The position numbers were made by a program, and so were the translations under genes. 64,000 bases of DNA. It comes from Liolophura sinensis (taxonomy: Eukaryota > Mollusca > Polyplacophora > Chitonida > Chitonidae). Each line of letters begins with the position of its first letter. Within the stretch, counting starts at the first letter, position 1. Positions 1 to 64,000 of this stretch are shown in pieces. The DNA is taken from the NCBI RefSeq assembly GCF_032854445.1, contig NC_088297.1, forward strand, positions 1,526,639 to 1,590,638, given 5' to 3'. The notes under the pieces were generated by a model. It was not told the DNA's origin and searched no databases. It worked only from the letters and a program-made list of their open reading frames with translations.

Positions 1-59
1 AATACATCTGAATTTTTTTGTATGACTCCTGCATAATTTGTTTACATTTGATAATGACA

Positions 60-540
60 TGGATGTACATGTATGCCACTACATAGTGTGAATCCTGCTG
101 ATTTCGTCTACACTATATAGTGACGTGAATATATGTACATCTGAACATTGAGTGTGAATTCCGCATCATGCTTTCACACTATATAGTGACATTAACACAT
201 GTACAATCTGAACAATGAGTGTGAATTCTGCATCCTTTGTTTACAATATATCGTGACATGAATACATCTGAATACTTAGTGTTGATTCTGCATAATTCGT
301 CTACACTGCATAGTGACATGAAGACATCTGAAAAACATTGTTTCCTGCTTAGTTTGTTTACACAATATAATGGCGTGAATACATCTGAATTGTTAATGGG
401 GATACTGCTAAATTCGTCTACACTATAAAGTGACATGGCTATACGTGTACGAGATTACTTAGTGTTAATCCTGCCTATTTTGTATACACGAAAAAGTGAC
501 ATGAACACTACTGAATACCCAGTGTCAATTTTACTTATTA
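60..540. repeat. ~60-bp minisatellite 3' of EF-hand copy 1
   Basis: A degenerate tandem array with 57-66-base spacing. The recurring core is CTACACTATATAGTGACATG (seen near 109, 174, 240, 300, 357, 417 and 480). Each unit also has a TGATTTCGTCTAC-like segment resembling the DNA around the stop codon of the neighbouring gene. On the minus strand one frame stays open over several units because spacing is near a multiple of three. I regard that frame as a by-product. Confidence 0.85.
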
Positions 541-667
541 CGATTACTCCTCTGCACAGTGGTGTCAACATAACATTTCTTTACCCAGAGTCTTTCTGAT
601 TAATTTTGTCGAGAAGGTGGTGCCCACGAAGCATTTGGTCACCTTGAGACAGTCCGATTGATTTTGT

Positions 668-1210
668 CTAGTCAAGAGTGTACAAGAACGAATAATCATT
701 CCCTGGTTCATGTCTTGAATTGTACACCTTCAGGGCATGCTCGAATTCCTTTCGCGAAATCACGCCGTCATTGTTGGAATCCATCTTGGCGAAGGTAGAG
801 CGGATGAATTCCTCACTTTTCACTCCTTGCATCGTGTAGTAATTCCGCCACTCCTCGAAACTAACTGTGCCGTCTTTGTCTATGTCCATAATATCAATAA
901 AAGCCATTGTGGCAGTTGGTATTAGTTCTCTGAGGTACCAATCCTGTTTGCTGACAATAGTTTGAGCCTTAACCCAGTCATCCTGACCCACTGACGCCTC
1001 GTCTTTAGGTTTGCCCAGGGCCTCGAGGATGGAGTCCCAATGCTTTTTGTAAGCTCGCGCTAAAACAAAGGCGTGTTCCACTTTTCCAGCACGTAGAAGC
1101 TGGACAGGATACTCCATGGCTTCAGCAAAAGTGAACTTGCCGGTTTGACTGAAGTTTGCGAACTTGAAAAGCGCCGTCCACTTCTTTTGTATATACATGT
1201 CCAAATCCAT
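668..1210 (-). CDS. EF-hand calcium-binding protein, sarcoplasmic CBP-like, copy 1 (main coding exon)
   Basis: Predicted cytosolic calcium buffer of the sarcoplasmic calcium-binding protein type. The exon encodes 180 residues. The N-terminal EF-hand is degenerate (NFSQTGKFTFAEA). Two canonical loops follow: DIDKDGTVSFEE near residue 109 and DSNNDGVISRKE near 145. The C-terminus NDYSFLYTLD resembles the family's usual aromatic tail. The ATG abuts a splice acceptor (TTTCCTAG on the minus strand). The same acceptor precedes an Ile codon in copies 3 and 4, so this ATG may be internal and the true first exon may lie further upstream. It is nearly identical to copy 5 (24746-25288) and sits inside the recent duplication. 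Calexcitin-like or luciferin-binding-protein-like naming is possible; the EF-hand assignment is firm. Confidence 0.88.
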   Translation of the reverse strand: MDLDMYIQKKWTALFKFANFSQTGKFTFAEAMEYPVQLLRAGKVEHAFVLARAYKKHWDSILEALGKPKDEASVGQDDWVKAQTIVSKQDWYLRELIPTATMAFIDIMDIDKDGTVSFEEWRNYYTMQGVKSEEFIRSTFAKMDSNNDGVISRKEFEHALKVYNSRHEPGNDYSFLYTLD

Positions 1211-2458
1211 CTAGGAAATGTGGTGAAAGGTAGACGTTATACCAAGGGAACACATTGAGTAAGCAAAAAAGTGTATAAACAAGTAAAAATGGCATTTAAA
1301 TGATACACTCTGAAGATATTTTGGTGAGTTGTTAAAGAAAAAAACAACCACAAATGAAAAAAATTTACACAATTTTAAGACCTTCTCAAGAGGGGAGAAA
1401 CTTCTGATCTATTTCAGATTTTAGGGAGGAAAAATCCTGCTAGGGGCAAAATCCTAATATCCTGTATCGATCAGAGGAAAGCGCAACACCTCACCGAGGA
1501 CAGGCCACTCTGCTACAGTCTGTTTCTTTTAAATTTTTTTCCGACATAAAATCCCAAGTGTACATACATATAATGTACATACATTTTAATTTATCATCAA
1601 TATTCAGCTCTCCTTAAAACCAATCGAATTTACTACCAAACTTGACTTTTGGTAGCAACACGCAGTACAATCTGATTAATACATTCATATGTTGGACTTC
1701 CATATTTTTATTTGGAAAATATTGCCAGAGCAGCTTTTCTTATTTATACTTTTGAGCTCCATAAGCTTGGTAACAACAGGAACGCAAGGAATCTGAGAGG
1801 GTCATTAATACTGGTATTTAAAAGCGGGTGGCATTCTGGACAACAGGTGGGTAATGTCTTTTACAATAGCTTCGCAAATATGTGGTTAGAACAAAATTGC
1901 AAATAGCTAAATTTGGGTGACAAATGCAAAAAAAAAAAACAGGCTATAGAGGTACCGCTACAGTGAGAATTGAGTGAGAAGGTATATACAAGGTATAGGA
2001 AACACACAAGCTGCACCTTACCAGGGATAGACACGCTGCTAGAAAATGTTATAGATTTAGGTATAAATTATGAAAATGAAAACAGAAAATACACAAACCT
2101 TAAAGGTAATAGTAGAACTTCAACGCGCCAAACATAAACTGTACCGTCAGGTGTCGAGAAGTATAATGCGGTTAGCTTTATATCGTGAACTCATGTTAAC
2201 TGATGCTTAAAAGTATGTTTTTTCATCCGATGTGCACCGCTGGTTACGCAAGAGGTTGTCAAACGGTCGTAAAACCGAGCTAAAGAACTGAGCTGTACAT
2301 GTAAAAAAAATGATACACACCCGAGGGGACACAAATTATTTTTTTTTGTATAATGATAAAGGTTCATGGTGGTTGTACCTGTTCGTGTGCTCTGGATACC
2401 CAAAGCTTGCATACCGATCACGCAAAATTGATACACAAATAGTATAAAGAGTGAATAG
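1211..2458. other. Upstream or intronic flank of EF-hand copy 1
   Basis: No coding sequence recognised. It contains one diverged unit (about 1944-2045) of the ~98-base repeat that is tandem at 26575-26915. A first exon of copy 1 may be hidden here, but I could not identify it. Confidence 0.5.
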
Positions 2459-3225
2459 TGTTACGACCCAAACTGTCTGTATTATAAAGAGATGGCTTGT
2501 TCGAATTACACGACAGTTTAGCCGCACAAAAAAGTAACCAAAACCAGCAGATTTTATTTTACAACAATTTATAAGCTTAACAAGAACAGATAATAAGACT
2601 TATACAAATACTAAAGTACTTAAGTTTAACGAAAGGATAGCAGTATCTATACAAATACTAAAGTACTTACGGTGTCAAGTCCAAACGGACGTATATATTC
2701 CACAATATATATACCACACAGGCATTAATGCTCAGGGGCAAATTCACAAGAGGGAAAATCCACAGCATAACTGAGTGTATGACGAAATATACACAAAATT
2801 TAACAGACAGGGTCCGTGTACTAATAGACACAGTGTATACAAGAGCACAAATTAAACATACAAGTTCAGACTGAACAAGTGCTCGGTGGAGATATGATAT
2901 AACAAAGCCAGAGGCTATAGAGACACCAAAATTCAGCACAAATGGCCTACTAAAGTAATACACAGCAAAAGCATCCAAGCTCTCAATAATTCTCCTTTCT
3001 CCGTTCTCTGTTCTCTCCGTTTGACCTGCTTTCATAGGTCTTATATAGCCTGCTGGAATTTTCTAGAATAAGAAAATTCCTGAACACTTGATGTAAACAA
3101 ACAGGCACCGAACTGAGCGCATTCTGGAATATTCTAAGGTAGAGGCAGGCAGCAGGCGCTGAACTCAGCGTATGTAAACAGTGGCAAGCTAAATTTAGAA
3201 ACTGACGGCAGTCGTGCACATAACA
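2459..3225 (-). mobile_element. Solo LTR A (Gypsy-like), 767 bp
   Basis: On the sense (minus) strand it begins TGTTATGTGCAC and ends GGGTCGTAACA, giving TG...CA ends. A 4-base target duplication ATAG flanks it (2455-2458 and 3226-3229). A TATATAAG box and AATAAA signals match copies at 15297 and 16223. No internal retroelement region is present, so it is a solo LTR left by LTR-LTR recombination. Confidence 0.8.
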
Positions 3226-4900
3226 ATAGATATTAATCTAGACATGACTATTTTATGATAATATTTGTTCCTTAAACGAAATCTTCTTCTGAAGCCGACT
3301 GGACATTTTATATAACTATAAAGTAGCAATTTTGCTGATTTTAATTTGGCAGATATTTCTCGATGATAGCATTCACGTACAGCGTGTTTTTTAAACACAT
3401 TACATAACAGGCTGAGCTATACATCTAGAATGTAGCCACACTTCACCAAGGCCATATCGGTTATGAGCAATCTGGGTGCCCTCGTGATCTGGTGGAACCA
3501 GGCATTTGTATGGCAACCGACAACAGATGTGAACGCTAATTAAAAAGTAAATAAAGCACGAAATTAAAACAAAAACATGCAAACAGAAGCAGTCAGCAGT
3601 TAAAATTTCATTCAGTATATGTGGGCGACATTGACTTCCGAAGCTGTTCCCATGGTAACTGAATCGATGTGTGAGAAAAAGTTTCTTATCACCTTCTGAA
3701 GATGTAATTGTTGAGCTCTTCAGTTTTCCCTACACTCCGTTTTGATGAACATTTTCTCAGACGCACATGGTGTTCTAAATGTAATCAAAAATGAACGCCT
3801 GACATTTTTGACAGGTTTTATTGTACGGTTGGGCTTACATTACCTTTAGTGGTAAAAGTGTTCGAATTCGACTTTTGCCTATTAGTCTTGTGAAGTAAAA
3901 CATCTTTGTTAAGATTGTTGCTGATAGAAAATGTATGAGGCCCTGAGGCCTTGTCAATTTTCATGACGAGGAGGTGTCATTACGTATACTGGCGACACTG
4001 GAGTATCATGCCAAGACGTGACACCCCACCTAGTGTCCTTGCTCTAACCTATAAGTACTGAGTGTCAAACAAAGCCTTGGCGAGTAGCATTTTTAGGTAT
4101 TTGGTATGACCCGACTGGGGTTTGATCCGAGGACTTCAGACTTCGAAGCGGACGCTCCATCCATTACATCACGTATAGCCTGATTTCCATTACAACCAAA
4201 AATGTAGCAGTTCAGTTGCCGAAGACGTGAATTATTGTAACGTTACGTTTGATGAAACCGACAGGGATCTCTGTCACTACTGTTTTTGCATTCAATTTCT
4301 GTCTTTTCCGCTTCTTAAAAAAAAATATGAAGGTGAAGGAGATTTATAGGAGGCCACCATTTAAACAGTTAATCCGTTTGCGGAAGAAACAATATGACAT
4401 TTACCCGACAGTTTGTACAAGTTTCCATGTCAACTCATATATCCAATCGATGTACAAATAAGGAATGTCAATTTTGACGAGGAACAACATGTATATTCTG
4501 AACTTCATTAGTACACACTCTTTTGAATACCGAATATTTTATTTACCCAGAATTAACCAAACAATAAAATGTTTTTTTTCTTTCCAATCTTTCTTTGAAT
4601 CTTCTTAGCAGTGTCACGATCCAGGGAGAATTTAATTACTACTGCCCACTCAGCAATGTCCTGTATACAACTGTCCAGCTCATAGGGAATCTCACTGATT
4701 TCTACTTCTCAGCAGAGCCATAAATACAACTTCGTTCTAAATACCCAAAGTGAATCTGATTGATTGCATCTTCCGGTCAACGTGTGAATGTAACTATATG
4801 CGCAGCTGAATACCCAGAATGAATCTGACTGCTTCCACCTTCCCTACGTTGTTAAGACATGACACCCCACCACACTGGAATACTACATAGGCAAATGAAA
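3226..4900. other. Intergenic, no gene recognised
   Basis: AT-rich DNA. Part of 3250-3390 weakly resembles 7715-7880, possibly a shared old flank of the tandem genes. From about 4740 it holds degenerate GAATCTGATTGATTGCATCTT-like motifs that look like decayed 3' repeat units of EF-hand copy 2. Confidence 0.5.
3955..4195 (-). repeat. Dispersed repeat family 2 (possible second SINE)
   Basis: It contains the minus-strand form of GGGGTGTCATGTCTGGTGTC-like DNA together with a GGTTTGATCCGAGGACTTC segment that looks tRNA-like. Related copies lie at about 44450-44645, 60075-60185 and 61620-61800. Confidence 0.55.
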
Positions 4901-5039
4901 ACTCAAACTGAATCTAATTGAGATCTGCTAGATTGAGATGGAAGTCAATACTGAACCTGGTGAATAGTGGCCGACGAATAGTGTCAATGTTACAGCTGTA
5001 CGTATACTCAAATTGAGTACGGTCCATTTTGTCTAACCT

Positions 5040-5559
5040 ATGGTGAAAAGAAATCCGGGTCGTGTTTGCCTTACATTTTGATAGCATAATCAAGTTCCCG
5101 TCGGGAGATGAAACCGTCTTTGTTTGTATCCATCTTGGTGAATGTAGAGCGGACAAACTCCTCATTCTTCATCCCGTGTCTCTTGTAGTGATCTCGCCAC
5201 TCCGCGAGGCTAATTCGGTGGTCATGGTCCTCGTCCATAATGCCAAACACGGCGGCTGAGAAGGCTGGCATACCTTCATTGTGGTACCAATCCTGCTGGC
5301 TCATACCGTTATGGCCTTTGATTCAGTCTTCTAGATTCACGAACGTTTCTCCCTTAGGTCGCCCCGAATGTTCCAGATTACGGTTCCAGAATCTTTTGAA
5401 GAGCTTCGCTATTTTACAGGCATCTTCCACCTTTCCCTCCCGTAACAGATGACAAGGATACTCCATGACTTCCGAAATGGCCAACAGACCCGAGCCACTT
5501 ATGTTCAAAATGTTGTAAAGTCCCGTTCACTTTCGGATGATATTTGCATCCAGCCCCAT
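5040..5559 (-). pseudogene. EF-hand calcium-binding protein copy 2, pseudogene
   Basis: Aligned with copy 3 this exon has three in-frame stops. One replaces the Trp of the early RWTGLY motif (TGG to TGA, near 5525). One replaces the Trp of LEDWIKGH (TGG to TGA, near 5325). One replaces a Tyr near the C-terminus (TAA, near 5070). The rest of the frame is still clear: EYPCHLLREGKVEDA, DEDHDHRISLAEW (loop Gly replaced by His) and DTNKDGFISRREL. The exon begins after an acceptor-like GAAG, as in copy 3. With three nonsense changes and a decayed C-terminus it cannot encode the full protein. Confidence 0.85.
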
Positions 5560-5732
5560 CTTCAGCTAGTGCAGAAACTAGACTAAAACAAAAAAGAAAC
5601 AACAACATAATGGAATTGATGACAATGGTGATGATTATCAGAATGAACAATGTGAGAATGCCTACTTCTATATTGAAAAGGCCGCCTTATATGTGATTAT
5701 GATCACATTATTTGATAACTTATTTTACTAGT

Positions 5733-5915
5733 CTCGCCGGAATATTTCGCTTACAAGGCGGCTGGCAGCTTTATGATTGGAAGAAAGCAGGCTGAGTCCC
5801 GGGTGAAACCCACGATCGTTGTTGGCAGGCCTTCCCACATTCGACCGAAGAGGAAGCCAGCATGAACTGGATCTGAACTCACAGCGACTGCACTGGCACA
5901 TTGACGCGTTAATGG
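5733..5915 (-). mobile_element. tRNA-derived SINE, degenerate
   Basis: Recognisable from the AACTCACAGCGACTGCACTGG and GGAAGCCAGCATGAACTGGA segments. The 3' TTTATTT tail is lost. Confidence 0.65.
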
Positions 5916-5979
5916 CGCTTTCTAAAACTGTGTGAGATTTGGTATTATGAAATGTGTTCATTTCATGACATTATGTTTC

Positions 5980-7200
5980 CACTCCTCCACCACTGGCTCT
6001 ATTTTGCATTACAACATTATTAAAGCTATGCATAACATTCCCGTTTTATAATTGTCTCTGGGCTGACGGACGGAGGTAAAATAGAAGAAAGTACAAGCCG
6101 TGGCTGATCGAAGTGTTCAGTGTACTTCCCACTGACATGAGAAAATAACTCACTAAAGAGAATTGGCTGATGTGGATGTACACCTCTTTTTGTGATAAAT
6201 TAGGTTCCAGCTAAGTTTTGTCTGTATAATGTGTAATCCACATCTCGAGGGCGCATACGAGATGGCCTACCAGACGCTAGACAGAATTAGCCCAATGTTA
6301 AACGAAAGGCTGAATGTTTTAAATGGGTTTAGTCATATTCTCAACCCGAATGCCAGCTGTTTTATCGCAACAGTGTGCGTAGCCTTGTAAAGGGTGCATC
6401 GCTGGATCATTTGTCAGACACATTGGTGCAACCAGCCGTTTAATCCAAGGATTAGCGTGTATGTCCGAGTCCCAGATGTGGTCGAGAGTGTTAAAAGATG
6501 CATAAAATGAATGTGCTGTGTCAATCCTGCGTTTTGCACCCGATAGTCTTGTCTACTTGTGAATGCGTCAGGGTAACAGGGTTACGGTGAACTGGGGGGA
6601 GGGGGCGAGTTTCTGAAATTATATGCTTGTAATTCATAATGTATACAAAGTTAAAAGTTACATACACAGGGCTAGTAAACCGGATATATTCTGGGCTACC
6701 AGATTTGTTTTAACCTGATATAGCTAATTTAGGATTCTACAGAGCAAGGAATAAGCGTTTGCAGAGATACATTGTTGAATAAAATGTCTTCGCTGCATGT
6801 GGATGAAGTGAATTCAAACAACTATCTCACAGGAAAAGTTAACTCGCGGGCACCCTCAAAATTACAACAAAACGAACATTAAGGGATACCAATACAGAAA
6901 AAAATTGGGATGAATATGAAAACATCTATACATGACTACACGGCCTACAAGACTATGGTGTATGTTGACCTGATACTTGATCTCAATTAAGAGCGAACGT
7001 CGAGCTTATTAAAATGCTCATCAAAACCACCAGACTGGGACGAGAGGCACCGTACACATATATGGCACGTTACATAAAGGATGCTTTTATCTGGTGCAGC
7101 TATCGAGAAGGGATGGATTCATTCAGAGTACAAAGACACAGCAGGCATGTCTGGCAGCCTCGGTTAAGAGACTAGGCAAATTGTGTCTCTTTCTATTCTA
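5980..7200. other. Intergenic, nothing recognised
   Basis: No coding-like exon, tandem repeat or TE core was recognised on either strand. Confidence 0.5.
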
Positions 7201-7204
7201 CAGT

Positions 7205-7425
7205 ACCTGTGCCTTATGACAAGCGTCAGCAATATTTATTTCCAAGTCAGCGCCTATATCGGATTCAGATTTGGGTAGAACATTTATATCACTGAACTTT
7301 TAGTCTTACTGTCCTATTTTACAGGGTAAAACCATGCTGTCAGAAATGCAGGTTATAAAAGGTATATACAGACAACCGTACACTACCGTCCACACAACAA
7401 ACGTGAGAAAGAAAACAAAAACAAA
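7205..7425 (+). repeat. ~215-bp direct repeat, copy 1
   Basis: Matches 8066-8285 at about 80-85 percent by eye. It includes the shared core CGGATTCAGATTTGGGTAGA and CCTATTTTACAGGGTAAAAC. Spacing between the copies is about 861 bases. Confidence 0.75.
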
Positions 7426-8065
7426 CTAACTGTGTTCTGGTCTCTGCACATACTCCAAGAGGCTTTTTTGACTGCCGCTGGGTTTTAACATTCAGTTCAG
7501 GTTTTTTTTTAATGACAAGCACGTCTGCTTCCTTTGTCACAGGTACAGATGTGGATGTTGACGATAGTTCTTTAAACTAAAAAAGGTATACAATGAACCA
7601 ATAAAAAGAAAGCAATACAGGTATTTGTCTTCCACATTCTTTCGTGCACGCATTTTGCGCGTTAGCACAGTTCCTACAACACAAGTGGGTGAAGTTCTTC
7701 ATCCAGACATTACAACATTTATCGCAATATTTGTTGCTTGAACGAGATCTGTCTTGAAAATTCGGCAGATATCTCTTGGTTATAGCAATGCTGAGACGTT
7801 AAGTTGCATAAAAAACTCGAGTGCCATAATAAAGACGGCAAGTTGGCCAGCTGTTAGATTTTCTCAATACCAGATACCATGCTTAAACCAGTCAAAACCA
7901 AACACAAATGTTGTTCCAGGCAGAAGCTGTTATGACTTCATTTAACGCGCTAAACAATTACTTTCAAGGCATTTGAGGTGCGCGCCCATGGAAAATTCCC
8001 AAGCTGTAGCTCTTAAAGCTGTTCAGGGGGGTCGGGGAGGAGACAATCTGTCTGCTGCAGTAAAA

Positions 8066-8285
8066 TTTACATGTGCTTTATGACAAACCTCAGCCATGTT
8101 TAGTTCTAAGTCAGCGCTTACATCGGATTCAGATTTGGGTAGAACATTTATCTCACTGAACTTTTAGCCTTACTGCCCTATTTTACAGGGTAAAACCATG
8201 TTGTCAGAATGGAAGATACAAAAAAGGCATGTATGGACAACTGTGAACTACCGTCAATACAACAAACGTGAGAAAAAAAAAACAC
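8066..8285 (+). repeat. ~215-bp direct repeat, copy 2
   Basis: Partner of 7205-7425. Both copies end in AACAAACGTGAGAAA followed by an A-rich run. Confidence 0.75.
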
Positions 8286-8389
8286 AAACACATATGTCCA
8301 CCAAAAACATCCGATAAAAATAGCGTGTGAACGTAAGTGTCGCAAAACATGGCGACTAAATTTAAAAAGGCATGCCATACGTAGGAAGG

Positions 8390-8657
8390 GGGGCCTCCGT
8401 GGCTCAGTCCGTTAGCGCGCTAGCGCAGCGTAGTGACCCAGAAGCCTCTCACCAATGCGGTCGCTGTGAGTTCAAGACCAGCTTATGCTGGCTTCCTTTC
8501 CGGCCGTACGTGGGAAGGTCTTCTAGCAACCTGCGGATGGTCGTGGGTTTCCCCCTGGCTCTGCCCGGTTTCCACCCACCATAATGCTGGCCGCCGTCGC
8601 ATAAGTGAAATATTCTTGAGTACGGCGTAAAACAACAATCAAAAAAAAAAAAAAAAA
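8390..8657 (+). mobile_element. tRNA-derived SINE, full length
   Basis: The head is tRNA-like with an A box (TGGCTCAGTCCG) and a B box (GAGTTCAAGACC) of a Pol III promoter. The body ends in GTACGGCGTAAAAC and an A-rich tail. Full-length relatives at 14614, 40412, 52501 and 55214 define the family; minus-strand copies read as its reverse complement. Confidence 0.9.
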
Positions 8658-8699
8658 TCATACGTGGTCTGCAGCAGCATGCGGGTAGTTGTTTCTACC

Positions 8700-8770
8700 T
8701 ACTATTTTGTTCGCTGCCGTCATAAGAGTGGAATATTCTTGAGTACGGCGCAATAAATAAATAAATAAAC
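8700..8770 (+). mobile_element. SINE 3' fragment
   Basis: Holds the CTTGAGTACGGCGCAATAAATAAATAAA tail region only, directly after the full-length copy. Motif read as CTTGAGTACGGCG plus TAAA units. Confidence 0.7.
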
Positions 8771-9235
8771 GAAGAAATAAGAATGCACCTACGTGTGGCG
8801 TACATTATGTATTATGTGAACGGCAAAAACGTTACAAGGAAACGAATGTAAAGCAGGCTTACTATTTACTATAATTACAGTGAAGAAAATACAATCGTAA
8901 CCTTCACGGATAATTCAGAACTGAAGCATAACCTAAATAAGATCGATTATCGAATGTATCCTTCCTAGAAGATACACACCTTCGGACTGAACGATAACAC
9001 GACTGTCTCTCTTCGTGTAAAAGTGTAAGCGAGTATTCTCTCTGTGGCGCTTGTTCTCGGAAACAATCAATGGCTGGCAACACGACAACATCCATAGGAA
9101 TCTCTGCTCTTCAAACGTAATAAACTTCACACACGGAAGAGTTCCAGGTACATGTAGTGTACTGTATTTGTAGTCTAGACCAACTACAACGATTTCCACG
9201 AAATGGAAGTATAGTAATGGAGTATAGGAAGTATA

Positions 9236-9341
<106 letters not shown>

Positions 9342-9567
9342 CAACGTGCAAGTGAACAGCCAAAATGAATCCGACTGATTGAATCTTGCCAATTGTTAAG
9401 GATAACATATGTATATAAATGCCATACGACATGAGTAACTGGATGCTCAAAGGGAATCTGATAGAATTAGGTTTGCGTTTATGTCACACTGAATCTGATT
9501 AATAATGTCTGCCGATTAGCGTTGATGTTACAGCTGCTCGAATCACATTGAGTATGTTCAGTTTTGT

Positions 9568-10107
9568 CTACTCAACGGTGTACAGAAATGAGTAATCATT
9601 GTCCGGGTCGTGTTTCAAGTACATTTTTAAAGCGTACTCAAATTCCTGTCGGGAGATGGAACCGTCGCTGTTTGTATCCATCTTGGCAAAAGTTGAGCGG
9701 ACAAACTCCTCGTTCTTTACCCCGTGCCTCTTGTAGTGATCTCGCCACTCCGCGAGACTAATTAGGTTGTCATGGTTCTCGTCCATTATGTCAAACATGG
9801 CGCCTGCGAGAGATGGAATAGCTTCATTGTGGTACCAATCCTGCTCGCTCCTACCGTAATGGCCTTTGATCCAGTCTTCTAGATTTAAGGACGTTTCCCC
9901 CTTGGATCGGCCCGCTTGTTCCAGATTTGCGTCCCAGATTCTTTTTAAGACTTTGGCTATTCTACAGGCATCTTCCACCTTTCCTTCCCGTAACAGATGA
10001 CATGGATACTCCATGAGTTCCGAAATGGTCAATAGGCCCGAGCCGCTTACGTTCAAGAACCTATAAAGTCCCGTCCACCTTTGTTTTTCATACGCATCCA
10101 TATCTAT
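9568..10107 (-). CDS. EF-hand calcium-binding protein, sarcoplasmic CBP-like, copy 3 (main coding exon)
   Basis: Intact exon of about 179 residues starting IDMDAYEKQRW after an acceptor (TTCTAGTTTCTTCGAAG) and ending NDYSFLYTVE then TAG. The first EF-hand is degenerate (NVSGSGLLTISE). The second loop, DENHDNLISLAE, has lost the invariant Gly (Asn instead). The third loop, DTNSDGSISRQE, is canonical. The frame stays open a little further 5' with a hydrophobic stretch, but it has no ATG there and reads as a pyrimidine-rich intron end. The initiator is therefore probably in an unseen upstream exon. It is most similar to pseudogene copy 2 (shared HLLREGKVEDA and SLAEWRDHYKRHG). Predicted role: cytosolic calcium buffer with perhaps only one fully competent site. 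Confidence 0.85.
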   Translation of the reverse strand: MDMDAYEKQRWTGLYRFLNVSGSGLLTISELMEYPCHLLREGKVEDACRIAKVLKRIWDANLEQAGRSKGETSLNLEDWIKGHYGRSEQDWYHNEAIPSLAGAMFDIMDENHDNLISLAEWRDHYKRHGVKNEEFVRSTFAKMDTNSDGSISRQEFEYALKMYLKHDPDNDYSFLYTVE

Positions 10108-10169
10108 CTTCGAAGAAACTAGAATAAGGCAAGAAAAAAGAACAACATGAGGAAAAAACGACAATGGCG

Positions 10170-11530
10170 ATAATTATCAGAATGACCAATGTGAGAATGC
10201 CTTCTCTTATATTGAACTTGCCGCCTTATATGTATATACATACGTTTGAATGTATATATGTACAATTACGTCGTACAATTTTCAACCAAGTGACAAAAAT
10301 GGATGTACTGTTATTACAAATAGTGTATGTATATATTTTACAGAAAACAAAATGCTGCCTTTTTGGGTTACAGTGTATTGCTCTGTAGTCCAACAGCTCT
10401 ATCCTGAGTGTAAATTTTCAGCCAATGAGGCCGCGTTACATAATCACGGTACCATTATCTTCCGCATCCAAAGTGCTGCAAAGGTACAAACACTAACATG
10501 GTGTAAAGTCACAGCTAGAATGAGTGTACGTTACATGTATTTCCATGCTAAGTCATTACAGCAAAACATACAGCAGATGTCTATATTTCAACAGTTAGTG
10601 CAATGTTAAAATGTTGGAATTGGCCTGACCACAAGTGTTTGAACTGTTTTGTTTGATATCTCCCTATACTTTAAACGGCAAGATCAACTCGGACAAGGAG
10701 TCTGCACCCACTGATGTTTGTTAGGGCGCCTCTTGATCTCCTGGGGATAGTTTTGGTGAAATTGACCAATCCACAGCTACGCCCCAAATATTATCTCCAG
10801 TCAGTCAGGAAGCCCAGTAAATATATCTCAGTGAGGTTAGACATCTTGTCCGAAGACGAGCACCTAGTAGTGCTGATTAGAACATATACGGAGTCATCGA
10901 GCAAAACAGAGAAATTTGTATATACGCGTATCTGCGAAACCGAGCGAAAGAGAAAAAAGTAGATGGTGTGTTTGTGTTGTGGAGGATTTTCTGAAAATTT
11001 ACGGACCCAATACCACTATTTATTTATTAGTACTTGACACCGTGTTCAAGTATATTTCGACGGCGATTGTGATTTTGTCCTTTTAATACAGAGATGTTAA
11101 AATCCCACATCTTTGTCTCCACAATGACAGTCGATCTTCAGTAAGACAGAACTAAACAATTCAGACAGTTTCGACCCCAAACTAGGTCATGTAAACAAAA
11201 TCTCAGCACGTCTTCAGTTACATACTGGTCTTGTATAAATCTAAGCTGTTAATTCGTGTGACCTCACGTCTACAGGGCACATTTGATACGTAGAGTCTGA
11301 TAAGCCCAGTCATGCTAAATGCGTTTGAACTAAAACTCAAATTACCCCACTATGGAAGTCGGGTCAACTCTGAGTCGATATTACAGCTGGTGTGTAGACA
11401 TTTTGTACAAGGCAGATTATAGTACTTTTTAAACATATATAACATAAAAAATATCATGGATTTGTGGAAGACAACATTTAATAGTCTTTTACGCCTCAAT
11501 TCGGAAAATTTCTGCTATACGACAGCTGTC
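10170..11530. other. Intergenic, nothing recognised
   Basis: Short open frames exist but none shows family resemblance or splice-linked continuation. Confidence 0.45.
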
Positions 11531-11539
11531 AGCATTACG

Positions 11540-11670
11540 AAGGAAGCAAACAAAGCAGGGGTCCTGGTGAAACCGTCTATTGGTTACTAGAAGGCCTTTC
11601 ACCGTTCAACTGGAGAGATAGCCAGTATAACTTGGACTCACAGCGATCACATTGGCGCGTTAAAGTCTTA
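11540..11670 (-). mobile_element. SINE fragment, degenerate
   Basis: Recognised from TTGGACTCACAGCGATCACATTGG and a diverged body; the tail is missing. Key residue of the call is the ACTCACAGCGA B-box complement. Confidence 0.5.
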
Positions 11671-12429
11671 ATGATGCATTCTAAGACGGTAGTTTAGGAT
11701 TGTCTGCATAAATGTGAACTATTTGTATTTCCATGCATAGCAACATGTTTTTTTTCTCTGTATAATATAGGGCAGAGAGTATTCAATTCAGTGAGATAAA
11801 ATATCTAGAAGAATCAGAGTTCGAAACAGACACTGGCTTGGAATTAAACAAAGTTGAGGCTGGCCATAAAAGCACATGTGGGATGGAAAGAGAGGAAATT
11901 TGCCCTGTCACTCAAGCAGGACGGCCGACATGCCCGCTGTGCCTGGTTCTGCACAAATCAAAGATTTATTAAGATCTAAATGGGCATTTCAATATCCTCC
12001 AAAGGGCTATTTCATCGGCCGTAATAATCTTTGCAGGACAGCGGCGTTTCTTCATCGCGTATATCGTCTGGTTTTACACAACCTTCCGGTCGCCATGGAG
12101 CGATAAAATTGTGTACTCTATTTACAATTGGTTCTTTCTATTTACCTGAAAACCGACGATTGTTAGGCATAAAAGGTCAATTTTTCCTAAAAAAAAAAAA
12201 AAAAAAAAATTACTGAAAATTAAAAAAAGAGTTATTAAATATCTAAAAGTAGCTTTTTCTAACGTTTCCGATCAACTAACGATATATAGTATACATAAAT
12301 ACCATGGTAGAAAAAAGAATGTGCTCATGTGGTTAATATGGAAACAGTAAGCGGTTCCGTAGCGAAACTCGAGTTTTCCTTGTCGATAAAATAGACTGAA
12401 CACTTTGAACAGTCCAAGATTGTGCATCC

Positions 12430-13450
12430 TTCCGTTTTAGGTGTAATAAAATTCATAAATTTCTAATGAGAATTCCCAGGTTTTAATTTAAAAAATCACA
12501 GAAGTCTAATGAAAATTCACAAGTTTCTAATAAAAAATCCACAGGTCTAGTGAATGTGAATTCCCATCAGACCTTTGAATTCTTATCAGGCCTGTTAATT
12601 CTAATTAGAAACCTATAAATTATCTCTGGAAACCGTGAGTTCCCACGAGACCGTGAATTTTTATTACAAAACTGAGAATTCTCATTAGAACCTGTAAATT
12701 CTCACTAGACACCTGTTCATTCTTACTACATCTGTGAATGTCCTGTATTTCTGTGAATTCTCAGTAAATCTGTAGATTTTCATTAGACCTGTGAATTCTC
12801 ATTGAAGCTTGTGATTTCTTATCGAAGCCTGAGATTTCTCATTAGAATGGACGAATTCTCATTAGAGCTGCGAATTCTCTTTGTACTTGCGAATTGTCAT
12901 TAGACCTGTAAATTCTTAACAGAAACCTGTGAATTCACGTAAAAAGCCTGCGAATTGGCTTGACCAACTAGCGATTTCTCATTCGAAACCGTGAATTTTC
13001 ATTACACCTGAGAATTTAGATCACACATAATAAATTGTAATTGGACACATGCGAATTCTTAGTAGAAACCTCTGAATTTTTATTAGAAAACTACACACTT
13101 TCACTGGAAGCCTATAAACTCTCATAAAACCTGTGAATTCCGATTGTGAACGTGGTGAATTCTCATCAGAAACCTGTAGATTCTTATTAGACCTGTAAAT
13201 ATTCGCATTAGAAACGTCTAAATTAGCATTAAAAACATATGAATTATCATTAGAAAACTAGTAATTTTCCATTGGACCTGTGAATTCTCATTAAAAAAAA
13301 TACTAAAAAAAATGTCGTCATAGATTAGAGTAAATTCTCAATAAACCTGTAAATTCTCATTTGAAACATGTGAACTTTGAGTACAACGTGAGCATTCTCA
13401 TTACACTTGAGCATTCTCATGGGAAACCTATGAACTCTCATCACAGAGAT
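12430..13450. repeat. Degenerate ~20-23-bp minisatellite
   Basis: About 45 imperfect units around GAATTCTCATTAGAAACCTGT, rich in EcoRI-like GAATTC. High divergence between units suggests an old array. Confidence 0.85.
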
Positions 13451-13499
13451 CTGATTGCCCACTGGCACAACACTGAAGTGAACTGAGACGAACACCTAC

Positions 13500-13740
13500 C
13501 TCGCGACGCCTTTTCAGAGTGGTGCTCCGCTCTGCGGTCCTTGTGCTCACTTCCAAGCTCTGTCTCGCTCTCTCCTTCCGCTGCTTTTGTTGCTTATATG
13601 CCGTACTCCAGGGGAGTGGGAGGGTGGGACGGGGGGCGATGCTATCGGCTGCTGCCTGTTTTTTGTCCGTTCAGTTTCCCTTCTTGTCTTTCAGATACAG
13701 TAGTAGACAGGTTTATAGCAAGTAGTTTGCACTAGTACTT
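13500..13740. other. GC-richer island, no gene recognised
   Basis: Compositionally unlike the AT-rich array before it. Short open frames on the plus strand have no recognisable family. Confidence 0.35.
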
Positions 13741-14029
13741 CCATGACGTCCATATCTGTTCGTAGTTGATGAAATTAAGTTTTTAATCTAGACGTTGCTT
13801 ATCTATGAATAATATATATTCATAGAATATATTTATCAACATTTATATACCTATCTAGAAGCAATTTTGGTGATTCAAATTCGGCTGATGATGATTATGG
13901 CAATCATGCCGTTTTGGCTTAAACACTTTAGAGAACATTTTGATATGTACACAACAAGCATTTAGCTGCACTTCATCGACTTGATAACTGCTAAGCATAT
14001 CAAGAGTATCCGTTACCTGTTGCGCAGCG

Positions 14030-14155
14030 TGCTAGAGCACCACGATATACCGGGAGCCTCTGGGAGTTCAAATCCAGCGCATGCTGTCTTCATCAACAGC
14101 CATGGGAAGGTTTGCAGCAACACGGGGATGGCATTGAGTTTCCACTAGAATGTTC
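14030..14155 (+). mobile_element. SINE fragment, degenerate
   Basis: GGGAGTTCAAATCCAGC (B box) and CATGGGAAGGTTTGCAGCAAC match the family head and body. The 3' end is missing. Confidence 0.6.
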
Positions 14156-14613
14156 CTTCAATAAAATGTCTGATAAATTTCAGAAAAAAAAGGTGTTTCT
14201 GCAAGGGGATGTTCTTACAATTGAACCTTTTTTTTCAGTGGTTTTCCACTGTATTTTACTATACATGTAGACGTGGTTGACGTATTGACCCAAAGCTACT
14301 CCTTGGCTAACTTACTACGGATACATACCAGGGCAATAGCCGTGTGAAACTCTAATTCAGAACATGCATAGCTGACCGTAGAGCCGACAACCGTACCAAT
14401 AGCTCGGAGACCAAAATATTTTCTCTACACAGCTTTGACGCTTTTGTTTGTTAAATTAAGTTGTGCTTTAAAAGTCTAGTTTGATGACAGTCCACATAAT
14501 TAAAATCTGATACGTTTACCGTGAAAATGTCATTGGTGGGCAATTTTACACCTGCTTTGGTTTTACACTCTATGCTGTACGTCTTTAATTATATTCAATA
14601 AGCAAAGGAAATA

Positions 14614-14875
14614 GGGGCCTCTGTGGCTCAGTTGGTTGGCGCGCTACCGCAGCGTAATCAACCAGGAGTCTCTCACCAATGTGGTCGCTGGGAGTTCAAG
14701 TCCAGCTCGTGCTGGTTTCTTCTCCGGCCGTACGTGGGAAGGTCTACCAGCAACCTGCGGATGGTCGTGGCTTCCCTACGGGCGGTGTCGGTTTCCACCC
14801 ACCATAATGCTGACCGCCGTCGTATAAGTGAAATATTCTCGAATACGGCGTAAAACACCAATCAAATAAATAACC
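14614..14875 (+). mobile_element. tRNA-derived SINE, full length
   Basis: Intact A box (TGGCTCAGTTGG), B box (GAGTTCAAGTCC) and CAAATAAATAA tail. Confidence 0.9.
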
Positions 14876-15296
14876 AAGGGAAGCAAAATAAGTGATAGCA
14901 TATCACCTTGTCGTAGTCCACCATAACACTAAACAATCACTTTTACAATCAAGGTGTTTAACACATGACTTACAATAGAATAAAAAGCTTTAAAAGCTTT
15001 CAACATTTATCATATATTCCAAGTCTGAACATTTTAAACCACAGAGCCTTTCTATTTTCCCACTCAAATGCCTTTCGAAAGTGAACAAAGACTGCGTATA
15101 ACTTTTTACCTCAAGTAAGAGGAAAAATATAACATCACCTGACGGTCTTCATCTATTCTTGAATTCTAAACGAGTGTGTGACATTTTCTTATTCTAACTT
15201 TCTCAGTACTCATTTTTAGGACACGTATCCAATTTTGCAAAGTGCTAGTCAAGTTAATTCCCCGGTAATTTGCAGGGTCCTCACAATCTGTTGTAT

Positions 15297-15887
15297 TGCT
15301 ATGTGCACAACTGCCGTCAGCTTCTAAATTTAGCTTGCCACTGTTTACATATGCTGAGTTCAGGGCCTGCTGTCTCCTCTGCCTTAGAATGTTCCAGAAT
15401 ACCCTCAGTTCATGGCCTGTTTGTTTACGACAAGTGTTCAAGAATTTTCTTATTCTAGAAAATTTCACCAGTCTATATAAGACCTATGAAAGCAGGTCAA
15501 AAGGAGAGAATGGAGAATTATTGAGAGTTTTGGATGCTTTCGCTGTATGTTACTTTAGTAGGTTACTCAGTTATACTGTGGATTTTTCCCTCTTATTTGT
15601 GCATTTATGCCTGTAGTGGTTTTGCGCATTGTGGAATATTTTGTGTCCGTTTGGATTTGACACTGTGGTGCATGTAAGTACTTTTGTATTTGTATAGATA
15701 CTGCTATCCTTTTCTCTTAAACTTAAGTACTTTAGTATTTGTATAAGTCTTGTTTTCTGTTCTTGTTATACCTAATAAATTGTTGTAAAATAAAATCTGC
15801 TGGTTTTGGTTACTTTTTTGTGTGGCTAAACTGTCGTGTATTTCGAACAAGCCATCTCTTTGTAATACAGACAGTTTTGTCGTAACA
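15297..15887 (+). mobile_element. Solo LTR B (Gypsy-like), 591 bp
   Basis: Sense strand is plus. It starts TGCTATGTGCAC and ends TTTGTCGTAACA, with target duplication GTAT at 15293-15296 and 15888-15891. TATATAA lies at 15474-15480; AATAAA lies at 15774-15779 and 15789-15794. It is about 150 bases shorter than copies A and C through internal deletions. Confidence 0.8.
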
Positions 15888-16062
15888 GTATGTATGTAAA
15901 AACGACGCCCTCTGTCCATAAAGAGGGATACTAACGATGACTGCAAGCAGCATAGAGTAACTTCGTGCTTATAGTGGGAAGGATTTCGTTCGATGAGGTC
16001 CATTTAATACGCAGTCAGATCACGGAGATTTCTGTCTCCGTTTAAAAGTGTCGTAACTGATG

Positions 16063-16116
<54 letters not shown>

Positions 16117-16121
16117 TATAT

Positions 16122-16171
<50 letters not shown>

Positions 16172-16222
16172 TGAAAATAACATATGTGTATATATATATA
16201 TACATATATATAGTATATATAT
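16063..16222. repeat. (AT)n microsatellite, left part split by LTR C
   Basis: AT units with short palindromic interruptions (TATAATATATATATTATATA). LTR C follows at 16223 and AT units resume at 16964. Confidence 0.95.
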
Positions 16223-16959
16223 TGTTACGACCCAAACTGTCTGTTATAAAGGGATGGCTTGTTCGAAATACACGACAGTTTAACCGCACAAAAAAGTAAC
16301 CCAAAACCAGCAGATTTTATTTTACAACAATTTATTAGCTTTTACAAGAACAGATAATAAGACTTATACAAATACTGAAGTACTTAAGTTTAACAAGAAA
16401 GGATAGCAGTATCTATACAGAATACTAAAGTACTTACAGTGTCAAGTCCAAACGGACACATATATTTCACCACACAGGCATAAATGCTCAGAGGCAAATT
16501 CACAAGAGGGAAAATCCACAGTATAACTGAGTGTATGACGAAATATACACAAAATTCCACAGACAGGGTCCGTGTACTAATAAGCACTGTGTACACAAGA
16601 GCACGAATCAAATATACAAGCTCGGACTGAACAAGTGCTCGGTGGAGATATAACCAAGCCAGAGGCTATAAAGACACCAAAATTCAGCACAAAAGGCCTA
16701 CTAAAGTAATACACAGCGAAAGCCTCCAAAACTCTCAATAATTCTCCGTTCTCTCCTTTTGACCTCCTTTCATAGGTCTTATATAGCCTGGCGGAATTGT
16801 CTAGAATAAGAAAATTCCTGAACACTTGATGTAAAAAAACAGGCACCCAACAGAGCGCATTCTGGAATATTCTAAGGTAGAGGCAGACAGCAGGCGCTGA
16901 ACTCAGCATATGTAAACAGTGGCAAGCTAAATTTAGAAACTGATGGCAGTCGTGCACAT

Positions 16960-16963
<4 letters not shown>
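16223..16963 (-). mobile_element. Solo LTR C (Gypsy-like), 741 bp
   Basis: Same orientation and ends as LTR A. It is inserted in an (AT)n array, so its 4-base target duplication reads ATAT on both sides. With LTR B it forms an inverted pair separated by 335 bases. Confidence 0.78.

Positions 16964-17052
<89 letters not shown>
16964..17052. repeat. (AT)n microsatellite, right part
   Basis: Continuation of the array interrupted by LTR C. Confidence 0.95.
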
Positions 17053-17055
<3 letters not shown>

Positions 17056-17775
17056 CAAATAAAAATGTTGACAGATCTAGTTAGACTGTAACATATGTGT
17101 ATTCTTCACAGATCATATTCAGTTGGAATTTCTTGTTATGTGAAAAGTTGTGTTAATGTGTCGCTAATAAAGCAACTGATTCTCTCTTTAGGAACAGATT
17201 TTAACCACATTCCCGTGTCCTGTGTGGTTGGCGCTGATTTCCAAATTATCAGTCTTGCAAATCAGAACCTGGGTTAAATAAAAATAATGACAGTGCCTCA
17301 AATGGATGCATGTTTTTCGATAATAGGAAAGATATATATACCTTGAAATAATTTGGCGCCATGGTGGTAGATAAACGTTCTTCTCATTTGCTGGAGGTAA
17401 TACGGCGTTCAGCCCGACGCTGCTCTCCATTCAAATACGTTACAAAATGTTACTTTTGGCTCATGCTTTGTGAATCAGATCTTGAATGGTTATCGTCTGT
17501 AGGAAATTTGGTGTTGGTACATTCTGATTGGGTGGGATGTCATGCCTGCAGGTGTCAACATAATGTTTCATGCCAACATCGTTATATTAACTCCGGCATT
17601 CTGACTGGCACGCACCTAGATGTGCTGTCGTAATATGCCCGAAATATGTTGTTGAAAGTGAACTTCAATGTTAACACTAAGCAATCAGTTTACAATACAT
17701 TACCTACATGTAGTTACTATAACATTCATAAGTATCAAACATCAGCGCCATTCATAACGTCTCCATAACACAGCC
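17053..17775. other. Intergenic, nothing recognised
   Basis: No exon-like or repeat structure seen. Confidence 0.45.
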
Positions 17776-17777
17776 TA

Positions 17778-18016
17778 TTTTTACGCCGTACTCAAAAATA
17801 TTTTTACTTATACGACAGCGTCCAGCATTATGGTAGGAGGAAACCGGGCAAAGCCCGGTGGAATCCCACGACCATCCGCAGGTTGCTGGAAGACCTTCCC
17901 ACATACGGCCGGAGAGGAAGCCAGCATGAGCTGGACTTAAACTCACAGCGACCGCATTGGTGAGAGGCTCCTGGATCATTACGCTGCGCTAGCGCGCTAA
18001 CCAACTGAGCCACGGT
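17778..18016 (-). mobile_element. tRNA-derived SINE, near full length
   Basis: Minus-strand copy from TTTTTACGCCGTACTCA to the A-box complement CCAACTGAGCCACGG. The terminal TTTATTT tail is short. Confidence 0.88.
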
Positions 18017-18219
18017 TTGATCACAGGTCTCAACGAGCCGGGCGCTATAGCCACTAGGCCACTAAAGCGGTCCGGACATTTGTATGCAACTCCCATTGTA
18101 CACATTCAAAAGGATGCAAATTATTACCGTATTCCATGGCTGATTTATTCCAAAACACAAAAAGCTATTGTGCAAAAAGTAATCGCTATATTTTTCAAGG
18201 ACCCTTTCCATTATGTTAA

Positions 18220-18436
18220 CTGAATATTCAGTGTAAATCATATTGATCTGTCCTACTGATTGGTGCTTTTACTGCAGCTGTATACTATACTACAAGTAAA
18301 TCTGTCAACTAATTGGTCAACCACAAATGCAAGCGAATACTCAAAGACAACCCGACTAATTTCGTCTACTTTAATGTGAGTGCAACGCAATATTCAAATG
18401 AGGCAGACTAGATTGGTCTAGTAATTGATATCACTA
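18220..18436. repeat. Decayed 3' repeat units of EF-hand copy 4
   Basis: Contains motifs such as CGACTAATTTCGTCTAC and CTAGATTGGTCTAG that resemble the minisatellite downstream of copies 1, 5 and 6, but no regular array remains. Confidence 0.5.
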
Positions 18437-19024
18437 CTACAAGTGAGTACTCGTCGTCGATATCATTTCATTGATTTTGTCGTCGCCTTGGGGATACAAA
18501 AACGAATAATCATGCCCTGGCTCATGTCTTGAGTTGAACACTTGTAGCGCATGCTCGAATTCCTCCCGAGAGATGTAGTTGTCGTTGTTGGAATCCATCA
18601 TGGCGAATGAACTGTGGATGAAGTCCACATTTGTTATTCCGTGCATCTCGTAGTATTCTCGCCACTCCGCCAGACTAATAGTGCCGTCTTTGTCTTTATC
18701 CATAACATCAAAGAAAGCAGACGCAGAAACTGGAACAAACTCATTGAAGTACCAATCCTGTTGGCTGACAATGGTTTGACCTTTAACCCAATCCTCCTGA
18801 CTCAGTGACGCCTCGTCTTTGGGTCTGCCCAGGGCCTCGAGCACGGCGTCCCAGTGCTTTTTGTAAGGTCGTGCTATTGTAAGAGCTTCCTCCACGTGTC
18901 CAGCTCGCAAGAGTTGACATGGGTATTCCATGAATTCTTGACAAGTTGCCACCCCGCTACCACTAAAGTTTAGGAACTTGAAAATCGTCGTCCACTTTTT
19001 GTGTATGTACTGCTCCAGATCGAT
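18437..19024 (-). CDS. EF-hand calcium-binding protein, sarcoplasmic CBP-like, copy 4, with C-terminal extension
   Basis: Open exon of about 195 residues. It begins IDLEQYIHKKW directly after a strong acceptor (CTTTCTCAG), with no in-frame ATG, so an upstream exon must supply the start. The second EF loop, DKDKDGTISLAE, is canonical. The third, DSNNDNYISREE, has lost the invariant Gly. Where copies 1 and 5 stop after SFLYTLD, this copy continues for about 18 residues (PQGDDKINEM and on). The added DDKINE is a translation of the GACAAAATCAAT segment that is untranslated in copy 1, so the stop codon was lost. The pattern of loop loss is the reverse of that in copy 3. Predicted cytosolic calcium buffer. 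Confidence 0.86.
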   Translation of the reverse strand: MDLEQYIHKKWTTIFKFLNFSGSGVATCQEFMEYPCQLLRAGHVEEALTIARPYKKHWDAVLEALGRPKDEASLSQEDWVKGQTIVSQQDWYFNEFVPVSASAFFDVMDKDKDGTISLAEWREYYEMHGITNVDFIHSSFAMMDSNNDNYISREEFEHALQVFNSRHEPGHDYSFLYPQGDDKINEMISTTSTHL

Positions 19025-19074
19025 CTGAGAAAGCAATGAGAAATGTATTAAATGAAGTGAATAATTAGGACACC

Positions 19075-20490
19075 AATTACTACGGCTACTAATATTACCA
19101 CTGGGACAACTACCACTGCTACTACTGCGGCTACTACCACTGCTACTACTGCGACAGGTACCAGTGCTACTACTGAAAAATGTACCAGTATTACTACCGC
19201 GACAGGTACCAGAGCCACTATTGCGAAGTACGGCGTACAGGTACCACTAATACTACTCAGACGTACATGTAACACTACTACTAATGCGACAGGTATCACT
19301 GCTACTACGGCGGCGTACAGACACCACTACTACTACTGCAACAGGTATCACAACTACTACTGAGATAGCTTCTACTGCTACTACTGCAACGCACGGTACC
19401 ACTACAACTACTGCAACAGATACCATTCTACTGCGGCGTACAGGTACCACTACTACTAATGCGGCAGGTATCACTGCTACTACTGCAACGTACAGGTACC
19501 ACTACTACCACTGCGACAGGTATCACCACTACTGGGACAGGTACCACTGCTACTACTGCGACGTACATGTATCACTACTACTACTACGACAATACCACTA
19601 CTACTACTGCGACAGGTATCACTACTACTACTACGACGTACAGGTACCACTACTACCACTGCAGCGTACAGGTACCACTACTACTGCGACAGGTATCACT
19701 ACTACTAATGCGACGTACAGGTTCCACTACTAATACCGCGACATGTACCACTGTTACTACTGGGAAAGGTACCACTGTTATTTCTGCGAAGTACAGGCAC
19801 CACTAGTACTATTACGGCATGTACCACTGACACCAATGTGGCCCACAGGTACCAGTAGTACCTCTGCCACTGATACCAGTACTGCTTCTGCGACAGATAC
19901 CACTACTATTCTTGCGACAGGTATGACTACCACTACTGCGACGTACACGTACCACTACTATTACTGCGACAGGTACCATTACTACTACTGCGACAGATGC
20001 CACTACTACTATTGCGACATATACGTACCATTACTACTGTTACTACTACTATACTATCAGCACTACCACTACTACTACTACTACTACATCTTCTGCACCT
20101 ACTGCTACTAGCACTGTTTCTACCGTTACTACCAGTTCTACTACTATTACCATCACTCCCAGTACAACTACTACATCCGTTCCTACTATTGCTACTAATA
20201 TCACTACTACTGCTGCTGCTGCTACTTCTAATATCACTACAGTTATTACTATTACTGCTACTACCATTACAACTACAACAGCTACTAGTACAACTGTTAC
20301 TTCTGCTTCTACTGTTACTTCTACTGCATCTACTGCTACTTCAACTGTTACTGCTACAATCACTATCACTGCTGCTCTTCTGGTACTACTACTTCTACTG
20401 CTACTACTCCTACACATGCTACAACTGCAACTGCTACTTTGTTATTACATGTACTGCTATTACTGCTACTAACACTAGTTTTGTTGAAAT
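19075..20490. repeat. Compound ACT-trinucleotide and ~18-33-bp minisatellite
   Basis: Starts about 50 bases beyond the acceptor of copy 4, so it probably lies in the first intron or 5' flank. The left part alternates (ACT)n with GCGACAGGTACCAC units; the right part becomes nearly pure ACT/GCT-type triplets. Long Thr-, Leu- and Val-rich frames across it are artefacts of triplet periodicity. Confidence 0.92.
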
Positions 20491-21600
20491 TTTGACCCAG
20501 TCAAGGAAAAGAGTTACGAGGGCATTATGAATTTGAAAAAAAATATTCTTCCTAGTAAGGACGCCCAACCCTTGAATGTGTAGAGCTTGTCTTGTTACGC
20601 GTCGCTGACTAAATGTAAATTTGATAGTGAGTATCACTGATTTTAGAGAGAGATGATTATAGGCGACAGGTTAAAAGAAACGGACTATAATGCAATCTAC
20701 ATCACGTTTTTCTTGTGACAGATTTTCGATAGTTAGCATAAAGGAAATAAACAAACCTCAAAATAAACATGAAATTGTCCAGACCAGAAATATAGATGTG
20801 ATATACCGCCAGGGTAGGTAACACTAAATTAATACACCTCCTGTACCTGGGACGTTTTGACCATGCGCAGATTGTCACTGTTCGCTGATACATGGTTGAC
20901 TGTTCAGCCACTTAATAAAGGTCACAACATTTGCTATTTTTAAAATCGCCACAGGTGAGAATTTATTGAGATTTATTGGTTTGGTTCAAAATTAAAAACT
21001 CTACCCACCCCTATCCCACAGCAAGACTAAGAAAGAAAATGATAAGCCGAACCGCAGATGAAAAAACAGAGATTTAATCATAAAGAGCCAACCTCTTTTT
21101 ATTGGCCTGACTTCTTGAAGAGAAAAAAGGGCGCTATGGACCGAAAGTCTTAAAGAGCTATATTTGAAAGTGAATAACTTCTCCCCCCCCCCAAAAAAAA
21201 CACAGAAATCCACAAAACAACTTCTGATATTGAGCAATCGTCTTGTGAAGGTTTTTTTATGGATGAAAACGATTTAAAACAAAAACAAACCAAAAAAACA
21301 AAAGCAAACAACAAGTAACAAGTAAAGAAGCAAACAAACAACTATTTCTTCACTGTCAAAATCATTATGTAATTTAATAGCAAGAACTACCTGCATCTTT
21401 GTCAGAAACACATTTCAGTGTAAACTTTAAAGCTGTAAATATTTCTCTCACATATATGAAGCTGTAAATTTGTAATATTTTATGTATAAAACATATTACA
21501 CCTGATGGACCTTGATCTATATCATTTAGCCATATATGTGTATTACATTTAAATTTACTGAAATTTACAACCAATTTAGACAGTGCCGACGTATACGTAC
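20491..21600. other. Intergenic, nothing recognised
   Basis: AT-rich with homopolymer runs near 21182-21200. No gene or TE core recognised. Confidence 0.45.
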
Positions 21601-21639
21601 TATGTATTGCTCTGATGACGGAGGGTAGCCAATGTTTAA

Positions 21640-21835
21640 CCATTAGGCTGCAGCGCAAGCTTTTTATTCTAATCTTTCCTAAATTCCCATCAACGTTTTC
21701 GGTGCTCAGCTCATGCTGACCTCCCTTCTCACCATATGTGGGAAGATCTTCCAGAGACATGTAGTTGGACCCTCCCCAGTTTCCTCTCACTCAGACAGTG
21801 GCAATCGTCATACAAGTGAAATAATCCTAAACACT
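21640..21835 (+). mobile_element. SINE, degenerate
   Basis: GGCTGCAGCGCAAGC and ATATGTGGGAAGATCTTCCAG recall the family. The equivalent copy at 26935 shows insertion before the B1/B2 duplication. Confidence 0.55.
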
Positions 21836-22223
21836 AGCTCGAAATTAAGTCAAAAAATATCACACTGTCCCTATCTGACGGGTTATAAGCTAAAAACTTA
21901 GGAGTCATTTTAAACATGTTGAATAGGTCACTCTCTTCACTCCTCTGCAGACTAGAGCAATAAATGTAGTTCCAGACAATACTAGCGTTACAAATTTCTA
22001 ATGGACGTCAATGTTTCCTTGCTGCTTCCCTGCACATTTTAGAAAATCATCACACACGTTTTATTTAGAAATTTTTTTTTATCATTCTGGTTTCACAGGT
22101 ACATTGATATACAATTTTCTTTTTTCTATCATACTAGACAGAAAAATTTGGTTCCTTACTTTTATTTCATTTAAATTATTTAACTAATTTAACTTTGTCA
22201 TTGTTTATTCCACTATCATTTTT

Positions 22224-22412
22224 ATTTTTTTATTTATTTGATTGGTGTTTTATGCCGTGCTCAACAATATTGGACTGATATGACGGCTGCCAGCATTGTA
22301 CTGGGGAAACCCAAGGCCATCCGAATGTTGCTGGACGTACGACCAGAAAGGCAGCCAGCATGAGCTGGACTTGAACTCACAGCAACCGCATTGGTAAGAG
22401 ACTTCTGGGTCC
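22224..22412 (-). mobile_element. tRNA-derived SINE, 5'-truncated
   Basis: Runs from the tail TTTATTTGATTGGTGTTTTA to the segment CATTGGTAAGAGACTTCTGGG. The A-box end is missing. Confidence 0.8.
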
Positions 22413-23029
22413 CCCCATTTTTAACTCCTGTTATTCTTGTCCCGTGGGCCTTTTCTCTCCAAGGAGTCTTGACCATAGCCCAGAACCTGTACTCTTGTCC
22501 TACAACATATGGTCTAATACTGTTTAACCCCATTGCTCAAATTGCTGCTTTTTCTTCGGCTCAGACATTTGGAGGCCAAAGGCGCTAAATTTAACATTAC
22601 GAGATCCTATGGAGAGCGCTGCGGAGTGCTAGGAGAGTGCGTCTCATTTACACATGTACAGCGAGGGAATCCCCTCTAGATTCGATACATGTAAATGATA
22701 TGTAGGCCTACGTGAGGAAGATGAGCAACATAGCCATGACAGCATCAAGAAATGCAACTGAGACAGTTGATCTTTTTCAGGTGGGGAATAGTTTCGAGTG
22801 ATTTCCCGTGTCCCTTTCGCCAGAAGAGCAATGTTATAGTTTCAAACAATCTAGGCCTTACATGGGAAGGTCAGCCAGCAAGATGTGAGCAAATCACTCA
22901 AAAAAAAAATAAATCAAACATTCCGTTTGTTTATCCCTCATATAACCAAAATGAACTTTTTTACTGTGTCAATGCACGACTAACCTGTTCTGGTTTTAAG
23001 GACAAACGTTAAGTCACGGTTGAATAAAA

Positions 23030-23157
23030 CCCGTGGTTTTCGCTCGGGTTTCGCCCGGTTTCCTTCCACAATAATGCTGGCCGACAACGTATAAGTGAAA
23101 TATTCTTGAGTACGGAGTAAAACACCAATCAATTAAGTAAATAAATAAATAAATAAA
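23030..23157 (+). mobile_element. SINE 3' part
   Basis: TTGAGTACGGAGTAAAACACC and a (TAAA)n tail. The orthologous copy lies at 28098 in block B2. Confidence 0.8.
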
Positions 23158-23869
23158 ACAATCCTTCATTTTTTTCCACTTGTAAACAAGAAAACCTAAA
23201 TTCTTACTGTGTTAAAGTACAACTGAACTGCTTTTGCCTTAAGGACAAACGTTAGGTCACGAGTGAATGAATTTGATAATGATGATAGCTATGGCTGTAC
23301 GGTGTACGACCAAGTCAGTGGTGGGTTCCCCCATAGCCGTGATCCATACATAGCTTACCTCTTTATGAAAACGCGCCTGACATGATTTAATGCGAGATTT
23401 GCCAACAGGTAAAAAGAAAGCTACCTTAAAAGCAATGGCGGCGATATGTACTTTACCCTACATGTTTAATATCTGCACCATCTTTACCATTGGATTTCCG
23501 TGATCGAATCCAACTTACCCTGTTTCACCTGTGGCATTAGATATCTCCAACTACCTTTCACTTCTCTGTGATTTGTTTTTTCATTAAATTAAATGCCTTG
23601 AATTCTTCGAAGTCCAAGGTGTGCAACATGAAACAAATTCTATCACGTCACACACAAACCTTAGTATTTATTGGTGAAATAGCGTGTTTATTTTGATGAG
23701 TACATATCACACTAGCACATGCCATAAGAAAACCTTCCACTTCACAGCTGAATATTCAGGGAGAGTTTGAACTACCTACTCAGTAAAATGAAATGCTCTT
23801 ATCTGAAGTTTCAAAGTGAATTCTATATAAATCGTCTTCTGAATAATGACGTAGTTAATGAGGATAAAT

Positions 23870-24620
23870 AATATTTCATTTCTGTGTACAATATAGTGAC
23901 ATGAATATATCTGAATACTTTGTGTGACTCCTGCTGAAATCATCTACACAATATAGTGACATGAATATACATGTACATGAATTCTTAGTGTGAATCTTGC
24001 TGATTTCATCTACACTATTTTGTGACATGAATACTATGCGTGAATCCTGCATATTTCGTTTACACAATATACGGACATAAATACATCTGAATTTTTTCTA
24101 TGACTCCTGCATAATTTGTTTACATTTGATAATGACATGGATGTACAAGTATGCCACTACATAGTGTGAATCCTGCTGATTTCGTCTACACTATATAGTG
24201 ACGTGAATATATGTACATCTGAACATTGAGTGTGAATTCCGCATCATGCTTTCACACTATATAGTGACATTAACACATGTACAATCTGAACATTGAGTGT
24301 GAATTCTGCATCCTTCGTTTACAATATATCGTGACATGAATACATCTGAATACTTAGTGTTGAGTCTGCATAATTCGTCTACACTGCATAGTGACATGAA
24401 GACATCTGAAAAATAGTGTTTCCTGCTTAGTTTGTTTACACAATATAATGGCGTGAATACATCTGAATTGCTAATGGGGATACTGCTAAATTCGTCTACA
24501 CTAGAAAGTGACATGGCTGTACGTTTATGAGATTACTTAGTGTTAATCCTGCCTATTTTGTATACACGAAAAAGTGACATGAACACTACTGAATACCCAG
24601 TGTGAATTTTACTTATTACG
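23870..24620. repeat. ~60-bp minisatellite 3' of EF-hand copy 5
   Basis: Same unit as at 60-540. From 24079 on it is nearly base-for-base the same array as in block A1. Confidence 0.85.
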
Positions 24621-26568
24621 ATTACTCCTCTGCACAGTGGTGTCAATATAACATTTCTTTACCCAGAGTCTTTCTGATTAATTTTGTCGAGAAGGTGGTG
24701 CCCACGAAGCATTTGGTCACCTTGAGACAGTCCGATTGATTTCGTCTAGTCAAGAGTGTACAAGAACGAATAATCATTCCCTGGTTCATGTCTTGAATTG
24801 TACACTTTCAGGGCATGCTCGAATTCCTTTCGCGAAATCACGCCGTCATTGTTGGAATCCATCTTGGCGAAGGTAGAGCGGATGAATTCCTCACTTTTCA
24901 CTCCTTGCATCGTGTAGTAATTCCGCCACTCCTCGAAACTAACTGTGCCGTCTTTGTCTATGTCCATAATATCAATAAAAGCCATTGTGGCAGTTGGTAT
25001 TAGTTCTCTGAGGTACCAATCCTGTTTGCTGACAATAGTTTGAGCCTTAACCCAGTCATCCTGACCCACTGACGCCTCGTCTTTAGGTTTGTCCAGGGCC
25101 TCGAGGATGGAGTCCCAATGCTTTTTGTAAGCTCGCGCTAAAACAAAGGCGTGTTCCACTTTTCCAGCACGTAGAAGCTGGACAGGATACTCCATGGCTT
25201 CAGCAAAAGTGAACTTGCCGGTTTGACTGAAGTTTGCGAACTTGAAAAGCGCCGTCCACTTCTTTTGTATATACATGTCCAAATCCATCTAGGAAATGTG
25301 GGAAAAGGTAGACGTTATACCAAGGGAACACATTGAGTAAGCAAAAAAGTGTATAAATAAGTAAAAAGGGCATTTAAATGATACACTCTGAAGATATTTT
25401 GGTGAGTTGTTAAAGAAAAAAACAACCACAAATGAAAAAAATTTACACAGTTTTAAGACCTTCTCAAGAGGGGAGAAGCTTCTGATCTATTTCAGATTTT
25501 AGGGAGGAAAAATCCTGCTAGGGGCAAAATCCTAATATCCTGTATCGATCAGAGGAAAGCGCAACACCTCACCGAGGACAGGCCACTCTGCTACAGTCTG
25601 TTTCTTTTAAATTTTTTTCCGACATAAAATCCCAAGTGTACATACATATAATGTACATACATTTTAATTTATCATCAATATTCAGCTCTCCTTAAAACCA
25701 ATCGAATTTACTACCAAACTTGACTTTTGGTAGCAACACGCAGTACAATCTGATTAATACATTCATATGTTGGACTTCCATATTTTTATTTGGAAAATAT
25801 TGCCAGAGCAGCTTTTCTTATTTATACTTTTGAGCTCCATAAGCTTGGTAACAACAGGAACGCAAGGAATCTGAGAGCGTCATTAATACTGGTATTTAAA
25901 AGCGGGTGGCATTCTGGACAACTGGTGGGTAATGTCTTTTACAATAGCTTCGCAAATATGTGGTTAGAACAAAATTGCAAATAGCTAAATTTGGGTGACA
26001 AATGCAAAAAAAAACAGGCTATAGAGGTACCGCTACAGTGAGAATTGAGTGAGAAGGTATATACAAGGTATAGGAAACACACAAGCTGCACCTTACCAGG
26101 GATAGACACGCTGCTAGAAAATGTTATAGATTGAGGTATAAATTATGAAAATGAAAACAGAAAATACACAAACCTTAAAGGTAATAGTAAAACTTCAACG
26201 CGCCAAACATAAACTGTACCGTCAGGTGTCGAGAAGTATAATGCGGTTAGCTTTATATCGTGAACTCATGTTAACTGATGCTTAAAAGTATGTTTTCTCA
26301 TCCGATGTTCACCGCTGGTTACGCAAGAGGTTGTCAAACGGTCGTAAAACCGAGCTAAAGAACTGAGCTGTACATGTAAAAAAAATGATACACACCCGAG
26401 GGGACACAACTTATTTTCTTTTTGTATAATGATAAAGGTTCATGATGGTTGTACCTGTTCGTGTGATCTGGATACCCAAAGCTTGCTTACCGGTCACGCA
26501 AAATTGATACACAAATAGTATAAAGAGTGAATAGTGTTAAGACCCAAACTATCTGTATTATAAAGAGA
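24079..26568. repeat. Recent segmental duplication, block A2 (partner 1-2493)
   Basis: Right edge is an abrupt switch at about 26568, after some 35 bases of the terminal LTR sequence seen at 2459-2493, into the unrelated ~98-base tandem repeat. Confidence 0.93.
24746..25288 (-). CDS. EF-hand calcium-binding protein, sarcoplasmic CBP-like, copy 5 (main coding exon)
   Basis: Encodes the same 180 residues as copy 1 except for one Gly-to-Asp change in the EALGKPKDE segment. Both calcium loops (DIDKDGTVSFEE, DSNNDGVISRKE) are canonical. The ATG again abuts a splice acceptor, so the transcript probably has an upstream exon. The near identity over coding and non-coding DNA shows the duplication is recent or the two blocks have been homogenised by gene conversion. 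An assembly artefact from two haplotypes is unlikely, because single-copy DNA separates them and their outer flanks differ. Confidence 0.88.
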   Translation of the reverse strand: MDLDMYIQKKWTALFKFANFSQTGKFTFAEAMEYPVQLLRAGKVEHAFVLARAYKKHWDSILEALDKPKDEASVGQDDWVKAQTIVSKQDWYLRELIPTATMAFIDIMDIDKDGTVSFEEWRNYYTMQGVKSEEFIRSTFAKMDSNNDGVISRKEFEHALKVYNSRHEPGNDYSFLYTLD

Positions 26569-26915
26569 GTAAGCTCTGTGTGAGAATGTTACATAAGACA
26601 TAGGCAGACAACCACATACTGGATCTCACCAGGGACTGGACACACGATGCTAGAGGTAGAACTACAGTAAGACCTGTGTGAGAATGTTACAAAAGACATA
26701 GACAGACAACCACATATTGCATCTCACCAGGCACTGGACGCGCCGCTAGAAGTAACACTACAGAAAGATTTCTGTTAGAATGTTACATAAGGCATAGACA
26801 GACAACCACATGTTGCATCTCACCAGGGACTGAACACACGGTGCTAGCTGTAGAGCTACAGCAAGATCTGTGTGAGAATGTTACATAAGACATAGACAGA
26901 TAACGACAAATTGAA
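26568..26915. repeat. ~98-bp tandem repeat, 3.4 units
   Basis: Units start near 26577, 26675, 26771 and 26868 with TGTGTGAGAATGTTACATAAG and share a CATCTCACCAGGGACTGGACAC core. A single diverged unit sits upstream of copy 1 (about 1944-2045) and copy 5. Confidence 0.85.
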
Positions 26916-26934
26916 CTGCGCTGATAACTAAGGG

Positions 26935-27150
26935 TGGCCACTGTTTAACCAGTAAGCCGCAGGCCGAGCCTTTTTTATTCCAACCTTTTACAAATTCTTA
27001 CCAATGCCACCGCTGTGAGCTAGAGATCATCTTTTGTCGTATTTGGGAAGGTCTTCCATAAACATGTTGCTATCCGGCTTTCTTCCACTATAATAGTGGC
27101 AGTTGTCGTATAAGTGACATAATCTTAAGCACGGCGTAAAAATCCATTCA
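26935..27150 (+). mobile_element. SINE, degenerate
   Basis: Equivalent of 21640-21835; retains CTTAAGCACGGCGTAAAA. Confidence 0.55.
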
Positions 27151-28097
27151 ACCTAACAAATATTCTTAACAAATTCTCCCTATATGAAGCGCCATAAGCT
27201 AGAAATAGGGAGTCATTTCCAAATATGTTGAATAGGTCTCTCCTTGCACTCCTGTTTCATCTAATATATACGTCGTTTTAGTTGTTTCCCTGCCTTTGGC
27301 ATGCTCTGTGAGTCTATATATGTTATATGCGCACTTACATGCCAGGAACCTGGCCAGAGCAATAAATGTAGTTCCAGACTAACAATACACAGGTAACAAA
27401 TTTTCAGTGGAAATGTTTCTGCACATTTGTGAAAATCATCACACACATTTTACTTATGAAAAAAGATTTTTATCATTCTGGTTTCATAGGTACATTTATT
27501 TACAATTTTGTTTTCAGCCATATCATAATAGTGCAGCCTCTATTAAACGGTTGGTTGTTTCCTTTCATTTACTTAAGCATACTAATCTCACTTTGTCATT
27601 GTTTATTCCTTCCTCATTTTTAAGCGCTATTATTCTTATCAAACGCGCGGTTTCTCTCTCAGGAGCCTTGATTATAGCCCAGAATCTGGGCCCTTGTCTA
27701 ACAACATATGGTCCAGTACTGGTTGCCTCCATTGTTTAAGTTTGCTGCTGTTCATTGGCTGGGCTATTTATAGGGCAGAGGCGCTACATTCAACAATATG
27801 ATCTGCTATGGAGAGCGGAATTGTTTGAGAATTCTCCTGCCAGAAGCATTAGCGTGACATGATGCCACCGGTGCCAGGAGAGTGGGTCTCTTTACCTGGT
27901 AAGGGAATCCTTCTGTGTTTGATACCTGTAAAGGATACGTAGGTCTACGTGAAGAAGGTGGAGAACACAGCCATGACAGCTCCACGACATGTATTTGAGG
28001 CCGATTTTTTACTTTTTTAGGTGAGGGAATAGTTTTTAAAATGAGTGATTTTTCCGGATCCCGCTGGCTAATACAGTAATGTGTCAAACAGCCCAGG

Positions 28098-28250
28098 GGG
28101 TACATGGGAAGGCATGGTGGCAAATAACGGATGGTCGTGGGTTCCCCCGGGTTCAACCGGGTTTCCTCTCACCATAATATTGACCGCATACGTACAAGTG
28201 AAATATTCTTCAGTACGTCGTAAAATACCAGTTAAATAAATAAATCAAGC
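28098..28250 (+). mobile_element. SINE 3' part
   Basis: Equivalent of 23030-23157, with ACATGGGAAGGC and GGATGGTCGTGGGTTCCC body segments also retained. Confidence 0.78.
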
Positions 28251-28939
28251 AACCCGTCTGTTCATTCTGCGCATTAAAAATTAAACTCTCCATTTCTTAC
28301 TTTGTTAATGCACGATATACTTGTGTTTGCTTTAAGGTCAAATGCTAGGTCACGAATAGATGAATCAGCCAGTAGTGATATCGATAGCTGTGCGCTGTAC
28401 ACCCATGTCAGTGAAGGATTCCCCCATAACCTTGATCCACATATAGCGTACTTGTTTGCAGAAAACGTGCCTGTCATTATATAAAGAGAAAATGTTCAGC
28501 AATGGCGATGATATGTACACTGAACTAGACCCTAGACATGTACATGTAAGTCGGGCGAAGCTTCGGCATCATCTTGATTTCCGTGTTAGATTCCAATTTA
28601 CCCTGTTCTAAATTACATGCCCCAAACCACCTTCCATTTTGTGCGATTTGTATTTCACTGAATGTATTGCCTTGATATCCTAAAGTTCAAGGTGCGCAGT
28701 ATGCAAATTGTCGGTAACCTTACATACAAACCAGGGTATTTATTGGTGGAATAGCTTGTTTATTTTTACGAGTACTCATCACTCTGGTAAGTGCCAGAGG
28801 AAAACCTTCCACTTTACACCTGAATACTCGGGCAGAATTTGAACTACTACTCTGTAAATTAGCATGCTTTCGCCTGAAGTCCCAAAGTGAATTCTATGTC
28901 TATCGTCCTCTAAATACTGAAATTGTTACTCTTATTTAT

Positions 28940-29225
28940 TTTGTCTCTACAGTATAGTGACATGAATACATCTGAATACTTGGTGTGAATCCTGCTGAAT
29001 TTGCCTACACAACTTTGTGACATGAATACATCTGCATACTTAGTGCGAGTCCTGGTGAATTTGTCAACACCATATAATGACATAAATACATTTGAATATT
29101 TACTGTGAACCCTGCTGAATTCGTCTACACAATATAGTAACATGGGTATAGATGTACGTGAATACTTAGTGTGAATCCTGCTAAATTCTCCTATACAATA
29201 TAGAGACACGAACACAACTGAATAC
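28940..29225. repeat. ~60-bp minisatellite 3' of EF-hand copy 6
   Basis: About five units with the core ACAATATAGTGACATGAATAC. The minus-strand frame is open over about 100 codons with a repeated SRIHTKYSDVFMSLYCVDEF-like 20-residue unit. Confidence 0.82.
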
Positions 29226-29264
29226 CCAGTACGAATCCTTTAAATAACACGAGTACTCCACTGC

Positions 29265-29545
29265 ACAGTGGTGTCAACATAGCATTTCTTGAGGCATAAT
29301 TCGTCTGATTTATTTTGTCTACACAGTGGTGTCCACATCACATTTCGTTACCTTGAATATGTTTAATGGTTTTCGTCTAGACAGTGGTGTCCACACATTT
29401 GGTTACCGTGAGTATGTTTGGTGGTTTTCGTCTAGACAGTGGTGTCTAAACAGCTTTTCGTTACCTTGAATATGTTTGATGGTTTTCGTCTAGACAGCGG
29501 TGTCCACACAGCATTTGGTTACCTAGAATCAGTCAGATTGATTTC
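29265..29545. repeat. ~58-bp repeat containing the copy-6 stop region
   Basis: Four to five units of GGTTTTCGTCTAGACAGTGG plus TTTCGTTACCTTGAATATG. The last unit runs into the TAG stop context of the pseudogene. Confidence 0.75.
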
Positions 29546-29547
29546 TT

Positions 29548-30041
29548 CTAGTGTAGAATGTACAAAAACGAATAAGCATTCCCTGGTTCATGTCCTGTAT
29601 TGTACACTTTCAGGGCATCATTATTGGAATCCATCTTGGCGAAGGTAGAGCGGATGAATTTCTCATATTTTACACTTTGCTTCGTGTACCACCTCTCCGC
29701 GAAAGTAATTGTGCCGTCTTTATCTATGTCCGCAATGTCAAAAAAGCCATTGTAACAGTTGGTATAAGCTCCCTGGTACCAATCCTGTCTGTTGGCAATA
29801 GTTTGACCTATAACCCAGTCCTCTTTACTCGCTGACGCCTGGCCGGCCTTTGGGTCTGTCCAGGGTCTCGAGGATGGAGTCCCAGTGCTTTTTGTAAGCT
29901 CGCGCTAAAGCAAGGGCGTGTTCCACTTTTTTGGCACGCGGAAGCTAGACTGGATACTCAAAGACTTCCGCAAACGTCGACTTGCTGGTTTGACTGAAGT
30001 TCGTTAACTTGAAATGCGTCGTCCACTTCTTTTGTATGTAC
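29548..30041 (-). pseudogene. EF-hand calcium-binding protein copy 6, pseudogene
   Basis: Clear relative of copies 1 and 5 (YIQKKWTT, RAYKKHWDSILE, DIDKDGTITF, RSTFAKMDSNND). It is broken by a CAG-to-TAG change in the EYPVQLLRA motif (near 29948), by small indels around KPKDEAS and around the strand after the second loop, and by a 30-base deletion near 29619. That deletion removes the GVISRKEFEH part of the third calcium loop. The deletion is in phase, but the loop is destroyed. The C-terminus YSFLYILH and a TAG stop remain. I see no way for it to give a functional protein. Confidence 0.85.
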
Positions 30042-30363
30042 AGTAGAGCTTCTGAGCTTGACACCACGACAGCGTGATATTTAATTTAGCAATTGAAGGG
30101 CGATAATGCAACAGCAATGTTGCTTTTTCGAGTTGACGTTCATCGTTGCGAGCGAGATTACTGTACATTTATCTGCGGCGCTGGGTGTGGAATCACTTTG
30201 CAGCTCGCCACGCTCTTGAGAAGATATTGCCTGTATTTTAAGTAACCAAGAAACACCTGCCTGTGTTCTGCACAGCCCAACGAAAAAGATGGAACATTCC
30301 CCAACTGTTGCATTTTATCAACCCCCGATATAAATGGCTCACCATGCATATTGGAGGATATGC

Positions 30364-30598
30364 GGGGCCACAGTCGCTCAAAGGAAGAGCAGGCCAGCGC
30401 GGAGCAATGACTCAGGACCCTCTCACGAATGCGGTCACTGTGGGTTCATGTTCAACTCATACTGGCTTCCTCTCCGGTCGTATGTAAGATCTGCCAACAA
30501 TCCGCAGGTGGTGGGGTTCCTCCCATTATTTTATCTTCTCCGTTGTATGAGTGAAATATTCTTGAGGACAGCGTAAAACACCAATCAAAAAAGTACAT
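30364..30598 (+). mobile_element. tRNA-derived SINE, diverged
   Basis: The head has drifted (CAGTCGCTCAAAGG at the A-box position). The tail GCGTAAAACACCAATCAAAA is intact. Confidence 0.75.
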
Positions 30599-30599
30599 A

Positions 30600-31010
30600 A
30601 ATCCACACTAAACTTCTATGCTTCCATCATGCCAATTTTCTCCATGTACGTGCCATTATTTACACGGTAGGCCGGAAGCCGTTTCATCGCAAGTCAAGCT
30701 GCATGAAACTAATCAGAACTAAGTGACGAGATGTTTGCGTTGTTGTTGTGTCCAGAGCTTCTCCTCTGTTCGGCCAGAGGGCTGTCCTGCTAGACGCCAA
30801 TGAACGCGAGATACAACGTGGACTACTGAGAGACCTGCTGAACCATGCAAGGCCGCAGAAAAGACACTGAAAGTGGGATTTATTACTCTTGATCTCATTT
30901 AGGATAGTCGTTTAAAAAAAGGCCTTAAAGTATCAATCTATCAAGTTTGTAAGAGGAAAGGTAATAAGGTAAAGATTTCTGCCCAAATTCATTTAGGTTT
31001 GTATAGTGGT
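30600..31010. other. Intergenic gap between the MOXD1-like gene and the EF-hand cluster
   Basis: No gene seen. A second AATAAA on the minus strand lies at 30879-30884 and could serve as an alternative poly(A) signal for the MOXD1-like gene. Confidence 0.45.
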
Positions 31011-31016
31011 TTTATT
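31011..31016 (-). terminator. AATAAA poly(A) signal of the MOXD1-like gene
   Basis: Lies 11 bases after the TGA stop of exon 12, which would give an unusually short 3' UTR. Confidence 0.55.
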
Positions 31017-31027
31017 CAAGGCAACCG

Positions 31028-31192
31028 TCATAGATAAAGCATCACGTGAACAGTAATAGGAAGTAATAAGAGGCACATGTAAACGCCCATTGACGAATGA
31101 AAATTTTCTGCTTCACTGGTAGTACACTTGAAAAAGGGATCTTCCGGCAGAGTGACCAATACTTCCGGTGGAGTCATAGGTTTTAGGTGGCT
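31028..31192 (-). CDS. MOXD1-like: MOXD1-like exon 12 (C-terminus and stop)
   Basis: Encodes SHLKPMTPPEV and on to a hydrophobic end (MCLLLLPITVHVMLYL) then TGA. The acceptor is TTTTACATACAG. The PP motif, one Cys and the terminal hydrophobic run match the family's C-terminal layout. Confidence 0.85.
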   Translation of the reverse strand, partial: SHLKPMTPPEVLVTLPEDPFFKCTTSEAENFHSSMGVYMCLLLLPITVHVMLYL

Positions 31193-34100
31193 CTGTATGT
31201 AAAATAAGTTGGAGAAAAGGTTGAAATGAAATGAATGCTTAAGTCTTAGGGCCAGTACTATGTTTCGTGTTTCAACCCGGAAACAATAAATGGCAAATAC
31301 AGGTTAAAGTAGATCAACGTGATGTGGTATCCAACAGAATGGAACTTTTCTTAATCGAATCCCTGTGTAAGGCTTTAATTTCCGAAATTGACGGATGATT
31401 AAATTTATTATTCACCATTTCTGAAAAACTGAAAACGGAATAATTGCATCGCAGAACACTGACCAGAAGAATTACAAATATCTGACAAGATCGGGAGGTG
31501 CAATCTGAGAACGAGTAGAACCTACGACCATCCACAGACTGCTGACAGGTCCTCCCACGTTCGGGAGGACCTGTGGGAGTCAGCATAAACACATAGATGC
31601 ATAGGGTTTGTTTATGTTACCTTTGCCATCTTCCCCACATGCCAACTTTCTCCATAAGCCAAAGGAATGAACGGAATCAACGTGCATGTCATATTTGCGG
31701 AGTGATCTCCAGAGAAATTCACATAAGACAACCTAAAGCAGTGCTGTCCACTAAGTACTGCCACGAAAGCCACAAGAATAGACGGGGTGGGGTGGGGGTG
31801 AGGGTGTGGGTAGGTGACAAAAACTGCTAGGTTTAATATTAGAAGAGATGTGTGTACACTACACCGCAATAAACGTGTGCATGCAACCCAACTCAACTCA
31901 ATTCAACTCGACAGTTGTACTTGTATGCCAAATAACGACTCGACTTAGCTGGGAATGGCTCTAATTGCTAGGGATACAATGGTGTTTGTGAGAGCCGCAC
32001 CGGTCGGGTTGAGTTGCGCCGGGTTGTAGGAACCCCGTATAAGCCTATAAGCTTTACTTACTGAATAGGGTTCAGAACCATGCAGACAGAGAGACACGTA
32101 AGAATATGGTTCCCGCGTTTTTAGCAGTGCCTGGAACCCTTTTCTGATCGTTGTATTCGTCCAGTCTACAAGGTCATCCAAAATCACCGCCAGGCTCTGA
32201 TTGACCAGCTCGGGTGGAGCAAGGACACGCCAATTTCCGCTTATCAAAAATAAAAGCATAAAAATCAATTCGACTACATATAACAATATTAAAAGCAGTT
32301 TTATGCGCTTTTTGAAATGTTAAGTTTTATGTGTTGAGGAAGCTTGAGTATATTCTGTAAATCATCGACCTTTCTCAGGTACCTGATTAACCTCGTAATT
32401 TAAACTGCACTCTGGATCAGAAAAGACGTATTCTGTTAACTTTGCTTCTTCAGAGCATTACACTTACACTCGTTTCTGCATTCTACATCACGTGCAAATC
32501 AACTGGAATCATTTTTCTGGTGTGACGTTTTTCCTTCTGCATTTATTGTGCAGCACTGAACCACACCTGCTTTTGGATTGGATTTGTAATTATTGGGTAT
32601 TACAAAATTTTATTACACCACGACAATGACATGACGCCTTTGAAGACCTCTAAAGTCTGTATCGCTTACACCCGCCATGATTTGGAGGCAATGCAAACTT
32701 ATATTACGCAGTATTTACGCCATGATAACTCCACACAACTGTCAGGAATGAAGGTAACTAAAGTCAGTATCGCTCACATTCTCTAGGACTTGGGGGCAAT
32801 GCAAACTTACAATAAGCTGCACTTACGCCACTGTGTGTCTCCATACTTGACCAGGCACAAATCTCTCGGCAGTGTGTAGTACTGGCACGCATTAAGAGTT
32901 TGTAGCAATGCAAACTTACAATAAGCTGTACTTACGTCACAGTGACTCCGCCATATTTTGCAAGAAAAGACGGTCTTGGAACTGACTGGCATACACTCAA
33001 CGGTATCTTGGGATAATACACCAGATAAGCGAGGCACATTTCGTCGGTTGTTCTCAGGCCGCCCTATTTGTACAAAAGACAAACACATTGATTGCGTCAA
33101 CAACTCATGGCAATTGTTCAGTAACTTACGTCATACATGGATATATGGCAGTTCAATGGATCACTCATACGTGCGATTTACGTCATTGTATGTATATGCA
33201 AAGAGAAAAATCAATTTAAATCGCTATACATACATCGTGACTTGTTTATTTGTTTGCTTATTTGATTGGTTGTGTACACCGTACTCAAGAATATTTCACT
33301 TATGCCCTGGCGGCCAACTTTTATTGCGCGGGAAATCTACGACAATACGCAATTTATGCCATACGTACCGTGTATCACTTACTGAACATAGCGTTTCAAT
33401 GCACCAGCTCAATGTGCGATTCCCTTCGTTGTACTAACTATAAGCACAGCCTGTATTGATTTAGTCGGGAAAAAGTGGGGAAAAATGGATACACAAATCG
33501 GAAAATCAGGTTAAATAGCTGCACATAAATCGTCACTTTGCAAAGTTCTTATGTCTCGGCAATACTGTGCGGTGAAGGTAGTTAATCAATAAAGAGTGAA
33601 AATTCTCGTGCCTGCACGGTATAAAGTATACAGTGTAGTCATGAAACTAGCAAAAGCTCTTAGCTTAGGGGGTCTTAACGGAACGTTTCATGCGGTTGTC
33701 ATGTAGTGCTAAAACGTTTGGATGTGGCAGATTTCTGTTGAACTCCGTGCTGTAGCCTGACATTGTGGTGTACGGTGTGCTAACAAAAGTGTCGGTTAAC
33801 GATTCCACAGTATATGTACTGGAATTACGAGTTAACGTTTCAGATACTCACCAGGGTAACTTTGCTCCTCTTCTCTGTGTTGTAGAAACACTCAGTCACA
33901 ATGTGATCACCCTTCAAATATTCATAATAAGATAAAGCCTCTATCTCAATGACACATGCTACAAAAGTGTTGAACAAATGAATCGGAAACGGACTTCATA
34001 CGTCAGTCTTCTGACGAGCCTGTACATATATGATTTTGGAAAAAATACATAAAACACAAATGAAACATGATTGATGTTTTATTGACGCACTTGAGAACAC

Positions 34101-37100
34101 TGATACTTATCAGAAGTTTTGCCAGTTCTTTTGTTTCTGTCACTGTCAACTGGCTGACCTATTCCAGTCAAGCATGATGAATTATTAAACCAATAAAGGG
34201 AACATTTGATCAATTAGTCATTTTCGAATCTGCCATTAGCAATACTTATGGATACAGTATAACATAATATTTCGAAAACGACTGCCGTGTTAAGATTAAG
34301 GAGGATTCTTGATAACAATGGGATATGGGATAAAATCATTTTCCATCATTACCCATTCTAAGAAACCATCAACGTGAATACACATTGTTTTGTAAATAGG
34401 CATTACATAGCTAATGGAGTAGTAACGCAAACACTATAAATATGGACCCTATTGTCTCAAATCAAAATCATGTTGAAACTCGGGTAAGTGAGATAATGTT
34501 AATTGCTAATTTTTACTCACAGGGCGGATTGTGACTTCTCTCTTCCTCATTCGGAGATCCTGTAAGTTGAAGTCGTAGTTCATGTCCTCGGCAATTGGGT
34601 TGAGTTCCACGCCCTGCCGGAAGTGACGCACACGTACTGCTCGTCCAGCCAAATGGGTGTGCAGTAAGGCGCCAACAATTTTGATTTCATTGACTTTCCC
34701 CGCCGCCATAGACTAATACAAAAAATATTGGTGTATTGCTTTTGCCCCCCCCCCCCCCACCCGCAAAAAAAAAAAAAACAAACAAAAAAAATATATATAT
34801 TCTTTTAGGTTTAAGACAAATGTTCTAATTTTATTACAGCTACTGTTGAATGTTACTTTAAACAGCAACGTCAGACTTTATGGTCTTATTATATAAGTAT
34901 GTATACTACTTTGCCGATGAAATATATTTTGTTTTGCTAAATTTAAACACCAATTCATCAGAATTAAAACTTTTTAAGTTAGTCCAGTGAAAACTCCTGA
35001 AACATGTACAAATAGCACTTGTTTATGTATAGTTTTGTTCAGATTCACAATTATGTTGTTGTTGTTGTCTGAGTGCAAATATATAAAAGAATAGTGTATG
35101 TAAAACTATAGTTTTCATTTGAATCTCATCTGAATAAGTCTATAAATGTCTACCTTAATTATTTATTTATTTGATTAGTGTTTTACGCCATACTCAAGAA
35201 TATTCCACTTATATGATGGCGGCAAGCATTATGGTGGGAGGAAACCGTGCAGAGCCCGGGAGAAATCCACGACCATTCTCATGTCACTGCCAGACCTTAT
35301 CACGTACGGCCAGAGAGGAAGCCAGAATGAGCTGGACTTGAACTCACAGCAGCCGCATTGATGGGATGCTCTTGGGTCATTACACTGCCCTATCGTGCTA
35401 ACTAACTGAGACAAGGACGCTCTTAAATGGCTACAAACCTCTTCGTAACATTCCGAAAGACAGTGTGTGACTGTAAGAAAGTTCGGCTCGTAAGGGGGGA
35501 TAATCTGGGTAGGACCTGGATTTGTTCCGGTGGACAAGATGCCTGCGTCATACTGCCTCAGTTCCTGTGTAAAGATAATTCTCAGTCCAGACGAGTCTAC
35601 GATTCCTGTAAATCAAATGTGTAAATATTTCTTCACCCTTACAATCCTCATCTTTATATGCCATATAAATGTTCCTGATAACTATACCAATTACTATTCA
35701 GCGATGCTACCTGTACACGTGGTCACTCATGTTACACTGTTTAATACGCCAGATAATTAACTTAGCACCACATTTACTTACAAATACATGTCTATATCTT
35801 ATATTAATTATCTATATAGATTAGAAATTAATCAACTCGTGAAATTAGGTCCAGTAAATACTTATAAACTAAAGATATTCCCTACCATGGTTGGTGGAGT
35901 TTCCGAGCATGTGCTTCCTTTATACCTATCCGTATATATATTATGGGTGACTTAAATCAGTATAGGGTGGCAAATGGGGCTTGGAATAATTTTTTATACC
36001 ATAAATAAAATCGAATGTTAAGTTACTGAAGTTTTACGAACAACTTTGCTGTGCAATTATAGCACAGAGTTCATGTCTTGGTCTTTGTATTATTTCTATT
36101 TTTTCTATGCTCTGTAATCAACAATTATCAAGCATAATTTAAATTTGTCACTTTATTTCTCGTAGCTTACTTGCTCAAAGTAAGTTCAACCTCTCCTCTT
36201 ATTCTAAACTGGATGAGGCCTACACCTTGTTATGTAACCGATATAATTATGATATTTTATGCGTCTCAGAAACCTAGTTTGATTCTGATATACCAGATGA
36301 AATAGTGAACCTAAATGGATACTGTATAGAACGAATAGAGACCGTTGTGTGGGTGGAGTAGAGATATATTATAAGTCATTAAATAGTGTTATGCGTAGAC
36401 GGGATTTAGAAAATGACAATGAAATGATATGGGTTTCAATCAAACAGTCTAATAAACATATACTGTGTTCTGTTGGCTATCGTCCCTCGAACCAGTCTTC
36501 ACAAACACACGATTAGTTTCCAGTTAACTTAGATAACATCCTCAACTCAGCTCTGGCAGAAAATCCAGAACCCTTGATATTTATGAGGGATTTTAATGAC
36601 AGGTGTGTTGATTGGTCCAAATACCACGATAAGAGTTAACTAAAAATGAAGTTGTTTGATATATTTACAAGTAAAAGTTTATTTTAGTTAATTAATGAGC
36701 CCACAAGATATAGCACTGGATCTTCATGTATTTTAGATTTAATCATACCAGATAGTATCGATTATGTAACTGAATATGGAGTAGCTTCGCCAATGGTCAC
36801 TCTTGTCCATTGTTCTGTATATTATACCTTAAATATTCTGGTAAATGATAAACAAAAAGCACACAAAGGACACATATGGGACTTTAAATGTGCTGACTTA
36901 ATACAGCTTCGCTAAAGTATCTCTACTACTCCCTGGGAAGCCGTGATACTGAAAAAGCTAATGAGTTCGTTAGATTTTTTGTAAGCCATTCAACTCTTCC
37001 GTCAGTAATACCAGTTTTACCTTTATTGACCTATTATACTGCTGCACGCCTTAATTGTATACACACAGGTGAAATGGAAGTAGCTGATTTATTGTCCAAA

Positions 37101-40100
37101 CTAAACATTAGGAAAGCTTCTGGTGTTGATGGAATTAGTAATTTCATGCTCAAAAAAAAAACAACAAAAAAACAAAAAAACAAACAAAAACAGAAACCAA
37201 AAAAAAAAAAAAAAAACAGCGGTAAATATAGAACCTTACCTCACTAAACTATTTAATTTCTCACTTCACTCAGAAGTCTTTCCGTCAGCTTGGAAACTAT
37301 CTAGAGCATTCCCTGTCTTTAAGGGAGATAGACATGATAAATCAAGTTAACAGACGAGTTTTTCTACAGCCCTGTCCCTCTCTTAAGTGCTAGAAAAAGT
37401 AGTATATAAGCACTTGTATGAATATTGTATCAACCATTACCTTCTAACATCGAAAAATTCTGGATTTAAACATGGCGACTCAACCATATGTCAGTTAACT
37501 AAAATTGTACACGTTGTATACGGATAATGGTAATGATACGTGCTTAGTTTGCCTAGATGTAAGCAAGGCTTTTGATAAAGTCTGGCATGAGGGTCTTTTG
37601 TTTAAATCGAGATAGTTGGATGTTTGGGACACATTGCCTACATAGATTAAGAATTATTTACCTTATAGAAAAATTAAAATTTGTTTAAACGGATTATGTT
37701 CAGACATATATTCTATTTCAAGTGGAGTTCCACAAGACTCCGTTCTACGACCGCTTCTTTTCCTAAGTTTTATAAATGACATAAATGTGAACATTGAATG
37801 TATATCAATATTTTTGCTGATGATACATCTTTGTCCGAAGAGATGACTGAGTTATTACATCTGAAAAAAAAATAAATCGAGATCTAGGTCGCTTGTCTCA
37901 ATGAGCCAAACAGTGGTTAATAACATTCAATGCACAGAAAACTGTATAATTATTTGTTTCCTTAAAAAAGAACCCGATGTACCCAAAATTCTATTAAGAT
38001 GGTACTGAAGTGAAGAGCTTTTAGTACCACAAACACCTTGGTATCATTCTACAGCACGATGGTAAATGAGACGAACATATAAGATCACTCGTAAATAAAT
38101 GTAATAAGAAATTAGGTATTACCACATAGAGTGAAGAGAATATTAACAAGTAAGTGTTTAATGACTTTATACAATAGCCTCATTAGATCTACAATAGAGT
38201 ATGGCGAAATATTATATGATAACTGTGGTATTGCGCTTTCCCAAAAACTGGAAAATGTTCAACGCCGAGCAGTTTTGCTCTGTACAAGTGGAATGCGTCG
38301 TACATCAGATAAAGCTCTGCTGAGTGAACTTAATTGGACACCAATATATATGATGGTCGTAGACAAAATAGGATTCTGCTATTTTGTAAAATTGTAAATC
38401 GACTTTCCCCGCCTAAATGATGGCTAAATGATTTTTCTTACTGCAAACTAAGTTTTGTCCCATTGATACCATGAGGCCTGGAGGCTCGATTCTACTACTT
38501 TTTCAGAATGGTCACAATGTATATTTAGTAAAATTACCATCATTTACACTTGCTGATCCGGCTTTAGCTGTCATTTGTCACTATTTCTATCTGCAAAAAT
38601 TACCATCATTTACACTTGCTAACCTGGCTTTAGCCGTCATTTGTCACTATGTCTATCTGCAAAAATTACCATCATTTACACTTGCTAACCTGGCTTTAGC
38701 CGTCATTTGTCACTATGTCTATCTGCAAAAATTACCATCATTTACACTTGCTGATCCGTCTTTAGCCGTCATTTGTCACTATTTCTATCTGCCAAAATTA
38801 CCATCATTTACACTTGCTAACCAGGCTTTAGCCGTCATTTGTCTCTATGTCTATCTGCAAAAATTACCATCATTTACACTTGCTAACCTTGCTTTAGCCG
38901 TCATTTGTCACTATGTCTATCTGCAAAAATTACCATCATTTACACTTGCTAACCTGGTTTTAGCCGTCATTTGTCACATTGTATATCTGCCAAAATTACC
39001 ATCATTTACACTTGCTGATCCGTCTTTAGCCGTCATTTGTCACTATGTCTATCTGCCAAAATTACCATCATTTACACTTGCTAACCTGGCTTTAGCCGTG
39101 AATTGTCATACTGTATATCTGCCAAAATTACCATCATTTACACTTGCTTACCTGGCTTTAGCCGTGAATTGTCATAATGTATATCTGCCCAAATTGCCAT
39201 CAGCCGCAAATTGCCACAGTGTATATTCCGTAAAACTACCATCATTTACACTTGACTTACCAGGCTTTAGCTCTGAACTGTCACCATGTATATCCGGTTA
39301 AGTTACCATCATTTACACTTGACTTACCAGACTTTAGGCGCGAACTATCACAGTCTATATCCGGTGAGGTTAACATTTTTTATACTTGCTTATCAGATTT
39401 TAGACGTGAACTGTTACAATGTACATCCGGTGAAGTTACCAAAATTTACATTTGACTTATCAGATTTTAAGCGTGAACTGTCACAGTGTATATGTGGTAA
39501 AGTTACCATCATTTACACTTGACTTATCAGACTTTAGGCGCGAACTGTCACAGTGTATATCCGGTAAAGTTACCATCAGTTATACCTCTTTACCGGATTT
39601 TAGACGTGGACTGTCACAATGTATATCCGGTAAAGTTACCATCATTTACACTTGGCTTACCTGACTTTAGCTGCGGATTGTCATAATGAATCTCCATAAG
39701 TAGAAGAGTTGGGTCTTCGTCTGTACCAAAGGGCATTCCCGTGTGATCCGGCAGGTATGTACTCTGTAACATCAACAGGTAATAAGGGAAGCGTTGTAAC
39801 AGGTGCAGACAAGCGGTTACACGTAAGTGATCCTTGGAGAACGACGGGAATTCCCTCGTACATCTACTTTATTGGATATGCCACAACACACAACAACCTC
39901 TTAAATGCAAAATTATTCAAAATGTTTCAAATGTAGGGCTTTAATACAGCATGTACAATATTTTATGGATATCAGACACTTTTTTGGAAAATATCAGCAC
40001 CATAGGTGTAAAATTTTAGCACCATAAGTGTAACATTTCAGAAAGATAAGTGTAAAATTTTAGAAACATAAATGCATTAGTGTTATAACAGCAACACGTG

Positions 40101-43100
40101 TGAGAACGTGATGGCATTCAGGAGACTTGAGGCCACTCTGACTGACATTTAAACTTTTATGAATGCAAGTTAACATTTGATGCTGTTTTAATACTATCAT
40201 AATGAAACTTTTATGAACGTCTGATAACTATTGAACGATGTTTGGAAAACAGCATTGCTTATGTTTGAAGCCTGACAGAGGATAACGAATTTAAGTGGGA
40301 TGTTTTAGACGCTAATGAACTCTCTTAGTCATGCCTTTCTAACGCCAAGGTTATTACATTCAGCACATCTACATACATATGAATGCCAGATTCATTACAT
40401 TAAGTTAAACGTGACGGAGACCTCCGTGGCTCAGCTTTTTAGCGCCATAGCGCAGCGTGATAACCCAGCAGTCTCTCACCAATGCGGTCGCTGTGAGCTC
40501 AAGTCCAGCTCATTCTGGCTCCCTCTCCCGCCGTGCGTGGGAAGGTCTGCCAGCAACTTGCGAATGGTCTTGGGTTTCCCCCGGGCTCTGCCCGGTTTCC
40601 ATCCACCATAATGCTGGCCGCCGTCGTATAAGTGAAATACTCTTGAGTACGGCGTAAAACACCAATCCAAAAAAAAAAAAAATAAGTAAATCCATGCATG
40701 ACGAGTTAACCACCAGTCCCTTGAATACTCTCACCACAAGAGTATTAAAACCACAGTTTAATGTTGAATAGTTAGACTTAACACAAGAAAACATGAGCAT
40801 TTCATCCAAAAAAGTTGAAAATAACGACACAACATCTCAGCTTCAATAAAGGTCGGACAACTTCATCAATATTACAAAACACAGTGAAAAAAAGTCTTAC
40901 CCCTCCACCAATAGCCCAGCCGAAGTAGAGGGCGTTGCAGTTCCACCAGTCGAGCGGCATATTCCTGTGCTGACACTGGTGTTGTACGTTGAAGCTGGAG
41001 TCGCTCACGTTGTTCAAGCAGCCATAGATCAATATGTGATGCACGTGCATTTCGTGGCCATCTTGAATAATTGGATCTATCTGCGTAAAAAAGAAAACTA
41101 CTATTTAACATTTTGCTTTTATTTTACCTGGTAAGAATATCTAGTCTTGTCAATATACGGGATACGCTGATAGGATAACACTGGATGAAATAGAGCATCT
41201 CGTTATCAATTAAACCTAAAATTAATTTAATTGATTAATGTTTTACGCCGGTGGTCAGCTTCACAGGTAGGGACACCGAATTAAACCATTGTGGCCGAGT
41301 GGCGTGGGTGCCAAAAGTCGTTGGTTTACTCTGAGCACTCCAGTGTCAACCATAATAGATAGATACTGCCAGTCATCGCATCAGTAAAAAATCCTCAAGT
41401 AATGCATTAGACTACAACACACATAAATTAAACAGCATGTCGTTCTGAGCCACGGGCCTGGCTAAGGTAAGTCGGCTGTATGTGTGTACACGAATTGTCC
41501 TGTATTCAGTATGGTGACTTTTAAAATGTTTCATCTATTTGTTTATTTATTTATTTGATTAGCGTTTTACGTCGTACTCAGGCATATTTCACTTATACGA
41601 CGGCGGCCAAAATTATGGTGGAAGGAAACCGGGGACTTAAAGTGTGGACACAGTATTACTGTATACAAGCTCAATCTTAGGAATATCTGTCTTTCTCTTC
41701 AATTTTTCGAGGGGCCTTCGACTTCTTCGCTGTCCATGCCACACGTGCACGAGGGCAGGTATAGACTATTTCGTGTTCAAAAAGTTAAAAAAATATGTAA
41801 CAGAGCAGTATTTCATACTGGCTTTTTCAAACCCCAAAGTCTCCAATATTCACCCCGATCAAATGATGTTTTCTGCTGAACTTTGGTGGGCGAAATGACC
41901 GACATGAGTAATAGGTGTCTGTGGATGGTATCTCAACCTGTAAAGATACGGGAAAAAATGAGACATTCTTGAGGTATTTTCTCATTTAGCAATAACAAAT
42001 GAGCAAGGAAGTACAAGTAAGCAACAATATAATGATTCCGTCCATTTTTTTTTCGTTAAATTCAAAGATACTAATCTCACAGAGGACATGTATTAAAAGT
42101 CTTATTGTTAAAGCATGACAAAGGAAGACAGGAAACAAGAGAAGCAGGAAAAGAGAAGAAGAAATGCTGCACTACCCAGCCCTGCGTGTTCCATACAGCT
42201 TTAGATGGCCAATTTAGAAAAAGCGTTCTCAGTTTAACTATTTATCTCATTGGTGTTTTACACCGTACTAAACAATATTATACTTATGGGACGGCGGCCA
42301 GCATTATGGGGAGAGGGAGCCGGAGAAGACAAGTTAGCCGCAGGTTGCCTGCAGACCTTCCCACATACGACAGCCTAGGCCTAGCTGGATTTGAATTAAT
42401 ACAGACCGCATTGACAAGAGGCCCCTGGGTCACTGTTCTTCCCCGGCTAGCTAATAAAGGTCACTATCTTTCACAGGTCGTTAGGGAGTTATTTATTTTT
42501 TTGATTGATGTTTTACGCCATGCTCACAAATATTTCACCTACACGATGGCGGACAGCATTATGATCGCAGGAAACCGGGTAGAGTTCGTGGGGCATCCGC
42601 AGGTTGCTGCAGACCTTCCCATGTATGACCAGAGAGGAAGCCAGCTTAAAGCCAGACATGAACTTACAACAATATCATTGGTGGGAGCCGTTGCGCCGCG
42701 CTGGCGTGCTAAACCCTTCGGCGACGGATGCCCCTTATGCGGCTCGAGCTGATAAATATTTACAGTCTGCATAGATTTGAAAACGTGTTAAAAATTGTCA
42801 CGTCATGCTCGTCTCTCTGTGTGAATGTATGAATGCTGTGTAGCTACTATCTACTTAGATTTATTGGTTGAGTCGTCTACTCCTTTGGTTAACCACGCTT
42901 CGTTGAGCGAGACTATCCCTAAGGCTATCGCATTTAATTTTCATAATTACTCATTTGCCCTTAAAACAAATACACAGCCAAGCATAGCGATAACAGAGTG
43001 TCAAACGACAAATATTGTGCTATATGCTTGTTACCTTACTTATTTGCTGCCCTGTTTACTGGCTTTTAATGTTTGTGTGTCAGCTAGGTTGCATGTGTCT

Positions 43101-46100
43101 TTACGTGTTTCTTGGAGTGTTTGTTCGTTTGCTTGTTGATGTGTATATTTGTTCACTTAATTGTTTGTTCTCATGTTTGTGTGCTTGTTCACTGATATGT
43201 TTCCTTAAATGTTTGTTTGATTGTTCACTTAATGTTTACGTGATTTTTCAGTTCTGTGTTAGTTTAAATCTTTGTTTGATTAGTCACTTATTTGTTTGTT
43301 TTCATGTTCGTTTGATTTGTCACTTACTCGCTTGCTTTAATGTTTGTTTGATTTGTCACTTACTCGCTTGTTTTAATGTTTGTTCGATTATTCACGCATT
43401 AATTTGTTTTAATGTTCCTTGGATTGTTCATTATCTGTTTGCTTTACTTGTTTACTACCTTAGCGCTTGTTTAATTATTCTCTTATTGAGTAATTAAGTG
43501 AAAAAATCTTAAGTAAGTAAGTAAAACACCAATCCAGATAATAAATCAATGAATAGAACGCCTCTGTGTTCCTAAATTTAAGAGACATTAAATATCATGC
43601 TTTTATTCTATATCATATTAGGCAGAATAAAAGTTAAACATGTTTATCGATGAATAAAACCAGCTTAGAGAGCGACGCATGCGGTTTAAAGATAATACTA
43701 GTTTTACCTTGTCACTGGTAAGATCCATTGTGGTTGTTGTAGAGGATTTCGGAGGTAAAGCTACGAAAGAGTTTAACAGAAAGATGCTCCTACTTCCCCT
43801 GTGTATCCCATGATACATTGCGTGTCCGTCGGCATCAGGGTCTTTGTCGCGGTAAGGACCATATAAGGCGGATTGTGTCAGCCTGTGGGTGGAAGATGGC
43901 AAGACAATTGTCAATAATACGTTTACGCTTCACGTACACGGTACAACGGGAGAGCCGGATTTGAACCCACACCGAGACTCCTATGCCACTGTGCTGTTTG
44001 TTGAATCTACAAATTCTCTTACAAAGCTTAATTTATTTATTTATTTATTTGATTGGTGTTTTACCCCCTACTCAAGAATATTTCACTTACACGACGGCGG
44101 CCAGCATTATGGTGGGAGGAAACCGGGCAGAGCCCGGGGGAAATCTTCCCACGTACAGCTGGAGAGGAAGCCAGCAAAAGCTGGACTTGAACTCACAGCG
44201 ACCGCACTGCTGAGAGGCTTCCAAGCTTAATAGTACATCGACCAGGATATGTGGTACACGATAAGCATACATGACAAGCATACATGATACATGATAAGTA
44301 TACAGAATACATTATGAGCATACTTAATACACGATAACCATACATGACGTGAAACATGATAAGCATACTTGAGAAATGATAAGCATACTTGATACATGGT
44401 AAGCATACTTGATACATGGTAAGCATACTTGATAAGCATACACGTGTATCCTCACAAATTGTATGCGACCTAATAGTTACAGCATCCGCCTAGAAGTCAG
44501 GAGACTCCGAGGCCAAACCTAGGCCAGGTACTTGCTGCTGCCTTACTTGCCGCTCAGCACTGAGAGGTTAGAGCAAGGAAACAGGGCTGGTTGGCCCAGT
44601 GTCAGTATATTGTGATTGGTTGGGGTGTCATGTCTGGTGTCTTCTGGTGACCAGCCCCAAACATACAACATAGAATGTTTGTACTGCATGACAGAGTAAT
44701 TTTTTTCCAAAAAGCGATGTAAAGCGTTGTCAAAAGGAAATGGAACTTCAAACTGGCCGATTTTTTCAATACTGCATGAGACGGCCTAAAATTACTTTCT
44801 GAAAGGACTGTTATGTTATAAATAATAGGAGCTCTTAATTTTCTCTTGGTCATGAATATCGTCCAACTACATCACTACACTTAGTAAGTAGGATACTTTA
44901 ACAAATGAAGGGATATATAAGGTACTGTTGTGCTACTATATTATATTGGACTTGGGAACAGTTTTTTCTTCAGCTGGGTATTTCTATATCTACATAGGCT
45001 AATGTAGGTTAAACATTGAACGTGCATTTAATGACACACATATGGACCAGAGCATTGACCATTTCGTTGAACTCGTGAGTAATTAAACCGCTATGTTGGG
45101 CACACATTCACTGTGTGGTTGTTTTTCACATCCCTACTGGTATGTATTTATGTTTTGTCATCATTAGGTTGATCTCATCTGAAAATATTGTCTCCAGGCT
45201 ATAGAATAAGCCATGATCATTCCGCCATGAAAATCTATAAATACACACGGGTAAAAACTAATTCGTTTAATTTCACTCTAGGTCAGATTAAATAGGCTTA
45301 AGTTAAACTCACAAAAAGAAGTTTTTGGAACAGATGCAGAAAAATACCAGTTCGTATCGGTACAAAAGCGTGTCAAAAACGATTTCTCCCATGAATCATA
45401 ACATCAGTTTTAACAAGCAATGTCCCAAAAGACATGTATTTCTACTTTTTGTTTCCAAGTTTTTTACTACCCTCTTTTATTTCCGATTTATTTCGTCTGT
45501 GGTTACGGTGAACGGTGATTATTTTATTTAGTATGTTTATTAGTATAGGTACTAGTAAGACACAAAGGTACTGCACGAATCGACGAATCCCTTATAAGAG
45601 AACCCGTTAAACCGCTTGGCCAGCAATAACGGCCTTTTGTCATACGTAACCGTTATAATATTATCTTCCTCATCGCAGATCTCCAGATCACGTTGGAACT
45701 TGACGACCGTATGAGTGTCATTCTGGAAACCACTGATAACTTGATAATTCTGAATGGAGTCTACTCTCGGTTCAGCCTCGGCGACAGCATGGCGGTCCTG
45801 TGACATAGAAATACAGGTTATCAGCTGGCTTTTTTATTTTTTTTATTCATTGATTGGTTGTTTTTTTGGTTATTCTTGGCTTACGGTCATAATGAAGAAC
45901 TGCTCACTCATGCGATGGCGATCAGATTTATATGTGCAGGAAACCGGAATGCACGGATTAAACCACCCACCTTGTGGTAAGCTACTAGCGAACTTTCCCA
46001 CTTGTGACATGAAGTTCACGTCGATCTTAAGGGAAGGTTAGACTGCGCAAGCGGTCACAAGAGCGTCTTCGACAGTTTATTGCCATCGTGGTCGCCTATA

Positions 46101-46663
46101 AACTACTAGAGCTGAGAATATTATAAATATTTGAATAACGAGATGAATTGATGAATCTGCAGTCACGTGCAGCGTTAGTCAGTAAAAAGCAAGTTATTAT
46201 ATGTTTTTGTTAAAAAAATAGTTCACCAACTGGTGGTTTTGGAGTAAAAATTAAACTCAGCATTAAAGAATTCAGCAGCAATGAGAAACATTTTCTCATA
46301 TACATGCACATGCAAAAAACAATATTGTGTGAAGACCACTTGAATTTAATAGTTCGCTTTGACGAAGGTAAAACAATCGAAACTCACAGAGATATTAGCG
46401 ATCCCGGTGGCATCGTCTACCCAAACTAGAACAATATCAGATCCTGGCATCCCACCATTCGGGGAAATCCCTAATCCTATGTACCCCAAAGTTTTCACCT
46501 GCACTTCAAAGGTTACGTCGGTGTCGGTAAAGTTCCAACTAAGGTGGTACTTCCCTTCCGGGTCTAAGATTATGGAATGTAGCATGCAGGAGCACTGTGT
46601 AATGATTATTAAAACTGATGCTACAACCCGGAAAAACCGGGATATATCCGTCGTGTTCGCCAT
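31028..46663 (-). CDS. MOXD1-like: DBH-like monooxygenase (MOXD1-like), 12 exons, 619 residues
   Basis: Copper type II, ascorbate-dependent monooxygenase family, acting in the secretory pathway; the substrate is unknown. Exons on the minus strand: 46663-46388, 45797-45646 (or 45651), 43882-43708, 41937-41854, 41080-40901, 39763-39661, 35605-35439, 34712-34521, 33911-33852, 33063-32936, 32239-32062 and 31192-31028. All junctions have GT/AG signals and compatible phases. Order: signal peptide (about residues 9-27), DOMON domain (about 30-190), Cu2-monooxygenase N and C domains. Expected ligands are present: HH at 243-244, His in EIHYDNP near 315, HTH at 397-399 and Met in DEMCLAY near 472. The C-terminus is hydrophobic, suggesting a membrane tail or GPI anchor. 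Length is close to vertebrate MOXD1 (about 613). Oddity: the exon 2/3 frame (see findings). Confidence 0.93.
31485..31545 (-). mobile_element. SINE fragment in intron 11
   Basis: CCTACGACCATCCACAGACTGCTG resembles the body of a minus-strand SINE; read from the ACGACCATCC motif. Confidence 0.45.
31545..31574. repeat. Perfect 12-bp hairpin in intron 11
   Basis: ACAGGTCCTCCC and its exact reverse complement GGGAGGACCTGT are separated by ACGTTC. Confidence 0.9.
32062..32239 (-). CDS. MOXD1-like: MOXD1-like exon 11
   Basis: Starts GNWRVLAPPELVNQS after acceptor TTTTTGATAAG, completing a codon split at exon 10. Ends PYS before donor GTAAGT. The VDWTN and FQALLKT segments match the family region just before the C-terminal tail. 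Confidence 0.88.
32640..32935 (-). repeat. ~109-bp tandem repeat seeded from the exon 10 donor
   Basis: The DNA after the true donor (GTAAGTACAGCTTATTGTAAG) recurs after a second donor at 32826 (GTAAGTGCAGCTTATTGTAAG) and, decayed, at 32718 (GTAAAT). Each is preceded by diverged exon-10-end-like sequence. Confidence 0.75.
32936..33063 (-). CDS. MOXD1-like: MOXD1-like exon 10 (CuB methionine)
   Basis: Encodes GGLRTTDEMCLAYLVYYP and on. The Met of EMCLAY is the expected axial ligand of the catalytic copper. Acceptor TTTGTACAAATAG; donor GTAAGT in phase 2. Confidence 0.92.
33256..33350 (-). mobile_element. SINE 3' fragment in intron 9
   Basis: TTTGATTGG, CCGTACTCAAGAATATTTCAC and CTGGCGGCCAAC are recognisable. 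Motif strings are read from the minus-strand family form. Confidence 0.65.
33852..33911 (-). CDS. MOXD1-like: MOXD1-like exon 9
   Basis: Exactly 20 codons, GDHIVTECFYNTEKRSKVTL, matching the family GD-x-TEC-x-YNT motif. Donor GTGAGT; both ends in phase 0. Confidence 0.92.
34521..34712 (-). CDS. MOXD1-like: MOXD1-like exon 8 (CuB histidines)
   Basis: Contains GALLHTHLAGRAVRVRHFR, with the H-x-H pair that binds the catalytic copper, then YDFNLQDL. Acceptor TTGTATTAG; donor GTGAGT. Confidence 0.94.
35160..35412 (-). mobile_element. tRNA-derived SINE, near full length, intron 7
   Basis: Its promoter end stops only about 27 bases beyond the exon 7 donor. Tail TTATTTATTTATTTGATTAG. Confidence 0.88.
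35439..35605 (-). CDS. MOXD1-like: MOXD1-like exon 7
   Basis: Encodes IVDSSGLRIIFTQELRQYDA, then IIPPYEPNF and HCLSECYEE. The DSSG, RQYDAG and Cys-x3-Cys motifs match the link between the two copper domains. Donor GTTTGT is weak but keeps phase 0. Confidence 0.9.
36130..38505 (+). mobile_element. Non-LTR retrotransposon (LINE, endonuclease plus RT), decayed
   Basis: Lies antisense in intron 6. Endonuclease remnants include NYDILCVSET followed by a stop where Trp is expected, then MRDFNDRCVDW and LINEPTRYSTGSS. RT remnants include IRKASGVDGIS, LDVSKAFDKVWHEG, SGVPQDS and FADDTSL, then a 3' domain with YNSLIRSTIEYG. Many stops, frameshifts and an A-rich insertion (37150-37220) make it inactive. 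The layout suggests the Jockey/CR1 side of LINEs. Confidence 0.88.
38509..39660. repeat. 66-bp minisatellite seeded from the exon 6 / donor junction
   Basis: About 17 units. On the gene's sense strand each reads TTTTTGCAG, then GACATAGTGACAAATGACGG, then CTAAAGCCAG and GTTAGC. It therefore mimics an acceptor, the end of exon 6 (CATTATGACAATCCGCAGCTAAAGTCAG, read in two parts) and its donor. The array abuts the real donor at 39660. The 276-codon plus-strand frame is an artefact of the 66-base period. Confidence 0.9.
39661..39763 (-). CDS. MOXD1-like: MOXD1-like exon 6 (CuA third histidine)
   Basis: Encodes STYLPDHTGMPFGTDEDPTL and then LLMEIHYDNPQLKS. The His of EIHYDN is the third ligand of the electron-transfer copper. 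Donor GTAAGC, phase 1. Confidence 0.93.
40412..40688 (+). mobile_element. tRNA-derived SINE, full length, intron 5
   Basis: Head CCTCCGTGGCTCAGC; tail GGCGTAAAACACCAATCC with a 14-base A run. Confidence 0.88.
40901..41080 (-). CDS. MOXD1-like: MOXD1-like exon 5 (CuA His-His)
   Basis: Encodes IDPIIQDGHEMHVHHILIYG and on to LYFGWAIGGG. The VHHILIY motif supplies two ligands of the electron-transfer copper. Cys residues at YGC, HQC and WNC fit the family's disulfides. Donor GTAAGA. Confidence 0.94.
41533..41640 (-). mobile_element. SINE 3' part, intron 4/5 region
   Basis: Located in intron 4. TTTATTTATTTGATTAGCG tail and body to GGAAACCGGGGAC; the tRNA head is absent. Confidence 0.75.
41854..41937 (-). 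CDS. MOXD1-like: MOXD1-like exon 4
   Basis: 28 codons, VEIPSTDTYYSCRSFRPPKF then SRKHHLIG. Matches the conserved TTYWC...KHH region, with YYSC in place of YWC. Acceptor TCTTTACAG; donor GTGAAT; phase 0 both sides. Confidence 0.88.
42235..42445 (-). mobile_element. SINE, intron 3
   Basis: Diverged copy with an altered middle; tail TTTATCTCATTGGTGTTTTA. Confidence 0.75.
42490..42728 (-). mobile_element. SINE, intron 3
   Basis: Second copy in tandem orientation 50 bases after the previous one. GTAGAGTTCGTGGGGCATCC shows lost B-box-side bases. Confidence 0.78.
43040..43490 (+). repeat. Degenerate ~40-bp T-rich tandem repeat, intron 3
   Basis: Units such as TTTGTCACTTACTCGCTTG plus TTTTAATGTTTGTTTGAT. 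The long Cys/Leu-rich plus-strand frame is a by-product. Confidence 0.65.
43708..43882 (-). CDS. MOXD1-like: MOXD1-like exon 3 (end of DOMON; frame anomaly)
   Basis: 175 bases. From the first base one frame reads ADTIRLIWS, the conserved last DOMON strand, and then hits a stop. The adjacent frame reads YRDKDPDADGHAMYHGIHRG and on to DLTSDK, which is also conserved and matches exon 4 in phase. One extra base near 43850 explains this. Acceptor CTTCCACCCACAG; donor GTAAAA. Confidence 0.85.
44031..44222 (-). mobile_element. SINE, intron 2
   Basis: Has an internal deletion after AGCCCGGGGGAAA. Tail (TTTA)n then TTGATTGGTG. Confidence 0.82.
44230..44440. repeat. Short ~14-16-bp tandem repeat, intron 2
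   Basis: Units of GATAAGCATACTTGATACATG in about a dozen imperfect copies. Confidence 0.75.
44450..44645 (+). repeat. Dispersed repeat family 2, intron 2
   Basis: Ends GGTTGGGGTGTCATGTCTGG TGTCTTC. Carries CAGCATCCGCCTAGAAGTC and GGAAACAGGGCTGGTTGG, shared with the copy at 61620. Confidence 0.6.
45646..45797 (-). CDS. MOXD1-like: MOXD1-like exon 2 (DOMON, two possible donors)
   Basis: Starts DRHAVAEAEPRVDS after acceptor TATGTCACAG. Two donors lie five bases apart: weak GTTACG (exon end 45651) and better GTATGA (exon end 45646). Only the second keeps exon 3 open. Confidence 0.86.
45838..46060 (-). mobile_element. SINE, degenerate, intron 1
   Basis: TTGATTGGTTG, GCAGGAAACCGG and AACTTTCCCACTTGTG segments are in the expected order; otherwise heavily mutated. 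Confidence 0.5.
46388..46663 (-). CDS. MOXD1-like: MOXD1-like exon 1 (signal peptide, start of DOMON)
   Basis: ATG in context GCTAATGG. Hydrophobic FFRVVASVLIIITQCSC forms a signal peptide. DOMON follows with LDPEGKYHLSWNF, TFEVQVKTLGYIGLGISPNG and GSDIVLVWVDD. Donor GTGAGT in phase 0. Confidence 0.92.
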
Positions 46664-46681
46664 TAGCGTTACCCGGGCAGC

Positions 46682-46766
46682 TATATAGTTGACTAAAGTG
46701 ATGAAGGAATTAATTGGAGCTATTTATCTTCTAAGCTGCACGTGATTCTAACCACGTGATTAGAAT
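46682..46766 (-). promoter_or_regulatory. Candidate core promoter and E-box palindrome of the MOXD1-like gene
   Basis: CTATATAG lies about 20 bases before the ATG. At 46745-46766 ATTCTAA and TTAGAAT form a perfect inverted repeat around CCACGTGA. Further CACGTG sites are at 46739-46744 and 46925-46930. Use of these as a bHLH-binding promoter is inference. Confidence 0.4.
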
Positions 46767-46769
46767 GTG

Positions 46770-47390
46770 GTCATAATCTGGCCTGGGGGTAGTGATGGGA
46801 AATGTTATTTATAAAAAAGGCCTCCAGGCACAACGCTTGATCATTCATATTATCAAGCCAAGAGGAGAAGTATGTGATTAGTGTCTTGGTTAATCACAGG
46901 CATAACCGGCGGTTGTAATTGGTACACGTGACTCATCAATTGAAGTTAACAGTCATTGTATATTTTGGTCAATGGAAAAGTCATTAAATCTGCCCAAGGT
47001 CTGGCCAAAAGAGAGAAAACCTACTCACCACAATATAAACAATACACCACCTTGAACTAGACATAGGTAAAATATTCAGTTGACTTCAAATAAGCCTACC
47101 CCCAAGTTAATTTCAGGTGGAAAGGCTGAGGAAACACCTTTTAAGGCAGAAGTTGTATTTCTATATTTCTATGTATGTGAACGTAAACTGAAATGTGCCT
47201 AGTACTACTTACCTCTACAAAACATGGGCGAATAATTCGATAGCAGTTCCGTAAATATAAAAGTGCTAGTGACTTCCCCTGAATTTTACAACACACCACC
47301 TTTAAAGAGTTTAATGCCAAGAAGGTATTCCCATCATGATGTCATTGTTGACATTAGCATATATGCAAAGTATGATTTAAAGTCTTTAAT
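46770..47390. other. Upstream of the MOXD1-like gene, no gene recognised
   Basis: Nothing coding recognised apart from the CACGTG site at 46925-46930. Confidence 0.45.
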
Positions 47391-47396
47391 ACTTTT

Positions 47397-47650
47397 TTTA
47401 TTTATTTCATTGGCGTTTTACGCCGTACTCAAGAATATTTCACTTATACGACGGCGGCCAGCATTATTGTGGGAGGAAAACTGGCAAAACCAGGCGGAAA
47501 CCCACAACCATCTGCACGTCGCTGCAAGACCTTCCCACGCACGACCAGAGAGAAACCCAGCATAAGCTGGACTTGAACTCACAGCGACCGCATTGGTGAG
47601 AGGCTCCTGGGTCATTACGCTGCGCTAGTGCGCTAACCAAATGAGACCGG
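47397..47650 (-). mobile_element. tRNA-derived SINE, near full length
   Basis: Tail TTTATTTCATTGGCGTTTTA; head complement CTAACCAAATGAGAC. Confidence 0.88.
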
Positions 47651-48199
47651 AGCCCGCCCCTCCCCCTCCCTTTTTTTTTTCTTAACTTTCTAGACCTATT
47701 AGGTGTTATATTAGAAAATGTTATTGCTATGTCAACAATTTGAACTTCTTGAGCCGTAAATACATAATTTGAGTTTTGAAATCGGTTAAATGAGACAACT
47801 CCCGTGTGAGAGTTAATAAATCCCAAGCGTATTTTGATCTGGTAGACTGAGGTAAAGTCAGAGGAATGAACGTGAATGAACTTTCAGTTTTTCTATAGCT
47901 TATTGCAGCAACTAGCACTTTCACTGTCACCTGTGGCGTTGTGCCAATGAAGTGAAAGAATTATTTACGTGGAGCATTGGTAATCACTGCCATAAAGTTA
48001 AAAGAAATTCACAACCAAGATGATAACCCAAAAGTCATAAAACCCAAAGGGCTACTCAAACATAACAATGATGTAAAAGCTTTACTTCAATGTTGCTAAA
48101 GCTCTAAAAACTTTTCCGGTATGTTCAGAATTTTCCAACCACACTGGGCGCCAAAAGATCTAAAACAACACCACTGAGTCGTCTGAACTTAACAGTGTT

Positions 48200-49917
48200 C
48201 GGGCACTGATTGGATAACACTACCACACAGACATTATAGATTGTTGATACATTACTGACCGGATAATACTACCATATAGACATTATAGATTGTTGATACG
48301 TTACTGACAGGATAATACTACCACATAGACATTATAGTGTGTTGATACATTACTGACTGGATAATACTACCATATAGACATTATAGATTGTTGATACATT
48401 ACTGACAGGATAATACTACCACATAGACATTATAGTGTGTTGATACATTACTGACTGGATAATACTACCGCATAGACATTATAGATTGTTGATACATTAC
48501 TGACCGGATAATACTACCATACAGACATTATAGGTTGTTGATACGTTACTGACTGGATAATACTACCGCATAGACATTATAGATTGTTGATACGTTACTG
48601 ACTGGATAACACAACCACACAGACATTATAGATTGTTGATACATTACTGACCGGATAATATTACCATATAAACATTATAGATTGTTGATACACTACTGAC
48701 TGGATAATACTACCGCATAGACATTATAGATTGTTGATACATTACTGACTGGATAATACTACCGCATAGACATTATAGTCTGCTGATACATTACTGACTG
48801 GATAATACAACCACAAATACAGTGTAGGTTGTTGATACATTACTGACTGGATAATACAACCACAAATACATTGTAGGTTGTTGATACATTACTGACCGGA
48901 TAATACAACCACAAATACATTGTAGGTTGTTGATACATTACTGACTGGATAACACTACCACAAATACAGTGTAGGTTGTTGATACATTACTGACTGGATA
49001 ACACTACCACAAATACAGTGTAGGTTGTTGATACATTACTGACTGGATAACACTACCACATAGACAATATAGTCTGTTGATACATTACTGACTGGATAAT
49101 ACAACCACAAATACATTGTAGGTTGTTGATACATTACTGACTGGATAACACTACCACAAATACAGTGTAGGTTGTTGATACATTACTGACTGGATAATAC
49201 AACCACAAATACATTGTAGGTTGTTGATACATTACTGACCGGATAATACAACCACAAATACATTGTAGGTTGTTGATACATTACTGACTGGATAACACTA
49301 CCACAAATACAGTGTAGGTTGTTGATACATTACTGACTGGATAATACAACCACAAATACATTGTAGGTTGTTGATACATTACTGACCGGATAATACAACC
49401 ACAAATACATTGTAGGTTGTTGATACATTACTGACTGGATAACACTACCACAAATACAGTGTAGGTTGTTGATACATTACTGACTGGATAACACTACCAC
49501 AAATACAGTGTAGGTTGTTGATACATTACTGACTGGATAACACTACCACAAATACAGTGTAGGTTGTTCATACATTACTGACTGGATAATACTACCACAT
49601 AGACATTATAGGTTGTTGATACATTACTGACTGGATAATACTACCGCATAGACATTATAGTCTGCTGATACATTACTGACTGGATAACACTACCACAAAT
49701 ACAGTGTAGGTTGTTAATACATTACTGACTGGATAACACTACCACATAGACATTATAGGTTGTTGATACATTACTGACTGGATAATACTACCACATAGAC
49801 ATTATAGTGTGTTGATACATTACTGACTGGATAATACTACCATATAGACATTATAGATTGTTGATACATTACTGACTGGATAACACTACCACATAGACAA
49901 TATAGTCTGTTGATACA
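48200..49917. repeat. 49-bp minisatellite, about 35 units
   Basis: Unit core TTGTTGATACATTACTGACT then GGATAATACTACCA. Two unit types alternate in blocks: type 1 ends CATAGACATTATAG and fills both ends; type 2 ends CAAATACAGTGTAGG and fills about 48790-49570. Confidence 0.97.
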
Positions 49918-49919
49918 TA

Positions 49920-50320
49920 ATAAGTTTTGCTCCTAGTTAAACTATATCATAATTTATCTGTTTTGATGAAACACCAAGTATGCTGTTAAAATTGCTGGAG
50001 ATTTCTGATCTTCCAGCAATATGGTGCTCATAACTGTGCATTGAACATCACACAAATTAAAGGTCGACAGTGACTGCTCCGTGACTTTGTCCTGGGGAAG
50101 CCCACTCTCCTCTAACCGCTATATAAATAAAGTCATTAAAAGGGCATTAATTGGTAAACAGATCAGTGACCCACTGGTATATGTCCTCATCGTCGGGATT
50201 GCTTGTTATTTCCATGCTTGTTACTTTGCTTTACAGGCAGGTTTAAATTTTTTTTTTACTTTTGTAAACACAATGCAATCAAATATTTTCTTTATACATT
50301 ATTTGTATTAAATAATATTA
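49920..50320. other. Intergenic, nothing recognised
   Basis: Short AT-rich stretch with no recognised feature. Confidence 0.45.
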
Positions 50321-50324
50321 TTTA

Positions 50325-50596
50325 TTTGGTTTGTTTGATTGGTGTTTTACGCCGTACTCAAGAATATTTCCCTTATACGACGGCGGCCAACATTATGTTG
50401 GGAGGAAACCGGGCAAAGCCCACGGGAAACCCACGACCATCTGCAGGTTTCTGGCAGTCCTTAACACGTACAACCGGAGAGGAAGTCAGCATGAACGTGG
50501 CCAACATGAACTTGAACTCACAGCGACCGCATTGGTGAGAGACTCCTGGGCCATTACGCTGCAATAGCGGGCTAACCAACTGAGCCACGGAGGCCC

Positions 50597-50597
<1 letters not shown>
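50325..50597 (-). mobile_element. tRNA-derived SINE, full length
   Basis: A-box complement CCAACTGAGCCACGGAGGCC is intact and directly abuts an (AT)n array at its promoter end. A short internal duplication lies near 50488-50512. Confidence 0.9.
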
Positions 50598-50638
<41 letters not shown>

Positions 50639-50644
50639 ATATAT

Positions 50645-50685
<41 letters not shown>
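50598..50685. repeat. (AT)n microsatellite
   Basis: AT units with one TATC and one TAATAT interruption. Confidence 0.95.
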
Positions 50686-50689
<4 letters not shown>

Positions 50690-52495
50690 AAAAACATGAC
50701 AAATTTAACTTGTTGATTTGGCTTATTAGTTTCACGGTATCATGACGGTTCTGCAGGGCATTTTTTTATTTCAACATATCTTGCTACAGCTATATATACA
50801 TACAGGTAGATTAAGCCTTGGTGATCAGTCGTAGTTACAAATTACATATAATGTAATAAATTTCGATCTTGTCCACAGCGTCAGCCAGGGTTGGATATTG
50901 CACCCGACATTTTTTTTTTCTTTTCTTAATTTTTTCTTCTACCGTTTTTTTTACAGGAGTTTTCACCATTTTATTCCGAGGCGACGTAAAACACCAAATT
51001 TAATAAATAAGTAAAACAATAACTCTAAGGATATAGTTCACACTAAAATAATAATTTCACATTCTTTCGTGGTGTATATTCTCTATTCAACAATGCGCAT
51101 ATGTACATGGCCCTGGACACATGTAGAAACCAGCATGGTTTGTCCAAGGCACAGGAGAAACTTAAACTAAAACCAACCCGCCCCGGTAAATAAAATCACA
51201 AGGTTAATCCACACTTGCATTGTTGGCATTTTTACTTTTTAATTATATTGAAAATCGACAACAACAACATTCACGCGTTATGTATGTTCATGTATATGAC
51301 AACCTTTCTTAATGGTACCATGCACTGTTATCTTTCATAACCGAGGGATATAGAATCATAAATACCATAGGAAGCGGAACTTGATAAATATGAATCCAGC
51401 TACCAGATGATTATCGGTGTAGAGTATTATAAAATATCATGAATATTATTCAGTATTCATTTCTGGGCATTATTTGCGTGGTCATATCAGTGAATAACAT
51501 TACACCCTGCGCAGTTTCGACCCGGATCAAGTTAGATATGAACGATTATACGTTCTGGAATTTGGATCCATGTAGCGCCCTGTCCACGCATGTTTCCAGC
51601 AAGCTGGTGTAACGCGAAACCTGAATAGGCCTAAAGAAAATATGCAGATGATTCAAAACCGACCTTTTTTTACCTCAGTCAGAAATTAAAACACTTATTT
51701 CACAAGCTCTCTGCATAAATCGCTCTATCTGTCGGCTGGTCCGTTTGTCGGTCGGTCAAATTCAGACATGGTACACAATCCTTTCGCTTAACGAGGGACT
51801 TGAGTTCAAGGCAACATCGATGTTTTGCGGGATGCCGCAGCTATTACGAACTTACGTTTGTTGCTGTTTTTTTCATCACTCAGTGCAGTTGTAAAGCACT
51901 GCATGACAGATGTCTACACTCTTACATATTGTTCTCACTCCCTATCCCACACCCATCCGAACCTCCAAGCTTGGTATGACCTTCTAGCCGGGCAGGAAGT
52001 TCCGGGGACCGCAAATTTACGCCCGATCCATTGTGATTAACCAGGAATTGTATAACCCGTTTTAACGTGGAAAACAAAGTACTTGCATTTTTCCCAGTGA
52101 CCCAATGACTTGTTATCACGCTTACCTGTTTAAAACGTTCCCTTCGCACTGGAGTTAGCCGGACGCGCTGGGCGTCCCGCAGTAAATCCCTACAAGAAGC
52201 GTTTGGCCAGAGTGTGCTATGTCACGACTTCGGCCGGTCACGGAACATGCCGAATACGCACAACTTAGCCAGCGGTCACCAAGTACACGTAATGATCATC
52301 AAGACAGTGACACTGGGTAAGAATCCTATTTAAATCAAAGACAAACAAAACTCTAAGTAAGCCTTAAGTGAGTGACCATTGAAAACTATAGTCCGAACTG
52401 AATAAGTCAACAGTCTGAAAATCAACTGTTAGAATTGTAAGGTGGGCTTTTATGACGTCTCACGTGATCCCTCCCCTTAGATCCACCTCCCACCA
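50690..52495. other. Intergenic, nothing recognised
   Basis: A SINE tail fragment (GACGTAAAACACCAAATT) lies near 50983-51010. No gene recognised. Confidence 0.45.
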
Positions 52496-52500
52496 CTTCA

Positions 52501-52764
52501 GGGGCCTCCGTGACTCAGTCGGTTAGCGCGCTAGCGCAGCGTAATGACCCAGGAGCCTCTCGCCAATGCGGTCGCTGTGAGTTCAAGTCCAGCTCATGCT
52601 AGCTTTCTCTCCGGCCGTAAGTGGGAAGGTCTGCCAGCAACCTGCGGATGGTCGTGTGTTTCCCCCGGGTTCTGCCCGGTTTCCACCCACCATAATGCTG
52701 GCCGCCGTCGTATAAGTGAAATATTCTTGAGTACGGCGTAAAACACAAATCAAAAAAAAAAAAA
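52501..52764 (+). mobile_element. tRNA-derived SINE, full length, well preserved
   Basis: Head GGGGCCTCCGTGACTCAGTC, B box GAGTTCAAGTCC, 12-base A tail. One of the least mutated copies here. Confidence 0.92.
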
Positions 52765-52769
52765 TCCTA

Positions 52770-53450
52770 CCACTTCATCCTCACACCAACACCCTATTTA
52801 ATATAACAGTAGGAATATATCCTTTATATTTCCCACACCATCCCTACAGCTGTATACCTGGGCCCCGTTCTAGGAAGCAGTTGCAACATTCTCCTCAGGT
52901 AATTTCCATGAGAACATACAGTTAAGAGATACCGGTATACGTCAACACGGTAAATGCGCTTGACGCAACAGAGCGACAGTTTTGTAGAACGTGTCCCACG
53001 TGAATAAGGCGTCAGTGCAGGGAGCGGCTTCTAGATCTGACTAGCGTGATTTTATCCTGCATTAGATAGGCCACGTTCAGCTAAGTTAAAATACTGACAT
53101 TCATCGGTTCCTAACAGGACAAACTGCATATTTGTACCCGAAAAATTAGTTCACGCCCTTTATACACATGGGAGGTAACTGAAAAAATACACCCTCCAAA
53201 AAGTGCTTTGCGGGTTACTTGCCCCTTATCATAGCGCATTTAAAGGCAATAACAGGGATGCACACATAATATATAGCCGACGAAACGTCACACACTACCA
53301 AGTTATTCAAAGTTTCAGGCCTATCTGAACATGTTTGCGTTTCGGAAAACCGGAGCAGAAAAGGACTTTAATTTTAAAAGAGTAACTCAAACAACAGATT
53401 TTCTGTGAAATATAAAACATTCGGTATTCATTTGTTGAGTGTATAAATAT
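52770..53450. other. Intergenic, nothing recognised
   Basis: No repeat or exon-like structure seen. Confidence 0.45.
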
Positions 53451-53454
53451 CTCT

Positions 53455-53535
53455 TGAAATGAGTGAAACTTGAAATGAGTGAAACTTGAAATCCGTGAAA
53501 CTTGAAAAGAGTGAAACTTGAAATGAGTGAAATGA
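53455..53535. repeat. Short 15-16-bp tandem repeat
   Basis: About five units of GAGTGAAACTTGAAAT. Confidence 0.85.
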
Positions 53536-53744
53536 GACGCATAATTGTGTTCAGGATAACAACTATCAGGCGCACATACAGAGAAATTTGCCACTGCGAT
53601 ATTTTGTAGTTTCCATTTCTGTACAGCCTCAGGTACTACTAGTTTCGCCAGAATACATTGTGTTTTTGTTATGAAAAGAAATGTCAGATCGGCTACTCCT
53701 GGGATTGTATGCAACCAGTCAGTGTCGAGTTGTACTGTCTAAAT

Positions 53745-54825
53745 GAGGAATCTTTTAGAGAGGAATAAGGAATCATGAAGAATCATTTAGAGAGGAATGA
53801 GGAATCATGAGGAATCATTTAGAGAGGAATGAGGAATCATTTTAAGAGGAATGAGGAGTCATGAAGAATCATTTAGAGAGGAATGAGGAATTATGATGAA
53901 TCATTTAGAGAGGAATGAGGATTCATGATGAATCATTTAGAGAGGAATGAGGAATCATGAAGAATCATTTAGAGAGGAATGAGGAATCATTTAGAGAGGA
54001 ATGAGGAATCATGCAGAATCATTTAGAGAGGAATGAGGAATCATGAAGAATCATTTAGAGAGGAATGAGGAATCATGAAGAATCATTTAGAGAGAAATGA
54101 GGAATCATGAAGAATCATTTAGAGAGGAATGAGGAATCATTTAGAGAGGAATGAGGAATCATGAAGAATCATTTAGAGAGGAATGAGGAATCATGAAGAA
54201 TCATTTAGAGAGGAATGAGGAATCATGAAGAATCATTTAGAGAGGAATGAGGAATCATTTAGAGAGGAATGAGGAATCATGAGGAATCATTTAGAGAGGA
54301 ATAAGGAATCATGAAGAATCATTTAGAGAGGAATGAGGAATCATGAAGAATCATTTAGAGAGGAATGAGGAATCATGAAGAATCATTTAGAGAGGAATGA
54401 GGAATCATGAGGAATCATTTTAAGAGGAATGAGGAATCATGAAGAATCATTTAGAGAGGAATGAGGAATTATGAGGAATCATTTAGAGAGGAATGAGGAA
54501 TCATTTAGAGAGGAATGTGGAATCGTGAAGAATCATTTAGAGAGGAATGAGGAATCATGAAGAATCATTTAGAGAGGAATGAGGAATCATGAAGAATCAT
54601 TTAGAGAGGAATGAGGAATCATTTAGAGAGGAATGAGGAATCATGAGGAATCATTTAGAGAGGAATGAGGAATCATGAAGAATCATTTAGAGAGGAATGA
54701 GGAATCATGAGGAATCATTTAGAGAGGAATGAGGAATCTTGAGGAATCATTTAGAGAGGAATGAGGAATCATGAGGAATCATTTAGAGAGGAATGAGGAA
54801 TCAGGAGGAATCATTTAGAGGGCAT
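53745..54825. repeat. 32/22-bp minisatellite
   Basis: Unit types GGAATGAGGAATCATGAAGA plus ATCATTTAGAGA (32 bases) and a 22-base form lacking the second AATCATGAAG. About 34 units with very low divergence, so the array is young or actively homogenised. Confidence 0.97.
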
Positions 54826-54829
54826 ATCA

Positions 54830-55210
54830 TACTTCTCTACTGAAGCACTTCTGTTAATATTTACGTCAGTGGATATTAAAATAACAATACTAATATTCTA
54901 TCTATTCTATTTATTACTAATTTACACAACTAGATTTTTAAAAATACACGAGGCGCGATATTTAATATATCTTGACGATATGTAAAAATATATGTAGCAA
55001 CAGAGAACACTAAACCATAATCATTTCATTGGACTAACAGGATATTGTGTTGAATATTACAAAATGTTGTGCTAAAAAAACACACTACATTCTAACATCA
55101 CTCAGACACCATACTTTCTTCTGAATTTAGCAGATTAGTTTTTTGAGTGAACCCACCCTCATAGTTCGTCGTCATCTGACTTAAAATTGTTGAGTTCGAC
55201 GTTAAATCCC
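54830..55210. other. Intergenic AT-rich, nothing recognised
   Basis: No recognised structure. Confidence 0.45.
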
Positions 55211-55213
55211 AAG

Positions 55214-55512
55214 CGGGGCCTCCGTGGCTCAGTTGGTTAGTGCGCTAGCGCAGCGTTGTTGACCCAGGAGTCTCTCACCAATGCGGTCGCTGTGAGTCCA
55301 GCTCATGCTGGCTTGCTTCCAGTTCATGCTGTCTTCCTCTCCGTCCGTACGTGGGAAGGTCAACCAGCAACTTGCGGATGGTTGTGGGTTTCCCCCGGGC
55401 TCAGCCCGTTTTCCACCCACCATAATGCTGGTTGCCGTCGTATAAGTGAAATATTCGGTGAAATATGAGTACGGTGTAAAACACCAATCAAATAAATAAA
55501 TAAATAAATAAA
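55214..55512 (+). mobile_element. tRNA-derived SINE, full length with small internal duplications
   Basis: Two copies of a CAGTTCATGCTG-like segment near 55295-55335 and a doubled GTGAAATAT near 55446-55465. (TAAA)n tail. Confidence 0.9.
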
Positions 55513-55642
55513 CCCCAAGCACTCACTTACACACAGAATTTCTGTTAAATTTAACACATTAATTTTTCAGTGTATAGGATACAGTAATCACCTTTATAGT
55601 GGGAGGAAATTGTGAGCGAGCGGTTGAAAGGTGAGGTACGCG

Positions 55643-55812
55643 TTTTATTTATTTATTTATTTATTTATTTGATTGGTGTTCTATGCCGTACTCAAGATTA
55701 TTTCACTTACACGAAGGGAGCCAGCATTATGGTGGGAAGAAACCTACCAGAGCCCGGGGAAAACCGACGACCATTCGCAGGTTGCTGGGAGAGCTTCCCA
55801 GTTACGGGTCGT
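55643..55812 (-). mobile_element. SINE, 5'-truncated
   Basis: Long (TTTA)n tail followed by the body to CTTCCCAGTTACGG; the tRNA-like head is missing. Confidence 0.85.
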
Positions 55813-56299
55813 CGCACTGTTGCACAAAACATCTTTAAAAACATACATGGAAGAAGAATTCACGTTCAAACATGGACTTATACCCAAGATCCTTAAAGAA
55901 TGCCCCAAAAATGTCGACGCTCTTGGTGGGTATATTTTATTCATTTTGGAATAAATTGTGCAACATTATTAAATTCTAATCACTTTTTGCAGGTGTCAAG
56001 CTATAACTTAAGAACGGTGGAGCTGTACTGGCGATAATTGGGAAGAAGTGTTACAAATCCTGACTTTCTTTTTTTCTGTCACATTCAAAGCCCTCCTTAT
56101 TCCGAGTTATTTTGTATGAATTCGATTTTTTTTTCAGTCGGGTGAATTAAATCAGCTGGGGTAAACATTCATCCTCAATATATACCTTCAACCAAAAGGC
56201 AGTGTACTTTAGTCCAAGTACACCGATTGTTGGTTGAGGAAAATTTGGATACGCTGTGTTCATGGCTGCTCAACCTACAGTCAGAGACTAACAACGTTG

Positions 56300-58360
56300 T
56301 CTAAATGGTGGGAATCGAGTCTACTCTATCGCCTAGGTCATATTATGGGATAAAAAAGAGAAAGGACGCTGGCGATTTGCTGGATTCTGACGACATTGTG
56401 GATAATTCTGACAGACTGTTGGCTGAGTATGTAAGGCTTACAGGACACCACAAAGAACACATAAGTTTTAAACAAACGGTGAAATGCTTCAAATAATTCT
56501 AAGATCGGTAAAACTTTGTTTCAGACCTTGTCCTTGTTTATATATACAGTACACATATAGTAGCACGATTGGGCCTGATGGATTCTTGCATATCCTATGG
56601 GTATACAAAGCCTATCGCTTCCAAAATTTTCAATTATTCCCAGGCCATCAAGGAGTTCGATTTGGCGACGTATACTTCTGGCGGCTATAACTGTGATTGT
56701 GAATCCTCAGTTTTTACCTACGACAAATGTAAATATGTCCTGACTGGTGACCTTAATTTTATTAAGAATCATGATCTAAGGAATCTCTTTGTGAGGGGTC
56801 CTAAGTATAGAGAAAAGAGTAATGTCAACATTCGATCAAACAAAAAAAAAATATCATCTCGGCACTAGAGGAGTATGTTAAAAAATGGTCAAAACGGGAG
56901 AAAGTGGATTCTTCGGTACTTAACAATTGGCTTGAGATTGTCAAAAAGAAAGTTAGTTTAACTATACACCGTCTAGACATTGGTGCTCTACCTAAAGGTA
57001 AACAGGTTCTGAAGGATCCCACTGTGCAAGAAAGACTCGCTGACCTTCACAGTAAATTTGTCATCACTGTAGCAGACAAGGCTCCTAAAAATGTCATCTT
57101 TATTTGCAAGAATTATTAATATCAAATTCTCGTTCAAGAGCCATGTGCATCTACAACGGCATCCACGTATTCTGCTATTACATGTACTCTGGAGGAACTA
57201 TTAAACAAACACAAAACCTTTCTTAAAGAAAGGCGCATAAATATACCTACCCGTCACACAGAAATACCACAACATTACTGGATTCCTAAAATGCACAAAT
57301 CCCCATACAAGGCTCGATTTATTCCAGGTTCAAGAAGCTGTACCACCAAACTCTTGTCAACACCTACTTACGAGAGCGTTACAAGAAGTAAAGTCATTTT
57401 GAAATAAGTGTTGCTGTGCCATAACAAAAATTCAGGTGTCAACTGCATGTGGATTCTTAACAACTGCAAACGTCTTACAGAAGAACTCGATGCTCATATG
57501 CATACACCGTACAAAGACGTATCCACATGGGATTTCTCTACTCTCTATACTACAATTCCTCACAAAGATCTTGTTGAAAGAATATCGTCGTTAATTGTCT
57601 CGGTATTTACTAAAACAGGTCACCGTTACATTAACGTCAGAAGCAATAAGGCTTTCTTTAGTTCTACTCTTTATAAAGGTTACCACTCATGGGATGTTAC
57701 ATTATTTATTGAATTACTTGAATTTCTCCTTAATAACATCTGTGTGAAATTCGGAGATACCATTTACCAGCAGTGCATAGGTATTCCAATGGGTACCAGT
57801 TGTGCGCCTCTTTTGGCAGGTCTATACCTGTTTTCATATGAATACGACTATATGCGGAAATTACTTAAAAGTTATATACTGTATTTAAAGCTCGATCCTT
57901 TTCATTTACCAAGCGGTATATTGATGATCTACTGGCGTTAAATAATCCTCATATTGCTGAAGCGGTGAAGGAAATCTATCCGCCTTCACAACAGATAGTC
58001 CTGATGGTACATCATATGTGGATCTATATCTGTACAAAGACGGACAAGGTCTCCTTTCACGCCGCCTTTACGACAAAAGGGATAATTTCAATTTTGATAT
58101 TTTAAATTATCCTTACTTAGATAGCAATATACTAAAGGGTCCTGCATATGGCGTATAGCCTACATATCTCGCCTTGTAGAATTTGTCAGATCTTGCGTTA
58201 ATTGTGATGACTTTAATCTGCGTCACAAGTTGCTAGTTCAAAAACTAGTTTGTCAAGGATACTCCATTAAACGCCTTCATTCTAAATTTCTCAAATTTTA
58301 CAATGAGTATAACACTCTCGTTGGCAGTTATGGACACAGCGTTCAGAATTGTGATCAACC
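56300..58360 (+). mobile_element. Penelope-like retroelement (reverse transcriptase), decayed
   Basis: Frameshifted but readable RT. ADKAPKNVIFICKNY (about 57075) and YWIPKMHKSPYKARFIPGS (about 57280) are followed by DFSTLYTTIPH (57530), QQCIGIPMGTSCAPLLAGL (57770), RYIDDLLALN (catalytic DD, about 57912), LYDKRDNFNFDI (58065) and RHKLLVQKLVCQGY (58222). In this class an N-terminal thumb-less RT is followed by a C-terminal tail; I see no GIY-YIG endonuclease. The Penelope-like assignment rests on these motifs from memory of the family; RT itself is certain. Multiple frame breaks make it inactive. Confidence 0.75.
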
Positions 58361-58500
58361 ACATAGATGGCGCTGTTATCCCTATATACATATCTATTAT
58401 GTGCATGGTATTTAACAACATAGATGGCGCTGTTTGCCCAGTGTAACCGTCTATCTTGTATGTCATGTGTAACATCATAGATGGCGCCTCTAGTAGCATG
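58355..58500. repeat. Three short repeats after the Penelope-like element
   Basis: CATAGATGGCGC occurs three times (near 58361, 58420 and 58477), about 58 bases apart. Confidence 0.7.
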
Positions 58501-58833
58501 AGATCTTTACATATTAACGGGAAAGATGTAATCGTCCGTTACTTTTGAATCATAATCTGATCGGTTAGGGTCTGTAACGCTTGTCATTTTCAAACTGTAT
58601 CTAACACCGCTTAACCTGGGGTTAGGGGCCGTAAAGGCAGCCATGCGAATTCTATCAGCATGATGCCTTTATGAACAGTTGCAATTAAAGCGCGACTGGG
58701 ATACTTGTTTAGCTGCTGTTTGACATGGAACTCATTCACGGACTACGAATTTGAACTTTGATATGGAATTCATACCTGGAAGATTTATTGTCTGCCCGGC
58801 ATCATTGAAAACTGATGACCGCTTCTCTCTTGT

Positions 58834-59055
58834 GTGTTACCGGCTTTATTTCTTATTTGTATAATTTCTTACATACCTTTGTCTTTGGGAGTTAGTGTTA
58901 AACGTTGTTGTGGAAATGGATCTTGCAATTATCGACTTGGAACACCCTTTACGGACTACGTATGGTATAGGAATGTCGGACTTGACGCTTATAGTTCACC
59001 TAAACATCCTGGAGAGCCAAAAACGGCTGAACAAACCCTCCGGTTTTCAACTTAA
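58834..59055 (+). CDS. Small cysteine-containing secreted-like frame, possibly a relic of the retroelement
   Basis: Open frame of 73 codons with no ATG (first codon GTG). It has a hydrophobic leader (LPALFLICIISYIPLSLG), then RCCGNGSCNYRLG and KHPGEPKTAEQTLRFS. An ATG in another frame at 58815 would need a one-base shift to join. I do not recognise the family. Its position right after the RT suggests an accessory frame of the element, or a decayed host exon. Confidence 0.3.
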   Translation: MLPALFLICIISYIPLSLGVSVKRCCGNGSCNYRLGTPFTDYVWYRNVGLDAYSSPKHPGEPKTAEQTLRFST

Positions 59056-59239
59056 ATAACCTGAACCAGTCAAATGGTAGAAAAAAAAAACCTGAAGGAT
59101 TCGGCTTTTTGAATTTCAGTTCGGAAAGGCCAGAACCAAAAGCTCTTTTAAGTTCGATGCCTACCCTTCAGGCCCTCACACACATATTCATTTTCCAAAC
59201 TCGACAATGCTAACGTTGAGTATCGTAACTTTTTTTTCT

Positions 59240-59440
59240 TTTTTTTGATTAGTGTTTTACGCCCTACTCAAGAATATTTCACTTATACGACGGCGGCCAG
59301 CATTATGGTGGGTGGAAACCGGGCAGAGGCCGGGGAAAACCCAAGACCATCCTTGAACTCACAGCGACCGCATTGGTGAGAGACTCCTGGGTCATTACGC
59401 TGCGCTAGCGCTTTAACCGACTGAGCCACGGAGGCCCCTG
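59240..59440 (-). mobile_element. SINE with internal deletion
   Basis: Both ends intact (TTTTTTGATTAGTG and GAGCCACGGAGGCCCC); about 60 bases of the middle are missing. Confidence 0.88.
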
Positions 59441-59665
59441 TGTCGTAACTTAGCCCGAAACATTCAGTGGCAGGAACTCGTTGGTGCATACCTTGCATGG
59501 CCTGTAACAAAGCAACGGCAAAAAGCTTGACACAGTTAGACCGTCTGGAACTTTCTATGACAGCATCTGGGAGAGGTGTCTAGCGACACCAAGGGGACGT
59601 CACCGTTAGCGTCATCACTAACTGTCTCTTTGTGTCCTGTCGCCCAGAATTTCAGACCTTCATAC

Positions 59666-59914
59666 CAGACCAAAAGTTAGACAATTCCCATCAGTTTGAT
59701 ACCAAGCATAAGCCTGTACACCAAAATTGGCCACCTGGCTGCGAATAAAGACTTTACGTTCTATAATATACCGAATTCCATTGCGTAAAAGTGCACTAAC
59801 TCCGTAGGGGCACAGACAGAGATAATTCACGAAGTGTATGATGAAACTAATTACGGCCATTGTGAAGACACTTTGGATAATGGCAATACTTTATCTCGAA
59901 GATATAAAGCTTTG

Positions 59915-59965
<51 letters not shown>

Positions 59966-62900
59966 GCCCGTGCGTGTATGCGTGTGTGTATGTGTGTTTT
60001 ACGTCGTATCTAACAATTGTGACAAAAAGAAGTCATTAGATGTGTGTACATATACAGTGTCTTCTTGATGCAGGGGAAGCCCATGCCGCCAAAGTGCTGT
60101 CGCCCCTAAAGCATCATGCCGAAGACACCAGTCACGACACCACGCGCATTCAAATTGTACTGACACCGGACCTGCCAGCCCTGTTTCCTTGCTTTAACCT
60201 CTCTGTGAAAAAGCTAAGGCACCAAATTATCCTTATTCACAGCCAGTTTAGACCGGCTGTGATTTGTAGTTTAATTGGAGTACCTGGCCTTAAAGTATGT
60301 AGAGACACTTTCCCATTGCCCAGAGGGAAATACCTCAACAGGTAGAGGAGTATAAAGCATGTTACAAAGGGAGACAACCAGTGTACTGAATAAATGAATC
60401 TCTCTTCTACACAAGCCTGGAGGAATTGTTTGTGATACTCAAATGGCTGGATAATGGAAATCCAGGAAAGATCCGCATGAACACAGGGCAACACTATTCG
60501 TCTGCATTCTCGTCAGATAATAAAGATTATTTTCGGTGGACTCTCCAAAAAGTGAAGCGAAGAACTATTAACTCACAAATGTTTGCGTGAACTACGGTAG
60601 TCCAAAAGCAATTAGGAGAGGACTGCTTTTAATAATGTAATAAAAGACACAAGTATAGAGAGTGGAACCAGAGCATCCATGACATTGTGATTGCTGATAA
60701 ACTGACAGGCGAATAACCGGTGAAATCCGGCTTCACTTTACATCAGTGAGGGGTTTATTCCAGTTGTGATTGCATAAATAGTAGCAATTTACACGACCCT
60801 AGCAGTATGACTGAAACAGTATAAGGTATAAAAAAAAGGGACAGCTTATCAGGCGTTACGTATCGAATGCTAAAGGTTGGCATAAATAAACATGGGTGAT
60901 GGAGTCTCAGAAACAGAGAGGTACGACGTTCAGCATCAGAAGGATTTTGACAGTATAGTTGAATTATATATAATCGACCTAGAATCAAAGTCGGACAACC
61001 TCCCTTATCTCTTTTTGAAAAACAGAGATTGATAAGTTTAATGTACTAAGGGGCTTAAACGATTTATAAAATTATTGAATTGTATTGCTTAATACGGAGT
61101 ATATGAAGTGGCCTAATATATAACGGTACTTTCCAGAATATTTCCGATCACTCACAGAAATTATGCATAAACTAGAGGTTTGCTAGGAAACGTAAAATGT
61201 GCCTAAAAGTGAAAGAAAATTTCCCAATTTTTGACGTGTCTTTCATTTTCCTTAATACCAAATTCTGTGTTTATAGTACCTCAAGTATCCTTTTAGGGAC
61301 TACTTACAGAAAACAAAGCCACGGATACAGGAAATGCATCCGTCAAAACAGACATTCTTTTGCAGCTGTCAATCAAGACTGATGTTCCGGGTCAGTACTC
61401 GCAAGGCCATTTCCCAAAACGATGTCTAATACAAACGAACAAAGAACTAAGAAAGTGTATAATGTGGAATTGGGACGGATTCATGCAAAGCGATGCAGTC
61501 AACAGTTTTCAACGATAATGAAATCCCACCTACAAAGAACTCAAAACTGGCACATTCTCATGTTGTTGTTCTGTCACATGTAAGCCGACATTCACAAAAC
61601 TTAGTAACTCATTTTTTTTTTGGAGATCGGGGATCAAACACGTGTCGGGTCATACCAAATATTTTAAAAATGGCACTTGCTGCTGCTTCGCTTAGTGCTC
61701 AGCTCTGAGACGTTGGAGCGAGAAAACAGGGCTGGTTCACCGGTTGTCAGTATAATGTGACTGATTGGGGTGTCATGTCTGGTGTCTTCGGCATGATGCG
61801 GCAAGGCATTTTGGCGGCATGGGCTCGCCTAGCTACAGGAACATTTCCTGTTATATGACTGAAAAATAAACAGTACGAATTAGAATTCCAGACATACATA
61901 CATACCCACACACCTACTATAACGTGGCCATTCACGACCAAATATTTCACAAAAGTCTGTCAGGAGACAGGTGAGGTTGGGGAAAAACAAATAAACATGC
62001 AACGATATAAAAGAAGACGGAAATTCAGTTTAAAATGTTTTATTTCTCGACATCACATTTAAAAGATAGCATAGTGACGCAACTCAATTTATGTTCAACA
62101 TAAACATTTTCAATTGTCCTACGAGAGAATTTCAATTTTAATGTAAACTGTACCCCAAACACTGAACATAAAATCAACTTCATGTAGATCCACAATCACC
62201 AATAGCAGTATAAATAACCAAGACACAAAAAACATAAAAAGCGAGTGTCATGTCACTTACAAACAGCCATCCACATGTTAAGTGGAAAATCGTCGTTGAT
62301 TTCCTTCTCTTATACCGCCATGTAACTTTATTTGAAGCCAGTGTACAAGGTTCTCTTTCCGCTACAATCCCTTATGTCTTGCTTTTATTTCTGTGTCTTT
62401 GGTGCTCGGAGGTAGCTGTCTGATTGACGTAGGTGGTGTTAGACGCTTATCTGTTTAATGACAGCATAACATATTGTCTCCCTACCATCCTGCTACACAG
62501 CCTGGCATAGAGCTTTGACAGAACACCCCAAATTAACACAATCAGCTACTGGCTCGCAAGACCTGCTGGTCGAATCCATGACTGGAAAACGGTAGCCCAT
62601 ATAGAAAGAAGTGCTGCAATAGACAAATTGTTACAGACTAAAAGAAAGCAGCGTTTTCTTAGCATGAGAAATGTGGACAGTCTAGCATGTGCGATTTTAG
62701 TCTCTTAAATATTGCATTATTTAACTTTACCAGGCACACAATGTATATACTAAAAGAAGTATACCTTTAAAGTGCAACTATCAAAATGTACTTATGTTCA
62801 ATCTTTAGACTGACTTTATTTCTGATTTAACCGGATTATTTAATAGCCCAGCTTGACTGATACACAAAACTGGTCCCCGACCAATTCAATGCCTGGCGTG

Positions 62901-63872
62901 GAACTTTATGACTAAATTACACCCTTTAATAACTTGTTTACACTTTTTTTCGGTAGTGGATGCCATTTTAACAAATGCTATTCTTTTCTGAAAACAAATG
63001 CGTAGTATTGTAGGTGAACTTAGAGCTCTTTAGTGTCTGAGGGTAATATTGTATAGATGACTTAAACATCCCACTCCATGTTTGATTGCAGAGGTCATTT
63101 TCCAGAGGGCGATATGAAACCTTTGTGGAGATTAAGATACCCCACTTGGCCACCCCTAAAAACCACAGCTCACACGTGACGTCTAATAAACTGTAAATGA
63201 CAAAACTGCATTCTCTCTGTACCTAATTCTGTTATACTTACGTTGAGTAAAACCAACACCCCACAATCTCAGTGTTCGTCTGGCACGCGGCGACCGGTTT
63301 GCCTAGTTGAATTCCTGCAGGCGGAGCCTGTTGTATGACAAACGTTCCAGTCCAGCTTGGGATACAAGTTGCTATCACCTGTCGAAGGAGACAAACAGAG
63401 CTGTTATCAACTCGAAACTATCGCTCTTGATCGTTTTTTTTTTCTAGAATTAGCAGTACTTTAGTTGTATTTTAATTTTTATTTAATTTTTTTTATGATT
63501 AGAACAAACATATATGGTTATATACAGACATGTACATATACAAAACCACAACAGACATTCATGCCATTATTTTGTCGGCATTACTAACACATCTCACATC
63601 AGTACCAGACGGACAACAGTACCACACCCAAATAACGTAGGCCGAGAGTACATTACCGTGATGTGTATATAGTGTATTTGACGCATAATGTTCGTTGAAA
63701 CAGATAAGGTTTTAAAAAGACCAATAAATTAATGAGAACTCAACCCTCAGGTCAAGTCCGACAGTTGTCCTCAGCCTTCTTCGTTGAGCTTTTGCTTCAT
63801 CGGGAAAGTTTGAACAATTATGCCATAAAACTAATAAAGAATGCTTACCAGGTGACCTGCTGCTGCCGCCAT
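59666..63872 (-). CDS. Unrecognised multi-exon gene, 5' part
   Basis: Three phase-compatible exons. Exon 1 (63872-63849) starts ATG in context AACAACATGG and encodes MAAAAGHL before GTAAGC. Exon 2 (63378-63242) encodes VIATCIPSWTGTFVIQQAPP, then GIQLGKPVAACQTNTE and GCWFYST before GTAAG. Exon 3 (59738-59666) encodes QVANFGVQAYAWYQTDGNCL then TFGL before GTATGA. A fourth exon may start at 59501 (AMQGMHQRVPATECFGL) and run toward the SINE at 59440. No signal peptide is evident. The Cys/Trp/Tyr-rich pattern suggests a small extracellular-type or lectin-like fold, but I do not recognise it. Exon 1 to 2 linkage is better supported than exon 3. Confidence 0.42.
59924..59998. repeat. (TG)n microsatellite, impure at the right
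   Basis: About 18 pure TG units then CGTG/TATG variants. Confidence 0.95.
60075..60185 (-). repeat. Dispersed repeat family 2 fragment
   Basis: CATGCCGCCAAAGTGCTG and GCATCATGCCGAAGACACCA are the reverse complement of the 3' part of the copy at 61620-61800. Confidence 0.55.
60190..61610. other. Intron or intergenic, nothing recognised
   Basis: Lies within the long second intron of the putative gene above. No exon or TE core seen. Confidence 0.4.
61615..61810 (+). repeat. Dispersed repeat family 2, best copy
   Basis: GATCGGGGATCAAACACGTG (tRNA-like), GCACTTGCTGCTGCTTCGC and TTGGGGTGTCATGTCTGGTG, then TCTTCGGCATGATGC. Confidence 0.6.
61990..63240. other. Intron or intergenic, nothing recognised
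   Basis: AT-rich, no repeat family or exon recognised. Confidence 0.4.
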
Positions 63873-64000
63873 GTTGTTTTGGGCCAAAAGAGGTTTTGAG
63901 TTTTCTTAGAACTCCTGACCCACTTTAAAGATTACGCCGAAACTCTGCAAGCATTTACCAATCACCACCGCGCTGAGTTTCGTCAAACACCGTAGAAGAT

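Follow-up and report, generated by a model that had tools for sequence, protein, structure and literature searches.

A mirage-like minisatellite array at the exon 6 donor of a copper monooxygenase gene in the chiton Liolophura sinensis

We have identified, at the 3' end of exon 6 of a copper monooxygenase gene of the chiton Liolophura sinensis, an array of 66-bp units each of which is derived from the junction of the exon with its intron. Such arrays are known in lancelets under the name of mirages, and the chiton array is a known kind of feature in a new lineage, which recurs elsewhere in the same genome. We assign a probability of about 0.8 to the reading that the array is a mirage, mainly a tolerated by-product of a minisatellite-dense genome and a latent source of new exons and introns. 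The unit, its register with the splice site, its origin from the exon, the coding consequences of its splice signals and the further cases in the genome are established directly. The window referred to below is the whole stretch of 64,000 nucleotides analysed (G000:C3:1526639-1590638), and genome-wide counts cover 609 Mb in 632 contigs. The genome was first filed as Liolophura japonica and the species has since been corrected to L. sinensis (PMC12441733).

The host gene lies on the minus strand and encodes a copper type II monooxygenase of the DBH/MOXD1-like type, its joined exon peptides matching the Pfam families PF01082 (2e-26) and PF03712 (1.4e-16). We take MOXD1 to be the appropriate name for it. 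A structural match is dopamine beta-hydroxylase (PDB 4zel, E 1.2e-32), the alignment with which places the HYDNP motif of the gene opposite HYHNP. The histidine of HYDNP in exon 6 is presumably a copper ligand. A DOMON exon situated upstream probably belongs to the same gene.

The array has been reported by Tandem Repeats Finder in two parts, 38530-39202 (66 bp x10.2, 91% matches) and 39215-39671 (67 bp x6.9, 80% matches). Read on the sense (minus) strand, it is comprised of 17 units including the authentic one, referred to as u0, and the copies u1 to u16 (39632-38531) follow in register with the exon boundary. The count of about 17 units of 66 bp given in the earlier note holds when u0 is included, with units of 66-67 bp; 16 copies lie in the intron. 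The tandem unit spans both exon-end and intron-start sequence, the authentic boundary is the outermost unit, in register and at the edge of the array, and the interior is homogenised relative to a diverged edge (91% distal against 80% proximal matches), the divergence being found at one edge only. None of u1-u6 has a CAG directly before the exon-like half, and in u6 a unit and a truncated one are fused into 108 bp. By eye, an ACTT microhomology is present at either end of the duplicated stretch. An assembly error behind the 1.1-kb array is unlikely, because the HiFi reads average 8,347 bases according to the assembly report (PMC11068029).

Table 1. Exon 6, its intron and the array units in the window, with the two clear boundary arrays found elsewhere in the genome (window positions unless a contig is named)
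Feature	Position	Strand	Description	Basis
Exon 6	39661..39763	-	103 nt; starts in phase 0, ends in phase 1; ...LLMEIHYDNPQLKS-G	splice-consistent translation
Authentic 5' splice site (inferred)	39655..39663	-	CAG/GTAAGC, GT at 39660-39659	reading and U1-duplex energy
Intron 6	35606..39660	-	4055 nt; holds the array; acceptor TTTACAG, then exon 7 from 35605	splice-consistent translation
u0	39633..39698	-	38 nt of exon 6 end and 28 nt of intron 6 start	register with array, shuffle tests
u1-u6	39191..39632	-	more diverged, period mostly 67; GT lost in u2-u4; exon-like halves without stop in exon frame	
u7	39125..39190	-	nearest to exon, 82% over exonic 34 nt; donor CAGGTAAGC same as authentic	
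Hypothetical mini-exon u7	39152..39184	-	33 nt after GGGCAG, phase 1-1; would insert DIHYDNSRLKP	translation
u8	39059..39124	-	79% to exon over exonic 34 nt; donor CAGGTTAGC	
Hypothetical mini-exon u8	39086..39118	-	33 nt, phase 1-1, stop-free; would insert DIQYDNSRLKP	translation
u9-u16	38531..39058	-	homogenised; TGA in exon frame 8/8; GCAG acceptor-like motif 8/8; GT lost in u9, u13, u16	
Partial unit, distal array edge	38509..38530 (about)	-		direct reading
Kinesin donor array (L071), clear	G000:C11, match 1501-1668, array 1605-3168		73 bp x21.6; exon end CSPASYNESETKSTLMFGQR and donor	
Kinesin acceptor array (L058), clear	G000:C8, match 1501-1710, array 773-1529		64 bp x11.8; TTGTACAG and exon start EAMSINKSLS	

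The likeness of the array to the exon end exceeds that of shuffled sequences. The last 38 nt of exon 6 score 38 against the array, to be compared with a best score of 28 among 2000 shuffled exon ends and of 26 among 1000 shuffled arrays. With the last 8 nt removed the exon end scores 27, a value reached by one of 2000 shuffled queries (maximum 29) and by none of 1000 shuffled arrays (maximum 25). Control fragments of equal length (five, all taken from this gene) reach 13-14 against the array, and the intron half of the unit scores 51 against a shuffle maximum of 33. The core 18-mer of the intron half, AAGTGTAAATGATGGTAA, has 16 matches in the window at no more than three mismatches, with 0.15 expected. 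Its exact copies number 14 in the 609 Mb, 13 in the array and one alone on C1, where direct reading of the surroundings has revealed no array; the core is essentially locus-specific. A DNA search of the genome with the whole stretch, by a tool that skips common words, has returned the self-match alone. Both the repeat and its likeness to the exon end, as seen in the earlier note, are real, and the comparison of the unit with the exon end has held against shuffled sequence.

The array could instead be a dispersed satellite or a chance similarity bearing no relation to the exon, and the window does hold many other arrays of 58-67 bp. When nine of their units were compared strand-wise (18 comparisons), one of the results lay above 300 shuffles and two others gave p 0.03 and 0.05. 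The shuffle tests, the exact splice-site register and the near locus-specific core refute this explanation, which we consider to have almost no chance of being right. A kinship with the other arrays of the window has also been considered in its own right and found to be weak, the array at 206 (minus strand) being the single one exceeding 300 shuffles; BLAST of the array against the remaining window gives a best E of 0.91. The direction of the duplication is indicated by the paralogues. A protein search of the genome has yielded 35 monooxygenase exon matches, and counterparts of exon 6 have been identified in eight paralogous genes (L042-L048 and L050), with none found in L049. In all eight, as read from the alignment, a HYDNP-like motif precedes the exon 6 boundary, whose codon and phase are shared, and in none of the eight is the exon end or the intron start repeated in the intron beyond what is obtained with shuffles (p 0.14-1.0). 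Because the same boundary exists in 8/8 paralogues without copies, the exon came first and seeded the array. The reverse direction, in which an intronic array that already existed supplied the exon end, has found no evidence in its favour; it is refuted by the conservation of exon end and boundary in these array-free paralogues, the alignment of the encoded HYDNP with HYHNP of dopamine beta-hydroxylase also speaks against it, and we give it next to no credence. Origin by duplication of the exon/intron junction, as proposed in the earlier note, is thus borne out by the register, the scores above shuffles, the near locus-specific core and the eight array-free paralogues that share the boundary.

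The copies have not changed evenly along the unit. The intronic 18-mer is identical in 13 of the 17 units (38534-39653) and the exonic half is far less constant, the mean identity of the copies to u0 being 96% in the core and 68% in the exonic half. Identity to the exon end over the exonic 34 nt is 74% in the exon-adjacent u1, u7 and u8 having the higher values given in Table 1. Through u7-u16 the donor-flanking core is unchanged (column-shuffle p 0.02). Such constancy is not predicted for a purely neutral array. That the core lacks CpG may account for some of this constancy, and a factor bound at this site could conceivably be its cause. In u1-u6 the minimum numbers of changes by codon position are 9, 1 and 7, which is suggestive of a coding constraint, on few sites and in units that have no acceptor.

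Splice signals are preserved in many of the copies and not in all. The donor GT is kept in 10 of the 16 (u1, u5-u8, u10-u12, u14 and u15), an acceptor-like CAG immediately precedes the exonic half in 10, namely u7-u16 only, and seven possess both. The earlier note had assigned two motifs to each unit; the donor-like GTTAGC is present in six of the 16 copies, the acceptor-like TTTTTGCAG in five and both together in four (u11, u12, u14 and u15). Duplex energies have been calculated with the 5' end sequence of U1. The authentic donor has -11.0 kcal/mol, u7 is equal to it, and the other nine units with GT range from -4.1 to -8.8 kcal/mol, u1 having -5.5 kcal/mol. For all 10 later GT donors, read-through from exon 6 meets an early stop after GKPSVNDGNFTGYTL, and by translation the use of a later donor amounts to 15 added codons and a stop. 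The mini-exons of u10, u11, u12, u14 and u15 contain TGA, and u9, u13 and u16 have a TGA and have lost the GT as well. To call each unit a potential mini-exon was therefore too strong: u7 and u8 are free of stops, and the idea would fit these two units at most, since GT and CAG are each found in 10 of the 16 copies and together in seven.

The steps that we propose begin with a tandem duplication across the exon/intron junction (38 nt from the end of exon 6, 28 nt from the start of intron 6), followed by expansion, probably via slippage or unequal exchange. Coding constraint would keep the exon-side copy intact, and the copies would end up inside intron 6, diverged close to the exon and homogenised farther off. 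The spliceosome most likely takes the first, exon-adjacent donor, as this has the best match to U1, tied only by u7, and the array would be removed with the intron. If a later donor were used now and then, the truncated product described above would follow, and splicing-in of u7 or u8 from time to time would lengthen the protein in frame by 11 residues that contain a second HYDN or QYDN loop. On these terms the array is presumably tolerated. Since many of the copies keep intact splice signals, such tolerance would require good discrimination by the spliceosome.

Two functional roles could be put in place of tolerance. The array may be a regulatory decoy or a cluster of poison exons, in which occasional later donors or mini-exons lead to nonsense-mediated decay and less enzyme. 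The retention of GT in 10 of the 16 copies and of CAG with GT in seven, the stops reached via later donors and within the mini-exons of u10, u11, u12, u14 and u15, and the very constant intronic core are in accordance with such a role. The proximal units that would compete best are, however, weak or dead (u2-u4 without GT, u1 at -5.5 kcal/mol), the array is absent from 8/8 paralogues, and comparable arrays occur in unrelated kinesin genes, so that we consider a decoy unlikely. The other role, in which u7 (and u8) would function as an alternative mini-exon and insert a second copper-ligand loop, appears more unlikely still. The length of 33 nt, the phase 1-1 and the freedom from stops would suit it, as would the u7 donor, which equals the authentic one, the HYDN retained in u7 and the position of u7 as the copy closest to the exon; yet the u7 acceptor, ending in GGGCAG, has by eye a poor pyrimidine tract, and an 11-residue insert beside the ligand would probably be harmful.

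Arrays of the mirage type have been found at other exon ends of the chiton genome. The sample consists of 60 exon matches with 120 ends, taken best-scoring first (30 of 35 monooxygenase and 30 of 132 kinesin matches), to which three myosin exons of 81 matches were added, making 126 ends in total; the match ends lie only near the true exon ends. A boundary scan with Tandem Repeats Finder has flagged 12 loci, and six non-focal loci have been graded with 1000 shuffles each for exon side, intron side and junction. Six of the 126 ends, including that of exon 6, lie in mirage-type arrays; leaving out exon 6 the figure is 5/124, the doubtful L015 being excluded from both, and it is 2/124 when clear cases alone are counted. 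Four of the six belong to one gene family. No boundary array was found at the three myosin exons.

The two clear cases belong to kinesin genes (Table 1). In L071, as in L058, none of the 1000 shuffles matched the exon side, the intron side or the junction, and with the authentic unit counted GT is kept in 20 of 21 units of the former and AG in nine of 12 units of the latter. A wholesale loss of splice dinucleotides from copies is not seen in these two large arrays. L017 (19 bp x3.8, donor) is a fair case, with 0/1000 shuffles for the junction and 3/1000 for the 20-nt exon side. The donor array of L021 (23 bp x3.7) and the acceptor array of L025 (23 bp x2) both give 0/1000 for the junction, with 59/1000 and 53/1000 for the 20-nt exon side, and have about 10-12 exonic nt per unit. 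An intact copy lies on the exon side in all five of these further cases. L015 (104 bp x2.2, acceptor; junction 2/1000) has been dropped to doubtful, as its 20-nt exon side is no better than shuffles (329/1000). Five other flagged loci (L012, L070, L076, L082 and L054) were on reading not mirages. Smaller boundary arrays are seen in the enzyme paralogues L048 (2742-2827 and 3300-3371), L044 (reverse, 839-884) and, doubtfully, L015 (1281-1514).

Arrays of period of at least 12 make up 12.6% of the window and 1.4% of the exon-match letters. They span 14% of the positions flanking the 60 matches, and at distances of up to 50 bp from a match their coverage is 8%, overlapping flanks of one gene entering these figures more than once. 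The arrays are dense here, and from these proportions (14% of flank positions against 8% near the matches and 1.4% within them) splice sites are not preferred by them. It seems that tandem duplication strikes widely and that copies crossing a boundary survive as the outermost one still works.

Several other features accompany the array in the window. A plus-strand open frame of 289 aa (38432-39301) has been rejected as a gene; it encodes a 22-residue repeat, KLPSFTLANLALAVICHYVYLQ, and remains open because the 66-bp unit is 22 codons long, so that one frame free of stops stays open in every copy. It has two Pfam hits, with no single stretch passing alone. Beside the distal end of the array, broken plus-strand frames at 36301-38397 are, by their motifs, what we take to be reverse-transcriptase-like, and one of them, of 66 aa, has no Pfam match. 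An interspersed repeat with a frame like FDWCFTPYSRIFHLYDGGQHYGGRKPGRARG is seen, for example, at 40451-40730, 47236-47624, 50170-50567, 52535-52774 and 55229-55566, and large arrays lie at 48205-49918 and 53743-54820 (49-bp x35 and 32-bp x35.6). Two arrays with near-identical consensus units, 85-332 and 24163-24410, lie about 24 kb apart, and an EF-hand exon (24746-25288) has a similar frame at 29548-29904; the paired arrays and EF-hand frames suggest local duplication. No structural RNA has been matched in the window at the Rfam gathering threshold. Elsewhere in the assembly, contig G000:C99 has seven COX1 matches spaced about 15.5 kb apart and is probably a concatenated mitochondrial genome, an assembly artefact; the mitochondrial COX1 is interrupted by stops when translated with the vertebrate code and stays open with codes 4, 5 and 9, in keeping with an invertebrate.

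The lancelet reports describe mirages in Adh3, the globins BflGb6 and BflGb9, PGBD5 and troponin C, as minisatellite-like tandem duplications over an exon/intron boundary, 5' or 3', with units of 10-160 bp (PMC3087553, PMC3902484). The globin work proposes that new introns can arise from them, and its RT-PCR results pointed to normal splicing (PMC3087553, PMC3902484). The chiton array is similar in that many copies, not all, keep AG or GT and in its homogenised interior and diverged edge. It differs in residing in a copper monooxygenase with 16 copies (the kinesin donor array having 21 units) and in being known from DNA, where the lancelet globin splicing was judged by RT-PCR. In the open-licence literature, seen mostly at the level of listings, the name mirage was met only in the lancelet reports, and no mollusc mirage was found.

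Related systems have been described elsewhere. Human genes of segmental duplications have variable minisatellites at an exon-intron boundary that are said to switch on cryptic splice sites and to give rise to novel introns (PMC2812944). Those are recent paralogues with transcript support, whereas the chiton array has a near locus-specific core 18-mer and is read from genomic sequence. Intron gain by tandem duplication likewise involves a duplicated stretch that reaches across an intron/exon boundary and brings splice signals along; there the new intron is spliced, while the chiton copies are only potential introns or exons (PMC4974935, PMC3443670). In an earthworm metallothionein locus, exon duplications that are missing from transcripts are perhaps related to mirages (PMC12783039). 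A minisatellite with multiple splice donor sites in the human interferon-induced gene 6-16 (IFI6) is listed among the references of PMC2572611. It resembles the chiton array as a repeat supplying several donors, and differs from it in that the chiton unit is of 66 bp and its donors are predicted. The 6-16 unit is reportedly short, with its donors used in transcripts.

A bolder view, which we put forward tentatively and hold to be rather doubtful, is that chitons are a second animal lineage with standing mirages genome-wide, perhaps at a few per cent of exon ends, and that some copies, such as u7 or kinesin copies whose splice sites are intact, are already spliced as in-frame mini-exons or introns. 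If this were true, the chiton genome would be a place to watch the birth of exons and introns under way. That a mollusc has boundary arrays at several of its exon ends suggests that, where a genome is dense in minisatellites, tandem duplication generally gives rise to them.
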